A program made the translations under genes and the position numbers. Positions 1-64,000 of a DNA stretch of 64,000 nucleotides are shown piece after piece. The notes beneath the pieces were generated by a model that had not been told where the DNA came from, made no database searches, and saw only the letters and a list, made by a program, of their open reading frames with translations. How positions within the stretch are numbered: the first letter of the stretch is position 1; each line of letters begins with the position of its first letter. Source of the stretch: Streptomyces lincolnensis (GTDB lineage: Bacteria > Actinomycetota > Actinomycetes > Streptomycetales > Streptomycetaceae); NCBI RefSeq assembly GCF_001685355.1, contig NZ_CP016438.1:4278001-4342000 (forward strand). Reading direction: 5' to 3'.

Positions 1-3000
1 TCTGGCTGGCCCCCCTCGACGGACCGGGCCGCGCCTGGCGGCTCACCGTCGACCGCACCAAGGTCGGCCACCCCCGCTTCTCGCCCGACGGCCGCCACCT
101 GGCCTACACGAGCTGGCGCAGTCTGGTCCCCGAGATCCATCTGGCGCCGGTGGACGGCGGCCCGGGCCGCCAGCTCACCCACTGGGGATCCCCCGACTCC
201 CAGGTGACCGGCTGGACCCCGAACGGCGACATCCTCGCCGTCGCCTCCCACGGCGAGCCCTTCTCGTACTTCACCTGGGCCTACAAGGTGACCCCCGACG
301 GCGACCCGGGCCGCAAGCTCCCCTGGGGCCCGGTCTCCGACATCCAGGTCGCCGACCTCGACGGCGAGCGGAAGACCCTGCTGCTGACCGGCACGCCACC
401 GCACGAACCGGCCGCCTGGAAGCGCTACCGGGGCGGGGCGACGGGCCGCCTGTGGCTGCACGGCGAGCGACTGCTGGAAGGCCTCGACGGCCACCTCCAC
501 TCCCCTCTCTTCGTCGGCGGCCGGATCGCCTTCCTCTCCGACCACGAGGGCGTCGGCAACCTCTACTCCTGCGCCCACGACGGCTCCGACCTGCGCCGCC
601 ACACCGACCACGACGCCTTCTACGCCCGGCACGCGGCCAGTGACGGCACCCGGGTGGTGTACCAGTGCGGGGGCGATCTGTGGATCGTCGACGACCTCGA
701 CGGCGAACCGCGCAGGCTCGACGTACGGCTGAGCGGACCGCGTACCGGACGCCGTAGCTACCAGGTGCCCGCCTCCCAGCACATCGACGGCCTCTCGGTC
801 GACGAGACGGGCCGCGCGAGCGCCGTCGTCGTCCGCGGCAGCCTGTACTGGCTGACCCACCGCGACGGCCCCGCCCGCACCATCACCGACACCCCGGGCG
901 TACGGGTCCGGCTCCCGGAGATGCTCGGCCAGGCCGGCCAGGTCGCCTACGTCACGGACGCGGAGGGCGAGGACGCGATCGAGATCGCCTACCTGCCCCG
1001 GGCGACGGGCGACCGTCCACCCCGGCGGCTGGCCTCGGGCGGGCTGGGCCGGGTCCTGGAACTGGTCTCCGACCCACGGGGCGAGCGGCTGGCCATCGCC
1101 TCGCACGACGGACGGCTCCTGCTGATCACGGTGTCCGGCGACGCGGCCGACGCCGTGGGGGCGGAGGACGCGGTGGACCCGGAGGAGGTGGCGGCCTCGA
1201 CGGAGGTGGCGGACTCGGCATCCTTGGAGGACTCGGGCAGCCAGGTCACCGAGCTCGTCCGCTCGGTCAACGGCCCCGTCCGCGACCTCGCCTTCTCCCC
1301 CGACGGGGCGTGGCTGACCTGGTCGCACCCGGGGATCGGCCGCTCCCTGCGCCAGATCAAGATGGCCCGCATCTCCCGGACGGGACAGGGGGGCGGGGAC
1401 GGGGAGCGCCTGATCGTCGACGTGACCGACGGCCGCTTCGAGGACGAGAACCCGGTGTTCACGAGGGACGGCCGCTATCTCGCCTTCCTCTCCTGGCGCG
1501 GCTTCGACCCGGTCTACGACGTCCACACCGGCGACCTGTCCTTCCCGCTCGGCTGCCGTCCCTACCTGGTGCCGTTGAACTCGGCCACCCCCTCCCCCTT
1601 CGCGCTGAACCCGGAGGGCAGGCCCGCCGCCGGGGGCCTGGACCCGGTGGAGGAGGACGAGGGCGCCGACGGCACGGTGACGGTCGAGGTGGAGGGTCTG
1701 GAGAGCCGGGTGACGCCGTTCCCGGTCGCCGCCTCCAAGTACTCGGCGCTGTACCCGGTCGCGGGCGGCGGGCTGGTCTGGCTGCGCTGGCCGATCTCGG
1801 GCGCGCTCGGCGAGACCTTCGCCAACCCCGACGACACGACCGGCCGGCCGACCCTGGAGTACTTCACCATCGGCAAGGCGAAGAAGTCCGAACTGGTCGA
1901 GCACCTGGACTGGTTCGCGGTCAGCGGCGACGGCACCCGGCTGGTCGTCGTGGACGAGGGCGACCTGCGCGCGGTCCCCTCCGGCGAGTCCGGGGACGGC
2001 GACACCACGGTCTGGATCGACCTGCGCCGCATCCTGCACACGGTCGACCCGGCCGCCGAGTGGCGCCAGTCGTACGAGGAGGCGGGCCGGCTGATCCGGG
2101 CGTACTACTGGGATCCGGGGATGTGCGGCATCGACTGGGACGCGGTGCTCGACCAGTACCGTCCGCTGGTCGATCGGGTCGCCTCCCCCGACGAGTTCGC
2201 CGACCTGCTCCGCGAACTCCTCGGCGAACTCGGCACCTCCCACGCCTACGTCTCCGCCGCCCGCCGCAACGAGGGCCCGCCGCACTACCAGCGCCGCCAG
2301 GGCCTGCTGGGCGCCAACTTCGTCCGCCGGGAGGCCGGTTGGACGGTCCGGCGGATCCTGCCCGGCGACTCCTCCGACTCCAAGGCCCGCTCACCGCTGG
2401 CCGGCACGGGCATCCGCGAGGGCGCGGTCCTCACCCACGTGGACGGCCGCCCGGTGGATCCGGTCACCGGCCCCTATCCGCTGCTGGCCGGAGCGGGCGG
2501 TACGACGGTGGAACTGACCTTCGCCCCGGCCGAGGGCGAGGGACGCTCCCGCCGGGTCGCGGTGGTCCCGCTGCTCGACGAGCGCCCGCTGCGGTACCAG
2601 GACTGGGTGGCCAAACGCCGCGAGGTCGTCCGGGAGCTGAGCGGCGGGCGCTGCGGCTACCTCCACATCCCGGACATGGGCGGCTCGGGCTGGGCCCAGT
2701 TCAACCGGGACCTGCGGATGGAGATGTCCCGCCCGGGACTCATCGTCGACGTGCGCGGCAACGCGGGCGGCCACATCAGCGAACTGGTGGTGGAGAAGCT
2801 CACCCGCACGATCCTCGGCTGGGACCTGACCCGCGACGCCCAGCCGGTGTCGTACGCCTCGACCGCCCCACGGGGTCCGGTGGTCGCCCTCGCCGACGAG
2901 GCCACCTCCTCCGACGGCGACATGATCACCGCCGCCTTCAAGCTGCTGGGGCTCGGCCCCGTCGTCGGCCAGCGCACCTGGGGCGGCGTCGTCGGCATGA

Positions 3001-3275
3001 CCGGCCGCCACCAGCTCGGCGACGGCACGGTGATCACCGTCCCCATGAACGCCGCCTGGTTCGACGCCTACGGCTGGTCCGTGGAGAACCACGGCGTCAC
3101 CCCGGACGTGGAGGTCCTCCGCACCCCCCTGGACTGGGCCGAGGGCAAACACGTCCAACTGGACGACGCCGTACAACTGGCCTTGCGCCTTTTGGAGACC
3201 AACCCCCCGGCCACACCCCCGGGTTACGAGAACGTCCCGAACAGATCGAGGCCAAAACTCCCGCCGCGTTCTTGA
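1..3275 (+). CDS. Tricorn-type protease, 5' end outside the window
   Basis: Cytoplasmic self-compartmentalising serine protease that trims oligopeptides. The frame is open from base 3, so the true start lies upstream; the GTG at 150 is only the first start-like codon inside the window. The first two thirds carry repeated beta-propeller blades (FSPDG, FTRDG and similar motifs). A tricorn C1-like helical segment follows near base 2050, then a PDZ-like segment near 2310-2560, then the C-terminal protease core. Visible active-site elements are GTSHAYV (near 2230) and the nucleophile motif TSSDGD (near 2910). The window holds about 1,090 residues, close to a full tricorn. It converges with the small gene at 3427. 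Confidence 0.93.
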   Translation, partial: WLAPLDGPGRAWRLTVDRTKVGHPRFSPDGRHLAYTSWRSLVPEIHLAPVDGGPGRQLTHWGSPDSQVTGWTPNGDILAVASHGEPFSYFTWAYKVTPDGDPGRKLPWGPVSDIQVADLDGERKTLLLTGTPPHEPAAWKRYRGGATGRLWLHGERLLEGLDGHLHSPLFVGGRIAFLSDHEGVGNLYSCAHDGSDLRRHTDHDAFYARHAASDGTRVVYQCGGDLWIVDDLDGEPRRLDVRLSGPRTGRRSYQVPASQHIDGLSVDETGRASAVVVRGSLYWLTHRDGPARTITDTPGVRVRLPEMLGQAGQVAYVTDAEGEDAIEIAYLPRATGDRPPRRLASGGLGRVLELVSDPRGERLAIASHDGRLLLITVSGDAADAVGAEDAVDPEEVAASTEVADSASLEDSGSQVTELVRSVNGPVRDLAFSPDGAWLTWSHPGIGRSLRQIKMARISRTGQGGGDGERLIVDVTDGRFEDENPVFTRDGRYLAFLSWRGFDPVYDVHTGDLSFPLGCRPYLVPLNSATPSPFALNPEGRPAAGGLDPVEEDEGADGTVTVEVEGLESRVTPFPVAASKYSALYPVAGGGLVWLRWPISGALGETFANPDDTTGRPTLEYFTIGKAKKSELVEHLDWFAVSGDGTRLVVVDEGDLRAVPSGESGDGDTTVWIDLRRILHTVDPAAEWRQSYEEAGRLIRAYYWDPGMCGIDWDAVLDQYRPLVDRVASPDEFADLLRELLGELGTSHAYVSAARRNEGPPHYQRRQGLLGANFVRREAGWTVRRILPGDSSDSKARSPLAGTGIREGAVLTHVDGRPVDPVTGPYPLLAGAGGTTVELTFAPAEGEGRSRRVAVVPLLDERPLRYQDWVAKRREVVRELSGGRCGYLHIPDMGGSGWAQFNRDLRMEMSRPGLIVDVRGNAGGHISELVVEKLTRTILGWDLTRDAQPVSYASTAPRGPVVALADEATSSDGDMITAAFKLLGLGPVVGQRTWGGVVGMTGRHQLGDGTVITVPMNAAWFDAYGWSVENHGVTPDVEVLRTPLDWAEGKHVQLDDAVQLALRLLETNPPATPPGYENVPNRSRPKLPPRS

Positions 3276-3303
3276 GAAGGGGGTCGGGCGAACCCACCTA
3301 GAG

Positions 3304-3357
3304 GCGCGGGGCTGTATCGATGTGCGGCTCCGCCGCGTGGGCGCGCCCAGCCCCCAC
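3304..3357. repeat. Dispersed intergenic repeat, copy 1
   Basis: GC-rich element with outer arms GGGGCTG/CAGCCCC and an inner GCGGC-tcc-GCCGC hairpin around a TGTGCGGCTCCGCCGCGTGG core. Related copies lie at 41721 and, inverted, at 48993. Each sits just downstream of a gene, so it may act as a transcript-end hairpin or be a mobile repeat. Confidence 0.6.
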
Positions 3358-3368
3358 AAAGCCGCACC

Positions 3369-3414
3369 CAAAAAACAAGCGTGGGGCGCCCTGAAGAACA
3401 GGGCACCCCACGCT
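3369..3414 (-). terminator. Intrinsic terminator of the small minus-strand gene
   Basis: Fifteen-base arms (3379-3393 and 3399-3413, one mismatch) with a five-base loop. Read on the minus strand, the stem is followed by a run of six T, the complement of the A-run at 3370-3375. It therefore terminates leftward transcription from the gene at 3427-3660. Confidence 0.8.
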
Positions 3415-3426
3415 CAAACCGCAAGG

Positions 3427-3660
3427 TCAGGCGTCGTAGTCCTGACGGAAGCGGTCCTCCTCGTCACGCTGAAGCCGCTCCGTCTCCTCGTCACGCTCCC
3501 GCATCCGCTCGGAGCCCTCCTGGCCACGCTGCTGCCCGCGCTCGGAGCCCTCCTGGCCACGCTGCCCGCGCTCGCCGCGCTCCTTGGCCTGCTGGGCCTT
3601 CTGCTTGGCCTGCTCCTGCCACTGCTCCGACTTGTCCTGGAACTGGTCCTTCATACCCAT
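3427..3660 (-). CDS. Small, highly charged Gln/Glu/Arg-rich protein
   Basis: A 77-residue protein with no hydrophobic segment. It consists almost entirely of Q, E, K, R, G and D, with a repeated GERGQRGQEGSER-like unit in the middle. The composition predicts an extended helical or disordered soluble protein. Reading-frame quality, a dedicated downstream terminator and an ATG with a GGGAGTG-like ribosome site upstream support a real gene. No enzymatic motif is visible and the function is unknown; a CsbD-like or stress-related role would be a guess. Confidence 0.7.
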   Translation of the reverse strand: MGMKDQFQDKSEQWQEQAKQKAQQAKERGERGQRGQEGSERGQQRGQEGSERMRERDEETERLQRDEEDRFRQDYDA

Positions 3661-3749
3661 GTGGGTTCACTCCCGTGGGGTGAGGGGTTGGGGGCCCCGT
3701 GGCGGGGCCTCGACCAGATTCACACGGGCCGTCACAGTCCGCATGTCGA

Positions 3750-4646
3750 TCAGTCACGCTGGGTGATGCGACCCTCCGCCCGGGCCGCCTCATCGGCCTC
3801 CCCACCTGCACCGACGAGCCCGACCCGCATGCCCTCCAACCGCTCCCCGAACCGCCGCATCTCCCGCTGCCCGACGGTCCCGACGAGCCCGGGCAGGTAC
3901 CCGCGCATGCCCTGCATCCCGCGCAGCCACCACTGCCCGTACACATGACCGGCCCGCCGCTCGATGCCGGCCACGAGCCGGTCCACGGCGGGCCCGAGCG
4001 GATACGTCTTGTCGGCCGGCCAGGGCAGCCGCTGCCGCAGCTCCCGCATGACGTCGTCCTGGTCGGCCCCGCGCACCATGTCCGTGTCGGTCCAGGACAG
4101 GTACCCGACGCCGACCCGCACGCCCTTGTACCCGACCTCGGCCCGCAGGCTGTGCGCGTACGCCTCCACGCCGGACTTGGACGCGCAGTACGCGGTCATC
4201 ATCGGCGCAGGGGTGATGGCGGCCAGGGAGGCGATCTGGAGCAGATATCCCCGGCTCTCCATCAGCACCGGCAGGAAGGCCCGGGCGGTCACCGCCGAGC
4301 CGATGAGGTTGACCTCGATGACCCGCCGCCAGGCCACCGGGTCGGAGTCCACGAAGGGCCCGCCGGTCGCGACCCCGGCGTTGGCGACCACGATGTCGAC
4401 CTTCCCGAACCGCTCCTTGACCTCGCGCGCGACGCGGGTCATCGCCTCGTGGTCGGTGACGTCGGCGTACCAGTGGTCGGCGTCGCCGTGCAGCCGTTCG
4501 GCGACCTGCTTGAGCGCGTCCGGTTCGAGACCGACCAGCGCCACCTTCGCGCCGCGCGCGGACAGCTTGCGCGCGAGCAGTTCCCCGACCCCCCGCGCGG
4601 CGCCCGTGACGACGGCGACCTGTCCTTCGAGGCTGACCCTGCTCAT
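3750..4646 (-). CDS. Short-chain dehydrogenase/reductase (SDR)
   Basis: 298-residue NAD(P)-dependent oxidoreductase. The N-terminus carries the Rossmann motif TGAARGVG, followed by the NAG motif (VANAGVA) and the catalytic YCASK with an upstream serine. The ATG at 4646 overlaps the stop of the upstream hydrolase in an ATGA junction, which fixes the start and implies translational coupling. It is the last gene of a three-gene operon with the monooxygenase and hydrolase. It could oxidise the alcohol released when the hydrolase cleaves the monooxygenase's ester product, or form the ketone substrate. The substrate cannot be read from the sequence. Confidence 0.9.
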   Translation of the reverse strand: MSRVSLEGQVAVVTGAARGVGELLARKLSARGAKVALVGLEPDALKQVAERLHGDADHWYADVTDHEAMTRVAREVKERFGKVDIVVANAGVATGGPFVDSDPVAWRRVIEVNLIGSAVTARAFLPVLMESRGYLLQIASLAAITPAPMMTAYCASKSGVEAYAHSLRAEVGYKGVRVGVGYLSWTDTDMVRGADQDDVMRELRQRLPWPADKTYPLGPAVDRLVAGIERRAGHVYGQWWLRGMQGMRGYLPGLVGTVGQREMRRFGERLEGMRVGLVGAGGEADEAARAEGRITQRD

Positions 4647-5560
4647 GCGTCCTCCTTGATCGTCAGGTAGGTCACGGCGAGTTCGCGGATCCGCGCGCTC
4701 ACCGGCTCGGGCGCCTCGACCGGGGTCATGTGGCCGACTCCCGGCAGTTCGGTGACGCCGAGGCAGTCGGGCAGCGCGGCGGCCAGTGAGCGCGCCTGCG
4801 CCGGCGGGGTCAACCGGTCCGCCGTACCGACGACGACGACCGTCGGCACCCTCAACTCCCGTACCGCGTGGTCGAGATCGAGCAGATCGAGCACATGGGC
4901 CCAGGCGTACCGCACCCGGCGCGGACACGCGTGCACGATCCGGGCGCACGCCTCGACCATGGCGGGGGCCGAACCCGCGCCCATCGTCGCGTACTTCAGG
5001 ATCCGCCGGGCGAGCGGTGTGACCGGCCCGAGCGGGGCGCGCGAGCCGAGGACGTGGTGGGTCAGCCAGGTGCGCACCCGCCCCGGCCGCATCGGCAGGA
5101 CCGTCGCCTCGGCGACCAGCCGCGACGAACCCGTGCTGCACAGCAGGACGGCGGCCGCGTGCTCGCGCAGGCCGGGGCGGCCGGCCGCGGCCATCACCGT
5201 CATCCCGCCCATGGAGTGCCCGGCGATCACGGCCCGCTCCCGGGGCGCGAGGGTCGCTTCGAGTACGGCTTCCAGGTCGTCGGCGAGGGCTTCGGGACTG
5301 CATGCCGGGCTCGCCGGGCTGCGTCCGTGGCCGCGTTGGTCGTAGGCGATGACGCGGTGGTCGGCGGCCAGGGCGCGGATCTGGGCGGCCCAGAAGGCGG
5401 TGGAGCAGGTCCAGCCGTGGGCGAGGACGACGGCGGGGGCGCCGTCGGGGCCGTGGACCTCGACGTGCAGGCGGGCGCCGTCGGCGGAGACGGCCGTCAG
5501 CTCGCGGGCCGGGACGGGCGGGGTGTAGGGGCCGGTGGTGACGTGCCCGAGGCGGCTCAC
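4643..5560 (-). CDS. Alpha/beta hydrolase, esterase-like
   Basis: 305-residue alpha/beta-hydrolase-fold enzyme. Visible are the oxyanion loop (LAHGWTC), the nucleophile elbow GHSMGG, an acid after a late strand (VGTADRLTPP) and the catalytic histidine (GVGHM). It begins with GTG at 5560, overlapping the monooxygenase stop by four bases (GTGA), and ends overlapping the SDR start. In this operon the natural role is hydrolysis of the ester or lactone made by the Baeyer-Villiger-type enzyme; that is inference from context. No signal peptide is visible, so it is probably cytoplasmic. Confidence 0.9.
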   Translation of the reverse strand: MSRLGHVTTGPYTPPVPARELTAVSADGARLHVEVHGPDGAPAVVLAHGWTCSTAFWAAQIRALAADHRVIAYDQRGHGRSPASPACSPEALADDLEAVLEATLAPRERAVIAGHSMGGMTVMAAAGRPGLREHAAAVLLCSTGSSRLVAEATVLPMRPGRVRTWLTHHVLGSRAPLGPVTPLARRILKYATMGAGSAPAMVEACARIVHACPRRVRYAWAHVLDLLDLDHAVRELRVPTVVVVGTADRLTPPAQARSLAAALPDCLGVTELPGVGHMTPVEAPEPVSARIRELAVTYLTIKEDA

Positions 5561-7044
5561 GCGTCGACCTTCTTCCGGGCCCGGAGCACCTCGTACTCCG
5601 CGAGGTCCACGCGTCGGGTGGCCCGCCGGAACTCGCTCGTCGTACCGGGCCAGATGGTGCTGTTGCGGCCGTTGTCATCGAGATACCAGCTGGTGCAGCC
5701 GCCGGTGCTCCACACCGTGCGCTTCATGCGTTCCTGCACCCGGTGGTTCCAGTCCCGCACGGCGGCCGGGCGGGCGTCGAGGGCGGCGCGGCCGCCGAGG
5801 ACGTCGAGCTGCCGTACGAAGTCGGCCAGGTAGTTCAGCTGCGACTCGATCATCAGGATCATCGACGAGTTGCCGAGCCCGGTGTTGGGCCCGATGATCG
5901 TCATCCAGTTGGGGAAGCCGGCCGCCGAGGCCCCGCGCAGGGCCTCCATCCCGCCCTTCCAGGCCTCGGCCAGCGTCCTGCCGTCGGCGCCCACGACCCG
6001 GTCGGCGATCGGCATGTCGGTGACGTGGAAGCCGGTGCCGAAGACGATCGTGTCGGCCTCGGTCTCGCTGCCGTCGGCGCCGACGAGGGTCGAGCCGCGC
6101 ACCTCGGCCAGCCCGCTCGCGACGACGTCGACGTTGGGCTTGGCGAGGGCCGGGTAGTACTCGCTGCTGAGCAGGATCCGCTTGCAGCCGATGCGGTAGT
6201 CGGGGGTGAGCTTGGCGCGCAGGGCCGGGTCCTTGATCGCGCGGGCCATGTTCCGCTTCGCCAGCTGCTCGACGAGGTTCAGCTCGTCGGGGTGCTTGGT
6301 GAACGCCTGGACCTGCAACTCCCTGATCCCCCACAGCAGTCCGCGCCGGAGCCGGGTGGTGAAGGGCAGCGCCCGGTGCAGGGCCCGCTCGGCGCCGCTG
6401 ATGGCACGGTCGACGCGGGGCAGCACCCACGGCGGGGTGCGCTGGAAGAGGGTGAGACGGCCGACCTGCGGCTGGATGGCGGGCACGATCTGGATGGCGG
6501 AGGCCCCGGTGCCCACCATCGCGACGCGCTTGCCGCGCAGGTCGTGGTCGTGGTTCCAGCGGGCGGAGTGGAAGACCTCGCCGGGGAAGGAGTCGAGCCC
6601 CGGGACGTCCGGGATCCTCGGGTCGGAGAGCGGCCCGGTGGCGGAGACGACGAGGTCGGCGGTGAGCCGCCCGCCGCTGGTCTCGATCTCCCAGCGCAGC
6701 TGCTCGGCGTCCCAGGTCATCAGCTTGACCTCGGAGTCGAAGCGGATGTGGCGCCGCAGGTGGAAGACGTCGGCGACGTGCTCCAGGTACGCGCGGATGT
6801 GCCGCTGTCCGGAGAAGGCGCGCGGCCAGTCGGGGTTGGGCGCGAAGGAGAACGAGTACAGGTGGGAGGGCACGTCGCAGGCGCACCCGGGATAGCTGTT
6901 GTCGCGCCAGGTGCCGCCCACGCTGCCGGCCCGCTCCAGCACCACGAAGTCGGTGACGCCCTCGCGGCGCAGCCGCACGGCGGCCCCCAGCCCGCCGAAG
7001 CCGGACCCGATCACCGCCACCCGCACATGTTCGTGTTCGGTCAT
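5557..7044 (-). CDS. Flavin monooxygenase, Baeyer-Villiger type
   Basis: 495 residues from ATG 7044, chosen for its GGAGGAG ribosome site; an upstream in-frame start at 7062 lacks one. Visible are the FAD Rossmann motif GSGFGG near the N-terminus, a central NADPH motif (GTGASA), and FPGEVFHSARWNHD, which matches the BVMO fingerprint F-x-G-x-x-x-H-x-x-x-W. Family members insert oxygen into ketones using NADPH and O2 to give esters or lactones. It heads the monooxygenase-hydrolase-SDR operon and is divergent from a MerR gene, with a perfect palindrome between them. The substrate is unknown. Confidence 0.9.
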   Translation of the reverse strand: MTEHEHVRVAVIGSGFGGLGAAVRLRREGVTDFVVLERAGSVGGTWRDNSYPGCACDVPSHLYSFSFAPNPDWPRAFSGQRHIRAYLEHVADVFHLRRHIRFDSEVKLMTWDAEQLRWEIETSGGRLTADLVVSATGPLSDPRIPDVPGLDSFPGEVFHSARWNHDHDLRGKRVAMVGTGASAIQIVPAIQPQVGRLTLFQRTPPWVLPRVDRAISGAERALHRALPFTTRLRRGLLWGIRELQVQAFTKHPDELNLVEQLAKRNMARAIKDPALRAKLTPDYRIGCKRILLSSEYYPALAKPNVDVVASGLAEVRGSTLVGADGSETEADTIVFGTGFHVTDMPIADRVVGADGRTLAEAWKGGMEALRGASAAGFPNWMTIIGPNTGLGNSSMILMIESQLNYLADFVRQLDVLGGRAALDARPAAVRDWNHRVQERMKRTVWSTGGCTSWYLDDNGRNSTIWPGTTSEFRRATRRVDLAEYEVLRARKKVDA

Positions 7045-7079
7045 CCCGACGCTCCTCCGCACAGTCCGTCCGCGACTCC

Positions 7080-7095
7080 GCCAGTGAACACTGGC
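7080..7095. promoter_or_regulatory. Perfect 16-bp palindrome, candidate operator
   Basis: GCCAGTGAACACTGGC: seven-base arms around AA, in the 137-bp gap between the divergent monooxygenase operon and the MerR gene. It is ideally placed to control one or both promoters. The symmetric short form is not the classical MerR spacer-type operator, so the binding protein is uncertain. Confidence 0.5.
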
Positions 7096-7181
7096 ACAAT
7101 GGGGAGGGTAGAGCAGGTCCGTACTGATGGGTAGGGGTGCGGGCCACGAAAGTTACCGGCGGTACAACGTAGGGTGCGGGC

Positions 7182-7826
7182 GTGGCTGACAAGCGTGAAT
7201 ACCGCATGGAGGAGCTGGCCCGGCTGGCCGGAATCACAGTGCGCACCCTGCGCTTCTACCGCGAGCGCAAACTGATCCCGCCACCCCGCCGCGAGGGCCG
7301 TATCGCCTGGTACGACGACCATCACCTGGCCCGGCTACGCACGATCGGGGCGCTCCTGGAACGCGGCCACACCCTCACCGGCATCGCGGAACTGGCCGAG
7401 GCCCTCGACCACGGCCGTGACGTCGCCGACGTCCTGGGCGTCACCCCGCCCACCGAGGAGGAACCGGTCCGCCTCACCCCCGAGGAACTCGCCGCCCGCT
7501 TCGAGGGCCAGGTCACCCCGGAGAACCTCGCCGCCGCCCTCGACCTCGGCTACCTCGGCACCGACGGCGACGAGATCGTCCACGTCAGCCGCCGCCTCCT
7601 CGACGTCTCCTCCGCCCTGGTCCGCGAGGGCATCCCCCTCGCCGAGGTCCTGGCGGCCGGCGCCCGCGTCCGCGACCACGTGGACGCCCTGGCGGAGATG
7701 TTCGCCGACCTCGTCCTGCGCCACGGCACGGAATCCGACCTCCAGCGCCTGCGCCCCCTGGCCCGCAGCGTGGTGGAGGCGGAACTGTCACTGGCGCTGG
7801 ACCGGCGGTTGCGCCAGCAGGACTAG
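7182..7826 (+). CDS. MerR-family transcriptional regulator
   Basis: 214 residues from a GTG start. The N-terminus has the MerR winged helix (EELARLAGITVRTLRFYRE, then a GRIAWYDDHHLARL wing and a helix beginning LRTIGALL). The C-terminal half is a helical effector region with no cysteine cluster typical of metal sensors, which suggests an organic-ligand sensor. It is divergent from the Baeyer-Villiger-type operon and separated from it by the palindrome at 7080, so it is the likely local regulator. Activation by promoter distortion is the family norm; here it is inferred. Confidence 0.9.
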   Translation: MADKREYRMEELARLAGITVRTLRFYRERKLIPPPRREGRIAWYDDHHLARLRTIGALLERGHTLTGIAELAEALDHGRDVADVLGVTPPTEEEPVRLTPEELAARFEGQVTPENLAAALDLGYLGTDGDEIVHVSRRLLDVSSALVREGIPLAEVLAAGARVRDHVDALAEMFADLVLRHGTESDLQRLRPLARSVVEAELSLALDRRLRQQD

Positions 7827-7848
7827 GAGGGCCGCTGACGGCCCGGCC

Positions 7849-8400
7849 TCACTTCAGGTGCCGGTCGAAGAACCGGTTGCCGTCCTCCAGCTCGAACCAC
7901 GGGGTGCCGGTGTGCCCGCCCGGATTGGCGTGGAGCGTCTTCTCCTTGCTTGCGAAGGCGTCGAACAGGTCCAGGGCCCGCTGCCGGGGGTTCCCCTCGT
8001 CGTCCCACTGGAGCAGCATCAGCAGCGGGACGGTGATCCGCCGGGCCTCCGGCTCGACCGCCGCGAGGCGGATACCGAGGGCCATCCACCCGGAGTAGCC
8101 GACCGGGCCGCCGACCTCGGGCAGCTTCAGAAGGGCGCCCAGGGCGGTCCGCCAGTCCGGGACCGCCTTCTCGACCAGCGGGCCGATGAACGACTCGAAG
8201 ATCTCGTCGACCGGCTCGCCGGCCCGCATCACCCGGCGGAGCTCGGCGCGGTCCCGCTCCTCGGCGGCGGAACGGAGCCGGTCACCGCACCCGACGGCGT
8301 CGACGGCGGCCACCGCGCACCGCGTAACCGCACGCCGCGGTGGCGCGGGCCCGGGCCACGGCCGCGAAGCCGCGCCTTTCGGGAATGCGCTGGAACGGCG
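7849..8400 (-). pseudogene. Frameshifted dienelactone-hydrolase-like gene
   Basis: The readable part (7849-8313, 154 codons) is the C-terminal two thirds of an alpha/beta hydrolase. It retains an acid-like QWDDE and a histidine (GGHTGTPWF), but the nucleophile region reads VGYSGWMALG and a standard G-x-S-x-G is not clear. Upstream, a tandem CACCGCG CACCGCG duplication at 8311-8324 shifts the frame: GYAV continues in another frame into VAAVDAVG. The N-terminal oxyanion-loop strand is not recognisable farther upstream. The gene is probably dead; expression of the C-terminal fragment from GTG 8313 cannot be excluded. Confidence 0.6.
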
Positions 8401-8447
8401 CTCCCGGACGACCTATCGTCCGACCGCGACCCCGGAGGGGAACACCC

Positions 8448-8510
8448 ATGTCGATACAGCGTTCACGGGTACCACCTCCTCGTTCTCCGGCACGGCCTCC
8501 GGAAAGGTAA
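8448..8510 (+). CDS. Possible 20-codon ORF
   Basis: ATG at 8448 follows a strong GGAGGGG ribosome-binding site with eight-base spacing and opens a 20-codon frame rich in Pro and Arg, ending TAA at 8510. No homology is recognised. It may be a leader peptide, a relic of a gene start, or chance. The rest of the 8401-8575 gap shows nothing else. Confidence 0.25.
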   Translation: MSIQRSRVPPPRSPARPPER

Positions 8511-8575
8511 CAGGGGCCACCGCGGCCCCCCCCAACAGGTTTTCGCGCGGCGGGCTCCCGCCGAGGCAGGCCGGG

Positions 8576-9379
8576 TCACATGTCGAAGACGGCCGTCACA
8601 GGAGCGTGGTCCGACCACCGCTCCTCGTGGCTGGCGGCCCGCTCGACGTACGCCTTGACGGCACGAGCCGCGAGCCCGGGCGTCGCCACGGCGAGGTCGA
8701 TGCGCCAGCCCGTGTCGTTGTCGAACGCCCGCCCCCGGTACGACCACCACGTGTACGGCCCCGCCACCTCCGGATGCAGCGCCCGCACGACATCGACGTA
8801 ACCGCCGTCGGTCTCGTCGAGGACCCGGCTCAGCCACTCCCGCTCCTCGGGCAGGAACCCGGAGCTCTTCTGGTTGGCGCGCCAGTTCTTCAGGTCGGCC
8901 TGCTGGTGGGCGATGTTCCAGTCGCCGCAGACGAGGACCTCGCGGCCGTCGGCGGCGGAGCGCTCGCGCAGGTCCTTGAGGTGGGCGAGGAACTCGCCCA
9001 TGAAGCGCACCTTCTCGTCCTGCCGCTCGGTGCCGACCTCCCCGGAGGGCAGGTAGAGGGAGGCGACCGTGACACCCGGCAGGTCGACCTCGACGTAGCG
9101 GCCGCTCGCGTCGAACTCGGACGAGCCGAAGCCGACGCGGACACGGTCGGGCTCGCGGCGGGTGTAGAGGGAGACACCGGCACGGCCCTTGGCGGTCGCG
9201 GGGGCGTGCACGACATGCCACCCGTCGGGCGTACGGACGTGCTCGGGCAGCTGCTGGGGCTCCGCGCGCACCTCCTGGAGGCAGAGCACATCGGCGGAGG
9301 TCCCGGCGAGCCACTCCACGAAGCCCTTCTTCGCGGCGGCACGCAGCCCATTGACGTTCACGGAGGTCACAGTCAGCAC
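8576..9379 (-). CDS. xth: Exodeoxyribonuclease III
   Basis: 267-residue Mg-dependent AP endonuclease / 3'-5' exonuclease of the ExoIII/APE1 family, acting in base-excision repair. Diagnostic motifs run in order: TSVNVNGLRAA at the N-terminus, LQEVRA (metal-binding Glu), GDWNIAH (Asp/Asn) and a C-terminal RWSDHAPV (catalytic Asp-His). The length is standard for the family. It is transcribed alone, divergent from the GNAT gene at 9446 with only 66 bp between them. Confidence 0.95.
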   Translation of the reverse strand: MLTVTSVNVNGLRAAAKKGFVEWLAGTSADVLCLQEVRAEPQQLPEHVRTPDGWHVVHAPATAKGRAGVSLYTRREPDRVRVGFGSSEFDASGRYVEVDLPGVTVASLYLPSGEVGTERQDEKVRFMGEFLAHLKDLRERSAADGREVLVCGDWNIAHQQADLKNWRANQKSSGFLPEEREWLSRVLDETDGGYVDVVRALHPEVAGPYTWWSYRGRAFDNDTGWRIDLAVATPGLAARAVKAYVERAASHEERWSDHAPVTAVFDM

Positions 9380-9419
9380 CCCGGCACCCTACCGGCACAC
9401 TGGACTCTGTCCCGTTCTG

Positions 9420-9446
9420 GAATGAATTGATATACGGTATTCAACA
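9420..9446 (+). promoter_or_regulatory. AT-rich leaderless-type promoter of the GNAT gene
   Basis: An unusually AT-rich block just before ATG 9446 contains TATACG (9431-9436) as a possible -10 hexamer, nine bases from the start codon, inside an ATAC-g-GTAT dyad. No Shine-Dalgarno sequence precedes the ATG, which fits a leaderless or near-leaderless mRNA. Confidence 0.4.
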
Positions 9447-9928
9447 TGATTATACGTCAACTGCCCTTCGACCACCCCGACGCGGTCAAGCTCAACGACC
9501 AGGTCCAGGCGGAGTACCACGTCCGCTACGGCGACGGCGGCGACGCCACCGTCCTGGCCCCGGAGGACTTCGAGCCGCCGGGCGGTGTGTTCCTGATCGC
9601 GTACGACGAGACCGGCGCCCCGGTCGCCACGGGCGGCTGGCGTGCCCAGGACGCGAACGAGGAGGGCAACCTGGACGGGGACGCCGAGCTCAAGCGGATG
9701 TACGTCGTCGACGCGATGCGCGGCCGGGGTCTGGCCCGCCGCATCCTGGCCGCCCTGGAGGAGGACGCCCGCGCGGCCGGCCGCAGACGCATGGTCCTGG
9801 AGACCGGCGACCAGCAGCCGGAGGCCATCGCCCTCTACACCTCCAGCGGTTACGGGCCGTGCGCCAAGTTCGGCTACTACCGGCACTACGAGTCGAGCCG
9901 GTGCTTCGCGAAGCCCCTCACCCCCTGA
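9446..9928 (+). CDS. GNAT-family N-acetyltransferase
   Basis: 160-residue Gcn5-related acetyltransferase. The acetyl-CoA loop is visible as MRGRGLARRIL, preceded by the beta-4 strand ELKRMYVVD and followed by IALYTSSGYG and a C-terminal aromatic strand. Substrate unknown. There is no ribosome-binding site, so the ATG is probably at or near the transcript start. Its last 11 bases overlap tail-to-tail with the response-regulator gene on the other strand. Confidence 0.88.
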   Translation: MIIRQLPFDHPDAVKLNDQVQAEYHVRYGDGGDATVLAPEDFEPPGGVFLIAYDETGAPVATGGWRAQDANEEGNLDGDAELKRMYVVDAMRGRGLARRILAALEEDARAAGRRRMVLETGDQQPEAIALYTSSGYGPCAKFGYYRHYESSRCFAKPLTP

Positions 9929-10586
9929 GGTACGCCAGCACCGCCAGCACTCTCCGGTGGACGTCGTCCGCCGGAGGCAGGTCCAGCTTGGTGAGGATGC
10001 TCCCGATGTGCTTGCCGACGGCGGCCTCCGACACCACCAGCGTGCGCGCTATCGCGCCGTTGGACCGGCCCTCGGCGATCAGCGCCAGCACCTCCCGCTC
10101 GCGCGGGGTCAGCCGCGCGAGCGGATCCCGCCGCCGGCGCAGCAACTGCCGTACGACCTCCGGGTCCACCACCGTGCCCCCGGCGGCGACCTTGTGCAGC
10201 GCGTCCACGAACTCCTCGACCTGGCCCACCCGGTCCTTGAGCAGATAGCCGACACCGGTGCCGTCACCGGAGTCGAGGAGCTCGGCGGCGTAGGCCCGCT
10301 GCACGTACTGGCTGAGCACCAGCACCGGCAGCCCGGCCCGCTCCTCGCGCAGCCGTACGGCCGCGTGCAGCCCCTCGTCCTGGAAGCCGGGCGGCATCCG
10401 GACGTCCGTCACCACGATGTCGGGCCGGTGCTCGGCGGCCGCCGCGAGCAGCGCTTCCGCGTCACCGACGGCCGCCACCACCTCGTGGCCGAAGCGGGCG
10501 AGCAGCCCGACGAGGCCGTCGCGCAGCAGCACGCTGTCCTCGGCGAGGACTACGCGCAGGGGTCGGTCGACGGTCGTGGCCGGCAA
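9918..10586 (-). CDS. LuxR-type two-component response regulator
   Basis: 222 residues. The receiver domain begins LRVVLAEDS with the phospho-acceptor Asp in IVVTDVRMPP and the conserved Lys in GYLLKDR. A C-terminal LuxR/NarL helix-turn-helix follows (LTPREREVLALIAEG). No ATG or GTG is in position; a TTG at 10586 with GGAGA five bases upstream is the best start and overlaps the kinase gene by 37 bp, so the two are co-translated. It probably controls the divergent ABC exporter genes. Confidence 0.9.
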   Translation of the reverse strand: MPATTVDRPLRVVLAEDSVLLRDGLVGLLARFGHEVVAAVGDAEALLAAAAEHRPDIVVTDVRMPPGFQDEGLHAAVRLREERAGLPVLVLSQYVQRAYAAELLDSGDGTGVGYLLKDRVGQVEEFVDALHKVAAGGTVVDPEVVRQLLRRRRDPLARLTPREREVLALIAEGRSNGAIARTLVVSEAAVGKHIGSILTKLDLPPADDVHRRVLAVLAYLRG

Positions 10587-11827
10587 GGGATCTCCACACG
10601 CAGCAGGGTCGGTCCGCCGGGCGGGCTGGACAGGGAGAGTGTGCCATCGAGCACCGACACCCGGTCGGCGAGACCGGTGAGCCCGGTGCCGTGCGCGCTG
10701 TCGGCACCGCCCCGTCCGTCGTCGCGGATGTGCAGGGTCAGCCGTCCGTCGCCGTATCCGCCGCTGACGGCGGCCCGGTTCGCGCCGCTGTGCCGGGCGA
10801 CGTTCGTGAGGGCCTCGCCGACGACGAAGTACGCGGCGGATTCCACCGGTTGGGGAAGACGCTCGGGGAGGTGGAGGTCCAGGTCGACGGGGACCGGGCT
10901 GCGGTCGGCCGCGTCGGCGACGGCGGCTTCGAGGCCGTAGTCGGTGAGGACCTTGGGGTGGATGCCGTGGATCAGCTCGCGCAGGTCGGCCAGCGCCCGC
11001 CCGGCCTCCGCGTGCGCTGATGCGAGTTGGTCGGCGAGCGGTCCCGGCGGTGCGTCCAGGCGGGCCAGGCCGAGGCTCATGGTGAGAGCGACGAGCCGCT
11101 GTTGGGCGCCGTCGTGCAGATCGCGCTCGATGCGCCGCCGTTCCGCCTCGAAGGCGTCCACCAACCGTGCACGGGAGCGCACGAGTTGAAGAACATCCTC
11201 GGTGTCGTCCTTCGAGGACAGCACGGCCCGCGCCAGCTCCGCCCGCGCCCCGGCGACAACTCCCAGCGCGTAGGCGCCCGTTGCCAGCAGTACGAGCCCG
11301 AGCGCGGCCACCCCGAGGGCGCCCGGCCAGGTGTCGACGGTCCACAGCTTGACCGCCTTCGCCTCCCCGTCGAGCGCCAGGAACACGGGCGCGGCGACCA
11401 TCGACAGCGGAATCCCGGTCGCGCCGAGGACGACCAGCGCGTCCAGCGGCCACAGCACCAGCCCGAGCAGCACGGCGTACGCCAGTTCCCGCCAGGTCGC
11501 GGTCTCCCGCACTCGCGTCACCAGCCACGCCCACAGCCCCGGCGCGTCCGGCACCCGATGCCCGCCCCCGCCCGCCGGCCCCATCCCCGTCACCCGCAGC
11601 CGCCACCGCTCCACGGCGGCCACCGGGATCCCGGCCAGCGCGGTCAGCACCAGCAACGGCAGCCCGAGGAGTACGACGGCCAGCGCGCCGCCGACGACGA
11701 GCCCGCCGAGCACCACGACGAGCACGACCGCGCCGAACACAGCCCCGCCGGCCAGGTACGCGGCCGCCCGCCAGGGCCATGCCGACCTCAGGTATCCACG
11801 CCCCGCGAGGGCCCGCCACACGTTCAT
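10550..11827 (-). CDS. Sensor histidine kinase, HisKA_3 type
   Basis: About 425 residues from ATG 11827. The N-terminal half has four hydrophobic segments arranged as two pairs, typical of kinases sensing through the membrane with little extracellular loop. The dimerisation/phospho-acceptor helix is visible as DLHDGAQQRL. The ATPase has an N box (LTNVARHSGA), DDGRGG and GTGLTGLADR. It forms a two-component pair with the overlapping LuxR regulator. It is divergent from an ABC exporter, an arrangement common in antibiotic or envelope-stress detoxification modules; the inducer is unknown. Confidence 0.92.
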   Translation of the reverse strand: MNVWRALAGRGYLRSAWPWRAAAYLAGGAVFGAVVLVVVLGGLVVGGALAVVLLGLPLLVLTALAGIPVAAVERWRLRVTGMGPAGGGGHRVPDAPGLWAWLVTRVRETATWRELAYAVLLGLVLWPLDALVVLGATGIPLSMVAAPVFLALDGEAKAVKLWTVDTWPGALGVAALGLVLLATGAYALGVVAGARAELARAVLSSKDDTEDVLQLVRSRARLVDAFEAERRRIERDLHDGAQQRLVALTMSLGLARLDAPPGPLADQLASAHAEAGRALADLRELIHGIHPKVLTDYGLEAAVADAADRSPVPVDLDLHLPERLPQPVESAAYFVVGEALTNVARHSGANRAAVSGGYGDGRLTLHIRDDGRGGADSAHGTGLTGLADRVSVLDGTLSLSSPPGGPTLLRVEIPCRPRPSTDPCA

Positions 11828-11873
11828 GGGATCACCGTAGGAGCTGGACAGGGACGCGGCCATCGGCCTGGGC

Positions 11874-11912
11874 GGAGACCTGGGGGTATGCCTGGCCCTA
11901 CCCCAAGTCTCC
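11874..11912. promoter_or_regulatory. Inverted repeat between the two-component system and ABC genes
   Basis: Arms GGAGACcTGGGGgTA and TACCCCAaGTCTCC lie in the 174-bp gap between divergent kinase and ATPase genes; one substitution and one extra base break perfect symmetry. The inner GGGGTA-n10-TACCCC resembles a dimer site for a NarL/LuxR regulator. It is the best candidate target of the adjacent regulator. Confidence 0.5.
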
Positions 11913-12001
11913 CTCCAGCCGCACTGATTCGCGGGCCGGTCGGGGGTTGGCTGGACCCTCCGGAACCGAGCGGATCACAACGGGTGGGAGACGAGGCCGA
12001 C

Positions 12002-12775
12002 ATGAGATCTCAGGCGATCGAACTGCGGGACGTGCACAGGCGGTTCGCTTCGGGCGGCGCCGCGGTGGCCGCCCTCGACGGCGTCACGCTCGCCCTCCCC
12101 CGGGGCACCTTCACCGCCGTCATGGGACCGTCCGGCTCCGGCAAGTCGACCCTGCTGCACTGCGCCGCCGGCCTGGACCGGCCCACCTCGGGCTCGGTAC
12201 GCCTCGGCGAGACCGAGCTGACCGCACTGAGCGAACGCCGACTGACCCTGCTGCGCCGCGAGCGCGTCGGCTTCGTCTTCCAGGCGTTCAACCTGCTGCC
12301 TTCCCTCACCGCCGCGCAGAACACCGCGCTCCCGCTCCGCCTGGCCCGCCGCCGTGTGCCCCGTGCGCGCGTTCTGGAAGCGCTGCGCGAGGTGGGCCTG
12401 GCCGACCGAGCCGGCCACCGCCCCTCCCAGCTCTCCGGCGGCCAGCAACAACGCGTCGCCCTCGCCCGCGCCCTCATCACCCGCCCCGAGGTCCTCTTCG
12501 CCGACGAACCGACCGGCGCCCTGGACTCCCGCACGGGCCACCAGATCCTCACCCTGCTGCGCACCCTGGTCGACACCGGGAGCACGACGATCGTGATGGT
12601 CACCCACGACCCGACGGCCGCGTCGTACGCCGACCGGGTCGTGTTCCTGGTGGACGGGCGGGTGCACGGGGAGTTGAGCGGGGGGTCGGCGCGGGAGATC
12701 GCGGGGCGGATGGCGGGATGGGAGACCAAGGCCCCATCGAAGACCACGCGCCTGTCGGAGGCCACCCCGTGCTGA
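12002..12775 (+). CDS. ABC transporter ATPase, LolD/MacB type
   Basis: 257 residues. Walker A GPSGSGKST, Q-loop FVFQAFNLLPS, signature LSGGQQQR, Walker B VLFADEPTGALD and switch VTHD are all present and in order. This type pairs with FtsX-like permeases that drive export or extraction of peptides and lipids without a transport pore. The stop overlaps the permease start by seven bases. ATG 12002 has GGGAG upstream. Expression is probably controlled by the divergent two-component system. Confidence 0.95.
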   Translation: MRSQAIELRDVHRRFASGGAAVAALDGVTLALPRGTFTAVMGPSGSGKSTLLHCAAGLDRPTSGSVRLGETELTALSERRLTLLRRERVGFVFQAFNLLPSLTAAQNTALPLRLARRRVPRARVLEALREVGLADRAGHRPSQLSGGQQQRVALARALITRPEVLFADEPTGALDSRTGHQILTLLRTLVDTGSTTIVMVTHDPTAASYADRVVFLVDGRVHGELSGGSAREIAGRMAGWETKAPSKTTRLSEATPC

Positions 12776-15252
12776 GCATCGCCGTACGCGGGCTGCGTAC
12801 CCGCTGGACCACCTTCACCGGTACCTTCCTGGCCCTCTCCCTCGGTGTCGCCCTGCTCACCGTGATGGGCCTGGCGCTCGCCTCCTCCGCCGACGCCCCG
12901 GAACGCAAGCCGGAACGCTTCGCGGCGGCGCCGGTCGTGGTGCGCGGCCAGGACACCCTGCGCGTGCCCACGCCGATCGGCGAACGCACCCAGAAGCTGG
13001 CGCACCCCCGACCGGTCCCGGCCCGAACCATCGCCGCACTGCGCGCCCTCGGCCGGGTCGTCGAGGACCGGACCTTCCCGGTACGAGCCCCTGGGGCACC
13101 CGGTGACCTGGTCGGCCACCCCTGGTCCACGGCCGCCTTCGCCCCGTACGACCTCACCGCGGGAAGGGCACCGAGCGCCCCGGACGAGGTCGTGGCCACC
13201 GGAGACTGGACGACCGTGGGCCAACGGCTGCGCACTCCCGCGGGCCCGGTACGCGTGGTGGGCACGGTGCGTGTACCGGGCACGGTCGACACCCCCGGCT
13301 TCGAGAACGCCCTCTTCTACACGGACGCCCGCGCGGCCCGCCTGTCACCACGGATCCCCCAAGTCGTCGTAACGGCAACCCCGGTGGCGGTACGGAAGGC
13401 GGCCCCCGGCCTGAACGTCCTCACCGGTGACGCCCGACGGTTCGCGGACGCCGATCCCGACCGGGACCGCGAGGCGCTGACCGCGCTGAACGCCCTGTTC
13501 GGCACGGCCGGCGGGGTCGCCGGGTTCGTGTCGGTGTTCGTCGTGGCGTCGACGTTCGCCTTCGCGGTCGCGCAACGGCGCCGGGAGTTCGGCCTGCTGC
13601 GCACCGCGGGCGCCACCCCGGGCCAGATCCGCCGGACGGTGGTGACGGAGGCCCTGCTCGTCGGCGTCCTCGCCTCCGCCACGGGCTGCGCGCTCGGCGG
13701 ATACGCCGCCCCGCACCTGGCCTCCCGGGTCGTGGCCGGCGGCCTGGCCCCGGCCTGGTTCACCATCGGCGACCATGCCTGGCCGTACCACCTGGCCTTC
13801 TGGACGGGCCTGCTGGTGGCCCTGTGCGGAGTGCTGGCCGCGTCCTGGCGGGCCGGCCGGACGCCTCCCACCCAGGCGCTGCGCGAGGCCTCGGTCGACA
13901 CCGGCACGATGACCCGCGGCCGCCTGCTCACCGGCGCGGCCCTCCTGCTCACCGCGGCGGTGACCCTGGTCCTGGCCCTGCTCACCGACCCGGGCGACCT
14001 GTTGCACCGCAAGACCTACATCAGCCGCCCCATGCTCCTGATCACCGCGACCGCCCTGCTCTCCCCGGTCCTGGTCCGCCCCTCGATCCGGCTCCTCACC
14101 TGGCCGGCCACCCGGCTCCCCGGCGCCACCGGCCTCCTGGTCCGCGAGAACACCACCACGGCGCTGCGCCGCACCGCCGCCCTCACGGCCCCCGTCCTGA
14201 TCACCGTCGCCCTCACCGGCTCGTTGCTGGGCGCCACCGCGACCCTGAACGAGGCGAGGACGAAGGAACTCCGGGCCCGCACGACGGCGGACTTCGTGGT
14301 GACACCGACAGGAGCGGACGACGGCACCGGGACCGGGACGGGCCTCACCGCGCGGACCGTGGAACGCCTGCGCGCACTGCCGGGCGCCGAGGTCTCGGTC
14401 ACCGCTCGCAGCGCGGTGTACGTCCTGGAGGACGACGTGGCCCTGATCAGGTCCGAGGCCCGCGCGGCCACCCCGGAGGACCTCGCCGCGACCACGCACC
14501 TGCCGCTGACGTCGGGCCGTCTCGCCGACCTGGACGACGACTCGATCGTCGTCAACGAGGAGTGGGCCGAGCACACGGTCGGCGACCACGTCACCGTCCG
14601 ACTGGGCGACGGCACGCCCACCACCCTCCGCATCGCCGCGGTGATGCCCACCGGCACCGGCGACAACGGCGTCTACATCACCCCGGCCAACGCCCCGTCC
14701 GCCCCCGTCGACCGCGTGGACGTGAAGGTCGCCGCCGGCGCGGACGCGACCACGGTGGAGGCGGCACTACGACGAGCGGTGGGACCGGCCCCGACCGCGG
14801 AAGCCCAGGTCCTCACGAGAACCGCCTGGCTGAGAACCGTCTCCCCCCGAACCGACGACACCACCCGCCTCGGCTTCTTCCTGGTCCTGGGCCTCGCCCT
14901 GCTCTACACCGGCATCTCCCTGGCGAACACCCTGCTCATGTCCACCTCGGACCGCACCGGCGCCCTGCGCTCCCTCCGCCTGACGGGAGCCACCCGCGGT
15001 CAGCTCCTCGGCCTGGCGGTCGCGGAGTCCCTGACGATCGTCACCCTCGGCACCCTCCTCGGCCTCCTGGCCACCACCGTCAACCTCCTCACCCTCACCA
15101 CCGCCCTGACCCTCCTCTCCGCACCCCCCACCCTCCAACTCCCCTGGCTCCCCCTCACCACCACAGCCCTCGCCTGCACCCTCCTGGCGACAGCCACCTC
15201 ACTGCTCCCCCCACCCCGCACAAACAAAAAAAGACCCCGCCCGATCAACTGA
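12769..15252 (+). CDS. ABC transporter permease, FtsX-like, two-repeat
   Basis: 827 residues from GTG 12769, inside the ATPase stop. The layout is an N-terminal membrane helix (TFTGTFLALSLGVALLTVMG), a large extracytoplasmic domain, three helices, a linker, then a second extracytoplasmic domain and three C-terminal helices: two FtsX modules. Conserved cytoplasmic motifs RREFGLLRTAGATPGQI and GALRSLRLTGATRGQLL follow the first helix of each module. Such large permeases work with one MacB-type ATPase in peptide-antibiotic efflux or sensing systems. The stop codon lies inside the hairpin of the opposing tRNA terminator. Confidence 0.92.
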   Translation: MLSIAVRGLRTRWTTFTGTFLALSLGVALLTVMGLALASSADAPERKPERFAAAPVVVRGQDTLRVPTPIGERTQKLAHPRPVPARTIAALRALGRVVEDRTFPVRAPGAPGDLVGHPWSTAAFAPYDLTAGRAPSAPDEVVATGDWTTVGQRLRTPAGPVRVVGTVRVPGTVDTPGFENALFYTDARAARLSPRIPQVVVTATPVAVRKAAPGLNVLTGDARRFADADPDRDREALTALNALFGTAGGVAGFVSVFVVASTFAFAVAQRRREFGLLRTAGATPGQIRRTVVTEALLVGVLASATGCALGGYAAPHLASRVVAGGLAPAWFTIGDHAWPYHLAFWTGLLVALCGVLAASWRAGRTPPTQALREASVDTGTMTRGRLLTGAALLLTAAVTLVLALLTDPGDLLHRKTYISRPMLLITATALLSPVLVRPSIRLLTWPATRLPGATGLLVRENTTTALRRTAALTAPVLITVALTGSLLGATATLNEARTKELRARTTADFVVTPTGADDGTGTGTGLTARTVERLRALPGAEVSVTARSAVYVLEDDVALIRSEARAATPEDLAATTHLPLTSGRLADLDDDSIVVNEEWAEHTVGDHVTVRLGDGTPTTLRIAAVMPTGTGDNGVYITPANAPSAPVDRVDVKVAAGADATTVEAALRRAVGPAPTAEAQVLTRTAWLRTVSPRTDDTTRLGFFLVLGLALLYTGISLANTLLMSTSDRTGALRSLRLTGATRGQLLGLAVAESLTIVTLGTLLGLLATTVNLLTLTTALTLLSAPPTLQLPWLPLTTTALACTLLATATSLLPPPRTNKKRPRPIN

Positions 15253-15261
15253 TCGGACGGG
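15221..15261 (-). terminator. Terminator of tRNA-Ala
   Basis: Twelve-base arms (15236-15247 and 15250-15261, one mismatch) with a two-base gap. On the minus strand they are followed by a T-rich tract, the complement of the A-run at 15221-15231. This is a clear intrinsic terminator for the tRNA transcript. It overlaps the last codons and the stop of the ABC permease on the plus strand. Confidence 0.8.
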
Positions 15262-15303
15262 ATCTCATCAACTACCCCGAGTTTCCCCGGGAAGTTGTTG
15301 CGG

Positions 15304-15377
15304 TGGACCTGAGGGGATTCGAACCCCTGGCCCCCTCGATGCGAACGAGGTGCGCTACCGGACTGCGCCACAGGCCC
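15304..15377 (-). tRNA. tRNA-Ala (CGC)
   Basis: The minus strand folds as a cloverleaf: a 7-bp acceptor stem (GGGCCTG/CAGGTCC), a D arm with AGTCCGGTAGC, an anticodon arm CCTCG-TTCGCAT-CGAGG with anticodon CGC, and a T arm AGGGG-TTCGAAT-CCCCT. The G3:U70 pair, the alanine identity element, is present. Discriminator base is A; the CCA end is not encoded (CCG follows). It reads GCG codons, abundant in this genome. Confidence 0.95.
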
Positions 15378-15492
15378 TTGCAACGAGTGAAACTCTAGCA
15401 TCCCCGTCCGGGTGCTTGGAAATTCGTTCCCGGCTGGTCAGGGAGGGCCCGGTCGGGCCTTGATCCTGCTGGTGGGGCGCCCGGAGGGCGGG

Positions 15493-16755
15493 TCACTCGT
15501 TGGCGGCCCGCGGCCGGTCGCCGTCCTCGTACTGGTCGAAGAGGGGGGTGCGGCCGCGCTCGCGGGCGCGGCGGGCGGAGGCGGCGCGACGCGCGTCACT
15601 GCGGTCGTCGGTCGATGGCCTGTCCTCCGAGTCGGAGGACGGTTCCTCCGATCCCCCGTCGCCCGCGCCCGACTGCGCCTCCTGCTCCGGGGTGGCGGAG
15701 CTGGACCGGGCCGAGCTCCAGGCGTCCGGCGCCCCGAGGTCCACGTCGGAGGTGGCGCGTGGCGCGACGGGCGCGGTCACGTAGGTGGGCAGGGGCACCG
15801 GGACCGGGTCCCAGCTGTCTCCGTGGGCCGGCCGCTGCTGGCGCTCGCGCTGCTGGTCGACCCACTCCGCGTGGTCGGTCTGCTCGACGAGCGCGCGCCG
15901 GTCGGCGGCCAGCGCCGACAGTCCGGGGTCCGTCTCGGGCTCCGGGCTTTCGTCCGGCTCCTCGGAGTCGGCGCTCGCGTCGACCGTCACGCGCCGACGC
16001 GGCTGGCGCGAGCGTTCGCGCAGGCGCTGCGCGGCGGCCTCGGCCCGACGCCGGTCCATCTGGTAGGCGAAGCGCCGGCGCTCCTGGGAGCGCAGATGGG
16101 CGATGTACGCGCTGAGCAGCACGGCGGGCACACCGGGCGCCCACAGGAACGCGAGCCCTCCGACCGCGGCGACGATCGCGCCGAGCGTGAAGGCGAGGAA
16201 GAGCATGACCGTCGTACGCCGACGGCGCGCGAGCACCTTCGTGCGCCGGGCGCGCGCGGCGGCCGCCTCCTCGGCGGGCGTGCGCCTCGGGGCCGACACC
16301 CGCTTCCGCGCCGGTGCGGCACCGGACCGCGGTGCGGCGCCGGACCGCTGCGCCGATTCGGGGTGCTCGTCGCGCACGGACTCGCGCTCCGGTTCACGCG
16401 CGGGCTCACGCGCCGCTTCGCGCGCCGGTTCCGAACGCTCCGCGCCGGGCGCGCGCACCGATGCCTGTGTCCGAGGACGGGTCGGGGGCATGGCGAAGGC
16501 CCGGACGTCCACCGAGTCGGTGACGGCGTCCGGGTCGGCGACGCCGGACTCCCCCTCCTCGGTGGAGCGCGCCCGCAGGTCCTTGGCGTATCGGCGCTCC
16601 ATCCCCGCCCGGCCGGACAACAACCGGATGGCCGTGCTGAAGCGTTCCGTCGGACGGGCCTCGTTCAGCTCGTCCTGCCTACGGAGCCACATCGGCACCA
16701 AGTAGGCGGCCCAGGCCCCGACAATGACTGCGTAGATGAGGCCGCTGCTGCTCAC
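15493..16755 (-). CDS. sepX: SepX/GlpR-type divisome membrane protein
   Basis: 420 residues. One N-terminal membrane helix (GLIYAVIVGAWAAYLVPMW) leads into a conserved stretch (RRQDELNEARPTERFSTA, then RRYAKDLRARS). A long acidic/Arg-rich disordered linker follows, then a hairpin of two membrane helices near residues 185-225, and a long, poorly conserved acidic tail. This architecture and the linkage to galU, a MoeA-like gene and a RimJ-like gene match SepX of Streptomyces, a septation protein, and GlpR of Corynebacterium, the membrane receptor for the gephyrin-like protein Glp. The name rests on remembered sequence and synteny, not on an alignment. Confidence 0.75.
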   Translation of the reverse strand: MSSSGLIYAVIVGAWAAYLVPMWLRRQDELNEARPTERFSTAIRLLSGRAGMERRYAKDLRARSTEEGESGVADPDAVTDSVDVRAFAMPPTRPRTQASVRAPGAERSEPAREAAREPAREPERESVRDEHPESAQRSGAAPRSGAAPARKRVSAPRRTPAEEAAAARARRTKVLARRRRTTVMLFLAFTLGAIVAAVGGLAFLWAPGVPAVLLSAYIAHLRSQERRRFAYQMDRRRAEAAAQRLRERSRQPRRRVTVDASADSEEPDESPEPETDPGLSALAADRRALVEQTDHAEWVDQQRERQQRPAHGDSWDPVPVPLPTYVTAPVAPRATSDVDLGAPDAWSSARSSSATPEQEAQSGAGDGGSEEPSSDSEDRPSTDDRSDARRAASARRARERGRTPLFDQYEDGDRPRAANE

Positions 16756-16939
16756 GCCTCACACGGTAGAGGGGTTTGCGTGAGGCCATCCGCCAATTGA
16801 GTCGGTGTGTCGCACGATCTGGCTGATATTTCGAGCTTTTTTTGTGACGGATGCGATCAACAGACCGCCGAGGAGGCGAATTCAATGCCCTCAGGTGGTC
16901 ATCCGCCGATCATTATCGAACATTTATTCAATTTCCCGG

Positions 16940-17578
16940 CTATGCGGGATTGTCGTGGGGCGTGCTCCTGGATCGTGCCCGCTGCCAGCGCCGGAGCAAA
17001 CCGTCGGGCACCTCTTCCGCGGTGAGCGCGAACACGAGGTGGTCGCGCCAGGCTCCGTCGATGTGGAGATAGCGCGGGCGCAGCCCCTCCTCGCGGAATC
17101 CGAGTTTCTCCACGACCCGGCGGCTGGGCCCGTTCTCCGGGCGAATGCAGACCTCGATGCGATGCAGACCGACGGTTCGGAAACAGTGGTCCACCGCGAG
17201 CGCCACGGAGGTCGGCATCACACCGCGGCCGGCCACCGACTCGTCCACCCAGTACCCGACATGCCCCGAGCACATCGAGCCCCAGGTGATACCGGCGACC
17301 GTCAACTGCCCGACCAGCCGCCCCTGGTACTCGATCACGAACGGCAGCATCCGGCCGGCGCTCGCCTCGTGCCGCAGATGGCGGACCATCTGACGGTAGG
17401 TCGGCCGGTGCGCGACCGGTCCGCTGGGGGTGGGCGGCGGGATGGTCGCCTCCCAGGGCCGCAGCCAGTCCCGGTTGCGCCGGTTGACCTCGCGCCAGGC
17501 CCGCTGGTCGCGCATCTTTATCGGCCTCAGGACGACATCGCCGTCCGCCAGTACGACGGGCCAGGAGGGGCTGTTCAG
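16940..17578 (-). CDS. RimJ/RimL-type GNAT acetyltransferase, probable CTG start
   Basis: Acetyltransferase with the acetyl-CoA loop DESVAGRGVMPTSVALAVD, then the C-terminal RIEVCIRPENGPSRRVVEKLGF typical of ribosomal-protein N-acetyltransferases. The first ATG (17515) would remove the opening strand: the frame continues upstream as VVLADGDVVLRPIK with no ATG, GTG or TTG. CTG at 17578 is preceded by GGGGG and overlaps the upstream stop as CTGA, mirroring the ATGA junctions of this operon, so it is the best start (212 residues). RimJ-like genes occur in the Glp/GlpR division cluster, but any role there is unknown. Confidence 0.85.
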   Translation of the reverse strand: MNSPSWPVVLADGDVVLRPIKMRDQRAWREVNRRNRDWLRPWEATIPPPTPSGPVAHRPTYRQMVRHLRHEASAGRMLPFVIEYQGRLVGQLTVAGITWGSMCSGHVGYWVDESVAGRGVMPTSVALAVDHCFRTVGLHRIEVCIRPENGPSRRVVEKLGFREEGLRPRYLHIDGAWRDHLVFALTAEEVPDGLLRRWQRARSRSTPHDNPA

Positions 17579-18111
17579 CTCGCACCCCCGGTGCCGGCGC
17601 CGGGTCTGGGGTGATCGCCGCCGCGGATCTGGTCGACGGCGTGCGTCAGGAGGGGCTCCAGGACGGCCAGTCCGTCCTTCACCCCGCCGCTGGACCCCGG
17701 CAGATTGACGATCAGCGTCCGCCCCGCCACTCCGGCCAGCCCCCGGGAGAGCGCCGCCGTCGGCACCTTGTCCCGTCCGTACGCCCGGATGGCCTCCGCG
17801 ATGCCCGGCACCTCGTGGTCGAGCACCGCGCGGGTCGCCTCGGGGGTGCGGTCGGTGGGCGAGATGCCGGTGCCGCCGGTGGTGACGATCACGTCGTAAC
17901 CGGCCTCCACGGCGGCCCGCAGCGCGGCCTCCACCGGGTCCCCGTCGGGCACGACCTGCGGTCCCTCGACGGTGAAGCCGAAGCCCCTGAGGCCCTCGGC
18001 GACCAGTGGGCCGCCCTTGTCCTCGTAGATCCCGGCGGCGGCACGGTTGGAGGCGGTCACGACCAGCGCGCGGTACGGCGCGGGCGGGGTGCCGTGCGCC
18101 CCGGCGCTCAT
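17575..18111 (-). CDS. mog: Molybdopterin adenylyltransferase-like protein (MoaB/Mog)
   Basis: 178 residues. The MoCF-biosynthesis fold shows [11 protein letters not shown], the molybdopterin-binding [15 protein letters not shown] and [13 protein letters not shown]. Family enzymes adenylate molybdopterin before molybdate insertion. Start ATG 18111 overlaps the moaC stop (ATGA), and its stop overlaps the next gene. It sits between moaC and the sepX-linked acetyltransferase. Confidence 0.9.
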
Positions 18112-18620
18112 GCCCGGCTCCAGTCGCCCGACTTGCCGCCCGTCTTCTCCTCCACCCGCACGTCCGTGATCACCGCTCCCTTGTCGACCGCCTTGACCAT
18201 GTCGATCACGGTGAGCGCGGCGACGGACACCGCGGTGAGGGCCTCCATCTCGACACCGGTACGGTCGGTCGTCTTCACGGTGGCCCGGATCTCCACGGCG
18301 TCGTCCGCGACCCGCAGGTCCAGTTTCACACCGGAGACCGCCAAGGGGTGACACAGCGGGATGAGGTCGGGGGTGCGTTTGGCGCCCATGATGCCCGCGA
18401 TCCGCGCGGTGGCCAGGGCGTCCCCCTTGGGGACGCCCTCGCCGCGCAGCAGCTCGATCACGCGGGGCGAGACCAGGACCCGGCCGCTGGCGCTGGCGGT
18501 GCGCGCGGTCACGTCCTTCCCCGACACGTCGACCATGCGGGCGGCACCCGCCTCGTCGATGTGGGTCAGTCGGTCCTGCACTGGGGCTCCGGGGGTCTCC
18601 CCCCGGGAAGGCTCAGTCAT
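18108..18620 (-). CDS. moaC: Cyclic pyranopterin monophosphate synthase MoaC
   Basis: 170 residues. MoaC converts the MoaA product to cyclic pyranopterin monophosphate, an early step of molybdenum-cofactor synthesis. Diagnostic sequences are [39 protein letters not shown] and the C-terminal [12 protein letters not shown] 18620 starts after a 173-bp gap from the MoeA-like gene. That gap holds no recognisable gene and could contain its own promoter. Confidence 0.95.
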
Positions 18621-18793
18621 GCTGTGTCGCGCTCCCGGTCCGGGCCCCGCGCGGTACGGCGCGCGGGCCTGTTGTGCGCGACACGGTACCCCCAAGTCGG
18701 GGCGCGCAAGGGCACGGGACCGGGCGGTGGACACGGGTGGACACGCGGGCGCGCGGCTCCCGGCCGGGCGCCGGCGGGTCCGCGCGCGCCCGG

Positions 18794-20116
18794 TCAGCCG
18801 AGCAGGACGACCTCGACCTCGGCACCGGGCTCGACGGACTCCACGTCCTCGGGGACGACGATCAGCGCGTCCGCGTGCGCGAGGGCCGCGACCAGGTGGG
18901 ATCCGGTGCCTCCGACCGGGGTCGCGGCGCCGTCGGCGTACGTCCCGCGCAGGAACTGTCTGCGGCCCTTCGGCGAGGTCAGCGCCTTGTCCGTGGTGAG
19001 GGTCGCCGTGGTCCGGGGCCGGTGGACGTCGTCGAGGCCCATGAGGGCGCGGATCGCGGGGCGGACGAACAGCTCGAAGGAGACGTACGACGACACCGGG
19101 TTGCCCGGGAGCGCGAGCAGCGGGGTGTGGTCGGGGCCGATGGAGCCGAAGCCCTGGGGCTTGCCGGGCTGCATGGCCAGCTTGCGGAAGTCGATGCCGC
19201 TGCCGGCCTCGTCCTCGTCGCCGACGTGGGACAGGGCCTCCTTGACGACGTCGTACGCCCCGACGCTGACACCGCCTGTGGTGACCATGAGGTCGGCGCG
19301 GACGAGCTGGTCCTCGATGGTGGAGCGGAGGGTCTCGGCGTCGTCGGTGACGGCGCCCACGCGGTAGGCGATGGCGCCGGCGTCCCGGGCGGCGGCGGTG
19401 AGGGCGAAGCTGTTGGAGTCGTAGATCTGGCCGTGGCCCAGTTCCTCGCCGGGCTGGACGAGTTCGCTGCCGGTGGACATGACGACCACGCGCGGGCGCG
19501 GGCGCACCCGGACGGTGCCGCGGCCGATCGCGGCGAGCAGGCCGATCTGCGGCGGGCCGAGGACGGTGCCCGCTTCGAGGGCGCGGTCCCCCGCCTTGAC
19601 GTCGCTGCCCTTGGCCCGCACGTGCGCGCGTGCGGCGGCCGGTCGGTACACGTGCACATGCCCCTCGGCGCCCTCGGGGGCCTGGGCGCGAGCGCGCATC
19701 CCGGTGACGGGTCCCTCGCCGAGTCCGCCGTCGGTCCATTCGACGGGGACGACGGTCTCGGCGCCGGGCGGCAGCGGGGCGCCGGTCATGATGCGGGCGG
19801 CCTGGCCGGGGCCCACGTGGAGCAGGTCGGCCTGGCCGGCCGCGACGTCCCCGACGACCTCCAGGGCGGCCGGGAACTCCTCGCTCGCGCCCGCGACATC
19901 CGCGACCCGTACCGCGTACCCGTCCATGGAGCTGTTGTCGAACGGCGGCAGGGACACCGGGACCGTGACGTCCTCGACCAGGACGCAGCCCTGGGCGTCG
20001 AGCAGTTGCAGCTCGATGGGTTCGAGGGGGCGGACGGTCGCGAGGATGTCCTCCAGGTGCTCGTCCACCGACCACAGGTGGTCCGGGCCGACGGTGCGGG
20101 GCGCGGCGCTGCTCAA
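18794..20116 (-). CDS. glp: MoeA/gephyrin-like protein (Glp type)
   Basis: 440 residues with the four-domain MoeA layout: domain I/II near the N-terminus with [11 protein letters not shown], a beta-barrel insert, the MPT-binding domain III with [15 protein letters not shown] and [15 protein letters not shown], and a C-terminal domain IV. MoeA inserts molybdate into molybdopterin. In Corynebacterium a MoeA homologue between galU and rimJ/glpR, named Glp, instead acts with GlpR and FtsZ in cell division. The same neighbours here make a Glp role likely; molybdenum function is still possible because moaC and mog adjoin it. It starts four bases after galU ends. Confidence 0.85.
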
Positions 20117-20120
20117 CGTG

Positions 20121-21023
20121 CTACATCTCCTCGGCTACGTAACTGCGAAGCCAGGTCCGGAAGTCCGGGCCCAGGTCCTCACGTTCGCATGCGAGTCTGA
20201 CAATGGCACGCAGATAGTCGCCGCGGTCGCCGGTGTCATAGCGGCGGCCCTTGAAGACGACGCCGTGCACCGGGCCGCCGACCTTCTCGTCGGTGGCGAG
20301 CTGCTGGAGGGCGTCGGTGAGCTGGATCTCGCCGCCGCGGCCGGGCTCGGTCTGGCGGAGTATGTCGAAGATGTGCGGGTCGAGGACATAGCGGCCGATG
20401 ATCGCGTAGTTCGACGGGGCGTCCGCCGGGTCGGGCTTCTCGACCATGCCGGTCACCTTGACGACGTCGCCGTCCTCGGTGGCCTCCACGGCCGCACAGC
20501 CGTAGAGGTGGATCTGCTCGGGCGCGACCTCCATGAGCGCGATGACGCTGCCGCCGCGCTGTTCCTGGACCTCGACCATCCGCTTGAGCAGCGGGTCGCG
20601 CGGGTCGATGAGGTCGTCGCCGAGGAGGACGGCGAAGGGCTCCCGGCCCACGTGGGGGGCCGCGCACAGGACGGCGTGGCCGAGGCCCTTGGGGTCGCCC
20701 TGACGGACGTAGTGCATGGTGGCGAGGTCGCTGGACTCCTGCACCTTGGCGAGCCGGTTCGCGTCGCCCTTCTTCTGAAGGGCCGACTCCAGCTCGTAGT
20801 TGCGGTCGAAGTGGTCCTCCAGGGGGCGCTTGTTGCGGCCCGTGATCATGAGGACGTCGTCGAGACCCGCGGAGACGGCCTCTTCGACCACATACTGGAT
20901 CGCCGGCTTGTCGACGACCGGCAACATCTCCTTGGGAGTTGCCTTGGTGGCCGGCAGGAAACGGGTGCCGAGGCCTGCCGCCGGGATGACAGCCTTACTG
21001 ATCCGAGGGTGCGACTGAGTCAT
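20121..21023 (-). CDS. galU: UTP-glucose-1-phosphate uridylyltransferase
   Basis: 300 residues. GalU makes UDP-glucose from UTP and glucose-1-phosphate, for cell-wall, glycan and trehalose precursors. The N-terminus has AAGLGTRFLPATKATPKEM, followed by DKPAIQYVVEEA, a sugar-binding VLLGDDL, EKPDPADAPS and GDRGDYLRA. It heads the minus-strand run galU-moeA/glp-moaC-mog-GNAT-sepX. The upstream 83-bp gap to the divergent folate gene presumably carries both promoters. Confidence 0.96.
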   Translation of the reverse strand: MTQSHPRISKAVIPAAGLGTRFLPATKATPKEMLPVVDKPAIQYVVEEAVSAGLDDVLMITGRNKRPLEDHFDRNYELESALQKKGDANRLAKVQESSDLATMHYVRQGDPKGLGHAVLCAAPHVGREPFAVLLGDDLIDPRDPLLKRMVEVQEQRGGSVIALMEVAPEQIHLYGCAAVEATEDGDVVKVTGMVEKPDPADAPSNYAIIGRYVLDPHIFDILRQTEPGRGGEIQLTDALQQLATDEKVGGPVHGVVFKGRRYDTGDRGDYLRAIVRLACEREDLGPDFRTWLRSYVAEEM

Positions 21024-21106
21024 GCCCGCACCTTATCCGGTGCCTTGGTGCGGAATCTGAGGCTCCGGTTAATTAGCTCTCATATGAGCGTATTGAGAGG
21101 GTACGG

Positions 21107-21736
21107 GTGCAACCTTTGAGTCACGCCGGACGTCCGGGCGAGCCTGACAAGCGAATGTTGCGGCGGGAGTTCCTCGCGGTGAGGAGCAGGTTGACGGCGG
21201 ATGACGTGCGCGAAGCCGCGGTCGCGCTGGCCGAACGGGCGCTTGAGCTGCCCGAACTGGCGCGGGCGCGCACCGTGGCGGCGTACGTCTCCGTGGGGAG
21301 CGAACCGGGAACGCTCGCGCTGTTGGACGCGCTGCGCGCGCGGGGCGTGCGGGTGCTCCTGCCGGCTCTCCTCCCCGACAACGACCTCGACTGGGGCGCC
21401 TACGCGGGCGAGGGCTCCCTCGCCCGCGTCCAACACGGCGGAAAAATGGCCCTCTTCGAACCGGCCGGCGAGCGCCTGGGCCCGGACTCCGTGACCGGGG
21501 CCGACGTCGTGCTGCTGCCCGGCCTCGCGGTCGACGCCCGCGGGATGCGCCTGGGGCGCGGCGGAGGCTCGTACGACCGCGTCCTCGCGCGCCTGGAGCG
21601 TGCGGGCGCGCATCCCGCGCTGGTGGTGCTCCTGTACGACTCCGAGGTCGTCGACCACATTCCGGCCGAGGCACACGACCGGCCGGTGCAGGCGGTCGTG
21701 ACACCGTCGGGGGTGCGCCGCTTCCCCAGCGCCTGA
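21107..21736 (+). CDS. 5-formyltetrahydrofolate cyclo-ligase
   Basis: 209 residues from GTG 21107. The enzyme recycles 5-formyl-THF to 5,10-methenyl-THF using ATP. Visible are KRMLRREFLAVR at the N-terminus, the central FEPAGERLG, VVLLPGLAVD and the nucleotide/folate motif RLGRGGGSYDR. Family length is about 190-210. It is divergent from galU and ends at a strong hairpin shared with the penicillin acylase gene. Confidence 0.93.
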   Translation: MQPLSHAGRPGEPDKRMLRREFLAVRSRLTADDVREAAVALAERALELPELARARTVAAYVSVGSEPGTLALLDALRARGVRVLLPALLPDNDLDWGAYAGEGSLARVQHGGKMALFEPAGERLGPDSVTGADVVLLPGLAVDARGMRLGRGGGSYDRVLARLERAGAHPALVVLLYDSEVVDHIPAEAHDRPVQAVVTPSGVRRFPSA

Positions 21737-21744
21737 GAAGACAC

Positions 21745-21782
21745 GGGAAGGGCCCTCCACGCGTGCGTGGAGGGCCCTTCCC
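21745..21782. terminator. Bidirectional hairpin terminator
   Basis: A perfect 16-bp stem (21745-21760 with 21767-21782), or 18 bp counting the GC pairs in the loop. It lies between the convergent folate and penicillin-acylase genes, nine bases after one stop and 26 before the other. There is no long T-run on either side, common for strong hairpins in high-GC genomes. Confidence 0.8.
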
Positions 21783-21807
21783 GTCGGTCTCGGCCTACGT
21801 CAGCCGG

Positions 21808-24624
21808 TCACGGTCTCAGTACCAGGGTGTCGCTCGTGGTGTCGTCGACCGCCTTGTCCGAGAAGGACCAGTCCAGCAGCTCGCCGTCGGCCCACTTGTC
21901 CGTCTGGTCGGTGTAGTGGGCGCTGTAGGCGTGTCCGGAGGCGCCTGTGAGGTTGATCCACTTCGACTTGTCGAGGTCGGCGAGGTTGACCACCATGCGC
22001 ATGGACGGCACCCATACGACCTCGTAGCCGCCGGCCGCGTTCCAGCCGGTCGCGTTGACCGCCGCCTCGCCGCCGCTGAGCTTCCAGGGGCCGCGGTTGA
22101 GCATGTACTGGAGGAAGCCGGGGCCCTCGGTGCCCAGGGTCTGGTTCTTCAGGAACAGGCGGTGCAGCCGGCCCCAGCTCCAGGTGTCGATGTCCTTGCC
22201 GAGCTTGGAGGTCAGCTCCCAGCGGGCGTCGATCATGGCGCGCTTGAACAGCTGGTCGCGGTTGGTCGCCTTGGGACGGCTGTCGCCCACCCCGGCCGGC
22301 GTCCTCCACCAGTCGCTGTTCGGCTCGTTCATGAGCTTGCGGACCACCTCGAACCAGCGGTCGCCGCCGTCCGGCTGCGCCTGGTCGGCGTCGCGCTGGC
22401 CGCACTCGAGCACCTTGCCGGTCTCGTCGACCGGGGCGGTGGAGTTGACCGGGTCCACCCACAGGCACTGGCCCTTGACCCGCAGCTCCTTGGGGAGCTT
22501 GTTGCCGAAGGCGAGCTTGAGGATGTTGCGCCAGACCGCGTTGAAGTAGGCGGCCGCCGCGGAGTCGGCGTCCTGGGTGTAGTCCCAGCCCTCCAGCAGC
22601 TCCTGCGCCTCGCGGACGTCCTTGTCGGCGAGGTCGATCTTCAGCAGCTTGGGGACGAGCAGCTTGGCGATCTCACTGCTGTTGTCCAGCTGCATCTGGC
22701 GCATGTCGTCGGTGGAGATCTTGCCGTCGCCCTTGATCTTCTGCTCGATCAGGTCGGTGATCCGCTGGCTGCGGGTGCCGTAGCCCCAGTCCGTGGTGAG
22801 CGTGTAGGGGTACTTGTCCTGGTCGATCACGGCCTGGTTGGCGGTGACGATGTAACCGCGTTCCGGGTTGTACTCGTAGGGCAGCGCGTCCTTGGGGATG
22901 TAGCCGGTCCACTTGTACTTGGAGTCCCAGCCCGGGGCCGGGAGGGAACCGTCGTCGCCCTCCGCGCGCGTGGGGATCTTTCCGGGCAGCGTGTAGCCGA
23001 TGTTGTCGTCGGTGTCGGCGTAGACCAGGTTCTGCGACGGCACGTCGAACAGGGCGGCGGCCTCGCGGAAGCCCTTCCAGTCGGTGGCCCGGTCCATCGC
23101 GAAGACCGCGTCCATGGAGGTGCCCGGGTCCAGCGCGGTCCATCTCAGGGCGATGCCGTAGCCGTCGCCGCGGTCGGGGGCGGCGGTGTCGACGGTGGCC
23201 TTCTTGCCGACCTTCACCAGCTCGTTGTCGCGGTCGGACAGCAGGGGCATCCCGTCGCTTGTCTGCCGCACGACGATCTTCTTGGGCTCGCCGCCGGCGA
23301 CCTTGATGGTCTCCTCGCGCGTGGTGAACGGCTTGACCTTGCCGTCGTAGAGGTAGCCGTCGCCGGTGAGCTTCTCCAGGTAGAGGTCGGTGACGTCGAC
23401 ACCGGAGTTGGTCATCCCCCAGGAGATGTTCTGGTTGTGGCCGATGACCACGCCGGGCATGCCCGCGAAGGTGTAGCCGGTGACGTCGTACTGGCACTTG
23501 GCGGAGACGCTGCGGCAGTGCAGGCCCATCTGGTACCAGACGGACGGCAGCGAGGGCGACAGGTGCGGGTCGTTGGCCAGGAGCGGCTTGCCTGTGATGG
23601 TGTGTTCCCCGCCCACGACCCAGGAGTTGGAGCCGATGCCGTTGCCGTTCACGCCGACGGCCGTGGGGACGTCGTCCAGGACCCTGTAGAGGCCCTCCAG
23701 CTGGCTTTCGAGGGCCGAGGAGGCGGAGCCCTGCGTGCCGATTCCGGTGCCGCCGGAGCCGCTCGTGCCGGTGCCCGCTCCCGTACCCGTGCCCGTTCCG
23801 GAGGTGCCGTTCCCCGAGGTGCCGGAGCCGTCGTCGCCTCCGTCGAAGGTCTTGGTCAGCTCGTCGTACTGGCCCTGCTGGACGATCGCCTGGTTGCGGC
23901 TGTAGGGGTACGCCGGGTACAGGTCGGCGATCTGCTTCGGGCCGAGACGGCTGGTCATCAGGGCGCGGTCGATCTCGTCCTGCATGTTGCCGCGCAGGTC
24001 CCAGGCCATCGCCTTCAGCCACGAGACCGAGTCGACGGGGGTCCACTGCGCGGGCTTGTAGTCGTTCTCGAAGCCGAGCGCCGCGTACTCCAGGGAGATC
24101 TGCTTGCCGCTCTTGCCCTGGAGGTAGGCGTTGACCCCCTTGGCGTAGGCCTGGAGGTACTTCTTGGTGGAGGCCGACAGCTTCTTGTCGTACTCCTCCT
24201 TGGCGACCCGGTCCCAGCCGAGCGTGCGCAGGAACTCGTCGTTGTCGACCTGGCCCTTGCCGAACATCTCCGACAGGCGCCCGGAGGTCATGTGACGGCG
24301 CACGTCCATCTCGTAGAACCGGTCCTGCGCCTGGACGTAGCCCTGCGCCATGAACAGGTCCTCGTCGGAGGAGGCGTAGATCTGCGGGATGCCGTAGCTG
24401 TCACGCTTGACGTCCACGGGTCCCGACAGGCCCTCGAGCGAGATCGAACCCTTGGTCTGCGGGAAGGAGGCGCGCACCGTACTGATGGACCAGTACGCCC
24501 CGTACGCCACGCCTGCGACGATGGCCAGAACCAGGACGAAAACGACCAGGCGGGCTCTGCGCCCCTTCTTCCTGCCGGACTTGCCGGGCTTCTGACCCGA
24601 AGAGGCGGTGGTGTTGGGGGGCAT
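21808..24624 (-). CDS. Penicillin acylase-family Ntn-hydrolase
   Basis: 938 residues from ATG 24624. A basic N-tail and one membrane segment (RARLVVFVLVLAIVAGVAYG) point to a membrane-anchored or exported enzyme. The alpha chain carries VDVKRDSYGIPQIYA and QGYVQAQDRFYEMD. The processing site leads into the beta chain with the nucleophile serine in IGSNSWVVGG, then NDPHLSPSLPS and VGHNQNISWGMT-like sequence. A Gly/Thr/Ser-rich linker with GTGTGTG-type repeats precedes the beta chain. The family cleaves amide-linked acyl groups such as beta-lactams or acyl-homoserine lactones; the substrate is not predictable. Confidence 0.93.
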   Translation of the reverse strand: MPPNTTASSGQKPGKSGRKKGRRARLVVFVLVLAIVAGVAYGAYWSISTVRASFPQTKGSISLEGLSGPVDVKRDSYGIPQIYASSDEDLFMAQGYVQAQDRFYEMDVRRHMTSGRLSEMFGKGQVDNDEFLRTLGWDRVAKEEYDKKLSASTKKYLQAYAKGVNAYLQGKSGKQISLEYAALGFENDYKPAQWTPVDSVSWLKAMAWDLRGNMQDEIDRALMTSRLGPKQIADLYPAYPYSRNQAIVQQGQYDELTKTFDGGDDGSGTSGNGTSGTGTGTGAGTGTSGSGGTGIGTQGSASSALESQLEGLYRVLDDVPTAVGVNGNGIGSNSWVVGGEHTITGKPLLANDPHLSPSLPSVWYQMGLHCRSVSAKCQYDVTGYTFAGMPGVVIGHNQNISWGMTNSGVDVTDLYLEKLTGDGYLYDGKVKPFTTREETIKVAGGEPKKIVVRQTSDGMPLLSDRDNELVKVGKKATVDTAAPDRGDGYGIALRWTALDPGTSMDAVFAMDRATDWKGFREAAALFDVPSQNLVYADTDDNIGYTLPGKIPTRAEGDDGSLPAPGWDSKYKWTGYIPKDALPYEYNPERGYIVTANQAVIDQDKYPYTLTTDWGYGTRSQRITDLIEQKIKGDGKISTDDMRQMQLDNSSEIAKLLVPKLLKIDLADKDVREAQELLEGWDYTQDADSAAAAYFNAVWRNILKLAFGNKLPKELRVKGQCLWVDPVNSTAPVDETGKVLECGQRDADQAQPDGGDRWFEVVRKLMNEPNSDWWRTPAGVGDSRPKATNRDQLFKRAMIDARWELTSKLGKDIDTWSWGRLHRLFLKNQTLGTEGPGFLQYMLNRGPWKLSGGEAAVNATGWNAAGGYEVVWVPSMRMVVNLADLDKSKWINLTGASGHAYSAHYTDQTDKWADGELLDWSFSDKAVDDTTSDTLVLRP

Positions 24625-24865
24625 CGCTGTCCTTGCTGTCCTAACGCGAGCGGCAGGCGGGCTGTGACTTCGAATGAGCGCTGGAGCAACCATAGGCGCA
24701 GGGCCCGGCGCGACTTGACGCGGAGTCGGGAACCAGCACGGACGGGCGTTCGATCATGCACCGGGAAGCGTCAAGAAATCGTCAAGAGTTAGGTAAGGTA
24801 ACGAAGTACTTGGGTGCGGAGCCCTGCCTCTTCGTGTCCTATGTACGTGAGCCCACTCCCGCGTC

Positions 24866-26410
24866 ATGCGGATGGGCCAGGGAAGGGAACGGCCGCTGAC
24901 TGTCCACCACCTCAACCAGCTCCTGCTCGTCTGCTCGCTCGTCCTCCTCGTCGCTGTCGCAGCGGTCCGGATCTCCTCGCGCAGCGGGCTCCCCAGCCTG
25001 CTCGTGTACCTGGGGATCGGCGTCGCCATGGGCCAGGACGGCATCGGCGACATCCACTTCGACAACGCCGAACTCACCCAGGTCATCGGATACGCGGCCC
25101 TCGTCGTGATCCTGGCCGAGGGCGGTCTCAGCACGAAGTGGAAGGAGATCAAACCGGCCCTGCCCGCCGCCACCACGCTGGCGCTGGCCGGGGTCGCGGT
25201 GAGCGTCGGGGTCACGGCGACGGCCGCGCACTACCTGATCGGGCTGGAGTGGCGCCAGGCGCTCATCATCGGGGCGGTCGTGTCCTCCACGGACGCGGCG
25301 GCGGTCTTCTCCGTGCTGCGCCGGATCCCCCTGCCCGCGCGCGTGACGGGCACCCTGGAGGCCGAGTCCGGCTTCAACGACGCCCCCGTGGTCATCCTGG
25401 TGGTCTCCTTCTCCACGGCGGGCCCGGCCGAGCACTGGTACGTGCTCATCGGCGTGATAGCGCTGGAACTGGCCATCGGCGCCGCCCTCGGCCTCGCCGT
25501 GGGCCTGCTGGGCGCCTGGGGCCTGCGGCACGTGGCCCTGCCCGCCTCCGGCCTCTACCCCATCGCCGTCATGGCGATCGCCGTCATGGCGTACGCGGCG
25601 GGCGCACTGGCGCACGGCAGCGGCTTCCTCGCGGTCTATCTCGCCTCGATGATGTTGGGCAACGCCAAGCTGCCGCACTGGCCGGCCACCCGCGGCTTCG
25701 CCGAAGGGCTCGGCTGGATCGCCCAGATCGGCATGTTCGTCCTGCTCGGCCTGCTGGTCACCCCGCACGAACTCGGCGACGACGTGTGGCCTGCGCTCGT
25801 CATCGGGCTGGTGCTGACCATGGTCGCCCGCCCACTGAGCGTCGTGGTGTGCCTGCGGCCGTTCCGGGTGCCCTGGCAGGAACAGACCCTGATGTCCTGG
25901 GCCGGACTGCGCGGCGCGGTGCCCATCATCCTGGCCACCATCCCGATGGTGGAGGGCGTCGAGGCCAGCCGCCGGATCTTCAACATCGTCTTCGTCCTGG
26001 TCGTCGTCTACACCCTGATCCAGGGGCCGACCCTGCCCTGGCTCGCCCGCAAGCTGCGCCTGGGCGAGGAATCCGAGGCCGCCGACCTGGGCATCGAGTC
26101 GGCACCCCTGGAGCGGCTGCGCGGGCACCTGCTGTCCGTCGCGATCCCCAAGGGATCGAAGATGCACGGCGTCGAGATCCACGAGCTGCGGCTGCCGGCA
26201 GGGGCCGCGGTCACCCTGGTCGTCCGGGACGGGACCTCGTTCGTCCCGCTGCCGACGACGGTGCTGCGGCGCGGCGACGAGCTCCTCGTCGTCGCCACGG
26301 ACCCCGTCCGCGACGCCGCCGAACGACGGCTACGGGCCGTCGGCCACGGCGGCAAGCTGGCCGGATGGCTGGGAACGAACGGCGCGGACGGCACGGACAG
26401 CGGTCGTTAA
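24866..26410 (+). CDS. Potassium (or sodium)/proton antiporter, CPA1 NhaP2-like
   Basis: About 514 residues. Roughly 12-13 membrane segments are visible, with CPA motifs AEGGLSTKW, SSTDAAAVFSVLRR and ESGFNDAPVVILV (the ND ion-binding pair). A C-terminal soluble domain from about residue 400 (GVEIHELRLPAGAAVTLVVRDG) is TrkA-C-like and probably gates the channel. ATG 24866 or 24872 can start; CTG 24896 with GGGAAGGGAACGG upstream is an alternative giving a shorter N-tail. It is divergent from the acylase gene. The 241-bp gap between them holds no other gene. Confidence 0.88.
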   Translation: MRMGQGRERPLTVHHLNQLLLVCSLVLLVAVAAVRISSRSGLPSLLVYLGIGVAMGQDGIGDIHFDNAELTQVIGYAALVVILAEGGLSTKWKEIKPALPAATTLALAGVAVSVGVTATAAHYLIGLEWRQALIIGAVVSSTDAAAVFSVLRRIPLPARVTGTLEAESGFNDAPVVILVVSFSTAGPAEHWYVLIGVIALELAIGAALGLAVGLLGAWGLRHVALPASGLYPIAVMAIAVMAYAAGALAHGSGFLAVYLASMMLGNAKLPHWPATRGFAEGLGWIAQIGMFVLLGLLVTPHELGDDVWPALVIGLVLTMVARPLSVVVCLRPFRVPWQEQTLMSWAGLRGAVPIILATIPMVEGVEASRRIFNIVFVLVVVYTLIQGPTLPWLARKLRLGEESEAADLGIESAPLERLRGHLLSVAIPKGSKMHGVEIHELRLPAGAAVTLVVRDGTSFVPLPTTVLRRGDELLVVATDPVRDAAERRLRAVGHGGKLAGWLGTNGADGTDSGR

Positions 26411-26680
26411 GAGTGCGTTTCGTACGGTTCACGCGGCCGCCAAACACAGGTGAACGCACTGATGGTGCTCACTTTCACAGGGGCACCAGCCATTACTCCC
26501 TGTACGATGAAGGCACACCTGATCGAACCAACTCTGCCTGACGCAGAGCTGGCGCGACCGTATGGCGGCCGAGAAGTCCCCTCAGCAGTGGATCCCGGCA
26601 TCTACCGCAGTCCGCGCACCGAGGACAGCTCTCGGCGCCCCCGCACAGGCGCGCTACCAGGCAGCAGAAAGGCACGGGCC

Positions 26681-27943
26681 GTGGCATCCACGGTCACCTC
26701 CCGCCCGGGATACGGGCAGTTGCTGCGCACGCGCGGCGCCTGGACGTTCCTGCTCCCCGGCTTCGCGGCACGCCAGCCGTTCGCGATGCTCACCGTCTCC
26801 ATCGTGCTGCTGGTGCAGCACACCACCGGCTCCTACGGCGCCGCGGGCGCCGCCGCGGCCGTCACCGGTGTCTCCATGGCGGTGTTCGCGCCCTTCGGCG
26901 GGCGCCTCGCCGACCGCTACGGCCAGCGCGTGGTGCTGATTCCCGGTGTGGTGATCCACGCCATGTCGGGCCTCACCCTGACCGCACTCGCGCTGTCGCA
27001 GGCGCCCCTGTGGGCGCTCCTCGTGGCCGCCGTGCCCACCGGCGCCTCCACGCCCCAGATCGGGCCCATGGTGCGCGCCCGCTGGGGCGTCAAGCTCCAG
27101 GGCTCGCCCCTGATGTCGACCGCGGCCGCCTTCGAGTCGGTCACGGACGAGCTGACCTTCGTCGTCGGCCCGCTGCTGGCCACCGCCCTGTGCACCACGG
27201 TGGACCCGGCCGCCGGCCTGGTGACGGAGGCGTCGCTGACCCTGCTGGGCGGTCTGCTGTTCGCCGCGCAGAAGAGCACGCAGCCGTCCGTCGGCCTCGA
27301 CGGCCACGCGCGCGTGGAGCGCACCTCCGCCCTGCGCATTCCCGGAGTGCGGGTCCTGATCGTGGCCTTCCTCGGCATCGGCGCGGTCTTCGGCGGCATG
27401 CAGGTCTCCCTGGCCGCGTTCTCCGAGTCGATCGGCGAACCCGGTCTGAACGGTGTCCTGTACGGCACCTTCGCGGCCGGCAACATGCTCTCCGGTCTCG
27501 TCTGCGGGGCCATCGCCTGGAAGGCCGCCCCGAAGCAGCGCCTGATCGTCGGCTACACCGCCCTCGCCCTGACCGCCTCCGGCCTGTGGGCCGCGCACTC
27601 GGTGCTCGTCCTGGCCGGCCTCGGCCTCCTCGTCGGCATGTGCATCGCCCCCACCCTGATCACCGGCTACACCCTGGTCGACAGCCTGGTCCCGGCCGGC
27701 GCCCGCACCGAGGCCTTCACCTGGCTGACCGGCGCGGTCGCCCTCGGCCAGGCGGCCGCCGTCACGATCGCCGGACAGCTGGAGGACCGCTTCGGCGACG
27801 GCACCGGATTCCTGGTGCCGATGGGCGGCACCCTGCTCGCCCTGGCGACCGTTCTCGCCCTGCGTTCACGGCTCGCGGCGCGGCCCCACAGCCGCACCGT
27901 CGCACGTGGCGTGGGTCACCGCGTGCCGGTGGCAGTGGACTGA
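26681..27943 (+). CDS. Major facilitator superfamily permease
   Basis: About 420 residues from GTG 26681, chosen because membrane segments begin soon after (WTFLLPGFAARQPFAMLTVS). Longer in-frame starts at 26507 and 26450 add only a low-complexity Arg/Pro tail. Twelve membrane segments are seen, with the MFS motif GGRLADRYGQR after the second and a central acidic loop. It resembles sugar- or drug-efflux MFS proteins; the substrate is unknown. The 26411-26680 leader holds a short GC hairpin (CTCTGC-n5-GCAGAG) and no other gene. Confidence 0.85.
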   Translation: MASTVTSRPGYGQLLRTRGAWTFLLPGFAARQPFAMLTVSIVLLVQHTTGSYGAAGAAAAVTGVSMAVFAPFGGRLADRYGQRVVLIPGVVIHAMSGLTLTALALSQAPLWALLVAAVPTGASTPQIGPMVRARWGVKLQGSPLMSTAAAFESVTDELTFVVGPLLATALCTTVDPAAGLVTEASLTLLGGLLFAAQKSTQPSVGLDGHARVERTSALRIPGVRVLIVAFLGIGAVFGGMQVSLAAFSESIGEPGLNGVLYGTFAAGNMLSGLVCGAIAWKAAPKQRLIVGYTALALTASGLWAAHSVLVLAGLGLLVGMCIAPTLITGYTLVDSLVPAGARTEAFTWLTGAVALGQAAAVTIAGQLEDRFGDGTGFLVPMGGTLLALATVLALRSRLAARPHSRTVARGVGHRVPVAVD

Positions 27944-27973
27944 TCCTCAGGAATACGTCACTATGGACCGTCG

Positions 27974-28000
27974 TTAGCACTCATTGAGTGAGAGTGCCAG
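27974..28000 (+). promoter_or_regulatory. CIRCE-like operator (HrcA binding site)
   Basis: TTAGCACTC, then nine bases, then GAGTGCCAG. The left arm is a perfect match to the CIRCE consensus TTAGCACTC-N9-GAGTGCTAA; the right arm matches seven of nine. CIRCE is the HrcA operator of groES/groEL operons. It ends ten bases before the GTG of the FmdB-family gene, directly against its ribosome-binding site, so HrcA binding would block that gene. Confidence 0.75.
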
Positions 28001-28010
28001 GAGGAAGACA

Positions 28011-28328
28011 GTGCCGACCTACCAGTACCAGTGCACCGAGTGCGGCGAGGGCCTCGAGGCGGTGCAGAAGTTCACCGACGACGCTCTGACCGAGTGCCCC
28101 AGCTGCGACGGCCGCCTCAAGAAGGTGTTCTCCGCCGTCGGCATCGTCTTCAAGGGCTCCGGCTTCTACCGGAACGACAGCCGAGGCTCCTCGTCGAGCA
28201 GCGCCCCGGCATCGTCGGCCCCCGCGAAGTCGTCGACGTCCTCTTCGTCCTCGGAGTCGAAGTCGTCCTCGTCGGACTCGAAGTCGTCGAGCACGTCGAG
28301 CGGCTCCTCCAGCAGCTCCGCGGCGTAA
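28011..28328 (+). CDS. FmdB-family zinc-ribbon protein
   Basis: 105 residues from GTG 28011 with a GGAGGAAG ribosome site. The N-terminal 45 residues are an FmdB-type zinc ribbon: YQCTECG and ECPSCDG supply the four cysteines, followed by VFKGSGFYRND. The C-terminal half is almost pure Ser with Lys, Glu, Asp and Thr, a disordered tail. FmdB proteins are named for proximity to formamidase genes; their role is unknown. The overlapping CIRCE-like site suggests heat-shock control here. Confidence 0.9.
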   Translation: MPTYQYQCTECGEGLEAVQKFTDDALTECPSCDGRLKKVFSAVGIVFKGSGFYRNDSRGSSSSSAPASSAPAKSSTSSSSSESKSSSSDSKSSSTSSGSSSSSAA

Positions 28329-28329
28329 C

Positions 28330-28371
28330 CCCCGCTTCCGGAACCCTGTCGTCGTAGGACGGCGGGGTTTT
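28330..28371 (+). terminator. Terminator of the FmdB-family gene
   Basis: CCCCGC (28330-28335) pairs with GCGGGG (28362-28367), with further inner pairing, and is followed directly by TTTT. It lies two bases after the stop codon. Confidence 0.65.
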
Positions 28372-28480
28372 CGGTGTGTCCGCACCCCAGCCTCACCCCG
28401 GCCGCGGGTCGTCGCGGGTGGCCACGGGTGTTTCACGACCCGGGCTCCGGGCGCGGACGGCGCCGGTTAGTGTGCTGGAC

Positions 28481-29314
28481 ATGGCGAACGCAGAGATCGG
28501 CGTAATCGGGGGCTCCGGCTTCTACTCGTTCCTCGACGACGTGACCGAGATCCAGGTGGACACCCCCTACGGGCCGCCCAGCGACTCCCTCTTCCTCGGC
28601 GAGATCGCCGGCCGGCGGGTCGCCTTCCTGCCCCGGCACGGACGCGGCCACCATCTGCCGCCGCATCGCATCAACTACCGGGCCAACCTGTGGGCGCTGC
28701 GGTCGGTCGGCGCGCGTCAGGTCCTCGGTCCGTGCGCGGTCGGCGGGCTGCGCCCCGAGTACGGGCCGGGCACGCTGCTCGTGCCGGACCAGCTGGTCGA
28801 CCGTACGAAGTCGCGGGCGGGCACGTACTTCGACGGGCTGCCGCTGCCGGACGGGACGGCGCCGAACGTGGTGCACGTGTCCCTGGCCGACCCCTACTGC
28901 CCGACCGGCCGGGCGGCCGCGCTGAAGGCGGCGCGCGGGCAGGACTGGGAAGCGGTGGACGGCGGCACGCTCGTCGTGATCGAGGGACCGCGCTTCTCGA
29001 CGCGCGCCGAATCGGTCTGGCACCAGGCGCAGGGCTGGTCCGTGGTGGGCATGACCGGGCACCCCGAGGCGGCGCTCGCCCGTGAACTGGAGCTCTGCTA
29101 CACCTCGTTGACCCTGGTCACCGACCTCGACGCCGGCGCGGAGACCGGCGAGGGCGTCTCCCACGACGAGGTGCTGCGGGTCTTCGCGGCGAACGTGGAC
29201 CGGCTGCGGGGCGTGCTCTTCGACGCCGTGGCCGCACTGCCCTCGACCGGGGAGCGGGACTGCCTGTGCGTGAACGCGCTGGGCGGGATGGATCCGGGGA
29301 TCGTGCTGCCGTAG
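28481..29314 (+). CDS. mtnP: S-methyl-5'-thioadenosine phosphorylase
   Basis: 277 residues. Phosphorolyses methylthioadenosine from polyamine synthesis to adenine and methylthioribose-1-phosphate. Visible are GVIGGSGFY, the phosphate-binding FLPRHGRGH, HRINYRANLWAL, VIEGPRFSTRAES and VVGMTGHPEAALARELELCY, all typical of MTA/purine phosphorylases. No ribosome site precedes ATG 28481; TAGTGT at 28468-28473 could be a -10 placed for a leaderless mRNA. Confidence 0.92.
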   Translation: MANAEIGVIGGSGFYSFLDDVTEIQVDTPYGPPSDSLFLGEIAGRRVAFLPRHGRGHHLPPHRINYRANLWALRSVGARQVLGPCAVGGLRPEYGPGTLLVPDQLVDRTKSRAGTYFDGLPLPDGTAPNVVHVSLADPYCPTGRAAALKAARGQDWEAVDGGTLVVIEGPRFSTRAESVWHQAQGWSVVGMTGHPEAALARELELCYTSLTLVTDLDAGAETGEGVSHDEVLRVFAANVDRLRGVLFDAVAALPSTGERDCLCVNALGGMDPGIVLP

Positions 29315-29352
29315 CGGGGCGGGGCAGGGCGGAATTCCTCGTTCGGGTGGTG

Positions 29353-29368
29353 GAGTTGTCCACAACTC
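29353..29368. promoter_or_regulatory. Palindrome containing a DnaA-box-like 9-mer
   Basis: GAGTTGT-cc-ACAACTC is a perfect 7-bp inverted repeat. Its centre reads TTGTCCACA, which fits the Streptomyces DnaA-box pattern. It lies 92 bp before the RcpC-like gene. It may be a titration/DnaA-control site or an operator. Confidence 0.4.
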
Positions 29369-29459
29369 GTCAGTAGCGCACCGGCCCCGGCGGGAATCGG
29401 CGCGAAGCCGCATCGTGGCATCGCAAGCCGATCTCTCGTCACAGGTGGTGGTCCTCCCC

Positions 29460-30038
29460 ATGTCCTACGCTCCTGCGCCCTCGCCCTTCCCGTCTCCCTC
29501 CCCTTCACCCTTTCCGGCGTCCGTGCCGCTCCCGCCGGGGACGGACGCCCCGCCGACCTGCGAGGTGCCGCACTTCGCCCCCGTGCGGGTGCGCGGCGGG
29601 CGGTATCCCTTGCAGCGACTCGTACGGCACCGCAGGCGAGCCGTGGCGGTCGGACTCGCCGTCACCGCGGCCGCGCTCGTGGCGGCGGGCCCGCGGGACG
29701 CGGAACGGACCCGTGGGCATCCCGTGGCGGATCCCGTACGGGAGCGCCGAGCCGTCCACCTCGTCACGGCACCGGTGCGGATCGCCGACGGGGCGACGGT
29801 GAGGCTGCTGCGCCCGGGCGACCGGGTGGACGTCATCGCCGCGGAGGAGACGGCCACGGGCGGCGATGCGCGCGTGGTGGCGCGCGGAGCACGGGTGAGG
29901 AAGGTGCCGGAGGCGCTGGAGGCTCCCGACGGCGTGGCCGAGGGCGGGGCCCTGGTCCTGCTCTCGGTGCCCCGCACCACCGCGGCGGACCTCGCCGGCG
30001 CGAGTACGACGGCGCGGCTGGCGGTGACGCTGTGTTGA
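29460..30038 (+). CDS. RcpC/CpaB-like membrane protein
   Basis: 192 residues from ATG 29460 (GGTGG upstream; GTG 29415 is an in-frame alternative). A Pro/Ser-rich cytoplasmic N-tail, a basic patch (RHRRR) and a short membrane segment (AVAVGLAVTAAALVAA) precede a C-terminal domain with ADGATVRLLRPGDRVDVIA and VLLSVPRTTAADLAGA. This is the RcpC/CpaB fold found in Flp pilus assembly proteins. No tad/flp genes adjoin it, so it is an orphan with an unknown partner. Confidence 0.75.
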   Translation: MSYAPAPSPFPSPSPSPFPASVPLPPGTDAPPTCEVPHFAPVRVRGGRYPLQRLVRHRRRAVAVGLAVTAAALVAAGPRDAERTRGHPVADPVRERRAVHLVTAPVRIADGATVRLLRPGDRVDVIAAEETATGGDARVVARGARVRKVPEALEAPDGVAEGGALVLLSVPRTTAADLAGASTTARLAVTLC

Positions 30039-30176
30039 GCCGCGCGCTCCGCTTCGTGCACGCGTTCCCGTCAAGTCCCTCGTCCGAGCTACCCAATTGG
30101 ACAAGGTTGCCTGGCCCTGACGTAGGTTGCGGAGCTGTTTGTTCCACAACCGGTTCGTACGAGGAGAGTCCCCCAG

Positions 30177-30653
30177 ATGAGCGAGAAGAAGCCGGGCGTC
30201 TGGGAGGGCTTCAAAGCCTTCCTGACCCGCGGGAACGTCGTCGATCTGGCCGTCGCGGTGGTCATCGGCGCCGCCTTCACCAACATCGTCAACTCGGTGG
30301 TGAAGGGCCTCATCAACCCGCTGGTCGGAGCGATCGGCACCCAGAACCTCGACAGCTACAGCAGCTGTCTGAAGGAGCCGTGCCGCAAAGCCGCGGACGG
30401 CACGGTGACGGACGGCGTCCTGATCATGTGGGGGTCCGTCCTCGGCGCGACGCTCAGCTTCCTGATCACCGCGGCCGTCGTCTACTTCCTCATGGTCCTG
30501 CCGATGTCGAAGTACCTGGCCCGGGTGGAGGCCCGCCGGAAGGCGAAGGAGGGCGCGCACGAGGTCATCGAGGTGAGCGAGCTGGAGGTGCTCAAGGAGA
30601 TCCGCGACGCGCTGGTCGCGCAGCAGCGGGGCTCGGGGCACGACGAGCGCTAG
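30177..30653 (+). CDS. mscL: Large-conductance mechanosensitive channel MscL
   Basis: 158 residues. The N-terminal amphipathic helix and TM1 (FLTRGNVVDLAVAVVIGAAF), a periplasmic loop with a Cys pair, TM2 (LSFLITAAVVYFLMVLPM) and a charged C-terminal helix are all in place. MscL opens under membrane tension to release solutes after osmotic downshock. ATG 30177 has GAGGAGAG upstream. It is monocistronic and converges with the small gene at 30655, one base away. Confidence 0.95.
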   Translation: MSEKKPGVWEGFKAFLTRGNVVDLAVAVVIGAAFTNIVNSVVKGLINPLVGAIGTQNLDSYSSCLKEPCRKAADGTVTDGVLIMWGSVLGATLSFLITAAVVYFLMVLPMSKYLARVEARRKAKEGAHEVIEVSELEVLKEIRDALVAQQRGSGHDER

Positions 30654-30654
30654 C

Positions 30655-30888
30655 TCACAGGTGGTGGGGCGGCTTCTCGTCGAGGAAGCGCTTCAGGTCG
30701 GCCGCGCTGTCCGAGCCGGATCGCTCGCCCCACCCACGGTCCGTGTCGTCCGAGGACTGCTGGTCCAGCGGGTCGTCGAAGATCAGCGCGGCCCTGGGCT
30801 CGCGCGGCTCTCGTGACTCGGCGGGGCCGACGGGGCCAGAAGGGACGGCGGGGACGGCGGGGTCGGCGGGGTCGGGGGCGGTACTCAT
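30655..30888 (-). CDS. Small acidic protein of unknown function
   Basis: 77 residues from ATG 30888. The first third is a Pro/Ala/Asp low-complexity tail; the rest is acidic and well formed (AALIFDDPLDQQSSDDTDRG, then ADLKRFLDEKPPHHL). The ordered C-terminal half suggests a conserved peptide that binds a partner. It has no membrane segment or enzyme motif. It ends one base from mscL, on the opposite strand. The 201 bp between it and the divergent peptidase gene show nothing further. Confidence 0.65.
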   Translation of the reverse strand: MSTAPDPADPAVPAVPSGPVGPAESREPREPRAALIFDDPLDQQSSDDTDRGWGERSGSDSAADLKRFLDEKPPHHL

Positions 30889-31089
30889 AGGCCCAGGGTA
30901 CGGCCCGGCGGCTCCGGCACGGATCCTCGCGGCCCGGTCCCGCGGCCGGGCACGGGCTTCTCGCCCCACGTGGTCTTGGCATCGAGGGAGAGCATGGCCG
31001 CGGTGCGGACCGCCTGAACCCGCGGTACTTGGCCGCGAAGCCGGTACGGGCGCGTCGCAGGGAGGGGTGCCTGGACGAGACTGGGCCGT

Positions 31090-32118
31090 ATGACAGTTGA
31101 CGCATTGACGGACGTCGCCGGGGTGCGCGTGGGCCACGCGACGCGTACCGATGGTGGTTGGCTCACGGGCACCACGGTGGTCCTCGCGCCGGAGGGCGGG
31201 GCCGTCGCCGCCGTGGACGTACGCGGTGGCGGGCCGGGTACCAAGGAGACGGACGCGCTGGACCCGCGCAACCTCGTGCAGAAGGTCGAGGCGATCGTCC
31301 TGACGGGCGGCAGCGCCTACGGGCTCGACGCGGCGTCCGGGGTGATGGCCTGGCTGGAGGAGCGGGGGCGCGGGGTGCGGGTCGGGCCGGATCCGGCGCA
31401 TGTCGTGCCGGTGGTGCCCGCGGCCTGCGTCTTCGATCTGGGGCGCGGCGGCGACTTCCGGGCCCGGCCCGACGCGGCCACCGGCCGGGCCGCGGTGGAG
31501 GCCGCCGCCGCGAGCGCCCCCGGCGACCGCGTGCGGGAGGGATGCGTGGGCGCGGGCACGGGAGCCGCGGTCGGGCTGCTGAAGGGCGGGGTCGGCACCG
31601 CGAGCGCCGTTCTCGCCTCGGGGATCACGGTCGCGGCGCTCGCGGTGGCCAACGCCGCCGGGTCGGTCGCGGACCCGGAGACGGGTGTGCTGTACGGGGA
31701 GTTGTTCCAGGGGCGGGTGGCGTACCCGGAGTCGCGGGTCCACGAGGCCGCGGGCCGGCGCCTGGCCGAGGTGGCGGCGCGGAACGCCCCTCCCCCGCTC
31801 AACACCACGCTCGCGGTGGTCGCCACCGACGCGGAGCTGTCGAAGGCGCAGGCGCAGAAGCTGGCCGGCACGTCGCACGACGGCATCGCGCGGGCCGTGC
31901 GGCCGGTGCATCTGCTCAGCGACGGGGACACCGTGTTCGCGCTGTCGACGGGCACACGCGCCCTGGACGCCCAGAACCCCCTGGCGCTCAACGAGGTGCT
32001 CGCGGCGGGCGCGGACGTCGTGACGCGCGCGATCGTGCGGGCCGTGCGCGCCGCCGAGCCGGTGGACGGGCCGGGTGGAGTGTGGCCGTCGTACAGGGAG
32101 TTGTACGGGGAGTCGTAG
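31090..32118 (+). CDS. P1-family (DmpA-like) aminopeptidase
   Basis: 342 residues. N-terminal VAGVRVGHAT, VDVRGGGPGTKETDAL, VLTGGSAYGLDAASGVM and the C-terminal NTTLAVVATDA, where autocleavage exposes the nucleophile in this family, identify an S58/P1 Ntn-type peptidase. Members release D- or L-amino acids and beta-peptides from N-termini. No signal peptide is visible. ATG 31090 lacks a nearby ribosome site. Confidence 0.92.
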   Translation: MTVDALTDVAGVRVGHATRTDGGWLTGTTVVLAPEGGAVAAVDVRGGGPGTKETDALDPRNLVQKVEAIVLTGGSAYGLDAASGVMAWLEERGRGVRVGPDPAHVVPVVPAACVFDLGRGGDFRARPDAATGRAAVEAAAASAPGDRVREGCVGAGTGAAVGLLKGGVGTASAVLASGITVAALAVANAAGSVADPETGVLYGELFQGRVAYPESRVHEAAGRRLAEVAARNAPPPLNTTLAVVATDAELSKAQAQKLAGTSHDGIARAVRPVHLLSDGDTVFALSTGTRALDAQNPLALNEVLAAGADVVTRAIVRAVRAAEPVDGPGGVWPSYRELYGES

Positions 32119-32342
32119 GAGGAGTTGTAAGGGAATCGATGACGGAAGGTGGTTGTCGTCCGGCGCTGTGGGGGCACCCGCGCGAGGAGGGTTCGCCAAG
32201 GTGCGGGCGCGGCGGCCGATTGTCCCGGTTCCGTCACGTGATGGCACTCATGGTGGCCGGAGGGAACCTCCCCGGTCGTCGTTCCCCTCTTTCTTCACGC
32301 AGCGGAGCAGAACGCACACACCACACGAACCTGGAGCAGCCC

Positions 32343-33560
32343 GTGACAACGCCGGACACAACAGCACGGCGCGCAATCGGGGCCTGTGCCGTCCTGATGG
32401 TCGGCGCCCTCACCCTCACCGCGTGCAGCGGCAGCGGAAGCGGCAAGAGCGACGGCAAGGGCGGCAAGGAGTCCCCCAAGACGTCGGCCGCGAAGATCGT
32501 CATCTCGGCGCGGAACGGCTCGGCCGGTGCGTCGATCAACTCGACCGGGGTGAAGGTCACGGACGGCGACCTGACCGCCGTGAAGATGACGGTGGCGGCG
32601 ACGGGTGCCGCCGTACCGGGCGCGATATCGGCGGACGGCGGGACCTGGAAGCCGAAGGAGCAGCTGGAGCGCGGGACGAAGTACGAGATATCGGCGACCG
32701 CGAAGGACACGGACGGCAAGACCGCCGCCTCCGAGTCGACCTTCACGACCGTCAGCAAGGCCAACAGCTTCATCGGCACCTACACGCCGGACGGCGACAC
32801 CACGGTCGGGGTCGGGATGCCGGTGTCCTTCACCTTCGACAAGGGCATCAGCGACAAGAAGGCCGTGCAGTCGCACATCACGGTGTCGTCGAGCAGCGGG
32901 CAGAAGGTGGCCGGGCACTGGTTCGGCTCGCAGCGGCTGGACTTCCGGCCCGAGCAGTACTGGAAGGCCGGCTCCAAGGTCACGATGAAGATCGACCTGG
33001 ACGGGGTCCAGGGCGCGAGCGGTGTCTACGGCGTGCAGAAGAAGACGGTCACCTTCACGGTCGGGCGCTCGCAGGTGTCCACGGTGGACGTGGGCACGCA
33101 GACCATGACGGTCGTACGGGACGGGAAGACCGTCAGGAGCGTGCCGATCTCGGCGGGCAGCCCGGAGCACACCACGTACAACGGGCAGATGGTGATCTCC
33201 GAGAAGTACAAGAAGATCCGCATGGACAGCAGGACGGTCGGTCTGGAGAACGCGTACAACATCTCGGACGTGCCGGACGCGATGCGCCTGACTCAGTCGG
33301 GGACCTTCATCCACGGCAACTACTGGTACAACAAGGGCAATCCGCCCTTCGGCCGCACGGGCACCAGCCACGGCTGCGTGGGCTTGCAGGACGTGCGGGG
33401 CGGACAGGCGTCGATGCCCGCCACGTGGTTCTACGACAACTCGCTCCTCGGGGACGTCGTGATCGTGAAGAACTCCCCCGACAAGACGGTGTCGCCGGAC
33501 AACGGCCTCAACGGCTGGAACATGCCGTGGACCCAGTGGGTCGCCGGAAGCGCCGTCTGA
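32343..33560 (+). CDS. L,D-transpeptidase lipoprotein (YkuD domain)
   Basis: 405 residues from GTG 32343. The lipoprotein signal ends in the lipobox LTAC, followed by a Ser/Gly/Lys linker. Two Ig-like domains (about residues 50-250) lead to a C-terminal YkuD catalytic domain with HGNYWYNKG and the nucleophile motif SHGCVGL. The enzyme forms 3-3 peptidoglycan cross-links outside the membrane. Where most relatives have SHGCVN or SRGCVR, this one has Gly after Val. The domain order matches actinobacterial LdtMt2-type enzymes. Confidence 0.93.
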   Translation: MTTPDTTARRAIGACAVLMVGALTLTACSGSGSGKSDGKGGKESPKTSAAKIVISARNGSAGASINSTGVKVTDGDLTAVKMTVAATGAAVPGAISADGGTWKPKEQLERGTKYEISATAKDTDGKTAASESTFTTVSKANSFIGTYTPDGDTTVGVGMPVSFTFDKGISDKKAVQSHITVSSSSGQKVAGHWFGSQRLDFRPEQYWKAGSKVTMKIDLDGVQGASGVYGVQKKTVTFTVGRSQVSTVDVGTQTMTVVRDGKTVRSVPISAGSPEHTTYNGQMVISEKYKKIRMDSRTVGLENAYNISDVPDAMRLTQSGTFIHGNYWYNKGNPPFGRTGTSHGCVGLQDVRGGQASMPATWFYDNSLLGDVVIVKNSPDKTVSPDNGLNGWNMPWTQWVAGSAV

Positions 33561-33593
33561 GCGCACACCCGGGCGCCTGGCGCACCGGAAACA

Positions 33594-33648
33594 GGCCCGG
33601 CACCCTGAACCCGCCGGGCCCCGCAAGTGGCGTCTGACCGGCGGTTTT
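33594..33648 (+). terminator. Probable terminator after the L,D-transpeptidase
   Basis: GGCCCGGC (33594-33601) pairs with GCCGGGCC (33613-33620). A weaker CCGC/GCGG stem follows and ends in TTTTT (33644-33648). Together they form a plausible two-step terminator. Confidence 0.5.
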
Positions 33649-33713
33649 TGACGAATCCTCGGGCCGCGTGGGAACTTTCCCCGCGGCCCGCGAGTTTTCC
33701 GGGCGTACGTTTT

Positions 33714-33743
33714 CTCGGTTCCCGGACATGATGTCCGACCGAG
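33714..33743. promoter_or_regulatory. Double inverted repeat upstream of the DUF6227 gene
   Basis: A perfect CGGACAT-g-ATGTCCG palindrome (33723-33737) is flanked by a second pair of arms, CTCGGT (33714-33719) and ACCGAG (33738-33743), with a three-base bulge on the left. It ends 51 bp before the start codon, so it is an operator candidate or a leader hairpin. Confidence 0.45.
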
Positions 33744-33794
33744 GGGCTACGGTATGCACCCACAAGGTGACATGCAGCAACGCCGGGAGAAACC

Positions 33795-34541
33795 TTGAGC
33801 GTTCCGTACGAGACGGCAGCGTACGAACCACCCGAGTCGCCCGAGTCTCCGGAGGAGCACCTCGCGCGACTCCTCGGCCGTGCCCTGAACTCCTTCGAGC
33901 TGCCCGACGAGACGATACGGCGACTGGACTGCGCGCTGGCTCACGACAGTTCGCTGCACTCCGCGCACCACAGCGCGGGACTGCACCGCGAGACCTACCG
34001 GCACACCTGGCTGCTGGCGGACGGCTCGGCGCTCACCCTGTGGGAGCTCGTCCACAACACCGCGCCGGACAGCGTCCCGCAGCACGAGGTGTACGTCGAC
34101 GCGGAGGAGCTGCGCATCGCCACCGCGCGACTGCCGCTGCCCCCGGACGCGCCGGACTTCGAACTGCCGGTGGCGGTCCAGCTGTCGCCGGTCCCCGCGC
34201 CGCGGCACGCCTATGTGCCGGACGACTCGGCGGACCACGCGCGGCGGCTGCTGCGCCGGGCGGAGAACACCGACCGCCCGGACGCGGACACCGCCGCACT
34301 GCTGGCCACGGCGTGCGCGCACCAGATCACGCAGGCCTTCGGGCGTCCGTGCCGCGCGGGTCGCGCCGGGCTGGGCTACGCGCTCTACGAGCACGCGTTC
34401 CTGCTGCGCGACGGCGAGGAGATCTCCCTCTGGGAGGTCGAGCACACGGCGACGCCGGACGGCCGGCACATGTGCGAGGTGTACGTGAGCGAGGACGCCG
34501 CGCGCGACGCGATGGAACGGCGGGCGGCGCAGGTCTCCTGA
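33795..34541 (+). CDS. DUF6227-type protein with two related halves
   Basis: 248 residues from TTG 33795 with CGGGAGA upstream. Two halves resemble each other: TYRHTWLLADGSALTLWEL with HEVYVDAEELRIA, and YEHAFLLRDGEEISLWEVEH with CEVYVSEDAARDA. This indicates an internal duplication. The protein is soluble, acidic and without catalytic motifs. Such proteins seem confined to streptomycetes and relatives; the function is unknown. Confidence 0.8.
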   Translation: MSVPYETAAYEPPESPESPEEHLARLLGRALNSFELPDETIRRLDCALAHDSSLHSAHHSAGLHRETYRHTWLLADGSALTLWELVHNTAPDSVPQHEVYVDAEELRIATARLPLPPDAPDFELPVAVQLSPVPAPRHAYVPDDSADHARRLLRRAENTDRPDADTAALLATACAHQITQAFGRPCRAGRAGLGYALYEHAFLLRDGEEISLWEVEHTATPDGRHMCEVYVSEDAARDAMERRAAQVS

Positions 34542-34633
34542 GCGGGTCATGACGCCGAGCCCGTGATGCCGAGCCGCTCTAGCGGGCCCTGCTCAGCAGG
34601 TCGCGTCCCGCGGCCCAGGCCCAGCGGGCCGCT

Positions 34634-34888
34634 TCAGCGGTCGGCGCCGAGCCGTCGTACCAGAACCGCGAACGCGTCCCGCTCCGCGGGGCTCAGCTCG
34701 ACGGACTCCCGAGGCGGGCCGACCTCGCGCTGCCTCGGCAGCGCGGACAGGGTCTGCCCGGCACGCCACAGGGCGGCCCGCTCGCGGCCGCGGCTCAGCA
34801 TGAGGGCCAGTCCGATCCCCCAGGCGACGGTCACCAGGGCAAGGAAGGCCATACCGAGCAGCTGGTAGATCGAGGCGTGCGCAGGCAT
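34634..34888 (-). CDS. Small single-pass membrane protein
   Basis: 84 residues from ATG 34888. An N-terminal membrane segment (IYQLLGMAFLALVTVAWGIGLALML) is followed by a basic stretch (SRGRERAALWRAG) and a short helical cytoplasmic tail (LSPAERDAFAVLVRRLG). No known domain is recognised. It lies downstream of fruA on the same strand, 89 bp away, and converges with the DUF6227 gene. Confidence 0.6.
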   Translation of the reverse strand: MPAHASIYQLLGMAFLALVTVAWGIGLALMLSRGRERAALWRAGQTLSALPRQREVGPPRESVELSPAERDAFAVLVRRLGADR

Positions 34889-34977
34889 GCGCCCCAGTAG
34901 ACACCACGGTCCGGGACGGATGCCCCGGACCGTGACGTATCTCGCATGTGCCGTGAACCGTGCGGCTGTGCCGTGTT

Positions 34978-37062
34978 CTACGCGGCGACCGGCTGCTTCG
35001 CCTCGGCCGTCGGGGCCGCGGTGCCGTCGGCCTCGCCGGGGGCTCCGGGGCCCGTCTTGCGCAGGCCCTTGAGGAGGATCACCAGGCCGGTCGTCACCGC
35101 CGTACCGATGGCGATGGCGAGCAGGTACAGGACCGGCTTGCCGATCAGGAGGGTGACCCAGATGCCGCCGTGCGGGGCGCGCAGGGTCGAGCCGAAGGCC
35201 ATGGTCAGGGCGCCGGTGACCGCGCCGCCCGCCATGGAGGCGGGGATCACGCGCAGCGGGTCGGCCGCGGCGAACGGGATCGCGCCCTCGGAGATGAAGG
35301 AGGCGCCGAGCACCCAGGCGGCCTTGCCGTTCTCGCGCTCGGCCGGGGTGAACAGCTTCTTGCGGATGGTCGTCGCGAGCGCCATGCCCAGCGGGGGCAC
35401 CATGCCCGCGGCCATCACGGCGGCCATGACCTTCATCGCGGAGTCGCTCGGGTCCTGTACGGCGATACCGGCCGTGGCGAAGGCGTACGCGACCTTGTTG
35501 ACCGGACCGCCCAGGTCGAAGCACATCATCAGGCCGAGCAGGACGCCCAGCAGGACGGCGTTGGTGCCGGAGAGGCCGGCGAGCCAGTCCGTCATGCCCT
35601 TCTGGGCCTCGGCGATGGGCTTGCCGATCACGACGAACATCAGGAAGCCGACGACGACCGAGGAGATCAGCGGGATCACCACGACCGGCATGATGCCGCG
35701 CAGCACCGGCGGGATCCTGACCCGCTGGATCGCGAGGACCACACCACCGGCCAGCAGACCGGCGGCCAGGCCGCCGAGGAAGCCCGCGGCGATGTTGGAG
35801 GCGATCATGCCGCCGACGAAGCCGGGGACGAGACCGGGCCGGTCCGCCATGCCGTAGGCGATGTATCCGGCGAGGACCGGGATCAGGAAGCCGAAGGCGA
35901 CGCCGCCGATCTGGAAGAACAGGGCGCCCCAGCTGTCGATCTGGGTCCAGGAGAAGTGGTCCATGACCGAGGGCGCCTTGTTGATCTCCCAGCCGCCGAT
36001 CGCGAAGCCGAGGGCGATCAGCAGACCGCCCGCGGCGACGAACGGGACCATGTAACTCACGCCGGTCATCAGCCACTTGCGGAGCTTGGTGCCGTAGTTG
36101 TCGCCGGGGTCGCCGGCCCGCTCGACCGGCGTACCGCCGCTCGCGGCCGCGGTGGTCTCGCCGCGCTCGGCCCGGCCGCGCACCTCGGTGATCAGTTCGG
36201 CGGGCCGGTTGATGCCCGCCTTCACGCCGACGTCGACGGTCGGCTTGCCGGCGAAGCGGTCCTTGTCGCGTACGGGCACGTCGTGCGCGAAGATCACGCC
36301 GTCCGCCGCCTCGATGACGGCCGGGTCGAGCCGGGTGAATCCGGCCGAGCCCTGCGTCTCGACGACGAGTTCGACACCCGCCTCGCGGCCGGCGTTCTCC
36401 AGGGACTCGGCCGCCATGTAGGTGTGGGCGATACCGGTCGGGCAGGAGGTGACGGCGACGATCCGGAAGGGCCGCGCGTCGCCTCCGGGGGCCTGCGGGA
36501 CCTCATCACCGGTGTCCGGGGTGTCCTCGGTGGTGCTGACCGCTGCGGTGTCGGCGGAGGCCGCCGCCGACACCGCAGCGGAGTCTGCGGAACCGCCCGT
36601 CCGCCCGTCCGCGTCCGGGGTCTCGTCCCCGCGGATCAGCGCCGCCGCGGCCGCCGTGTCGCCCACCGAGCGCAGCGCGTCGGTGAACTCGGCGTTCATC
36701 AGCTGGCGGGCCAGCGACGACAGGATCGTCAGATGGGCGTCGTCGGCGCCGGCGGGCGCGGCGATCAGGAAGATCAGGTCGGCGGGGCCGTCCGCCGCGC
36801 CGAAGTCGATACCGGCGGCGCTGCGCCCGAAGGCGAGCGTCGGCTCGGTGACGTGGGCGCTGCGGCAGTGCGGGATGCCGATGCCGCCGTCGAGGCCGGT
36901 CGGCATCTGCGCCTCGCGGGCGGCGACGTCGGCGAGGAAGCCCTCCAGGTCGGTCACCCGGCCCAGGCTCACCATGCGCTCGGCGAGGGCACGTGCCGCC
37001 GCTTCCTTGGTATCGGCGGACAGGTCGAGATCGACCAGGTCCGCGGTGATCATGTCGCTCAT
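34978..37062 (-). CDS. fruA: Fructose PTS transporter, EIIABC fusion
   Basis: 694 residues. The EIIA domain has its phospho-His in GIGIPHCRSAHV (about residue 65). A low-complexity linker leads to EIIB with the phospho-Cys in TSCPTGIAHTYMAAESL (about 210-225), then EIIC with eight or more membrane segments from about residue 330. It imports fructose as fructose-1-phosphate using phosphoryl groups from HPr. ATG 37062 has AAGGAG upstream. It is the last gene of the fruR-fruK-fruA operon, 175 bp after fruK. Confidence 0.95.
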   Translation of the reverse strand: MSDMITADLVDLDLSADTKEAAARALAERMVSLGRVTDLEGFLADVAAREAQMPTGLDGGIGIPHCRSAHVTEPTLAFGRSAAGIDFGAADGPADLIFLIAAPAGADDAHLTILSSLARQLMNAEFTDALRSVGDTAAAAALIRGDETPDADGRTGGSADSAAVSAAASADTAAVSTTEDTPDTGDEVPQAPGGDARPFRIVAVTSCPTGIAHTYMAAESLENAGREAGVELVVETQGSAGFTRLDPAVIEAADGVIFAHDVPVRDKDRFAGKPTVDVGVKAGINRPAELITEVRGRAERGETTAAASGGTPVERAGDPGDNYGTKLRKWLMTGVSYMVPFVAAGGLLIALGFAIGGWEINKAPSVMDHFSWTQIDSWGALFFQIGGVAFGFLIPVLAGYIAYGMADRPGLVPGFVGGMIASNIAAGFLGGLAAGLLAGGVVLAIQRVRIPPVLRGIMPVVVIPLISSVVVGFLMFVVIGKPIAEAQKGMTDWLAGLSGTNAVLLGVLLGLMMCFDLGGPVNKVAYAFATAGIAVQDPSDSAMKVMAAVMAAGMVPPLGMALATTIRKKLFTPAERENGKAAWVLGASFISEGAIPFAAADPLRVIPASMAGGAVTGALTMAFGSTLRAPHGGIWVTLLIGKPVLYLLAIAIGTAVTTGLVILLKGLRKTGPGAPGEADGTAAPTAEAKQPVAA

Positions 37063-37237
37063 CGCGGGCTCCTTCGCACGCGGGCCGCCCGGGGAGTGGA
37101 GTGGGCGGGGGTGGGGACGGGGACGGGGGTGCAGCAGTGGGGGGCTCTGGGGGCGAGAACGGCGGGTAAGGGGAAGCTCCGCCGATTCACGGCCGGTGCG
37201 CGGGACGAGCGGGCCGTTGTGCCCGACAGCTGTCCCG

Positions 37238-38185
37238 TCATGACACCGGCTCCTTCAGTACGCGGTCCACGGGCACCTCGGCCGTCACGGTCACGGCCGA
37301 AGGGTCCAGGTCCTGTGGCGTCGGCATCACGCTGCCGGGCAGTTGTACGGCCGCCGCGCCATGGGCGACCGCCGAGGCGAGGGCCTGCGGGCCGCTGCCG
37401 CCGGCGATCAGGAAACCGGCGAGCGAGGAGTCACCCGCTCCCACATTGCTGCGTACGGCGTCCACGCGCGCGCTCGCGAACCAGGCGCCCGCGTCGTCCA
37501 CCAGGAGCTGTCCGTCGGCACCCAGGCTCGCGAGGACGGCCCGCGCGCCCATCGCGCGCAGTTCCTCGGCCGCCTTGACCGCGTCACCGACCGTCGACAG
37601 CGGCCGGCCGACGGCCTCCGCCAGTTCCTCGGCGTTCGGCTTCACCACGTCGGGGCGCTCGCGCAGCGCTTCGAGGAGGGCGCGCCCCGAGGTGTCCAGC
37701 GCGATTCGCGCGCCCCCGGCGTGCGCCCGGGCGACCACCTCGGCGTACCAGGAGGGCGCGAGTCCGCGGGGCAGGCTGCCGCAGCAGGCGATCCAGGCGG
37801 CGTCGCGCGACTGCTCGCGCACCGTCTCCAGCAACAGCTCCTGCTCGGCGGCGGACAGCTCCGGACCCGGCGCGTTGATCTTCGTGAGCACCCCGTCCGA
37901 CTCGGCGAGCGCGATGTTGGAGCGGGTGCCGCCGGCGATCGGTACCCGCGCGACCTCGATGCCCTGCGCGTCGAGCAGATCCGCCACGAGCGCGCCCGGC
38001 GCACCACCGAGCGGCAGCACCGCGACCGTGCGCTGTCCGGCGGCCGTGACGGCACGCGAGACGTTCACGCCCTTGCCGCCGGGGTCCATGCGCTCGCCGG
38101 TGGCGCGGATGACCTCGCCGCGCTCCAGCGAGGGGACCTCGTAGGTGCGGTCCAGGGACGGGTTCGGGGTGACGGTGAGGATCAT
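37238..38185 (-). CDS. fruK: 1-phosphofructokinase
   Basis: 315-residue PfkB-family kinase. VTPNPSLDRTYEV at the N-terminus, the sugar-binding GGKGVNVSRA and the C-terminal catalytic GAGDSSLAGF identify it. It converts fructose-1-phosphate, made by FruA, to fructose-1,6-bisphosphate. The start overlaps the fruR stop (ATGA at 38182-38185), so the two are translationally coupled. Confidence 0.95.
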   Translation of the reverse strand: MILTVTPNPSLDRTYEVPSLERGEVIRATGERMDPGGKGVNVSRAVTAAGQRTVAVLPLGGAPGALVADLLDAQGIEVARVPIAGGTRSNIALAESDGVLTKINAPGPELSAAEQELLLETVREQSRDAAWIACCGSLPRGLAPSWYAEVVARAHAGGARIALDTSGRALLEALRERPDVVKPNAEELAEAVGRPLSTVGDAVKAAEELRAMGARAVLASLGADGQLLVDDAGAWFASARVDAVRSNVGAGDSSLAGFLIAGGSGPQALASAVAHGAAAVQLPGSVMPTPQDLDPSAVTVTAEVPVDRVLKEPVS

Positions 38186-38943
38186 GCGCGCACTACTTCC
38201 GTGCCGCCGCGCTCGATCGCGGTGGCGTCTTCGGGGCTCAACCCGCTGTCGGTGATCAGCAGGTCCACGTCGCTCAGGTCGCCGAAGCGGGCGAAGTGCT
38301 CCTGGCCGTGCTTGGAGGAGTCGGCGAGCAGCACCACGCGGCGGGCGGCGGCCAGCGCCGCCCGCTTGACCGCGGCCTCGGCGAGGTCGGGGGTGGTCAG
38401 GCCGTGCTCGGCGGAGAAGCCGTTGGCCGCCACGAAGAGGACATCGGCCCTGATCTCGCCGTACGCGCGCAGTGCCCAGGCGTCGACGGCGGCGCGCGTG
38501 CGGTGCCGTACGCGTCCTCCGACGAGGTGGAGCTGGATGCCGGGGTGGTCCGCGAGGCGGGCCGCGATCGGCAGGCTGTGCGTGACGACGGTGAGGGAGG
38601 CCTCCAGCGGGATCGCTGCGGCCAGCCGGGCGACCGTCGTGCCGGCGTCGAGGATCACCGTGCCCTCGGTGGGGAGTTCCGCGAGGGCCGCCTTGGCGAC
38701 GTGGTCCTTCTCGTCGGCCGCGGTGGTCTCGCGTTCGGCGAGGTCCGGCTCGAAGTCGAGGCGGCCGGCCGGGAGGGCTCCGCCGTGCACCCGGCGCAGC
38801 AGACCGGCACGGTCGAGGGCCTTCAGGTCCCGGCGGATCGTCTCCGCCGTGACCTGGAACTGCTCGGCCAACGACACCACGTCCACCCGGCCGCCGTCAC
38901 GGGCGAGCCGGAGGATCTCCTGCTGCCGCTCCGGTGCGTACAT
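38182..38943 (-). CDS. fruR: DeoR-family regulator of the fru operon
   Basis: 253 residues. DeoR helix-turn-helix at the N-terminus (RQQEILRLARDGGR, VTAETIRRDLKALD, LLRRVHGGA) and a DeoR-C sugar-phosphate sensor domain (TVILDAGTTVARLA, LVGGRVR, TDSGLSPED). It is the first gene of fruR-fruK-fruA. It probably senses fructose-1-phosphate and represses its own operon; the long inverted repeat just upstream is a candidate target. Confidence 0.93.
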   Translation of the reverse strand: MYAPERQQEILRLARDGGRVDVVSLAEQFQVTAETIRRDLKALDRAGLLRRVHGGALPAGRLDFEPDLAERETTAADEKDHVAKAALAELPTEGTVILDAGTTVARLAAAIPLEASLTVVTHSLPIAARLADHPGIQLHLVGGRVRHRTRAAVDAWALRAYGEIRADVLFVAANGFSAEHGLTTPDLAEAAVKRAALAAARRVVLLADSSKHGQEHFARFGDLSDVDLLITDSGLSPEDATAIERGGTEVVRA

Positions 38944-38952
38944 GTCCGTTCA

Positions 38953-38991
38953 CCTCCGACTGATGCCCGAACGTGTGGTTTCAGTCGGAGG
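38953..38991. promoter_or_regulatory. Long inverted repeat before fruR
   Basis: CCTCCGACTGA (38953-38963) and TCAGTCGGAGG (38981-38991) are perfect 11-bp arms separated by 17 bases, starting ten bases upstream of the fruR ATG. It could be a FruR operator or an RNA hairpin that hides the ribosome site: on the minus strand the left arm reads TCAGTCGGAGG, and its GGAGG is the fruR Shine-Dalgarno. Confidence 0.55.
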
Positions 38992-39071
38992 CTACGCCTG
39001 GATTTCCGGAAAGTAAACAGGTTCGGACGCGATTCGGGCACGAGTGGGCTTGGGAGTGTGTCCGGGCACGC

Positions 39072-39110
39072 CGAGGGGCCCGACACCTGAAGTCAGGTGC
39101 GGGCCCCTCG
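39072..39110 (-). terminator. Terminator of the DHA2 efflux gene
   Basis: CGAGGGGCCCG plus CACCTGA pairs with TCAGGTG plus CGGGCCCCTCG, giving an 18-bp stem with one bulged A and a two-base loop. It lies 15 bp downstream of the efflux gene stop, separating it from fruR. Confidence 0.75.
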
Positions 39111-39124
39111 CGGCACGGTCGCGT

Positions 39125-40678
39125 TCAGGACACGAGCTCGGGCTCCTTCTCCGCCACCACCATCGCCGGCTCCTGCTCGGTGGCGCCCTCCACATGCTGC
39201 GCGGGCCGCTTCGGCAGCGCGAACATCAGCAGGAAGATCACCGTCATCACGGCCGCGACCCAGCCCAGCGCGTGCTGGAAGGCGTTCACGAAGGCCGGTC
39301 CGACCTCGGTGGGGCGCAGATCGTCGGCGATGACGCCGTAGAAGACCACGGACACCAGGCCCAGGCCGAGCGCGTTGCCCATCTGCTGCACGGTGTTGAT
39401 GAGGCCGGAGGCCGAGCCCGCATGCTCGCGGGGCACCTCGGAGAGGACCGCGTCCGTCAGCGGGGCGACGATCAGGCCCATGCCGACGCCCATCACGACC
39501 AGGGGCAGGGCCATCTGCCAGGAGGCGATGGCGAGGCCGTAGCGCTCGGACTCCCAGACGTAGAGCAGGACGCCCGCCGCCATCGTCAGCGCGCCGGCCT
39601 GGAGCACCTTGCGGCCGAAGCGCGGGACCAGCTTCTGCACCGACAGTCCGGCCGCGGTGGAGACGGCGATCGAGAAGGGGACGCCGGTCAGTCCGGCCCG
39701 CAGCGCGCTCCAGCCCAGCCCGAACTGCATGTACAGGGTCCACACCAGGAAGAAGATGCCCAGCCCGACACCGAAGACGGTCTGCACGGCGATACCGGCG
39801 GCGAAGCTCTTCACCCGGAACAGGGAGAGCTCGATCAGCGGGGAGCCGTCGCGTGCCGTCTTGCGCCGCTCGTACGCCACCAGCGCGCCGAACACCACGA
39901 CCGCGCCCGCCATCGTGAGGTACCCCCACAGCGGCCAGCCCAGCTCGCGGCCCTGGGTGAGCGGGTAGAGCAGCATCAGCAGGCCGACGACGACCAGGGC
40001 GACCCCGACGAGGTCCAGCTTGAGGGCCTTGGGCGCCTTGGACTCGGTGATGAAGCGGCTGCCGAGGACGAGCCCCGCGATGCCGACGGGCAGGTTGATC
40101 AGGAAGATGGGCCGCCATTCGAGGCCGAACAGGTTCCACTCGGTCAGCAGGGCTCCCAGCAGCGGCCCGGAGACCGCCCCGAGGCCGACGATCGCGCCGA
40201 AGAGCCCGAAGACCTTGCCGCGCTCGTGCGCCGGGAAGGTGGCGTGCACGATCGACAGGACCTGCGGGACCATCAGCGCCGCCATGCCGCCCTGGAGGAT
40301 CCGGGAGGCCACCAGCATCTCCGGGTTCGCGGCGAGGCCGCACAGCGCGGAGGCGATGGTGAAGCCGCCGATGCCGAACAGGAACACCCGCTTGCGGCCG
40401 TGGATGTCGCCGAGCCGTCCGCCGGTGACGAGGCCGGCGGCGAAGGCCAGCGCGTACCCGGCCGTTATCCACTGGATCTGGCTGACGGAGGCGCCCGCCT
40501 CCCGCTGGATCGACGGGATGGCGATGTTGACGATCGTGACGTCGACGAGGTCCATGAAGGCCGCGGTCATCACGATGGCCAGGGCGAACCAGCGGCGGCG
40601 GTCGCCCGCGGCGGGTGACGTGCCGCCCGGCCGCGCGCCGTCCGGCTGGGTGCTGAGAGTGGTCTCGGTGGAGGTCAT
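39125..40678 (-). CDS. DHA2-family MFS drug efflux protein
   Basis: About 517 residues with 14 membrane segments, typical of the EmrB/QacA DHA2 group. Motif A-like GGRLGDIHGRKRVF and the motif C region (GPLLGALLTE) are visible, and the N-terminal membrane segment contains DLVDVTIVNIAIPSI, the DHA2 motif D1. ATG 40678 is six bases from a TAGCTT -10-like hexamer and may be leaderless; GTG 40684 is an alternative. It is divergent from a WYL regulator with a perfect palindrome between them. Confidence 0.93.
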   Translation of the reverse strand: MTSTETTLSTQPDGARPGGTSPAAGDRRRWFALAIVMTAAFMDLVDVTIVNIAIPSIQREAGASVSQIQWITAGYALAFAAGLVTGGRLGDIHGRKRVFLFGIGGFTIASALCGLAANPEMLVASRILQGGMAALMVPQVLSIVHATFPAHERGKVFGLFGAIVGLGAVSGPLLGALLTEWNLFGLEWRPIFLINLPVGIAGLVLGSRFITESKAPKALKLDLVGVALVVVGLLMLLYPLTQGRELGWPLWGYLTMAGAVVVFGALVAYERRKTARDGSPLIELSLFRVKSFAAGIAVQTVFGVGLGIFFLVWTLYMQFGLGWSALRAGLTGVPFSIAVSTAAGLSVQKLVPRFGRKVLQAGALTMAAGVLLYVWESERYGLAIASWQMALPLVVMGVGMGLIVAPLTDAVLSEVPREHAGSASGLINTVQQMGNALGLGLVSVVFYGVIADDLRPTEVGPAFVNAFQHALGWVAAVMTVIFLLMFALPKRPAQHVEGATEQEPAMVVAEKEPELVS

Positions 40679-40699
40679 GCTCACAAGCTATGACCTCAA

Positions 40700-40718
40700 T
40701 AGGACAGATCGTGTCCTA
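40700..40718. promoter_or_regulatory. Operator candidate between efflux pump and WYL regulator
   Basis: TAGGACA-gatcg-TGTCCTA: perfect 7-bp arms in the 56-bp divergent gap. It lies next to or over both promoters, as expected for a WYL/YafY-type repressor controlling itself and the pump. Confidence 0.6.
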
Positions 40719-40740
40719 GTTCTGCGGCATCCTCGACTTC

Positions 40741-41703
40741 ATGACGACGGATACTCCGGCCCGGCTCCTGACGCTCCTGTCCCTCCTCCAGACGCCCCGC
40801 GAATGGCCCGGCGGCGAGCTCGCGGGCCGCCTCGGGGTGTCCCGGCGCACGGTCCGGCGGGACATCGACCGCCTGCGGGAGCTGGGGTATCCCGTGCAGG
40901 CGACGAAGGGGAGCGACGGCGGGTACCGGCTGGTCGCGGGCAAGGCGATGCCGCCCCTCGTCCTCGACGACGAGGAGGCGGTGGCGATCGCGGTGGGGCT
41001 GCGGGCGGGGGCGGGACACGCGCTCGAAGGAGTGGACGAGGCGTCCGTGCGGGCGCTGGCCAAGCTGGAGCAGGTGCTGCCGTCGCGGCTTCGGCACCGG
41101 GTCTCCACGCTTCAGGCCGCCACCACGCCGCTCACCAGCGGGGACGGCGCCAGTATCGCGCCCGAGACGCTCACCGTGATGGCCTCCACCGTGGCCGGGC
41201 GGGAGCGGCTGCGGTTCGCCTACCGGGCGCGGGACGGGGCCGACTCGCGGCGCGTCGTGGAGCCGTACCGGCTCGTGTCGACCGGGCGGCGGTGGTATCT
41301 CGTCGCCTACGACCTCGATCGGGCCGACTGGCGGACGTTCCGGGTGGACCGGGTGAGCGAGCCGTTCGCCACCGGGGCCCGGTTCGCTCCGCGGGAGTTG
41401 CCGACGGGGAGTGCGGCGGAGTATCTGCGGCGGTCGATGTACCAGCGGACGCAGACGTACGAGTTCTCCGTGCTGTTCGAGGCGCCGGTCCCGGTGGTGG
41501 CGGAGCGGGTGCCGGGGTGGCTGGGAGTGCCGGAGGCGGTGGACGAGGGGCGGTGCCGGGTGCGGGGGTCCGTGGGGGACGCGGTGGAGTGGCTGGCGGT
41601 GCGGCTGGCGATGCTGGACGTCGAGTTCCGGGTCGAGGAGCCCGCGGAACTGGTGCGGTGCGTGCGGGAGTTGGGCGAACGGCTGGTGCGGGCCGCGGGG
41701 TGA
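40741..41703 (+). CDS. WYL-domain (YafY-type) transcriptional regulator
   Basis: 320 residues. An N-terminal DeoR/HTH_11 domain (LLSLLQTPREWPGGELAGRL, VSRRTVRRDIDRLREL) is followed by a linker helix region. The WYL domain comes next (LRFAYRARDG, VEPYRLVSTGRRWYLVAYD, WRTFRVDRVS) and then a WCX C-terminal region. WYL domains bind ligands or nucleic acids. It is divergent from the DHA2 pump and shares the palindrome at 40700, so it is the likely regulator of that pump. Confidence 0.92.
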   Translation: MTTDTPARLLTLLSLLQTPREWPGGELAGRLGVSRRTVRRDIDRLRELGYPVQATKGSDGGYRLVAGKAMPPLVLDDEEAVAIAVGLRAGAGHALEGVDEASVRALAKLEQVLPSRLRHRVSTLQAATTPLTSGDGASIAPETLTVMASTVAGRERLRFAYRARDGADSRRVVEPYRLVSTGRRWYLVAYDLDRADWRTFRVDRVSEPFATGARFAPRELPTGSAAEYLRRSMYQRTQTYEFSVLFEAPVPVVAERVPGWLGVPEAVDEGRCRVRGSVGDAVEWLAVRLAMLDVEFRVEEPAELVRCVRELGERLVRAAG

Positions 41704-41720
41704 GCGGACTCGGCACACGG

Positions 41721-41773
41721 GCGCGGGGCCGGGTCGATGTGCGGTTGAGCCGCGTGGCGCGACCTGCCCCCAC
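41721..41773. repeat. Dispersed intergenic repeat, copy 2
   Basis: Diverged copy of the element at 3304: GCGCGGGGC, then TCGATGTGCGG, GAGCCGCGTGG and CTGCCCCCAC in the same order. It lies 18 bp after the WYL gene. Confidence 0.55.
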
Positions 41774-41827
41774 CGGCCCCACGGGCCCGCACTTTGTGTG
41801 AACGGCGTGTGACACAATCTGCCATTC

Positions 41828-42008
41828 GGCGGGTCACCCCGGGGTTCAGGTACGGGGTGGCCCGCCACTGATGTGTGAGGGAGCCGGACCCCGGCGCCCG
41901 GGGGGAGGGGCGCCGAAGTCCGGCTCGGGGAGAGTCCCGGCGCCGGGGGGAGTGCGTCGGGACTCGGATCGTGAGGGCCGGGAGGGTCCGGGAGTCGGCT
42001 CCGGACCC
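41828..42008 (-). ncRNA. 6C-type small RNA
   Basis: Read on the minus strand, this gap forms two adjacent hairpins, each exposing exactly six consecutive cytosines: 41932-41965 (stem GAGTCCCG/CGGGACTC, C-run opposite 41945-41950) and 41881-41926 (stem GAGCCGGAC/GTCCGGCTC, C-run opposite 41900-41905). This is the definition of the actinobacterial 6C RNA. A third hairpin lies upstream (41984-42008), and a strong 14-bp stem at 41828-41866 ends the region as a terminator. The ends are approximate. The CUCCCCCC loops are complementary to Shine-Dalgarno sequences, so post-transcriptional pairing is likely. The RNA lies downstream of hrdD on the same strand. Confidence 0.75.
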
Positions 42009-42130
42009 GAACATCTGGGCCCTGAATGGTTGTTCCCGTGGCTCCGTGGGTTGAAGCGGCGTTACACAGCCACGTTTGCGCTGTCTTTCGCCACCCGGCG
42101 CACGCCACCCCCGGGTCGTGCGCGACGGCC

Positions 42131-43126
42131 CTACGCCGCCGCGTCGAACCCGGTGGACCGCGCCAGCTTCTTCAGCTCCAGCAGGGCGTGCTTCTCGATC
42201 TGGCGGATGCGCTCGCGGGTGAGGCCGTGCTCCTTGCCGACCTCGGTGAGCGTGCGCTCCCGGCCGTCCTCGATGCCGTACCGCATCTTGATGATGGACG
42301 CCGTGCGCTGGTCGAGGCGGCCGATGAGGTCGTCCAGTTCCTCGCTGCGCAGCAGGGTCATGACCGACTGCTCCGGCGACACCGCGGAGGTGTCCTCCAG
42401 GAGGTCGCCGAACTGGGTGTCGCCGTCGTCGTCCACCGACATGTTCAGCGAGACCGGGTCACGGGCCCAGTCCAGGACGTCCGTCACCCGCTCGGGGTTG
42501 GAGCCGAGCTCGGCTGCGATCTCCGCGGGCTCCGGGTCGCGGCCGTGCTCGCGGTTGAACTCGCGCTGCACACGGCGGATCCGGCCCAGCTCCTCCACCA
42601 GGTGGACGGGCAGCCGGATGGTGCGCGACTGGTCCGCTATCGAGCGGGTGATCGCCTGACGGATCCACCAGGTCGCGTACGTCGAGAACTTGAAGCCCTT
42701 GCGGTAGTCGAACTTCTCGACCGCGCGCACCAGGCCGGCGTTGCCCTCCTGGATGAGGTCCAGCAGGGGCAGTCCGCTGCGGGGGTAGCGGCGGGCCACG
42801 GCGACGACCAGGCGGAGGTTGGAGCGGATGAAGACGTCCTTGGCCCGCTCACTCTCGTCGACCAGCGCCTGGAGCTCCTCGCGGGTGGCGTCCGCCTTGG
42901 AGTCCTCGTACCCCTCCAGGACCTGCCGCGCGAAGACGCCCGCTTCGATGGTCTGGGACAGCTCGACCTCCTTGGCGGCGTCGAGCAACGGGGTGCGCGC
43001 GATCTCGTCGAGGTACATGCCGACCAGGTCGCGGTCGGCGATCTCGCCGCCATGGGCGCGAACACTGCTTGCCGCGTTAGTCCGGCCGGTGGCGGACTGA
43101 CGACGGGCGACGGCACGGGTTGCCAT
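42131..43126 (-). CDS. hrdD: RNA polymerase primary-like sigma factor HrdD
   Basis: 331 residues from ATG 43126 (AAGGGAG upstream); a longer frame exists to 43282 but lacks a start signal. Sigma-70 regions are visible: 1.2 (DLVGMYLDEIARTPLL), 2.1-2.4 (RSNLRLVVAVARRY, DLIQEGNAGLVRAVEKFDY, FSTYATWWIRQAI), 3 (RLPVHLVEELGRI) and 4 (RTLTEVGKEHGLTRERIRQIE). No region 1.1 is present, so it is a group 2 factor. Length and the sigma-R-type promoter at 43208 fit HrdD. Group 2 factors are dispensable and act in stress or development. Confidence 0.88.
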   Translation of the reverse strand: MATRAVARRQSATGRTNAASSVRAHGGEIADRDLVGMYLDEIARTPLLDAAKEVELSQTIEAGVFARQVLEGYEDSKADATREELQALVDESERAKDVFIRSNLRLVVAVARRYPRSGLPLLDLIQEGNAGLVRAVEKFDYRKGFKFSTYATWWIRQAITRSIADQSRTIRLPVHLVEELGRIRRVQREFNREHGRDPEPAEIAAELGSNPERVTDVLDWARDPVSLNMSVDDDGDTQFGDLLEDTSAVSPEQSVMTLLRSEELDDLIGRLDQRTASIIKMRYGIEDGRERTLTEVGKEHGLTRERIRQIEKHALLELKKLARSTGFDAAA

Positions 43127-43207
43127 GCGTGCTCCCTTGCGATGTGAGGTCAGCGGGTCCTGGGGATGCTCGGCACTCTCCTCGGGTGCCCTGCATCTGT
43201 TGGAAAC

Positions 43208-43234
43208 AACGACTGGAATCCGGACAGAATTCCC
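43208..43234 (-). promoter_or_regulatory. Sigma-R-type promoter of hrdD
   Basis: On the minus strand, GGGAAT (43234-43229), exactly 18 bases, then GTT (43210-43208). This matches the sigma-R consensus GGGAAT-N18-GTT of the thiol/disulfide-stress regulon. The start site would be about 75 bp before the hrdD ATG. hrdD is an established sigma-R target in S. coelicolor. Confidence 0.85.
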
Positions 43235-43293
43235 GACCCGTGCCTCTTTTTTCTGATCATGCAGTACCCTGTGCCGCCACACGCGGAGGAGCG

Positions 43294-43565
43294 ATGGCGC
43301 CCGAACGTGCGGAGGCGCAGGTCAGGCCGGGAGTCGAGGGTGACCCCACCCCGCTCACCGGCCTCTGCGACCACTCCGTACACGAGACGGCCATCACAGT
43401 CGACACCGAGGTCTTCACTCCGGAAGAGCGCCGCCCTTGGCCACCCTCCCACCCGGAAGACGGCCCGCGCCGCCCAAAGGTTGCCATGCCGGCCGACCCG
43501 ACAGGGGATTCACAGGAGATCCCCGGCTCCGTCACACAGGGCCCGCCGCGCACCGGGCCCTCAGG
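43294..43565 (+). other. Gap with one doubtful ORF start
   Basis: Between hrdD and the dioxygenase gene, an ATG at 43294 follows a perfect GGAGGAGCG ribosome site and a TACCCT -10-like hexamer. The frame has gene-like composition for about 50 codons (VHETAITVDTEVFTPEERR), then runs antisense into the dioxygenase gene until 44004. It may be the start of a gene truncated by deletion. No protein family is recognised. Confidence 0.25.
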
Positions 43566-44354
43566 TCACCCGAACTGCACGGACCGCTTCGCCAGCCCCA
43601 TCCAGAACCCGTCGATCACCGACCTGCGCGTATCCAGCTCACCGGCCGCGTCCGCCGCGCCCATCGTGACGAAGAGCGGGGCGAAGTGCTCGGTGCGCGG
43701 GTGGGCGAGGAGACCCGCCGGGGACTTGCGGGTGAAGTCGAGCAGCGCGTCCACGTCACCGGAGTCCAGCGCCCGGCGGCCCCAGTCGTCGAACTCGGCC
43801 GACCAGCCGGGCACCCCTCCCCCGTTCCGCAGCGCGGCCAGGTTGTGGGTGAAGAACCCGGAACCGACGATCAGCACGCCCTCGTCCCGCAAGGGGGCGA
43901 GCCTGCGGCCGATGTCCATCAGACGGACCGGGTCGAGGGTCGGCATGGAGATCTGGAGGACGGGGATGTCGGCATCGGGGAACATCTCGACCAGGGGAAC
44001 GTAGGCACCGTGGTCGAGGCCGCGGTCGGGGATGTCCTGGACGGGCGTACCCGGAGTACGCAACAGCTTGCGCACGGCGTCGGCGAGGCGGGGGGCACCG
44101 GGCGCCGCGTACGTCACCTTGTAGTAGTGCTCGGGAAAACCCCAGAAGTCGTAGACGAGAGGGACGGTCTCGATGGCGCCGAGGGCCAGGGGGGCCTCCT
44201 CCCAGTGGGCGGAGACCATGAGGATCGCCTTGGGACGGGGCAGGTCGGCCGACCAGGCGGCGAGTTCGCCGGGCCAGACCGGGTCGTCGGCGAGCGGTGG
44301 GGCGCCATGGCTCAGGTAGAGGGCGGGCATGCGCTCCTCGATGGCGGCGGACAT
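43566..44354 (-). CDS. DODA-type extradiol dioxygenase (YgiD family)
   Basis: 262 residues. This class III ring-cleaving dioxygenase family includes 4,5-DOPA dioxygenase; it binds one metal. Metal or active-site histidines are visible in LYLSHGAPPL, VSAHWEE, LDHGAYVPL and RTEHFAPLF. ATG 44354 has GGAGGGAG upstream. It is divergent from a MarR gene with a perfect 16-bp palindrome between them, suggesting induction by a phenolic or quinone compound sensed by that repressor. Confidence 0.9.
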   Translation of the reverse strand: MSAAIEERMPALYLSHGAPPLADDPVWPGELAAWSADLPRPKAILMVSAHWEEAPLALGAIETVPLVYDFWGFPEHYYKVTYAAPGAPRLADAVRKLLRTPGTPVQDIPDRGLDHGAYVPLVEMFPDADIPVLQISMPTLDPVRLMDIGRRLAPLRDEGVLIVGSGFFTHNLAALRNGGGVPGWSAEFDDWGRRALDSGDVDALLDFTRKSPAGLLAHPRTEHFAPLFVTMGAADAAGELDTRRSVIDGFWMGLAKRSVQFG

Positions 44355-44383
44355 GGCGGCTGCTCCCTCCGGCGGGTCAGATC

Positions 44384-44399
44384 ACTTGAGATCTCAAGT
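44384..44399. promoter_or_regulatory. MarR operator, perfect 16-bp palindrome
   Basis: ACTTGAGATCTCAAGT lies between the divergent dioxygenase and MarR genes. The TTGA/TCAA half-sites are common in MarR operators. A related overlapping dyad occurs at 51540. Confidence 0.65.
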
Positions 44400-44466
44400 T
44401 ATTGCTTTCCAGAGCTTACGCCGAACTTGTTTAACATTCAAGGAGAGTCCTCGTACAGTGGAGTAC

Positions 44467-44976
44467 ATGAATACGGCACCTACATCCGCTGAAGAGCCGC
44501 TCTGGCTCACCGAAGAGGAACAGCGCGTCTGGCGCTCCTACATGCACGCCACCACGCTCCTCGAAGACCACCTGGACCGTCAGCTCCAGCGCGACGCGGG
44601 CATGCCGCACATCTACTACGGCCTGCTCGTCAAACTCGCCGAGTCCCCGCAGCAGCGGCTGCGGATGACGGAGCTGGCGATGCACGCGAAGATCACCCGT
44701 TCCCGGCTCTCCCACGCGATCGCCCGTCTGGAGAAGAACGGATGGGTCCGGCGCGAGGACTGCCCCGACGACCGGCGGGGCCAGTTCGCGGTGCTCACGG
44801 ACCAGGGCCGGCGGACGCTGGAGCAGTCCGCCCCGGGCCACGTTGCGCTCGTACGCAGCGCGCTCTTCGACCGGCTCACCCCGGAACAGCAGAAGTCCCT
44901 CGGCGAGATCATGCAGATCGTCGCCGAGGGACTTCAGCCGAACGAAGCGGGTGCGGACCTGCCCTGGCTCCGCTGA
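44467..44976 (+). CDS. MarR-family transcriptional regulator
   Basis: 169 residues from ATG 44467; GTG 44458 is an alternative 12 bases after AGGAG. The winged helix is visible as LRMTELAMHAKITRSRLSHAIARLEKNGWVRREDCPDDRRGQFAVLTDQG. Dimerisation helices lie at both ends. No redox cysteines are present, so it probably binds a phenolic ligand directly. It is divergent from the DODA dioxygenase and should repress both through the palindrome at 44384. Confidence 0.92.
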   Translation: MNTAPTSAEEPLWLTEEEQRVWRSYMHATTLLEDHLDRQLQRDAGMPHIYYGLLVKLAESPQQRLRMTELAMHAKITRSRLSHAIARLEKNGWVRREDCPDDRRGQFAVLTDQGRRTLEQSAPGHVALVRSALFDRLTPEQQKSLGEIMQIVAEGLQPNEAGADLPWLR

Positions 44977-45011
44977 GCCGCTCACTCAGCGAACCGGGGC
45001 AGGTCCGGGGA

Positions 45012-45047
45012 TCGTACGTACGGAGCGTCCCCTCCCCGTACGTACGA
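45012..45047. terminator. Bidirectional terminator between MarR and MFS genes
   Basis: TCGTACGTACGG and CCGTACGTACGA form a perfect 12-bp stem with a 12-base loop between the convergent genes. The arms are themselves nearly palindromic (CGTACG). Confidence 0.65.
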
Positions 45048-45079
45048 AGGCCCGAAGGGGTACGACGGGACGGTCGGCG

Positions 45080-46618
45080 TCAGTGGGCGACGACCGGCAC
45101 CGCCACCTCGTCCTCGGCGTTCTCGCCGGACCCCGTGACCGGGTGGCTCTCCGGCTTGCCGGCGTTGACGAACGTCACCACGATCGCGGCGGCCAGCACC
45201 AGCATGCCGACGGCGAACCAGATCGCGCTGGTGTAGCCGTGCACCTGGCCTTCGAGTGCCACCAGCTGCTGCTGCGACCGGGAGGCCGCGGAGCCGATGT
45301 GGTCGGCGACGTAGGAGGTCGTGGCCGAGGCGGCGATCGTGTTCAGCAGGGCCGTACCGATCGCGCCGCCCACCTGCTGCGAGGTGTTGACCATCGCGGA
45401 GGCGACACCGGAGTCCCGGGGCTCGACGCCCAGGGTGGCCAGCGACATGGCGGGCATGAAGGCCGTACCCATGCCGAGACCGAGCAGCAGCATCGCCGGC
45501 AGGATGATCGAGGCGTAGGACGAGCCGATCTCCAGCTGGGTCATCAGGAGCATGCCGACCGCGGCGACCAGGAAGCCCGGGCCCATCAGCACCCGCGCGG
45601 GGACCCGCGTCATCAGACGCGTGCCGATCTGCGTGGAGCCGATCATCATGCCCGCGATCATCGGAAGGAACGCGAAGCCGGTCTTGATCGGCGTGTAGCC
45701 CTTCACGATCTGGAGGTAGTAGGTCAGGAACAGGAAGGTGCCGAACATCGCGATGATCGCGACACCGAGCGAGAGGTAGATCCCGCCGCGGTTGCGGTCG
45801 GTGACCACGCGCAGCGGCAGCAGCGGGGCCTTGACCTTCGCCTCGGTGACCACGAAGGCGATCAGCAGGACCGCGGAGGCGACGAACATGCCCACGGTCA
45901 CGGAGTTGCCCCAGCCGTCGGACTCGGCGCGGGTGAAGCCGTAGACCAGCGCGACCAGGCCGAGCGTGGAGAGCAGGACGCCGGGGATGTCCAGCGGGTT
46001 GCGGTTGCGGCCGCCCTTGGGCTCACGGATGACGAAGTACGCGCCGAGCGCGGCGACGATCGCGAACGGGATGTTCACGAAGAACGTCCAGCGCCAGTCC
46101 AGGTACTCGGTGAGCACACCGCCGAGGATGAAGCCCACGGCACCGCCACCACCGGCGATCGCGCCGTAGATGCCGAAGGCCTTGGCGCGCTCCTTGGCGT
46201 CCGTGAACATCACGGCGAGCAGGGAGAGAGCGGCGGGCGCGAGCAGGGCGCCGAACACGCCCTGGAGGGCGCGGGAGCCGAACATCATGGCCTCGTTGGT
46301 GGCCGCGCCGCCGAGCGCGGAGGCCGCGGCGAAGCCGATGAGGCCGACGACGAAGGCGTTCTTGCGGCCCCACAGGTCGGCTATCCGGCCGCCGAAGAGC
46401 AGCAGACCGCCGAAGGCGAGGGCGTAGGCCGTGACGACCCACTGCCGGTTGCCGTCGGAGATGCCGAGGTCGGCCTGGGCCGACGGCAGGGCGATGTTCA
46501 CGATGGTGGCGTCGAGGACGACCATCAGCTGGGCGAGCGCGATGAAGACGAGCGCTTTCCAGCGGTTGGCGTCGCCGGTGTCGGCGGCGCCGCGAGCCTT
46601 GGAGGCTGTTTCAGACAT
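45080..46618 (-). CDS. DHA2-family MFS drug efflux protein
   Basis: 512 residues from ATG 46618; the longer frame to 46693 lacks a start signal. Fourteen membrane segments are seen, with VVLDATIVNIALPSAQADL (motif D1) in the first and GGRIADLWGRKNAF (motif A) after the second. The C-terminal tail is short and acidic. The TetR gene lies 154 bp upstream on the same strand, so the two may be co-transcribed or separately promoted. Substrate unknown, probably an antibiotic or dye. Confidence 0.93.
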   Translation of the reverse strand: MSETASKARGAADTGDANRWKALVFIALAQLMVVLDATIVNIALPSAQADLGISDGNRQWVVTAYALAFGGLLLFGGRIADLWGRKNAFVVGLIGFAAASALGGAATNEAMMFGSRALQGVFGALLAPAALSLLAVMFTDAKERAKAFGIYGAIAGGGGAVGFILGGVLTEYLDWRWTFFVNIPFAIVAALGAYFVIREPKGGRNRNPLDIPGVLLSTLGLVALVYGFTRAESDGWGNSVTVGMFVASAVLLIAFVVTEAKVKAPLLPLRVVTDRNRGGIYLSLGVAIIAMFGTFLFLTYYLQIVKGYTPIKTGFAFLPMIAGMMIGSTQIGTRLMTRVPARVLMGPGFLVAAVGMLLMTQLEIGSSYASIILPAMLLLGLGMGTAFMPAMSLATLGVEPRDSGVASAMVNTSQQVGGAIGTALLNTIAASATTSYVADHIGSAASRSQQQLVALEGQVHGYTSAIWFAVGMLVLAAAIVVTFVNAGKPESHPVTGSGENAEDEVAVPVVAH

Positions 46619-46772
46619 GGGGATACCCACTTCGGGACTTCGTGACGGAAAAAGGTGTCGAAAGGGACGGCTCGGCGACGCGGTGGGCGTCACGAGCTGG
46701 TGGAGCTCGGAATCGTGATGTCGGTGTTCTGACTGGGGTGGCGCGCTGGACTCATCGGTCAGAGCCGGCCGG

Positions 46773-47411
46773 TCAGGCCTGGCGGAGATCCTCCAAGGTC
46801 GCGGCCGCGCCGGGCAGGACGGACCGGGCCGGAGCCCGCAGCCCGTCCAGGAACAACTGGAGATGGCGGTGGATGAAGCGGTCCACCTGGAAGCAGGCCG
46901 TGCCCGCCGGAGGCCGGCTGAGCTGAGCCACGGCGATCAGCAGATCACCGGAGTCCACGTCCGGGCGGAGCTGACCGGCCGCCTTGGCCCGGTCCATGAG
47001 GGCCACCACGAGTTCCTCGGACCGCACGCGCGCGGCCACCAGATCCGGGTGGTCCCTGTCGAAGGTGCTCTGGACCATCGGGCACAGCGCGCTGATCCGC
47101 TCGTCGGCGGCGGTGTGCACGAAGCGTTCCAGGGCCTCGAAGGCGTCCCCGGTCTCCGCGAGGGCACGCTCGGCCGCCTCGGTCGTCCGGTCCATGACGG
47201 AGCAGACGACCTCGCGGACCAGCGCGTCGCGGTCGGGGAAGTTGCGGTACACCGTGGCATTGCCGACGCCGGCCCGGCGGGCGATCTCGTCGAGCGGCAC
47301 GTCGGGGCCGAACTCGGTGAACATCTCCCGGGCGGCGGCGACGATCCGCTCCCGGTTGCGCAGGGCGTCGGCGCGGGGCGCTTTGCGCTGCACAGGGAGG
47401 GCGGTCTGCAC
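46773..47411 (-). CDS. TetR-family repressor of the efflux pump
   Basis: 212 residues. N-terminal helix-turn-helix: REMFTEFGPDVPLDEIARRAGVGNATVYRNFPDRDALV. The C-terminal ligand domain is typical of the SCO-type TetR_C group (RPPAGTACFQVDRFIHRHLQLFLDGLRA). It lies upstream of a DHA2 pump on the same strand. A 9-bp inverted repeat at 47449-47483, just ahead of it, is the likely auto-operator. Confidence 0.92.
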   Translation of the reverse strand: MQTALPVQRKAPRADALRNRERIVAAAREMFTEFGPDVPLDEIARRAGVGNATVYRNFPDRDALVREVVCSVMDRTTEAAERALAETGDAFEALERFVHTAADERISALCPMVQSTFDRDHPDLVAARVRSEELVVALMDRAKAAGQLRPDVDSGDLLIAVAQLSRPPAGTACFQVDRFIHRHLQLFLDGLRAPARSVLPGAAATLEDLRQA

Positions 47412-47448
47412 GGTGCCTCCTCGGTTGGCGGGGGATCCGGGGACTCGG

Positions 47449-47483
47449 TCCCCGTTTCACTCGGACACAGGTCTAAACGGGGA
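47449..47483. promoter_or_regulatory. Inverted repeat ahead of the TetR-pump genes
   Basis: TCCCCGTTT (47449-47457) and AAACGGGGA (47475-47483) are perfect 9-bp arms 17 bases apart, 38 bp before the TetR start. The remaining gap to 47657 holds no gene. Confidence 0.5.
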
Positions 47484-47657
47484 GACGCTCCCCGGATATT
47501 TCGAGTTGAGGAGAAAACATGATGTGACCTGAGTCACGGTTGGATCGGTACCCACGTTCGGTCTCCTCCAGCGCGCGTTCGCCCCTCCCCCGGCAGAGGG
47601 TGATCGAAAAGGTGCAGCCTTCCGACCAGCGGCTGCCGCGCTCAGAAGGGTGCCCGC

Positions 47658-48941
47658 ATGCCGTGGACCAGCCGTCACATACGCCCGCGCCGCGTGGCCG
47701 CCCTCGCGTCCGTGACCGCGCTGGCCCTCGCGGTCGGCGGTTCGGCCGGCACCGGGCACCTCACGGCGGACACCCCGACGGCGGCCGGGGCGGGCCCGGT
47801 CGCGAGGGCCGACGCGGCCACCCACGGCGCCTGCATGATCAGCGGCGGCCCCGCCGTCCAGATGTCCGAGGGCGTCCCCACCCTCAGCGGCTACTCCCGC
47901 TCCACCGGCACGGTCCGCGCCCTCACCCTGATGGTCGACTTCTCCGACGCACCCGGCCCGGGCAGCGCCCGGAGCCGCTTCGGCGAGTTCTTCCCGCAGA
48001 CCCGGGACTGGTTCCGCACCAGCTCCTACGGCCGCCTCGACTACCTCCCCGAGACCCCGGTCGCCGACTGGCTGCGCATGCCGAAGCCCTTCCGGTCGTA
48101 CGGCATAGAGCGCGGCGCCCCCTTCGACCCCGGCTACCGGGAACTGGTCCAGGACATCGTGGCCACCGCCGATCCCCGCGTGGACTTCCGGCGCTACGAC
48201 TTCCTGAACGTGCTGGTGACCCCGAACGCGGGCCCCTCCGCGCTGGACACGGTGCTGTCGGTGACCTTCGCCGGGAACACCGAGGCCCCCGTCGCGGACG
48301 GCGTCCCGGTCGCCAACGCCTCCTTCGTCTACTCCCGCCAGGACGACGGCTCCGGCTCCTACGCGCAGACCGGCTACCGGGTCCTGCCCCACGAGAACGG
48401 CCATGTCTTCGGCCTGCCCGACCTCTACACCCAGGAGGGCGGGGGCGCGGTCGGCCACTGGGACATCATGAGCGAGGACTGGGGCGCCAACAACGACTTC
48501 CTCGGCTGGCACAAGTGGAAGCTGGGCTGGCTGGACGCCGGCCAGATGAGCTGTGTCACGGCCCGGGGGACCACCGAGCACACCCTGACCCCGCTGGGCC
48601 GGACCGGCGGCTCGAAGCTGCTGTTCGTGCCCCTCGACCGGCGCAGCGGGTACGCCGTCGAACTGCGCACCCGCGAGGGCAACGACGAGACGGTGTGCCG
48701 CCCGGGTGTCCTCATCTACAAGGTCGACGCGAACGTGGACACCGGCCAGGGCCCGGTGACGGTGTACGACTCCCGCCGCGACAGCGGCGGCTGCACCCGC
48801 AGCCCGAACGTCCACGCCGAACTCTCCGACGCGCCCTTCGCTCCCGGTGAGGACTTCCAGGACGTGCGGCGGGGGGTGCGGATCTCGGTGGCGGGGGCGG
48901 ATCTGGCGGGGAACTATCGGCTGTTGGTGACTCGGCGGTGA
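47658..48941 (+). CDS. Secreted M6-family zinc metalloprotease
   Basis: 427 residues. A signal peptide (basic start RPRRVAALASVTALALAVGGSA, then Ala/Gly-rich cleavage region) is followed by VRALTLMVDFSDAPG and the zinc-binding HENGHVFGLPD (HExxH). A downstream GHWDIMSEDWGANNDF, the Met-turn region, and a C-terminal beta domain complete the protein. This matches the M6/immune-inhibitor A clan. It is probably exported to degrade extracellular proteins. AAGGGTG precedes ATG 47658. Confidence 0.92.
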   Translation: MPWTSRHIRPRRVAALASVTALALAVGGSAGTGHLTADTPTAAGAGPVARADAATHGACMISGGPAVQMSEGVPTLSGYSRSTGTVRALTLMVDFSDAPGPGSARSRFGEFFPQTRDWFRTSSYGRLDYLPETPVADWLRMPKPFRSYGIERGAPFDPGYRELVQDIVATADPRVDFRRYDFLNVLVTPNAGPSALDTVLSVTFAGNTEAPVADGVPVANASFVYSRQDDGSGSYAQTGYRVLPHENGHVFGLPDLYTQEGGGAVGHWDIMSEDWGANNDFLGWHKWKLGWLDAGQMSCVTARGTTEHTLTPLGRTGGSKLLFVPLDRRSGYAVELRTREGNDETVCRPGVLIYKVDANVDTGQGPVTVYDSRRDSGGCTRSPNVHAELSDAPFAPGEDFQDVRRGVRISVAGADLAGNYRLLVTRR

Positions 48942-48992
48942 GGGGGGCGGAGTTCGGGGGCGGGGGGTGCGGTCGTGTGTCTGCGCGGGTGC

Positions 48993-49051
48993 GTGGGGGC
49001 TGGTCGCGCCCACGCGGCGGAGCCGCACATGCATACAGCCCCGCGCCCCTT
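48993..49051. repeat. Dispersed intergenic repeat, copy 3 (inverted)
   Basis: Reverse-complement copy of the element at 3304: GTGGGGGCTGGTCGCGCC, CACGCGGCGGAGCCGCACAT, then CAGCCCCGCGCC. It lies 52 bp after the M6 protease gene. The copies differ at scattered positions but keep the paired arms. Confidence 0.6.
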
Positions 49052-49165
49052 GAGTGGGTGCGGTCGCCGTCGGGCTGCCGGCTGCCGGTCGTCGGTGGCT
49101 CCGTGCTGACGGGGACGGTCGCCGGTTTACGGTAGGCCTGCCGCGATCGTCGTACCGGAGAACCC

Positions 49166-50785
49166 ATGCCCGCTGAGACGCCCTTGGACGACGCCCCCGC
49201 CGGGCCGGCCGTGCCGGCCGAGGCGGTGGCGCCATTGATGCGGGGCATCACCGTGCTCGGGAGGCTGACCGAGGCGGGCGGGACGCTGAGCCCGAGCGGG
49301 CTGGAGCGGGCCACCGGCCTCGCCCGCGCCACGGTCGACCGGATCACCTCCACCCTCGCCCGCATGGGATACGTCCGTCTCGACGGCCGGGACGTGGTCC
49401 TCGCCCCCCGGCTGATGGAACTCGGCAACGCCTATCTGGCCGCCCTGCGCCTGCCCGGCCTGCTGGCCGCGCCCGCGGACGCGCTCGCCGACGAGCTGGA
49501 CGAGTCGGTGTCGCTGGCGGTCGGCGACCGCGACGGCATCCGCTTCATCCACCAGGCCACCCGTCGCCGCGCGATGTCCCTCAGTTTCCGCATCGGCGAC
49601 CTGCTCCCGGCCGAACGCACCGCGCCCGGCCCGCTGTTCGCGTCCGAGTGGACCGAGGAGGAGTGGCGGGGCTGGCGCGCCCGCCGCGCCGCGGACCCGG
49701 ACGACCGCGGCTTTCCCGCCGTACCGCCGAGGGAACCCGGGGACACGGACGGCGAGTTCGAGGTACGGGCGGCACAAGCCCGGTCGGACGGCTGGGCGTT
49801 GGACGACGAGTTGATCGAACCGGGTCTCGTCGCGGTCTCCGTACCCGTACGCAGCCCCGGTACCGGCCGGATCGCCTGCGTGGCGAGCGTGGTCAGCCAT
49901 ACCAGCCGCCATACGGCGACGGATCTGCGCGACACGCTCCTGCCCCGGCTGCGGGCGGCGGTCGCCGACATGGAGCGCACCCTGCGGGACGCCCCGGCGG
50001 CACGGGCGGACGCGGACCCCGGCGGACTGGCGGCCTGGACGGGGGCGTCGAAGCAGGAGCTGGGCCGGGAGTTCGTGGAGTCACTGGCCCGTGGGCTGAC
50101 CGTGCTCACGGCGTTCGGCGAGGACCGGGCGGCGCTGACCCTGACGGAGGTGGCGAAGGCGACGGGGCTGGCCCGGGCGACGGCTCGTCGGGCGCTGATC
50201 ACGTATGAGTATCTGGGGTTGGTGGTGGCGGGGGCTGGGCCGGTCGGGGAGGCGCGCTCTGCCGGGGGGTCGCAGCGTACGTTCGCCCTCACCCCGCGGG
50301 TGCTGTCCCTGGGCTTCCCCCTCCTCTCCCGTACGTCCCTCCCCCGCATCGCCGGCCCGCATCTGGCGGATCTGGCCGCCCGCGTCCACGAGTCGGCGTC
50401 GCTGGCGGTGCTCTCGGGTGACGAGATCCAGTACACGGCCCGGGCGGCCGCGGACCGGGTGATGAGCGTGGACATCACCGTCGGCACACGGCTGCCGGCG
50501 ACGGCCACATCACTGGGGCGGGTGCTGCTCGCGGACCCTCAGACCGCTACCCGCGGCTACGCCCTGCTCGACGAGGAGTGGGAAGAGGGGCTCCGCTCGA
50601 TCGCGGTCCCCGTCCACGACCGCACGGGCCGGGTCGTCGCCGCCGCGAACGTGGCCCTGCACGCGGCCCGCCGCACGGCCGAGGAGTGCGTACGCGACAT
50701 CCTGCCCGAGCTGCGGGCCACGGTGGAGCGGATCGAGGGGGAGGTGGCGGTGGCGGGGAGGTTCGTGCGGGTGCCGCTTTATTGA
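49166..50785 (+). CDS. Double-length IclR-family regulator
   Basis: 539 residues, about twice the usual IclR length. Two complete IclR units are in tandem. Unit 1 has helix-turn-helix LERATGLARATVDRITSTLARMGYVRL and effector domain with SVSLAVGDRDGIRFIHQA. Unit 2 has VAKATGLARATARRALITYEYLGLV and SASLAVLSGDEIQYTARA. It should act as a pre-formed dimer that can bind asymmetric sites. Tandem IclR fusions are known among aromatic-acid pathway regulators; the target here is unknown. No aromatic pathway genes adjoin it. Confidence 0.9.
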   Translation: MPAETPLDDAPAGPAVPAEAVAPLMRGITVLGRLTEAGGTLSPSGLERATGLARATVDRITSTLARMGYVRLDGRDVVLAPRLMELGNAYLAALRLPGLLAAPADALADELDESVSLAVGDRDGIRFIHQATRRRAMSLSFRIGDLLPAERTAPGPLFASEWTEEEWRGWRARRAADPDDRGFPAVPPREPGDTDGEFEVRAAQARSDGWALDDELIEPGLVAVSVPVRSPGTGRIACVASVVSHTSRHTATDLRDTLLPRLRAAVADMERTLRDAPAARADADPGGLAAWTGASKQELGREFVESLARGLTVLTAFGEDRAALTLTEVAKATGLARATARRALITYEYLGLVVAGAGPVGEARSAGGSQRTFALTPRVLSLGFPLLSRTSLPRIAGPHLADLAARVHESASLAVLSGDEIQYTARAAADRVMSVDITVGTRLPATATSLGRVLLADPQTATRGYALLDEEWEEGLRSIAVPVHDRTGRVVAAANVALHAARRTAEECVRDILPELRATVERIEGEVAVAGRFVRVPLY

Positions 50786-50820
50786 GGGCCGGGGTCGCGG
50801 GTGGGCTTCGCCGGGATCGG

Positions 50821-50884
50821 CCCGCGTATGCCCGGGGAGTTCAGCCCGCGTACGCCCGGGGAGTTCAGCCCGCGTACGCCCGGG
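50821..50884. repeat. 24-bp tandem repeat spanning a stop codon
   Basis: Two full copies (50821-50844, 50845-50868, one difference) plus 16 bases of a third. On the minus strand each full copy carries an in-frame TGA, so the 3' end of the FMN reductase gene (RAYAG-stop) has been duplicated downstream. Confidence 0.85.
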
Positions 50885-51452
50885 CGGCGCGTCCCTCCCT
50901 CAACGTCAGTCCCCACCAGGCGAGTTGGTCCAGCAGTGCGGTGGCGGCCTTGCCGGCGCCGCTCTCGTCGTGGGGCCGGCCGTTTTCGTCGAACCGCTCC
51001 CAGGCCATGGGGAAGCTGACGGTGTCGCGCAGGGTGACGGCGTGCAACTCGGCGAAGACCTGGCGCAGTTGCTCCACCGCCCGCTGCCCGCCGGCCATCC
51101 CCCCGTAGGAGACGAAGCCGACCGGCTTGGCACGCCACTCGACGTAGACCTGGTCGATGGCCAGCTTCAGTCCGGCCGGGTACCCGTGGTTGTACTCGGG
51201 GGTGATGACGACGAAGCCGTCGAGCTCCGCGATGCGCCCGGCGAGCCGCGGGCCGCCGTCCGGGGCGCCGGACCCTTCGAGGCTGAGCCGGAGCTCCTCG
51301 GCGAGACCGGGCTCGGCCAGGTCGATGACGTGGACCTCCATGTCGTCGCGCCGGCCGGCCTCGGAGACGAACCAGTCCGCGACCGTGTCGGCGAAGCGGC
51401 CGGGGCGGATGCTGGCGATGAGGACGCCGATCTTGAGCGGGTTCTGGGGCAT
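50865..51452 (-). CDS. NADPH-dependent FMN reductase
   Basis: 195-residue flavodoxin-like reductase. The phosphate loop is visible as LIASIRPGRFADTVADW and the flavin-binding TPEYNHGYPAGLKLAID in the middle, then FVSYGGMAGGQRAVEQLR. Members reduce quinones, azo dyes or chromate with NADPH. Its last codons lie in a 24-bp tandem repeat. A complex dyad with TTGA/TCAA half-sites (51540) lies upstream, which suggests MarR- or HxlR-type control. Confidence 0.92.
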   Translation of the reverse strand: MPQNPLKIGVLIASIRPGRFADTVADWFVSEAGRRDDMEVHVIDLAEPGLAEELRLSLEGSGAPDGGPRLAGRIAELDGFVVITPEYNHGYPAGLKLAIDQVYVEWRAKPVGFVSYGGMAGGQRAVEQLRQVFAELHAVTLRDTVSFPMAWERFDENGRPHDESGAGKAATALLDQLAWWGLTLREGRAARAYAG

Positions 51453-51539
51453 GGGAGTTCCGTCCTTGGTGTGTCGGGTGCCGGATGTCGTATGCCGGGA
51501 TGCCGGCCCCGGAAGGGGGCCACACCAAGAACGTAGAAG

Positions 51540-51561
51540 CTCAACTTAACTTGAGGTCAAG
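51540..51561. promoter_or_regulatory. Overlapping dyads upstream of the FMN reductase
   Basis: CTCAACTTAACTTGAG (14 of 16 symmetric) overlaps CTTGA-gg-TCAAG. They lie 88-109 bp ahead of the FMN reductase start. The ACTTGA/TCAAG half-sites resemble those of the MarR palindrome at 44384. The adjacent AT-rich block (51600-51630) probably holds the promoter of the hydrolase gene at 51634. Confidence 0.45.
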
Positions 51562-51633
51562 CACGCTTAGACGGCAGTCGCTGACACCGAGCAGTCGCCG
51601 GTATCGATATGGATAATTGATATTGATAGAGGG

Positions 51634-52626
51634 ATGACTGACACCACACCCCCGGCGGCGAGCGAGGTCCTCACCGATGTCCACCAGGGCGTCGGCAGGA
51701 TCCGGCTGAACCGGCCCAAGGCCCTCAACGCCCTCACCACGCCCATGGTCGCCGCGATCGACGACGCCCTGGCGGCCTGGGAGAGCGCGCCCCTGACCGC
51801 CGTGGTCCTGTCGAGCACCTCCGCGAAGGCCTTCTGCGCCGGAGGGGACATGCGGGCGATCCGGCGGAACGTCCTCGCCGGTGACGCGGAGGCGAGCGAG
51901 CGCTTCTTCGCCACCGAGTACCGGCTCAACGCCCGGATCGCCGAGCACCCCGTCCCGATCGTGGCCCTGATCGACGGCATCTGCATGGGCGGCGGCCTCG
52001 GCCTGTCCGTCCACGGCGGCTACCGCGTCGTCACCGAGAACACGGTCCTGGCCATGCCCGAGACCGCCCTCGGTTTCTTCCCCGACATCGGCGCCGGCTA
52101 CTTCCTCCCCCGCCTCCCCGGCGCCCTCGGCATGTACCTGGGCCTCACCGGCCACCGCCTCGACGCGGCCGACGCCCTGTACACCGGCCTGGCCACCCAC
52201 TTCATCCCCGCAGACCGCCTCCACCTCGTCCCGGACGCCCTGGCCGGCCACCCCCACACCCCGATCGACACCGTCCTGAAGGACCTGGGCGACGGCTCGG
52301 AGGTACCTCACAGCAAGCTGGCAGCGGTACGCCCCGACCTGGACCGCGCCTTCGGCGCCCCGACCCTCGCCGACATCAGGGCGGAACTGCACCGCACGGA
52401 GACCCCCTGGGCAGCCGACACCCTGGCCACCCTGGACTCCGTCTCCCCCCGCAGCCTGGACATCACCCACGCCCTCCTGACCGCCGGCCGCGACCGCACC
52501 CTCCGCGCCTGCCTCACCGCCGACCTCCACCTCGCCCGCACCACCATCCTCGAGCCGGACTTCCTGGAAGGCGTACGAGCGGTACTGGTCGACAAGGACC
52601 ACAGCCCGGCATGGCAGCCGACCTGA
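51634..52626 (+). CDS. 3-hydroxyisobutyryl-CoA hydrolase-like (crotonase fold)
   Basis: 330 residues of the ECH_2 group. Visible are IRLNRPKALNALT, the oxyanion-hole FCAGGDMRAI and GICMGGGLGLSVHG, the PETALGFFPDIGAGYFL motif and a C-terminal DFLEGVRAVLVDKD. The enzyme hydrolyses 3-hydroxyisobutyryl-CoA in valine breakdown, and related thioesters. The protein stops about 20 residues earlier than most relatives, just where decayed sequence begins, so the tail may have been trimmed by a rearrangement; the catalytic core is intact. Confidence 0.88.
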   Translation: MTDTTPPAASEVLTDVHQGVGRIRLNRPKALNALTTPMVAAIDDALAAWESAPLTAVVLSSTSAKAFCAGGDMRAIRRNVLAGDAEASERFFATEYRLNARIAEHPVPIVALIDGICMGGGLGLSVHGGYRVVTENTVLAMPETALGFFPDIGAGYFLPRLPGALGMYLGLTGHRLDAADALYTGLATHFIPADRLHLVPDALAGHPHTPIDTVLKDLGDGSEVPHSKLAAVRPDLDRAFGAPTLADIRAELHRTETPWAADTLATLDSVSPRSLDITHALLTAGRDRTLRACLTADLHLARTTILEPDFLEGVRAVLVDKDHSPAWQPT

Positions 52627-52689
52627 GCGTCCGGGCCCGGCGCGCAGAGCGCACATCCCGCTCCGCCGCCCGACCGACAACCGCTGGAC

Positions 52690-53350
52690 TGTTCATGGTG
52701 CACCGCTCCGGCGGCGCACCGCACCCTCGCCTTCGGTCACTGGCCGCTCTGATGACCGTCACCGGTTCCGAACGCTTCGCCGTCGGCACTCTGGACGCCA
52801 GGCAGTGGCGTGCCGTCCGCGCCTCCATACGACGAAGCTCCTGGCCCTCAGCATCGAACTGCTCCAAGACCTCTTCGAGCAGCAAGCCGTCCAACAGGCC
52901 CTGCATCAGGGCCTGTTCCCGGAAGATGCCACACGTAACTGGGTGAGACCCGAACGCCGTCAGCTCCTCGTCGGCGACGCCACTGTCCCCAAAGCGCCCT
53001 CCAAAGCGGAACACGCCTTCACCGTCGACACCACCACCGGGGAGATGCGCAGGCACCGAGCGGATCCCGCCGCCCGGCTCTACTACGAAAACGGCGAGAA
53101 GGAGAAGCGCCTCGCCAGGGGCACGAAGCGGTTCTTCGCCTCAGCTCGTGACGACGACTAGCTGAGCAGCCTGCTGCCCGGTTGCATGGGCGTCATCTAC
53201 GACGGAGCGTTCCGCGGTGTCCACCGCGACACCCTCGCCCGCCTCGGGCTGCTGGTCATCAACCGGCAGCACGGCTCGGTCAAGCCACGTGCCCACGAAC
53301 TTCTGCGCTTCGGGCGGTGCCGCCACGACCTGTGGTGCGACCAGGGCCGC
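52690..53350 (+). pseudogene. Decayed transposase-like gene
   Basis: Remnants of one protein lie in two frames. The first piece (ending VGTLDARQWRAVRASIRR) shifts near 52830 into LLALSIELLQDLFEQQAVQQAL. The frame then reads LLVGDATVPKAPSKAEHAF, an in-frame TAG at 53159-53161, and continues as LLPGCMGVIYDGAFRGVHRDT. The VGDATV and IYDGAFRG aspartates look like a DDE-type active site, hence transposase-like; the family name is uncertain. A deletion around the TAG is likely. It is not functional. Confidence 0.5.
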
Positions 53351-53449
53351 CGACTCCCCATGCGGCAGGACGTGCGTGGCGAGACCGAACCGTGCCGCGA
53401 GAGCGCCGATGCTCATCGCGCTCGCGCCGTCGTCTCCGCTCGACTTCAT
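53335..53449 (-). pseudogene. 5' fragment of a MerR-family regulator
   Basis: From ATG 53449 the minus strand reads SAMSIGALAARFGLATHVL, the first helix-turn-helix of a MerR regulator, then LPHGESAALVAPQ, corresponding to the RHWE-x-x-GLLAP motif. It then loses similarity where the transposase-like remnant begins. The gene was cut after about 40 codons. It was divergent from the methyltransferase at 53478. Confidence 0.55.
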
Positions 53450-53477
53450 GTTGGCATCAGGTCGTAGCCTGGCGTCC

Positions 53478-54248
53478 ATGTCCGAGAACCAGGAAGCGGT
53501 GGAAAAGCACCGCGACACCGAGGCCATGCTGGCCCTCCTCGACACGACGGACCAGATGCCGAGCGCCAGCCTGCTGCGGGCCCGCTCCTACGAACTGCTG
53601 TCTCTTGTCCCGGGCTCGTCTGTCGTGGACGTCGGCTGCGGTGCCGGGCGGGCCGTCGCCGAGCTGGCCGAGCGTGGCGTCCACGCGGTGGGCGTGGATC
53701 CCGATCCGTGGATGCTGGCCGAGGCCCGGAAACGGTGGTCGGCGGCCGAGTTCTGGGAGGCGGGGGCGGAGGATCTGCCGTTCGCCGACGGAAGTGTGCG
53801 CGGCTACCGTGCCGACAAGGTCTTCCAATTTCTTGAGGAGCCGTGGCGCGCGGTGGCGGAAGCGCGGCGCGTCCTCTGCCCGGGCGGCAGGATCGTCCTG
53901 GTCGGGCAGGACTGGGACGCCATCATGGTCGACGCTGATGATGCGGCGCTCACCCGCACGATCGTGCACGCCCGCGCCGACCTCCTGGGCACGCCCCGCG
54001 CCGCCCGCCAGTACCGCAACCTGCTCCTGGACGGCGGCTTCAACGACGTCACCGTCGAGGTGCACACCAGCGTGTTCACCGATCCTGCGATGCTGTCGTT
54101 GCCCACCATGCTCGCCGAGCGGGCCTGCACGAGCGGTGCCGTCGGCCGTGACCAGGCCGATGAGTGGATTGCCGAACAGCGCCGACGCGCCGAGGCCGAC
54201 CGCTTCCTCGTCGCCATTCCGTACTTCGTGGCTGCCGCCTCCGCCTAG
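53478..54248 (+). CDS. SAM-dependent methyltransferase
   Basis: 256 residues from ATG 53478. Class I Rossmann fold: motif I VVDVGCGAGRAVAEL, motif II GVDPDPWML, a ubiE-like post-motif DLPFADGSVRGYRADKVFQFLEEPWRAVAEARRVLCPGGRIVLVGQ. Similar small-molecule methyltransferases often stand beside a divergent MerR gene; here that partner is truncated. TAGCCT at 53465-53470, seven bases before the ATG, could be a leaderless -10. Substrate unknown. Confidence 0.9.
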   Translation: MSENQEAVEKHRDTEAMLALLDTTDQMPSASLLRARSYELLSLVPGSSVVDVGCGAGRAVAELAERGVHAVGVDPDPWMLAEARKRWSAAEFWEAGAEDLPFADGSVRGYRADKVFQFLEEPWRAVAEARRVLCPGGRIVLVGQDWDAIMVDADDAALTRTIVHARADLLGTPRAARQYRNLLLDGGFNDVTVEVHTSVFTDPAMLSLPTMLAERACTSGAVGRDQADEWIAEQRRRAEADRFLVAIPYFVAAASA

Positions 54249-54361
54249 AGAACAGATGGAGGACGGCTGCGGGGATCCGCTTGACCGGGGAACGGTGACC
54301 ACGCCTGTCAGGCGCTCGTGGCCGATGTGGGTTTTCCCTGGCCGGCCGGGGGGCCGCCCTC

Positions 54362-54540
54362 CGTGCGAGACGCCTGGTCCTGAGAGTGATGACGGCCCAG
54401 GTGATCAGGCTCTCAGTAGGGGCAGCACGACGAGCCACAGGCGTCCTTGGGGCGGCTGACCGGCTTGACGGTCAGGTTGAGGTGCTGTTTCGCCCAGTCG
54501 ACGAGCTTTCCGGCGTAGGCGGGCGAGGGCGGCGAGGGCC
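54362..54540 (-). pseudogene. Remnant of an IS5-type transposase
   Basis: The minus strand reads AGKLVDWAKQHLNLTVKPVS and RPKDACG, the conserved C-terminal region of IS5-group transposases. It then jumps by deletion to SLITWAVITLRTRRLAR, the extreme C-terminus. About 40 codons, including the expected ERTFAW segment with the catalytic Glu, are missing. No terminal inverted repeats were found. Confidence 0.6.
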
Positions 54541-54569
54541 GGGACGAGCAGTTGCCCGAGGAGAACTCG

Positions 54570-54965
54570 GTGATCGTCACCGCCCCTGTCGAACGGCCGG
54601 TCAGCTCGGCGGGTTCACGGCGGGCCTCCGCCTGGTCTTCGAGTACGACGGCGACGATCCCGATCCGCACGAGCAGTGGCGCGACCTGGCGTCGCGCCGG
54701 TCGCCGACGACGAGTACCGCGTGGTCACCCCGGCCGACCGGTCCCCCTCACCCCGCTCGGTCAGGGACCTCGCCGACCGCCCCTGGGTGACCGCCCGCCC
54801 GGCACGGCGTGCGGCCGAGCCCTCGCGCGCATCTCCGCGCAGTACGCCTACACCCCGAGCGGTGTGGGCACGGCTCGAGGTGTAGGCGTACTGCCCCTGG
54901 TCCGGGCGGGCCTCGGCGCGGCCGTGGTCGAGGCCCTCCGCCAGTCGGCCGAGAACTTGGGCTCA
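54570..54965 (+). pseudogene. Decayed LysR effector domain
   Basis: Scattered frames read like the C-terminal domain of a LysR regulator: LRLVFEYDGDD, EYRVVTPADRS, VRDLADRPWVTA, ACGRALARISAQYAYTP, then VLPLVRAGLGAAVVEALRQ. At least two frameshifts and an inverted duplication (54840-54893) break it. The helix-turn-helix part is absent. Confidence 0.5.
54840..54893. repeat. Inverted duplication, 15-bp perfect arms
   Basis: CAGTACGCCTACACC and GGTGTAGGCGTACTG are perfect arms, extended inward by CGAGC/GCTCG after one mismatch, with a 12-base loop. The right arm is an inverted copy of LysR-remnant coding sequence rather than a designed terminator. Confidence 0.8.
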
Positions 54966-55200
54966 CACCCGCGCCTTGAGGGGGCGGGCGTGACGTGCGT
55001 AGCTCCGTCGCGGGGTGCAAGTAGCTGAGGGTGACGGCGGCATAGGGGTGTCGGCGCGAGCAGGTCCGCAGGGCACGAGCATCAAAGGGCGGGGGCACGA
55101 CGCCGCCGCGTGGGTGCGAGCAGCGGCGGGTGCGGCATAGCGGAGGAGAACGGCGGTCGCCTGTCGTCGCAGGACGGCGTCTGCGGCGACCGCCGCTGAC

Positions 55201-55271
55201 CTCACGGCCCTTGGCCTCCGGGCCGCCCCGGAGGAGAGCCCCGGGGCGGCCCGGAGGCCAAGGACGGTGAG
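55201..55271. repeat. Perfect 23-bp inverted repeat in a gene-free stretch
   Basis: Arms at 55209-55231 and 55241-55263 are exactly complementary around a nine-base loop, and CTCAC/GTGAG pair outside them. No T-run follows on either strand. The flanking 54966-55200 and 55272-55366 show no gene. It may be a terminator, a mobile-element end or a replication or recombination hairpin. Confidence 0.85.
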
Positions 55272-55366
55272 GTGTTCCGGCAGGAGACCCGCTGGCCGTG
55301 AACCGTGGACCACGCCCACGCCCTGCGCGTCTAGCGCCGCCGGGCTCCTGCCCGACGCACCCGGCG

Positions 55367-55456
55367 GGCGATCCGGCGGAGGCGGTGCCCGGCGACCCGG
55401 CGGACGCGTCCCCGGCGACCCGGCGGACGCGTCCCCGGCGATCCAGTGGACGCCCC
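55367..55456. repeat. Short tandem repeat, about 23 bp x 4
   Basis: Two identical 23-bp units (55391-55413 and 55414-55436) are flanked by degenerate copies (55367-55390 and 55437-55456). The array ends ten bases before the stop codon of the MFS gene. Confidence 0.8.
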
Positions 55457-55465
55457 GCCGGCGGT

Positions 55466-57097
55466 CTAGCGGGTGGCCCCGGTGTGCTCCCGCACAGTCG
55501 CCGCCTCGTTCGCCGTCGTCCCGGCCCCCGGCTCGGCGTTGTGCTTCGCGAAGCCGCGCCGGCCCGGCATGACCGCGAGGACGATCAGTGTTCCGGCGGC
55601 CATGATGATCCCGCCGATGAGGCTGGTCTGGGCGACGCCGTGGGCGAAGGCCTGGTGGACGGCGTCCACGGCGGCCTGGGCCTGCTGGGGCCCGGCGGAG
55701 GGATCCTGCCCGACCCGCTGCGCGACGGCCAGGCCGGCGCCGACCGAGTCCTTGGCGGTCTCCATCGCCTCCGCCGGGAGCCGGTTGCCCACCAGGTCGG
55801 TCAGCTCGTCCCGGTAGGCCGTGCCCAGCAGCGAGCCCAGCACCGCGATGCCCAGCGCCCCGCCCAGCTCCAGCGCGGTGTCGTTGACACCGCCGCCGAC
55901 GCCCAGCTCGGACTCGGGGAAGGAGCCCATGATCGTGTCGGTCGCCGGGGAGATGGCCAGTCCGAGCGCGAGGCCCAGCATCATCATCGGCGCCACGAAG
56001 TCCCCGTACGTCGAGCCCTTGTCGATCTGGGTGAGCAGGAACATGCCCGCCGTGCCGATGGCCAGGCCGGTCACGACCATCGGCTTCACCCCCAGCTTCG
56101 GGGTGAGCATCCCGGTCAGCGCGGACCCGACGAACACCGCACCGGCCAGCGGCAGCAGCCGTACACCCGTGTCCAGGGCGCCGTAGCCGAGGACGAACTG
56201 CAGGAACTGCGTCGCGTAGTAGATCACGGCGAACATGCCGAAGAAGAAGAACAGCACCGCGAGCATCGAGCCGCTGAAGGGCCGCACCGCGAACTTTCGG
56301 ACGTCCAGCATCGGGTGCGGGTGCCGCAGCTCCCAGGCGACGAAGGCGGCCAGACCGACACCGGCGACCACGGCGCCGGTGACAGGGCCGACGCCCCAGC
56401 CGGAGTGCGGGCCCTCGATGGCGGCGTAGATCAGGGAGCCGACGGTGACGATCGACAGCAGACCACCGACGTAGTCGATCCGGCCCATGCCCTGCGCCTT
56501 GGACGGCGGTACCAGGGCGAGCGCGCCGACCACGCCGAGGAGGGCGATCGGCACGTTGATCAGGAAGGTCGAGCCCCAGGCGTGGTCCTCAAGCAGCCAG
56601 CCGGAGACCAGCGGGCCGACGGCTACCGCCAGCCCGGAGGTCGCGGCCCAGGCGGTGATGGCCTTGGTCCGCTCGCTCCGGGGGAAGGTCGCGACCACCA
56701 GGGACAGCGTGGCCGGCATCACGACCGCGGCACCGACACCCATGATCGCGCGGGCCACGATGACCAGCGAGGTCTCGTCGACCATGCTCCCCATCACCGA
56801 ACCGCCGGCGAAGATCAGCAGACCCAGCACCAGCGCGCCGCGCCGGCTGTACTTGTCGCCGATCGCGCCCAGCACCAGCATCAGCGCCGCGTACGGAACG
56901 GTGTAGCTGTCGACGACCCACTGCAGATCACTGCTGCTCAGGCCCAGGTCGGTGGTCATGTCGGGGGCGGCGACGATCAGCGACGTGTTCGCCATCACCG
57001 TGATCAGCAGGCTCAGGCACAGCACGAGCAGCGCCCACCAGCGCCGCGCGTACGGCCCGGGCATCTTCTCCACGGGGGTGTTTGCAAGGAAGGGCAT
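55466..57097 (-). CDS. DHA2-family MFS drug efflux protein
   Basis: 543 residues from ATG 57097 with AGGAG six bases upstream; the frame extends to 57136 without a start signal. Fourteen membrane segments are seen, with NTSLIVAAPDMTTDL in the first and GAIGDKYSRRGALV (motif A) after the second. A GPLVSGWLLE motif C and a basic C-terminal tail follow. It is the SmvA/QacA subtype exporting quaternary or cationic compounds. It is divergent from a TetR gene with two direct-repeat operators between them. Confidence 0.93.
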   Translation of the reverse strand: MPFLANTPVEKMPGPYARRWWALLVLCLSLLITVMANTSLIVAAPDMTTDLGLSSSDLQWVVDSYTVPYAALMLVLGAIGDKYSRRGALVLGLLIFAGGSVMGSMVDETSLVIVARAIMGVGAAVVMPATLSLVVATFPRSERTKAITAWAATSGLAVAVGPLVSGWLLEDHAWGSTFLINVPIALLGVVGALALVPPSKAQGMGRIDYVGGLLSIVTVGSLIYAAIEGPHSGWGVGPVTGAVVAGVGLAAFVAWELRHPHPMLDVRKFAVRPFSGSMLAVLFFFFGMFAVIYYATQFLQFVLGYGALDTGVRLLPLAGAVFVGSALTGMLTPKLGVKPMVVTGLAIGTAGMFLLTQIDKGSTYGDFVAPMMMLGLALGLAISPATDTIMGSFPESELGVGGGVNDTALELGGALGIAVLGSLLGTAYRDELTDLVGNRLPAEAMETAKDSVGAGLAVAQRVGQDPSAGPQQAQAAVDAVHQAFAHGVAQTSLIGGIIMAAGTLIVLAVMPGRRGFAKHNAEPGAGTTANEAATVREHTGATR

Positions 57098-57139
57098 CAG
57101 TAGCTCCTGAGAGGACGGGTGGATGAGCGGAAGCACTTA

Positions 57140-57184
57140 ATTGCCCATCGATGTGCACACTAGTTTATTGCCCATTGATGTGCA
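57140..57184. promoter_or_regulatory. Tandem operator, two 18-bp direct repeats
   Basis: ATTGCCCATCGATGTGCA and ATTGCCCATTGATGTGCA differ at one base and start 27 bp apart. Each is itself a near-palindrome (TGC-c-CATCGATG-t-GCA). They lie between the divergent MFS and TetR genes, as expected for two cooperating TetR dimers. Confidence 0.75.
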
Positions 57185-57230
57185 ACTATCGCGATGGCTT
57201 CCTTCTTCCACCCGCCTTCGAGGTACCGAC

Positions 57231-57980
57231 GTGACCAGCCGAGCAGCACGAACACCGACGACGAGGCCGAGACGGTCTCCGGCCCGGCCCCATGAGACGC
57301 CGCCCCCTCCTGCTCCGACTTCGGCATCGCCCCCCTGGCCGACTTCGACCGCGACTTCGGCGCAGCGTCGGGACGTGCGGGCCACCCGTGCCCGGATCCT
57401 CGACGCGGCCCGGCGGGAACTGACCCGCGACCCCGACAGCAGCCTGGAGGACATCGCCGGTGCCGCCGGTGTGGCCCGGCGCACCGTGTACGTCCACTTC
57501 GCCGGCCGGGCCGCGCTCGTCGAGGGCCTGGCCGCCGAGGCCGCGGAGGCGATCCGGCGCGCCGTCGCGGGTGCCCCGGCCCCGACCCCGGACGCCGTCG
57601 CGGACCTGGCGCGATTCGTCCTCATGGTGTGGCCCGTCGGCGACCGCTACCGCGCCCTCATCCGGCTGGCCCGCGGCCATGACCTCGCACGCGCACGCGT
57701 CGACGAACTGCTGACCCCCGCCCGCTCCATGGCCACGAGGGTCTTCGCCCACGGCCGCCGACAGGGCGTCTTCCAGACCACCGTCCCGCCCGACCCGCTC
57801 GGCCGGGCCATCGAGGCCCAACTGCTGGCCCTGCTCGACTGCGCCGACTGCGGCCTGTGGTCCGACGACGGCATCGGCGCCGCCACCGCCACCCTCATCA
57901 CCGCCGGAGTCGCACCGGACACCGCCGCCGTGAAGGTCGATCAGGTACGGAAGTCCGGGTCACCCCCGAGTCCCGTCTGA
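57231..57980 (+). CDS. TetR-family repressor of the MFS pump
   Basis: 249 residues from GTG 57231 with GAGGT six bases upstream; the frame extends back over the operators to 57141, which is less likely. A Pro/Thr/Arg-rich N-tail of about 45 residues precedes the helix-turn-helix (ARILDAARRELTRDPDSSLEDIAGAAGVARRTVYVHF). The C-terminal domain is related to that of the TetR gene at 58553 (MVWPVGDRYRALIRLARG versus RLWRVGDRYRMLVALTRR), so the two are paralogues. Confidence 0.9.
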   Translation: MTSRAARTPTTRPRRSPARPHETPPPPAPTSASPPWPTSTATSAQRRDVRATRARILDAARRELTRDPDSSLEDIAGAAGVARRTVYVHFAGRAALVEGLAAEAAEAIRRAVAGAPAPTPDAVADLARFVLMVWPVGDRYRALIRLARGHDLARARVDELLTPARSMATRVFAHGRRQGVFQTTVPPDPLGRAIEAQLLALLDCADCGLWSDDGIGAATATLITAGVAPDTAAVKVDQVRKSGSPPSPV

Positions 57981-58099
57981 AATCCCGTGCCCGTACCCCA
58001 CTCGCACTCACACATGTCCGCCCCCAACTCCCTGTTCTCCGAGGCCCTTTGGAGGAGGGCCGATCTACCGCCCCCGCCCCGAGCGCGACTGTGACCAGG

Positions 58100-58555
58100 A
58101 GTGCGAGTTTTCGTACTCGTACGCGCACGAACCCGCCGACGGCTCCGACCGCCCGCTGCCAGTGACCGAACTCGCCCCGCGGATGGACGGGTTGACGAAG
58201 TCGGACGACGACATCGAGGCCCGGGCCCGCCCGGCGGAGGCGACCGTCTTCCTGTCGTACACGGACCTGCCCGACGCCCTGGGCCCGGAACGGACCCGGG
58301 GCTACGGTTCCGACCGGATCCCTTCAAGGACTTCGAGGTCGCGGGCCGCGTCGCCCTGCCGAGGCCGGTGAGAAGTTGCTCGGCCAGGTCTTCGCCGAGC
58401 CGATCGCGCCGCGGAACATCCCCGACGGCCTCCGACCGCGCTCGGTCACCACCAGGGAGCAGGGCCTCACCGCCCGCTTCTCCGGCAAGTCGGTCACCTT
58501 CCGCCGCGACGACGCCCGGGACACCTCGTCGAACGGGTCGACCGGAGAGAAGTCA
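58100..58555 (+). pseudogene. Decayed DUF2993 (LmeA-like) lipid-binding protein
   Basis: Three frames carry successive pieces: ARPAEATVFLSYTDLPDALG, then DPFKDFEVAGRVALPRPV, then LPDGLRP-like IPDGLRPRSVTTREQGLTAR and FSGKSVTFRRDD. This is the order of the C-terminal half of DUF2993 proteins, which bind phospholipid in the envelope. Two frameshifts (near 58315 and 58372) and the missing N-terminal half make it non-functional. 57981-58099 holds no other gene. Confidence 0.55.
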
Positions 58556-59203
58556 GGTGCCGTGGCCCGGAGGAGCCGTAGCCATCGCCGACGCAACCTC
58601 CTCGACCACCGCGCTCGCCCGATCCTCCGGCACGCCGGCCGCGATGAGGGTGGCCGTGGCGATCCGGTGCCCGTCGTCCTCCAGCGCGCCGGTGTTGACG
58701 GACTCCACCAGAGCCACGATCAACGCCATCAGGCCTGCGCTCTGCACGGCCGGCGGCAGATGTGAGTGGAAGACGCCGTCCCGCTGCCCGCGCTCCAGGA
58801 TCCCGATGACGGCCTCCCGGGCCGGCGCGAGCACCTCGGCGAAGCGCTCGGAACCGAGGTCCCGCCGGGTGAGCGCCACCAGCATGCGGTAGCGGTCACC
58901 CACCCGCCACAGCCGGAGTACGAACCACGCCAACGCCCGCTCGGCCGACTCCCCCGGCTCCGGCCCGGCCTCCACCGCGTTCCGAAACGTCTCGGCGGCT
59001 TCCTCGGCGAGCGCCTCCAGCAGCGCCGCCCGCCCCGGGAAGTGCCCGAAGAGAGTGCGCCGGACGACCCCGGCGGCCCGCGCCAGCTCCTCCAGCGTGA
59101 CATCGGGGTTCCGCCCCAGCTCCTCACGGGCCGTGGCCAGGATGCGCGCCCGGTTGGACCGCGCATTACGGCGCACCGGCTCGCGGCCCACGGGCTTGCT
59201 CAC
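58553..59203 (-). CDS. TetR-family regulator
   Basis: 216 residues from GTG 59203 (GAGG upstream). Helix-turn-helix: ARILATAREELGRNPDVTLEELARAAGVVRRTLFGHF. The ligand domain resembles that of the TetR at 57231. It has no intact target gene beside it: the neighbours are a DUF2993 relic and a GH32 relic. Its partner may have been lost, or it may regulate the nearby MFS pump as a paralogue. Confidence 0.9.
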   Translation of the reverse strand: MSKPVGREPVRRNARSNRARILATAREELGRNPDVTLEELARAAGVVRRTLFGHFPGRAALLEALAEEAAETFRNAVEAGPEPGESAERALAWFVLRLWRVGDRYRMLVALTRRDLGSERFAEVLAPAREAVIGILERGQRDGVFHSHLPPAVQSAGLMALIVALVESVNTGALEDDGHRIATATLIAAGVPEDRASAVVEEVASAMATAPPGHGT

Positions 59204-59455
59204 GGAGAACCTCGCAGCGTCAAAGGACGGACGAACGGCCTCCCATTTTGTCACGCCGAGCCGAAGCCCCCGTATCACGCCCCAGCGGCCGCTGCCTCAC
59301 GCGGGACCCGCCCCACCTCGTGGCCCCGAAGCTCGGCCGACGCGGAACCGAGCGCGGCCGGTGCGGCCCTCGCGCTTGTTCCTCGACGAGAGTCCCGGCG
59401 CGCCGGCCGCCGCCGACCTCGTCCGTCGCGGCCATCCCACCGGCCCCCCTTCGGA

Positions 59456-59791
59456 TCAGACCGCGAACTCCCGGATCACCATGTTCCGGAACACCGCCTG
59501 CCCGTCGATGGTGAACAGGGCCAGCCCGGTGTCGGACGGGTCGGGGAAGACCACGGTCGAGTGCGCGTACCGGCCGTCGTCGACGAACATCTCGACGGAC
59601 GTGCGGTCGACGAGGACGCGCAGGCGGACCGTGCGGGCGGACAGGTCGAAGGGCGTCCGGCCCTCCTGCCAGCGGTCCGAGGCATCGAGGCCGGCGGTGC
59701 AACCGCGGTCGACGAAGGCGTGGTCGCTGTAGACCCCCACGTCGACGTGCCGCCCGCCGTCCGCCGAGCGCCGCAACTGCCAGCCCGGCAC
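59456..59791 (-). pseudogene. C-terminal fragment of a GH32 glycosidase
   Basis: About 110 codons read as the C-terminal beta-sandwich of family GH32 (levanase, inulinase, invertase): LRVLVDRTSVEMFVDDGRYA followed by VVFPDPSDTGLALFTIDG. The five-bladed propeller with the catalytic residues is missing upstream, where unrelated sequence begins. 59204-59455 shows no gene. Confidence 0.65.
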
Positions 59792-59916
59792 CCGTAAGTT
59801 GGTCCCAGGGGATGTCGCAGGTCAGTCCTTCTGGTCCCTGTTGGGGAACGCCCTGCCGGCGGGAAAACATGAGGTGCCGGTGCCCGAGGACCGCGTCCCG
59901 GGGCGGCCGTGGAAGG

Positions 59917-60385
59917 CGGGCGCAGCAGGAGTTGCAGAGCCAGCTCGACGCGCTGGGACCGGTCTGCAAGCGAATCTTCCCCGAGAAGATCTCCACCCGG
60001 GTCAAGACCCGGCCGGAGCTGGAGAAGGCGCTGAAGCTGGCGTACGACATCAAGGACGCCGCTCCCGACCAGGAGGTCATCCTCACCGCCCACGAGCTCA
60101 AGCGCCTGGCCCGCGACGTCGCCGAGCTGATGACCCTCTCCGGCCGGCTCCAGGCCGCCGGTCTCCTCGCCTCCGTCTACCGCGCGCTCGCCGAAGCCGA
60201 GGAGACCGGCGCACCGGCCGGGCCGGAGAACATCGCGCCGCGCCGGCCGACCCGGGTGGACCTCACCGGGCCCGGAAGCGGCACCACTGACGCGGTGGGC
60301 ACGGTCGCTGAAGACCGAGGACCAGGCGAACGACGTCGTGGCCGCGCTGCTCGCGCATGCCCGACACCGAGGGGAGCACGCGTGA
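59917..60385 (+). pseudogene. Truncated serine recombinase fused to another gene's 3' end
   Basis: RAQQELQSQLDALG, EKISTRVKTRPELEKALKLA and ILTAHELKRLARDVAELMTL match the N-terminal catalytic domain of serine resolvases, lacking its first strand with the nucleophile serine. After LQAAG the frame changes to unrelated sequence (VYRALAEAEETGAP). A frameshift near 60303 leads to LKTEDQANDVVAALLAHARH and a TGA at 60383-60385 inside a terminator hairpin. It appears to be a chimera of two broken genes. Confidence 0.5.
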
Positions 60386-60399
60386 TCCCCTCGGTGTCG
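60362..60399 (+). terminator. Hairpin at the end of the chimeric relic
   Basis: A perfect 14-bp stem (60362-60375 with 60386-60399) whose 10-base loop contains the TGA of the decayed frame. It is an intact terminator surviving from a lost gene. 60400-60633 downstream shows nothing recognisable. Confidence 0.6.
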
Positions 60400-60633
60400 C
60401 ACCATACGAAGAGCCCCGGGGCACTCGGAGCCGAACGCCCTGGCCAGATCGGCCCGTTCGGCCGCTGGCCCGATCCCCGCGAGGACGAGGGCCACGACGA
60501 GTCCGACGAGGAAGATCCGGCTCCGAAAGTAACTCAGGGGTTACTTGTCACCTGGTTCGCCGGTCGTCAACAGCGCCCCTTGTTCGCCCGCCCCGAGGGC
60601 TCCGCTGTGGGGTCATGTTCTGCTCCGGAGCGC

Positions 60634-61641
60634 TCAGTGGTTCGGAGCGCCCGCCAGTTCGCGCAGGCGAGTATTGTTCTCCAACGCCCACCGCACGGTC
60701 CGCGGTGCGTGCCCGAGCAGGGTTTCCAGTTGGTCGGAGAGGACGTCGTACCGCCCGCTGGCGATCAGCCTGGTCTGGATCCTCAGGTGCGCCGCCACGT
60801 GCCGGGCCGCACCCGGATCGCCCAGGGCCTCCTGCAGGACGGTCTCGTCAAGGAAGGCCTCGTTCCAGGCCTCCACTTCCTCAGGGACGTAGGTGACCTG
60901 ACGTCCCAGCACGGCTGCGTAGTCCTCGGCGAACCCGTACATGTCCTTCAGCTCCGGGCCGGTGAGCGCGTAGGACTTCGAGATGTGCGGTGCGGGGTCG
61001 ACCAGCACCTTCACGCACACCTCTGCCACGTCGTGAACGGCGATGGGCGCAAGCCGCTGCTTGCCGAAGGGCAGGCGCAGTTCACCGTTGCTCAGCGGGC
61101 CCTGTTGCATCCAGGTCAGATGGGGGTTCTCGGCGAACAGGGTCGGACGCACGTTGACGGTCGGCAGGCCGGACCAGTCCAGCACCCGCTCGCAGACCCA
61201 GTGCGCCCGCTGCTGCGGTGACCAGTCCGTGACCACTCCGCCGAGCCAGGAATGCCGCTCCTCATCCGGTGCGGTCATCTTCTCGAGCGTCATGTACGAC
61301 TGCTCGTAGTTGGACAGGTGCACGAAGGCCTCGATGTCGCCCTGAGCTCGCGCCGCCGCGGCCATCACGGTGAGGGCATCGACGTAGTACGGCTGCGGGG
61401 TCATGCTGAAGTAGATGCGCTTGACACCCTTCAGCGCGGCGGCCGCGTCCGCGAGTTTGAGCAGGTCGCCGACGACGACCTCGGCCCCGGCCTCGCGCAG
61501 CGACTGCGCGCGTTCGTCGTCCCGTCGCACGAACGCGCGCACCGGGTGGCCCTGTTCGAGCAGCATGTCGATCATCAGCCTGCTCACGCCACCGACCTGG
61601 CCGCCGGCGCCGGTGATCAGAATGGGATTGCGTTCCGTCAT
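60634..61641 (-). CDS. NmrA-family NAD(P)-binding protein
   Basis: 335 residues. N-terminal ILITGAGGQVGGVSRLMIDML is the NAD(P) loop, followed by VRAFVRRDDERA, GDLLKLADAAAAL, VHLSNYEQSYMT and the NVRPTLFAEN region of atypical SDR/NmrA proteins, which may sense or reduce NAD(P). It lacks a clear YxxxK. It may share a transcript with the dehalogenase-like gene upstream, although 396 bp separate them. Confidence 0.88.
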   Translation of the reverse strand: MTERNPILITGAGGQVGGVSRLMIDMLLEQGHPVRAFVRRDDERAQSLREAGAEVVVGDLLKLADAAAALKGVKRIYFSMTPQPYYVDALTVMAAAARAQGDIEAFVHLSNYEQSYMTLEKMTAPDEERHSWLGGVVTDWSPQQRAHWVCERVLDWSGLPTVNVRPTLFAENPHLTWMQQGPLSNGELRLPFGKQRLAPIAVHDVAEVCVKVLVDPAPHISKSYALTGPELKDMYGFAEDYAAVLGRQVTYVPEEVEAWNEAFLDETVLQEALGDPGAARHVAAHLRIQTRLIASGRYDVLSDQLETLLGHAPRTVRWALENNTRLRELAGAPNH

Positions 61642-62037
61642 TGGTGTGTCCTTCGTCTGGTGGGGGGGTGGGTCGGCCGTTCAGGAAGCCGAGGATGTGA
61701 AGTCGTCGAGGTGGGGGAGGAAGTTGAGAGGTGTGGCGCCTCGGCGGGACGCTCCAGCTGCCTGCTTGCTTGCTGGGCATGGCTGAAAGCCGTCTGGAGA
61801 CTGATTGGTCTCCTCACCGATGGAGGTGAGGCGAGCGGGTGACGGGCCGAGATCGTGGAGCCGCTCCGGAAGGTGTTGGGGTGAGGTGTGGTCGCAGGAC
61901 GGGGGAACGCCGTCGACGACGGAGAGTCGTGGCCGGGCACCGTCGTCCCGGCGGCGGCGCGGCTTCGTAGCCACAACCTGCCGCACGGTGAACAGCCGAT
62001 TCCGTACGTGCGCAGCCGCCCGTTCGACATGGAGGGG
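61642..62037. other. Gene-free gap
   Basis: A stretch of 396 bases between two minus-strand genes. Frames here (for example 61681-61986) are Arg/Pro/Ser-rich without start signals or recognised motifs. No tRNA, strong hairpin or repeat was found. Confidence 0.5.
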
Positions 62038-62982
62038 TCAGGTGCGCGCGGGTGTCGTCTGCAGGAACAGTTCGAGCAGGGCCAGCAGCGTCTCGGGAGC
62101 GTCCTCGGTCGGGAAGTGGCCGGCGCCCGGGATCTCGACCACGGGTGCGTCGGGGTAGCTGAGCCTGAACGACGGGATCACGTACTCGGGCAGCAGTGCG
62201 GTGTCGCGCATCCCGACCGCCAGCATCGCCGGCACGGCGCGCAGTGCGGCGACGGCTTCCATGGGCGGCGGGCCGGGCGGGGGGCTCTGCGGGCCTTCCA
62301 GGACCTGCCGGGGGAAGGCGATGACACCGCGGCTCTCGGCCGGGGTGGGGAAGGGGCTGGAGTAGGCGCGGATCCAGGTCGGCGTGGCGATCTCCGGTCG
62401 GGCGACATGTTGCAGGTCGATCATCAGCTGGGCGATGGTGTGACCCGCGTTTCCGAGGATCTGCTCGAACGAACCGTCCGCGAGCGCCGAGTGGGCCCAC
62501 TGGAACCACCGGCTCTCGGCGCCGTTGGCCTTCATCAGTTCCTCGATGCCCTCGGCGAGGGGCAGCACGGTGTTCACCGCGAAGATCCGGGAGATCCGGT
62601 CGGGATGACGCAATGCGAACCCGGTGCCGACGGGGCCGCCCCAGTCACGGACCACCAGGGTGATGTCGGTGAGGTCGAGCGTGTCGACGAGCAGCGATTC
62701 GAGATTGAGGATGTGTTCGCTCGCGTCGTACGTGCGATCCTGCGGTGTCTCGCTCTTGCCGAAGCCCATGTGGTCGGGAACGACCACCCGATGGTGACGT
62801 GACAGCGGCCCGATCAGGTGGCGCCACTCGTAGCCCCACGTGGGCTCGCCATGCAGCATGACGATCGTCTGACCGGGCCGTTCGGGGCCCTCGTCGACGT
62901 AGTGCTGACGGAAGCCGGCCGCCTCGTTGAAGCGGGCGGGATACGGCCACGTGCCGTCGAACGTCTCTTCAGCAGCAATCAC
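62038..62982 (-). CDS. Haloalkane dehalogenase-like alpha/beta hydrolase
   Basis: 314 residues. The oxyanion/halide motif HGEPTWGYEW (Glu46) and nucleophile motif VVRDWGG (Asp113, Trp114) are the haloalkane-dehalogenase signatures; a serine would be expected in esterases. An acid (Asp260, GMRDTALLP) and His289 (GAGHFP) complete a triad. Glu rather than Asn in HGEP resembles the DhlA-like subgroup. A dehalogenase or an epoxide-hydrolase-like reaction is possible. It is divergent from the TetR at 63277, its probable regulator. Confidence 0.85.
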   Translation of the reverse strand: MIAAEETFDGTWPYPARFNEAAGFRQHYVDEGPERPGQTIVMLHGEPTWGYEWRHLIGPLSRHHRVVVPDHMGFGKSETPQDRTYDASEHILNLESLLVDTLDLTDITLVVRDWGGPVGTGFALRHPDRISRIFAVNTVLPLAEGIEELMKANGAESRWFQWAHSALADGSFEQILGNAGHTIAQLMIDLQHVARPEIATPTWIRAYSSPFPTPAESRGVIAFPRQVLEGPQSPPPGPPPMEAVAALRAVPAMLAVGMRDTALLPEYVIPSFRLSYPDAPVVEIPGAGHFPTEDAPETLLALLELFLQTTPART

Positions 62983-63240
62983 GGGACATCGTGCCTTCCG
63001 GTGCGGTGTTGTCCGTACTGACCGCGGTCATGAGGTCCTCCGAAGCATTGGTTCCGAAGCAGCCTTCATCGGCTGGCTCGTTCTTGCGTCGAACTGCGTG
63101 CGACGCCCTGAACGTCATGAGTTCAACGCCCGAGCCGCCTCCGCGGCGTCGCGGTCCCGCACGCCCGGACCAAGCCTGTCCGGGGAGCTCAGGACCGTTG
63201 TGGACTGAACGGTAAGAAACCTAGATGGTTCTGTACTGGG

Positions 63241-63277
63241 TTGTCAAGAAGGGTGGGTCGGTCGTACCTTCAATGCA
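63241..63277 (+). promoter_or_regulatory. Leaderless sigma-70-type promoter of the TetR gene
   Basis: TTGTCA (63241-63246), 18 bases, TACCTT (63265-63270), then the ATG seven bases later at 63277: the start codon should be the transcript start. An AACC-tagat-GGTT dyad just upstream (near 63218-63230) is a weak operator candidate. The rest of the 62983-63276 gap shows no gene. Confidence 0.6.
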
Positions 63278-63900
63278 TGGCCAGACCACGAAGTTTCGAC
63301 CGCGATCACGTCCTGCATGCCGCCGAGCGGCAGTTCCGCACCTCGGGCTACAACGGCACCAGCGTCGACGACATCAGCGCCGCCACCGGCCTGGGCCGCG
63401 GCAGCCTCTACGGCGCGTTCGACGACAAGCACGGCGTGCTGATGCAGGCCATGACCGGGTACCTTGGCCGGCTCGCGCAGGGTCCGCGGAAGGCGCTCGC
63501 CGGACCGGACGAGGGCGCCCTGGAACGCCTGCACGCCTACCTGCTCCGCGCCGTCCACGGAGTGCCACTCGCCCCCGACGTACCCCCCGCCCCCGACCGG
63601 ACGGGGGCGGCCTGCTTCGCCGCCAAGATGGCCCTGGAGATCGGCGCCTCCGACCCCGAGGTGCAACGCCTGGCCCACGACTGCTTCGCCGTAGTCCGCA
63701 CGGCCGTGGCCGAGTGCGTGCGAGCAGCCCAGCGCAACGGCGACATCGACCCCGACGCCGACCCCGACGACCTCGCCTACCTCCTGCTCACCATCATCCG
63801 CGGCAGCGACATCGTCGGCGCCTACGGCCACAGCCCCGACCGCCTCACCTCGATCGCGGAGAGCGCGTTCGCACTCCTGCCCCGCCCACGCCAAAGCTGA
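63277..63900 (+). CDS. TetR-family regulator
   Basis: 207 residues from ATG 63277. Helix-turn-helix AAERQFRTSGYNGTSVDDISAATGLGRGSLYGAFDDKHGVL is AcrR-like. The effector domain has TGAACFAAKMALEIGASDPEV, the region of redox- or electrophile-responsive TetR proteins of the NemR/YxaF type, with one cysteine retained. It is divergent from the dehalogenase-like gene, which it probably represses together with the NmrA gene. 63901-64000 shows no gene. Confidence 0.92.
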   Translation: MARPRSFDRDHVLHAAERQFRTSGYNGTSVDDISAATGLGRGSLYGAFDDKHGVLMQAMTGYLGRLAQGPRKALAGPDEGALERLHAYLLRAVHGVPLAPDVPPAPDRTGAACFAAKMALEIGASDPEVQRLAHDCFAVVRTAVAECVRAAQRNGDIDPDADPDDLAYLLLTIIRGSDIVGAYGHSPDRLTSIAESAFALLPRPRQS

Positions 63901-64000
63901 GAAGGGCACGGCCGGCCCCGCTGCACCGGCATCCGATGCGGCCGGCCCACCTCGACGCCGCGCAGGCACGGCCCGCAGGTTTACGCGCCGCCGGGCGGTC

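What the first reader, a model, noticed from the sequence alone, without database searches (positions are those of the whole stretch)
15493..21023. galU - gephyrin-like glp/moeA - rimJ - sepX/glpR: a cell-division cluster that also holds moaC and mog
The minus-strand order galU, MoeA-like, moaC, mog, RimJ-like GNAT, SepX/GlpR-like protein reproduces the corynebacterial galU-glp-rimJ-glpR cluster, in which a MoeA homologue works in division with a membrane receptor. Here real molybdenum-cofactor genes (moaC, mog) are inserted into the cluster. That raises the possibility that the streptomycete MoeA has both molybdenum and divisome roles. Seen: gene order, ATGA overlaps, SepX topology. Known: SepX in Streptomyces septation, Glp/GlpR in Corynebacterium. 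Inference: functional Glp-SepX pairing here.
Basis: partly seen in the sequence, partly recalled or inferred. Interest (0 to 1): 0.78.

Follow-up and report, generated by a model that had tools for sequence, protein, structure and literature searches.

The report
Division-cluster enzyme that kept its chemistry
A protein known in corynebacteria as a dead enzyme reused for cell division appears, in Streptomyces and most of its sampled relatives, still to be a working molybdenum-cofactor enzyme sitting beside a cell-division gene, so it may do both jobs at once, as gephyrin does in animals.

Summary
The gene order is real: galU, glp, moaC, mog, rimJ-like, sepX on the minus strand. The MoeA-like protein groups with corynebacterial Glp; the genome's other MoeA does not. 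NCBIfam already names Glp and SepX/GlpR, so the cluster itself is known.

"Inserted" moaC and mog is wrong: they are ancestral, and absent in the corynebacterial-type layout. In 98 genomes of the class, 94 division-locus Glp copies were scored. Beside moaC, 67 of 69 keep the MoeA catalytic core; away from moaC, 0 of 25. On a tree of the neighbouring genes the catalytic state changed about 10 times (at least 7 on supported branches). All 13 sampled genomes without a cofactor pathway keep glp beside sepX. In 26 pathway-positive genomes Glp is the only MoeA homologue found. So the dead Glp looks derived and the usual Glp looks bifunctional, against the published prediction that Glp lost catalysis.

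For Streptomyces itself, catalysis is supported by sequence only (52 of 54 conserved positions). A division role is inferred: the loop that binds FtsZ and GlpR in Corynebacterium is shorter and poorly conserved, and a second MoeA is nearly universal in the genus.

The parts
20121..21023 (-). galU, UTP--glucose-1-phosphate uridylyltransferase; upstream member of the cluster
   Evidence: TIGR01099 351.3 bits, cut-off 326.8
18794..20116 (-). glp: MoeA-family protein of the division cluster with an intact Moco catalytic core
   Evidence: NF045515 Glp_gephyrin 574.7 bits, cut-off 475; groups with C. glutamicum Glp 8bve; 52 of 54 phylum-conserved MoeA positions kept; core residues read
18108..18620 (-). 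moaC, cyclic pyranopterin monophosphate synthase; the only MoaC match in this genome
   Evidence: TIGR00581 207.7 bits, cut-off 141.5; 1 match in G000
17575..18111 (-). mog, Mog/MoaB-family protein, probable molybdopterin adenylyltransferase; overlaps moaC by ATGA; the only PF00994 match in the genome besides the two MoeA homologues
   Evidence: TIGR00177 103.9 bits, cut-off 85.35; 3 PF00994 matches in G000; junction read
16940..17515 (-). RimJ-like GNAT acetyltransferase
   Evidence: PF13302 60.5 bits, cut-off 25.4; RimJ equivalog under cut-off
15493..16755 (-). sepX/glpR: membrane division protein with an N-terminal transmembrane helix, a basic low-complexity segment, a second membrane region and an acidic tail
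   Evidence: NF050099 SepX_GlpR_2 241.7 bits, cut-off 150; hydropathy and pI; alignment A2
21107..21736 (+). divergent 5-formyltetrahydrofolate cyclo-ligase upstream of galU, outside the finding
   Evidence: TIGR02727 132.4 bits, cut-off 84.9

Best explanation
This is the ancestral form of the actinobacterial Glp/SepX division cluster. Glp here is still a molybdenum insertase: it takes adenylylated molybdopterin made by Mog (a neighbouring gene) and inserts molybdate, with moaC supplying an earlier step. The same protein probably has a second, non-Moco role tied to SepX/GlpR at the division site, as shown for Glp in Corynebacterium. In lineages where the Moco duty was lost with the whole pathway, or another MoeA is present, moaC-mog left the cluster and the catalytic site decayed, while glp stayed beside sepX with an open reading frame. 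Shown by sequence: cluster, orthology, catalytic-core retention, its tie to moaC linkage, repeated changes of state, retention without Moco. Inferred: catalytic activity in Streptomyces, the direction of the changes (from the outgroup), and the physical Glp-SepX link in Streptomyces.
For: (1) Orthology: Glp model over cut-off; on a tree built without the catalytic columns the window protein lies among division-locus copies with C. glutamicum Glp, the genome's second MoeA in another clade. (2) Core (12 positions) intact in 67 of 69 moaC-linked copies and 0 of 25 unlinked ones. With only the eight residues mutated in E. coli MoeA structures: 64 of 69 against 1 of 25. (3) On a galU+rimJ+sepX tree: 10 changes of catalytic state, at least 7 on starred branches; 6 of 6 independent pairs agree, p 0.031. 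(4) 26 Moco-pathway genomes hold Glp as the only MoeA homologue in two searches; 25 have the core intact; 4 are single-contig assemblies. 25 of the 26 have PF02738 or PF00174 molybdoenzymes; G013 has only a second PF00384 protein. (5) All 13 genomes without MoaA, MoaC, PF02738 or PF00174 keep glp beside rimJ-sepX. Where same-genus pairs exist, pN/pS is 0.04-0.14 (f21), 0.24 (f5) and 0.51-0.55 (f11). In all 6 f21 genomes domain II is missing while III and IV are kept. (6) Outgroup: in 19 fetched loci from other classes the eight residues are intact in 19, the 12-position core in 18. (7) Streptomyces: 79 of 79 readable cores identical and intact.
Against: In Streptomyces 149 of 151 genomes have at least two MoeA_N proteins, so Glp need not be the working insertase there; the second lies beside a MobA-like gene. 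The Corynebacterium FtsZ/GlpR hairpin is not conserved: 15-17 residues in 71 of 79 Streptomyces against 24 in C. glutamicum, Y369 gapped in 70 of 80; though V338 is kept in 42 of 80, and five of six f21 copies are 15 long too. The SepX co-immunoprecipitation section names no MoeA. Unlinked copies are also more diverged outside the conserved set (median 49% against 67%), and the two groups overlap on it (0.39-0.94 and 0.81-1.00), so decay is partly general divergence. Constraint in f11 is weak. Exceptions: linked G039 and G079 break the core rule; unlinked G032 breaks it only at G281P. The number of changes does not itself tell loss from gain.
Confidence: 0.6

Rival explanations
1. Outside Mycobacteriales this is simply the housekeeping MoeA of a moa operon. 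Its place beside sepX is passive synteny, and a division role arose only where catalysis was lost.
For: Catalytic core intact in 67 of 69 linked copies; moeA-moaC adjacency older than the class; hairpin for FtsZ/GlpR shorter in Streptomyces; no rimJ in the 19 outgroup loci; in a whole-genome search with SepX alignment A2 only 5 of 13 outgroup genomes matched, one of them on another contig.
Against: All 13 of 13 sampled genomes with no Moco pathway kept glp beside sepX, and the catalytic state changed about 10 times, at least 7 on supported branches. A purely enzymatic ancestor would need a new function at most of these events. Several positions are shared by intact and decayed division-locus copies but rarer in other MoeA proteins.
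Confidence: 0.27
2. The published view holds here too: Glp is a repurposed, catalytically inactive paralogue and the second MoeA makes Moco.
For: A second MoeA is near-universal in Streptomyces (149 of 151) and lies beside a MobA-like gene in this genome; PMC11733289 predicts loss of catalysis for Glp.
Against: The window Glp keeps 52 of 54 conserved MoeA positions, against 39 for C. glutamicum Glp and 42 for the second Streptomyces MoeA; 79 of 79 readable Streptomyces cores are intact; Glp is the only MoeA homologue found in 26 Moco-pathway genomes.
Confidence: 0.09
3. moaC and mog were inserted into a corynebacterial-type galU-glp-rimJ-glpR cluster in the streptomycete line.
For: The Mycobacteriales-like family f4 has the four-gene order.
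Against: moaC-linked division-locus copies occur in 22 families of the class; 19 of 55 genomes of other classes have MoeA directly followed by moaC.
Confidence: 0.02

Closest known systems
Glp/GlpR of Corynebacterium glutamicum (Cgl0883/Cgl0885; PDB 8bve, 8bvf; PMC10522489)
   Same: MoeA-family protein of the same clade, encoded near a membrane receptor with three TM helices and two oppositely charged disordered segments; best sequence match in the PDB and top, though nearly tied, structural match.
   Different: C. glutamicum Glp lost the Mg-binding Asp (E. coli D228, Gly there) and keeps 39 of 54 conserved MoeA positions against 52 here. Its hairpin is 24 residues against 15-17 in most Streptomyces. 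SepX charge order is reversed here: basic then acidic, against acidic then basic.
SepX of Streptomyces venezuelae (vnz_14865; PMC8748795)
   Same: NCBIfam places the window protein in SepX/GlpR; charged low-complexity segments between membrane segments as described for SepX.
   Different: 420 aa here against 344 reported. The main text of the paper holds no MoeA, gephyrin, GlpR or galU.
Gephyrin (animals) and plant Cnx1
   Same: MoeA fold that keeps molybdenum-insertase activity and, in gephyrin, also scaffolds a membrane receptor: the model the data suggest for Glp.
   Different: Both carry a fused Mog domain; here mog is a separate gene in the same cluster.
E. coli MoeA (PDB 1fc5, 1g8l)
   Same: Eight of the nine residues altered in the MoeA mutant structure series are kept (D59, T100, R137, D142, E188, D228, R350, S371).
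   Different: The ninth, K279, is Gln here, as in most linked division-locus copies and in the archaeal structure 1uz5.

Membership tests
Glp (molybdotransferase-like divisome protein) | NCBIfam Glp_gephyrin equivalog cut-off | tested here: met
   574.7 bits against 475; MoeA_actino 488.5 against 560
Glp (molybdotransferase-like divisome protein) | Groups with C. glutamicum Glp and not with housekeeping MoeA | tested here: met
   Tree of 146 MoeA-family rows, catalytic columns removed. Quick method with long-branch warnings; division-locus copies are not one clean clade (6 changes of label, at least 4 on starred branches); 92 of 94 fall under one fork (support 90) with the window, C. glutamicum Glp and 3 other MoeA rows
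Glp (molybdotransferase-like divisome protein) | Proline-rich hinge linking domains I and III | tested here: met
   PRPR at 206-209; present in 60 of 67 intact, 13 of 27 decayed and 10 of 50 other MoeA. That PRPR is a published hinge is my inference from the domain limits given; the second hinge was not tested
Glp (molybdotransferase-like divisome protein) | FtsZ-binding loop of domain IV (V338, L360, M361, Y369, L370 in C. glutamicum) | tested here: not met
   Window residues T, Y, A, gap, A; in 80 Streptomyces V338 is V in 42, L360 is Y or H in 76 and Y369 is a gap in 70; loop 15-17 residues in 71 of 79 against 24
Glp (molybdotransferase-like divisome protein) | Gene near glpR/sepX | tested here: met
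Glp (molybdotransferase-like divisome protein) | Loss of Moco catalysis, as predicted for Glp in PMC11733289 | tested here: not met
   Sequence test only: core intact; activity not assayed
Molybdenum insertase MoeA | Catalytic-cleft residues D59, T100, R137, D142, E188, D228, R350, S371 (E. coli) | tested here: met
   All eight kept; positions known from titles of the mutant structures
Molybdenum insertase MoeA | Molybdate insertion activity | not testable with these tools
   Needs complementation or enzyme assay
SepX/GlpR | NCBIfam SepX_GlpR cut-off | tested here: met
   NF050099 241.7 bits against 150
SepX/GlpR | Three transmembrane segments and two disordered cytoplasmic segments | tested here: inconclusive
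   Hydropathy finds segments 6-24 and 183-201; a third just after is under my threshold
SepX/GlpR | Direct binding to Glp | not testable with these tools
   No complex prediction or assay available

The most novel reading that the evidence does not exclude
Actinobacterial Glp is at root a moonlighting enzyme, a bacterial counterpart of gephyrin that kept its chemistry. One gene served Moco synthesis and SepX-linked division since early in the class, perhaps before it. The dead Glp of Corynebacteriales is one of several independent escapes from that conflict, each tied to the loss of Moco duty or its transfer to another MoeA.
Probability: 0.55. Interest if true: 0.76.

Novelty: new variant of a known kind. 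Interest (0 to 1): 0.62.

Why it matters
[quoted passage not shown] The genomes sampled here go against both as general statements. If right, most actinobacteria of this class, Streptomyces included, carry an enzyme-scaffold hybrid that links a metal-cofactor pathway to cell division, and the repeated losses give a natural experiment for separating the two functions. There is also a practical side: current automatic naming would call the only MoeA of many genomes a "molybdotransferase-like divisome protein", so those genomes would appear to lack MoeA.

Tried and rejected
Insertion of moaC and mog into the cluster: rejected by the outgroup order. Its second (no SepX similarity): tested, not met.

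Named sampling outside Streptomyces failed. "Mycobacteriales-like" for f4 is my inference from gene order and from C. glutamicum Glp falling beside it. That the window is from Streptomyces, and that its class is Actinomycetes, is likewise inferred from these hits.

FtsZ-pocket conservation as a division marker was abandoned: it is strong only in f4. A SepX tail motif (WxPVPxPLPTYVT-like) is present in 54 of 91 SepX proteins by my strict pattern and missing in several families, so it is not used as evidence.

SepX in other classes is weak. My iterated profile gives E 3.2e-9 or better in 13 of 19 loci, but reversed sequences reach 4.7e-5, and a whole-genome search with alignment A2 matched only 5 of 13 such genomes at E 0.001, one of them on a contig other than the cluster's. 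I therefore do not rest the argument on it.

Dropped rows: 5 of 98 genomes have no scorable division-locus copy (G002, G056, G067, G081, G091); G067 is cut by a contig end. In one search, G091 and G067 had no SepX match and G056 had one on the same contig about 30 kb away. In one search one of 80 Streptomyces copies is cut by its contig end. The Fisher p ignores relatedness and is not relied on. dN/dS was tested only for three of the Moco-less lineages (f21, f5, f11; 8 pairs); dS is saturated in f21 and f5, so pN/pS is quoted.
Full report
OBSERVATION. The window (G000:C1:4278001-4342000 of a 10.3 Mb single-contig genome) holds, on the minus strand, galU 20121-21023, glp 18794-20116, moaC 18108-18620, mog 17575-18111, a RimJ-like GNAT 16940-17515 and sepX 15493-16755. 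moaC and mog overlap by ATGA; the other gaps are 4, 173, 59 and 184 nt. NCBIfam names the MoeA-like protein Glp (574.7 bits, cut-off 475) and the last protein SepX/GlpR (241.7 bits, cut-off 150), so that equation and these names are already public. NCBI entries for near relatives carry the Glp name too.

KNOWN BACKGROUND. For C. glutamicum, PMC10522489 (abstract, passages, section 5 part 1 of 3 and section 8 read) reports that Glp binds FtsZ (Kd 4.7 uM) and the membrane receptor GlpR (5.5 nM), that Glp without the loop does not bind GlpR, and that glp and glpR co-localise in genomes. [quoted passage not shown] PMC8748795 (abstract, passages, section 10 read) describes SepX; its main text holds no MoeA, gephyrin, GlpR or galU. 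No paper in the library holds SepX with GlpR and FtsZ, or SepX with Glp and divisome. Searches for Glp, GlpR, FtsZ, gephyrin and MoeA, for MoeA with divisome and moonlighting, for MoeA with Streptomyces and moaC and for Glp, MoeA and GlpR listed nothing whose title or abstract suggests that the present point is in print. PMC12393619, listed, was not read.

SYNTENY ACROSS THE CLASS. I searched 98 genomes drawn from the class, in 58 genera. MoaC was found in 85 and MoaA (Mob_synth_C) in the same 85. I fetched about 5-11 kb around each best Glp hit and 40 paralogue regions, and classified the genes by iterated profiles. 94 division-locus copies in 93 genomes could be scored: 69 copies (22 families) have moaC on the same strand within 237 nt of the glp domain edge, and 25 (10 families, two of them mixed) do not.

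CATALYTIC CORE. Residues were read from an alignment with E. coli MoeA and C. glutamicum Glp. Positions D59, T100, R137, D142, E188, D228, K279, R350 and S371 were mutated in the E. coli structure series (titles); D228 coordinates Mg (PMC9458074, passages). With a 12-position core, 67 of 69 linked copies are intact and 0 of 25 unlinked. With eight of the mutated residues (K279 left out) the figures are 64 of 69 and 1 of 25. The exceptions are G039 and G079, three S371A copies of f16, and the nearly intact unlinked G032. With a data-driven set (54 positions shared by E. coli and at least 18 of 19 outgroup MoeA), linked copies keep a median of 94% (0.81-1.00) and unlinked copies 70% (0.39-0.94). 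Unlinked copies are also more diverged elsewhere (49% against 67%), so not all of the decay is specific. The window Glp keeps 52 of 54, C. glutamicum Glp 39 and the second Streptomyces MoeA 42. In named Streptomyces, 79 of 79 readable copies have one identical intact core.

INDEPENDENCE. On a tree of galU, rimJ and sepX, which leaves Glp out, the catalytic state changes 10 times and at least 7 times on starred branches. Linkage changes 8 times. All 6 independent pairs on starred branches go the same way (p 0.031). The tree is a quick one, some long branches meet, and such counts do not tell loss from gain; the direction comes from the outgroup. On the MoeA tree with catalytic columns removed, the window protein is inside the main division-locus group and the second Streptomyces MoeA is in a separate clade (SH-aLRT 100). 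The division-locus copies are not one clean clade: two fall outside the main group and three other MoeA rows fall inside it.

TWO NATURAL EXPERIMENTS. First, Moco without another MoeA: 26 genomes with MoaA and MoaC have exactly one match in both the Glp-model search and the MoeA_N search. In 25 of them the match is over the Glp cut-off, G069 being under it. 25 are core-intact; G079 has D142A. G022, G026, G051 and G054 are single-contig assemblies; the others are drafts, in which a second gene could be missed. 25 of the 26 have PF02738 or PF00174 proteins (xanthine-dehydrogenase- and sulfite-oxidase-type, names recalled), and G013 has only a second PF00384 protein. A further 12 linked, intact genomes have one MoeA_N match but two Glp-model matches. 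Second, Glp without Moco: 13 genomes lack MoaA, MoaC, PF02738 and PF00174 matches and have a single PF00384 match. All 13 keep glp beside rimJ-sepX with a decayed core. pN/pS is 0.04-0.14 in f21 and 0.24 in f5, and 0.51-0.55 in f11, where it is higher than for galU and rimJ and like that of sepX. In all 6 f21 genomes the aligned part of the protein covers 2-3% of domain II, about 90% of domains III and IV and 58% of domain I; domain II is a wall of the MoeA active site. One of those six, G088, has a Moco cluster with its own MoeA elsewhere.

POLARITY. In other classes of the phylum, 19 of 55 genomes have MoeA followed within 300 nt by moaC on the same strand (my reading); in the other 36 the two are apart or one is missing. 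In these 19 fetched loci the eight residues are intact in 19 of 19 and the 12-position core in 18, L268 having G281A. galU is upstream in 14 and rimJ is in none. A SepX-like gene is downstream in 13 by my profile, but this is weak (see Tried and rejected). So moaC was not inserted into the cluster; the corynebacterial-type order arose by its departure.

WHAT IS WEAK. For Streptomyces itself the division role is inference. Most C. glutamicum FtsZ-pocket residues are not kept, and the hairpin is 15-17 residues in 71 of 79 readable Streptomyces, against 24 in C. glutamicum and 19-20 in many families. Short hairpins also occur in f21, f25 and some outgroups, so length alone decides little. A second MoeA is present in 149 of 151 Streptomyces genomes; the two exceptions are drafts of 290 and 950 contigs. 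Two facts favour Glp as an insertase all the same: the genome's only MoaC and Mog matches lie beside it, and its site is the better preserved one. The SepX of the window has a basic first and an acidic second segment (pI 11.1 and 5.0), the reverse of C. glutamicum GlpR.

VERDICT. The cluster is known; its reading is not. The best-supported account is a bifunctional MoeA/Glp, ancestral to the class, that several lineages stripped of catalysis. The molybdenum half is strong by sequence. The division half is well supported for the family and unproven in Streptomyces.

Noticed in passing
L126, L125, L129, L127, L128, L130 (family f21 genomes of 1.3-1.4 Mb): Glp in which MoeA domain II is missing, in all six sampled genomes of the family; a minimal natural division-only Glp candidate.
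   Followed up: partly
L159:3867-6211 (+): The second MoeA of this genome follows a MobA-like gene and precedes a gene that looks like a TrkA-type channel (my reading); in G088, G082 and G025 a MoeA of the same clade lies beside moaC.
   Followed up: partly
window 16755-16940, about 16807-16813: The rimJ-sepX gap holds GACAC, the core I recall for WhiA sites, in line with SepX being a WhiAB target in S. venezuelae; sepX may have its own promoter.
   Followed up: no
window 15493-16755, acidic tail of SepX: Tail motif WDPVPVPLPTYVTAP shared by SepX of many families (54 of 91 by my pattern) and not found in f4; a candidate binding motif.
   Followed up: partly
L089 and L082 (family f4): A mog-like gene lies upstream of galU in two of six f4 loci, which may be a remnant or a separate paralogue.
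   Followed up: no
window 15302-15377 (-): tRNA-Ala (CGC) directly downstream of sepX.
   Followed up: yes
window 21808-24693 (-): Penicillin-acylase-like protein of 961 aa (my reading) with only a weak, partial match to the PvdQ model.
   Followed up: no
NCBIfam NF045515: Naming consequence: the model would call the only MoeA of many genomes a divisome protein, so those genomes look as if they lacked MoeA.
   Followed up: partly
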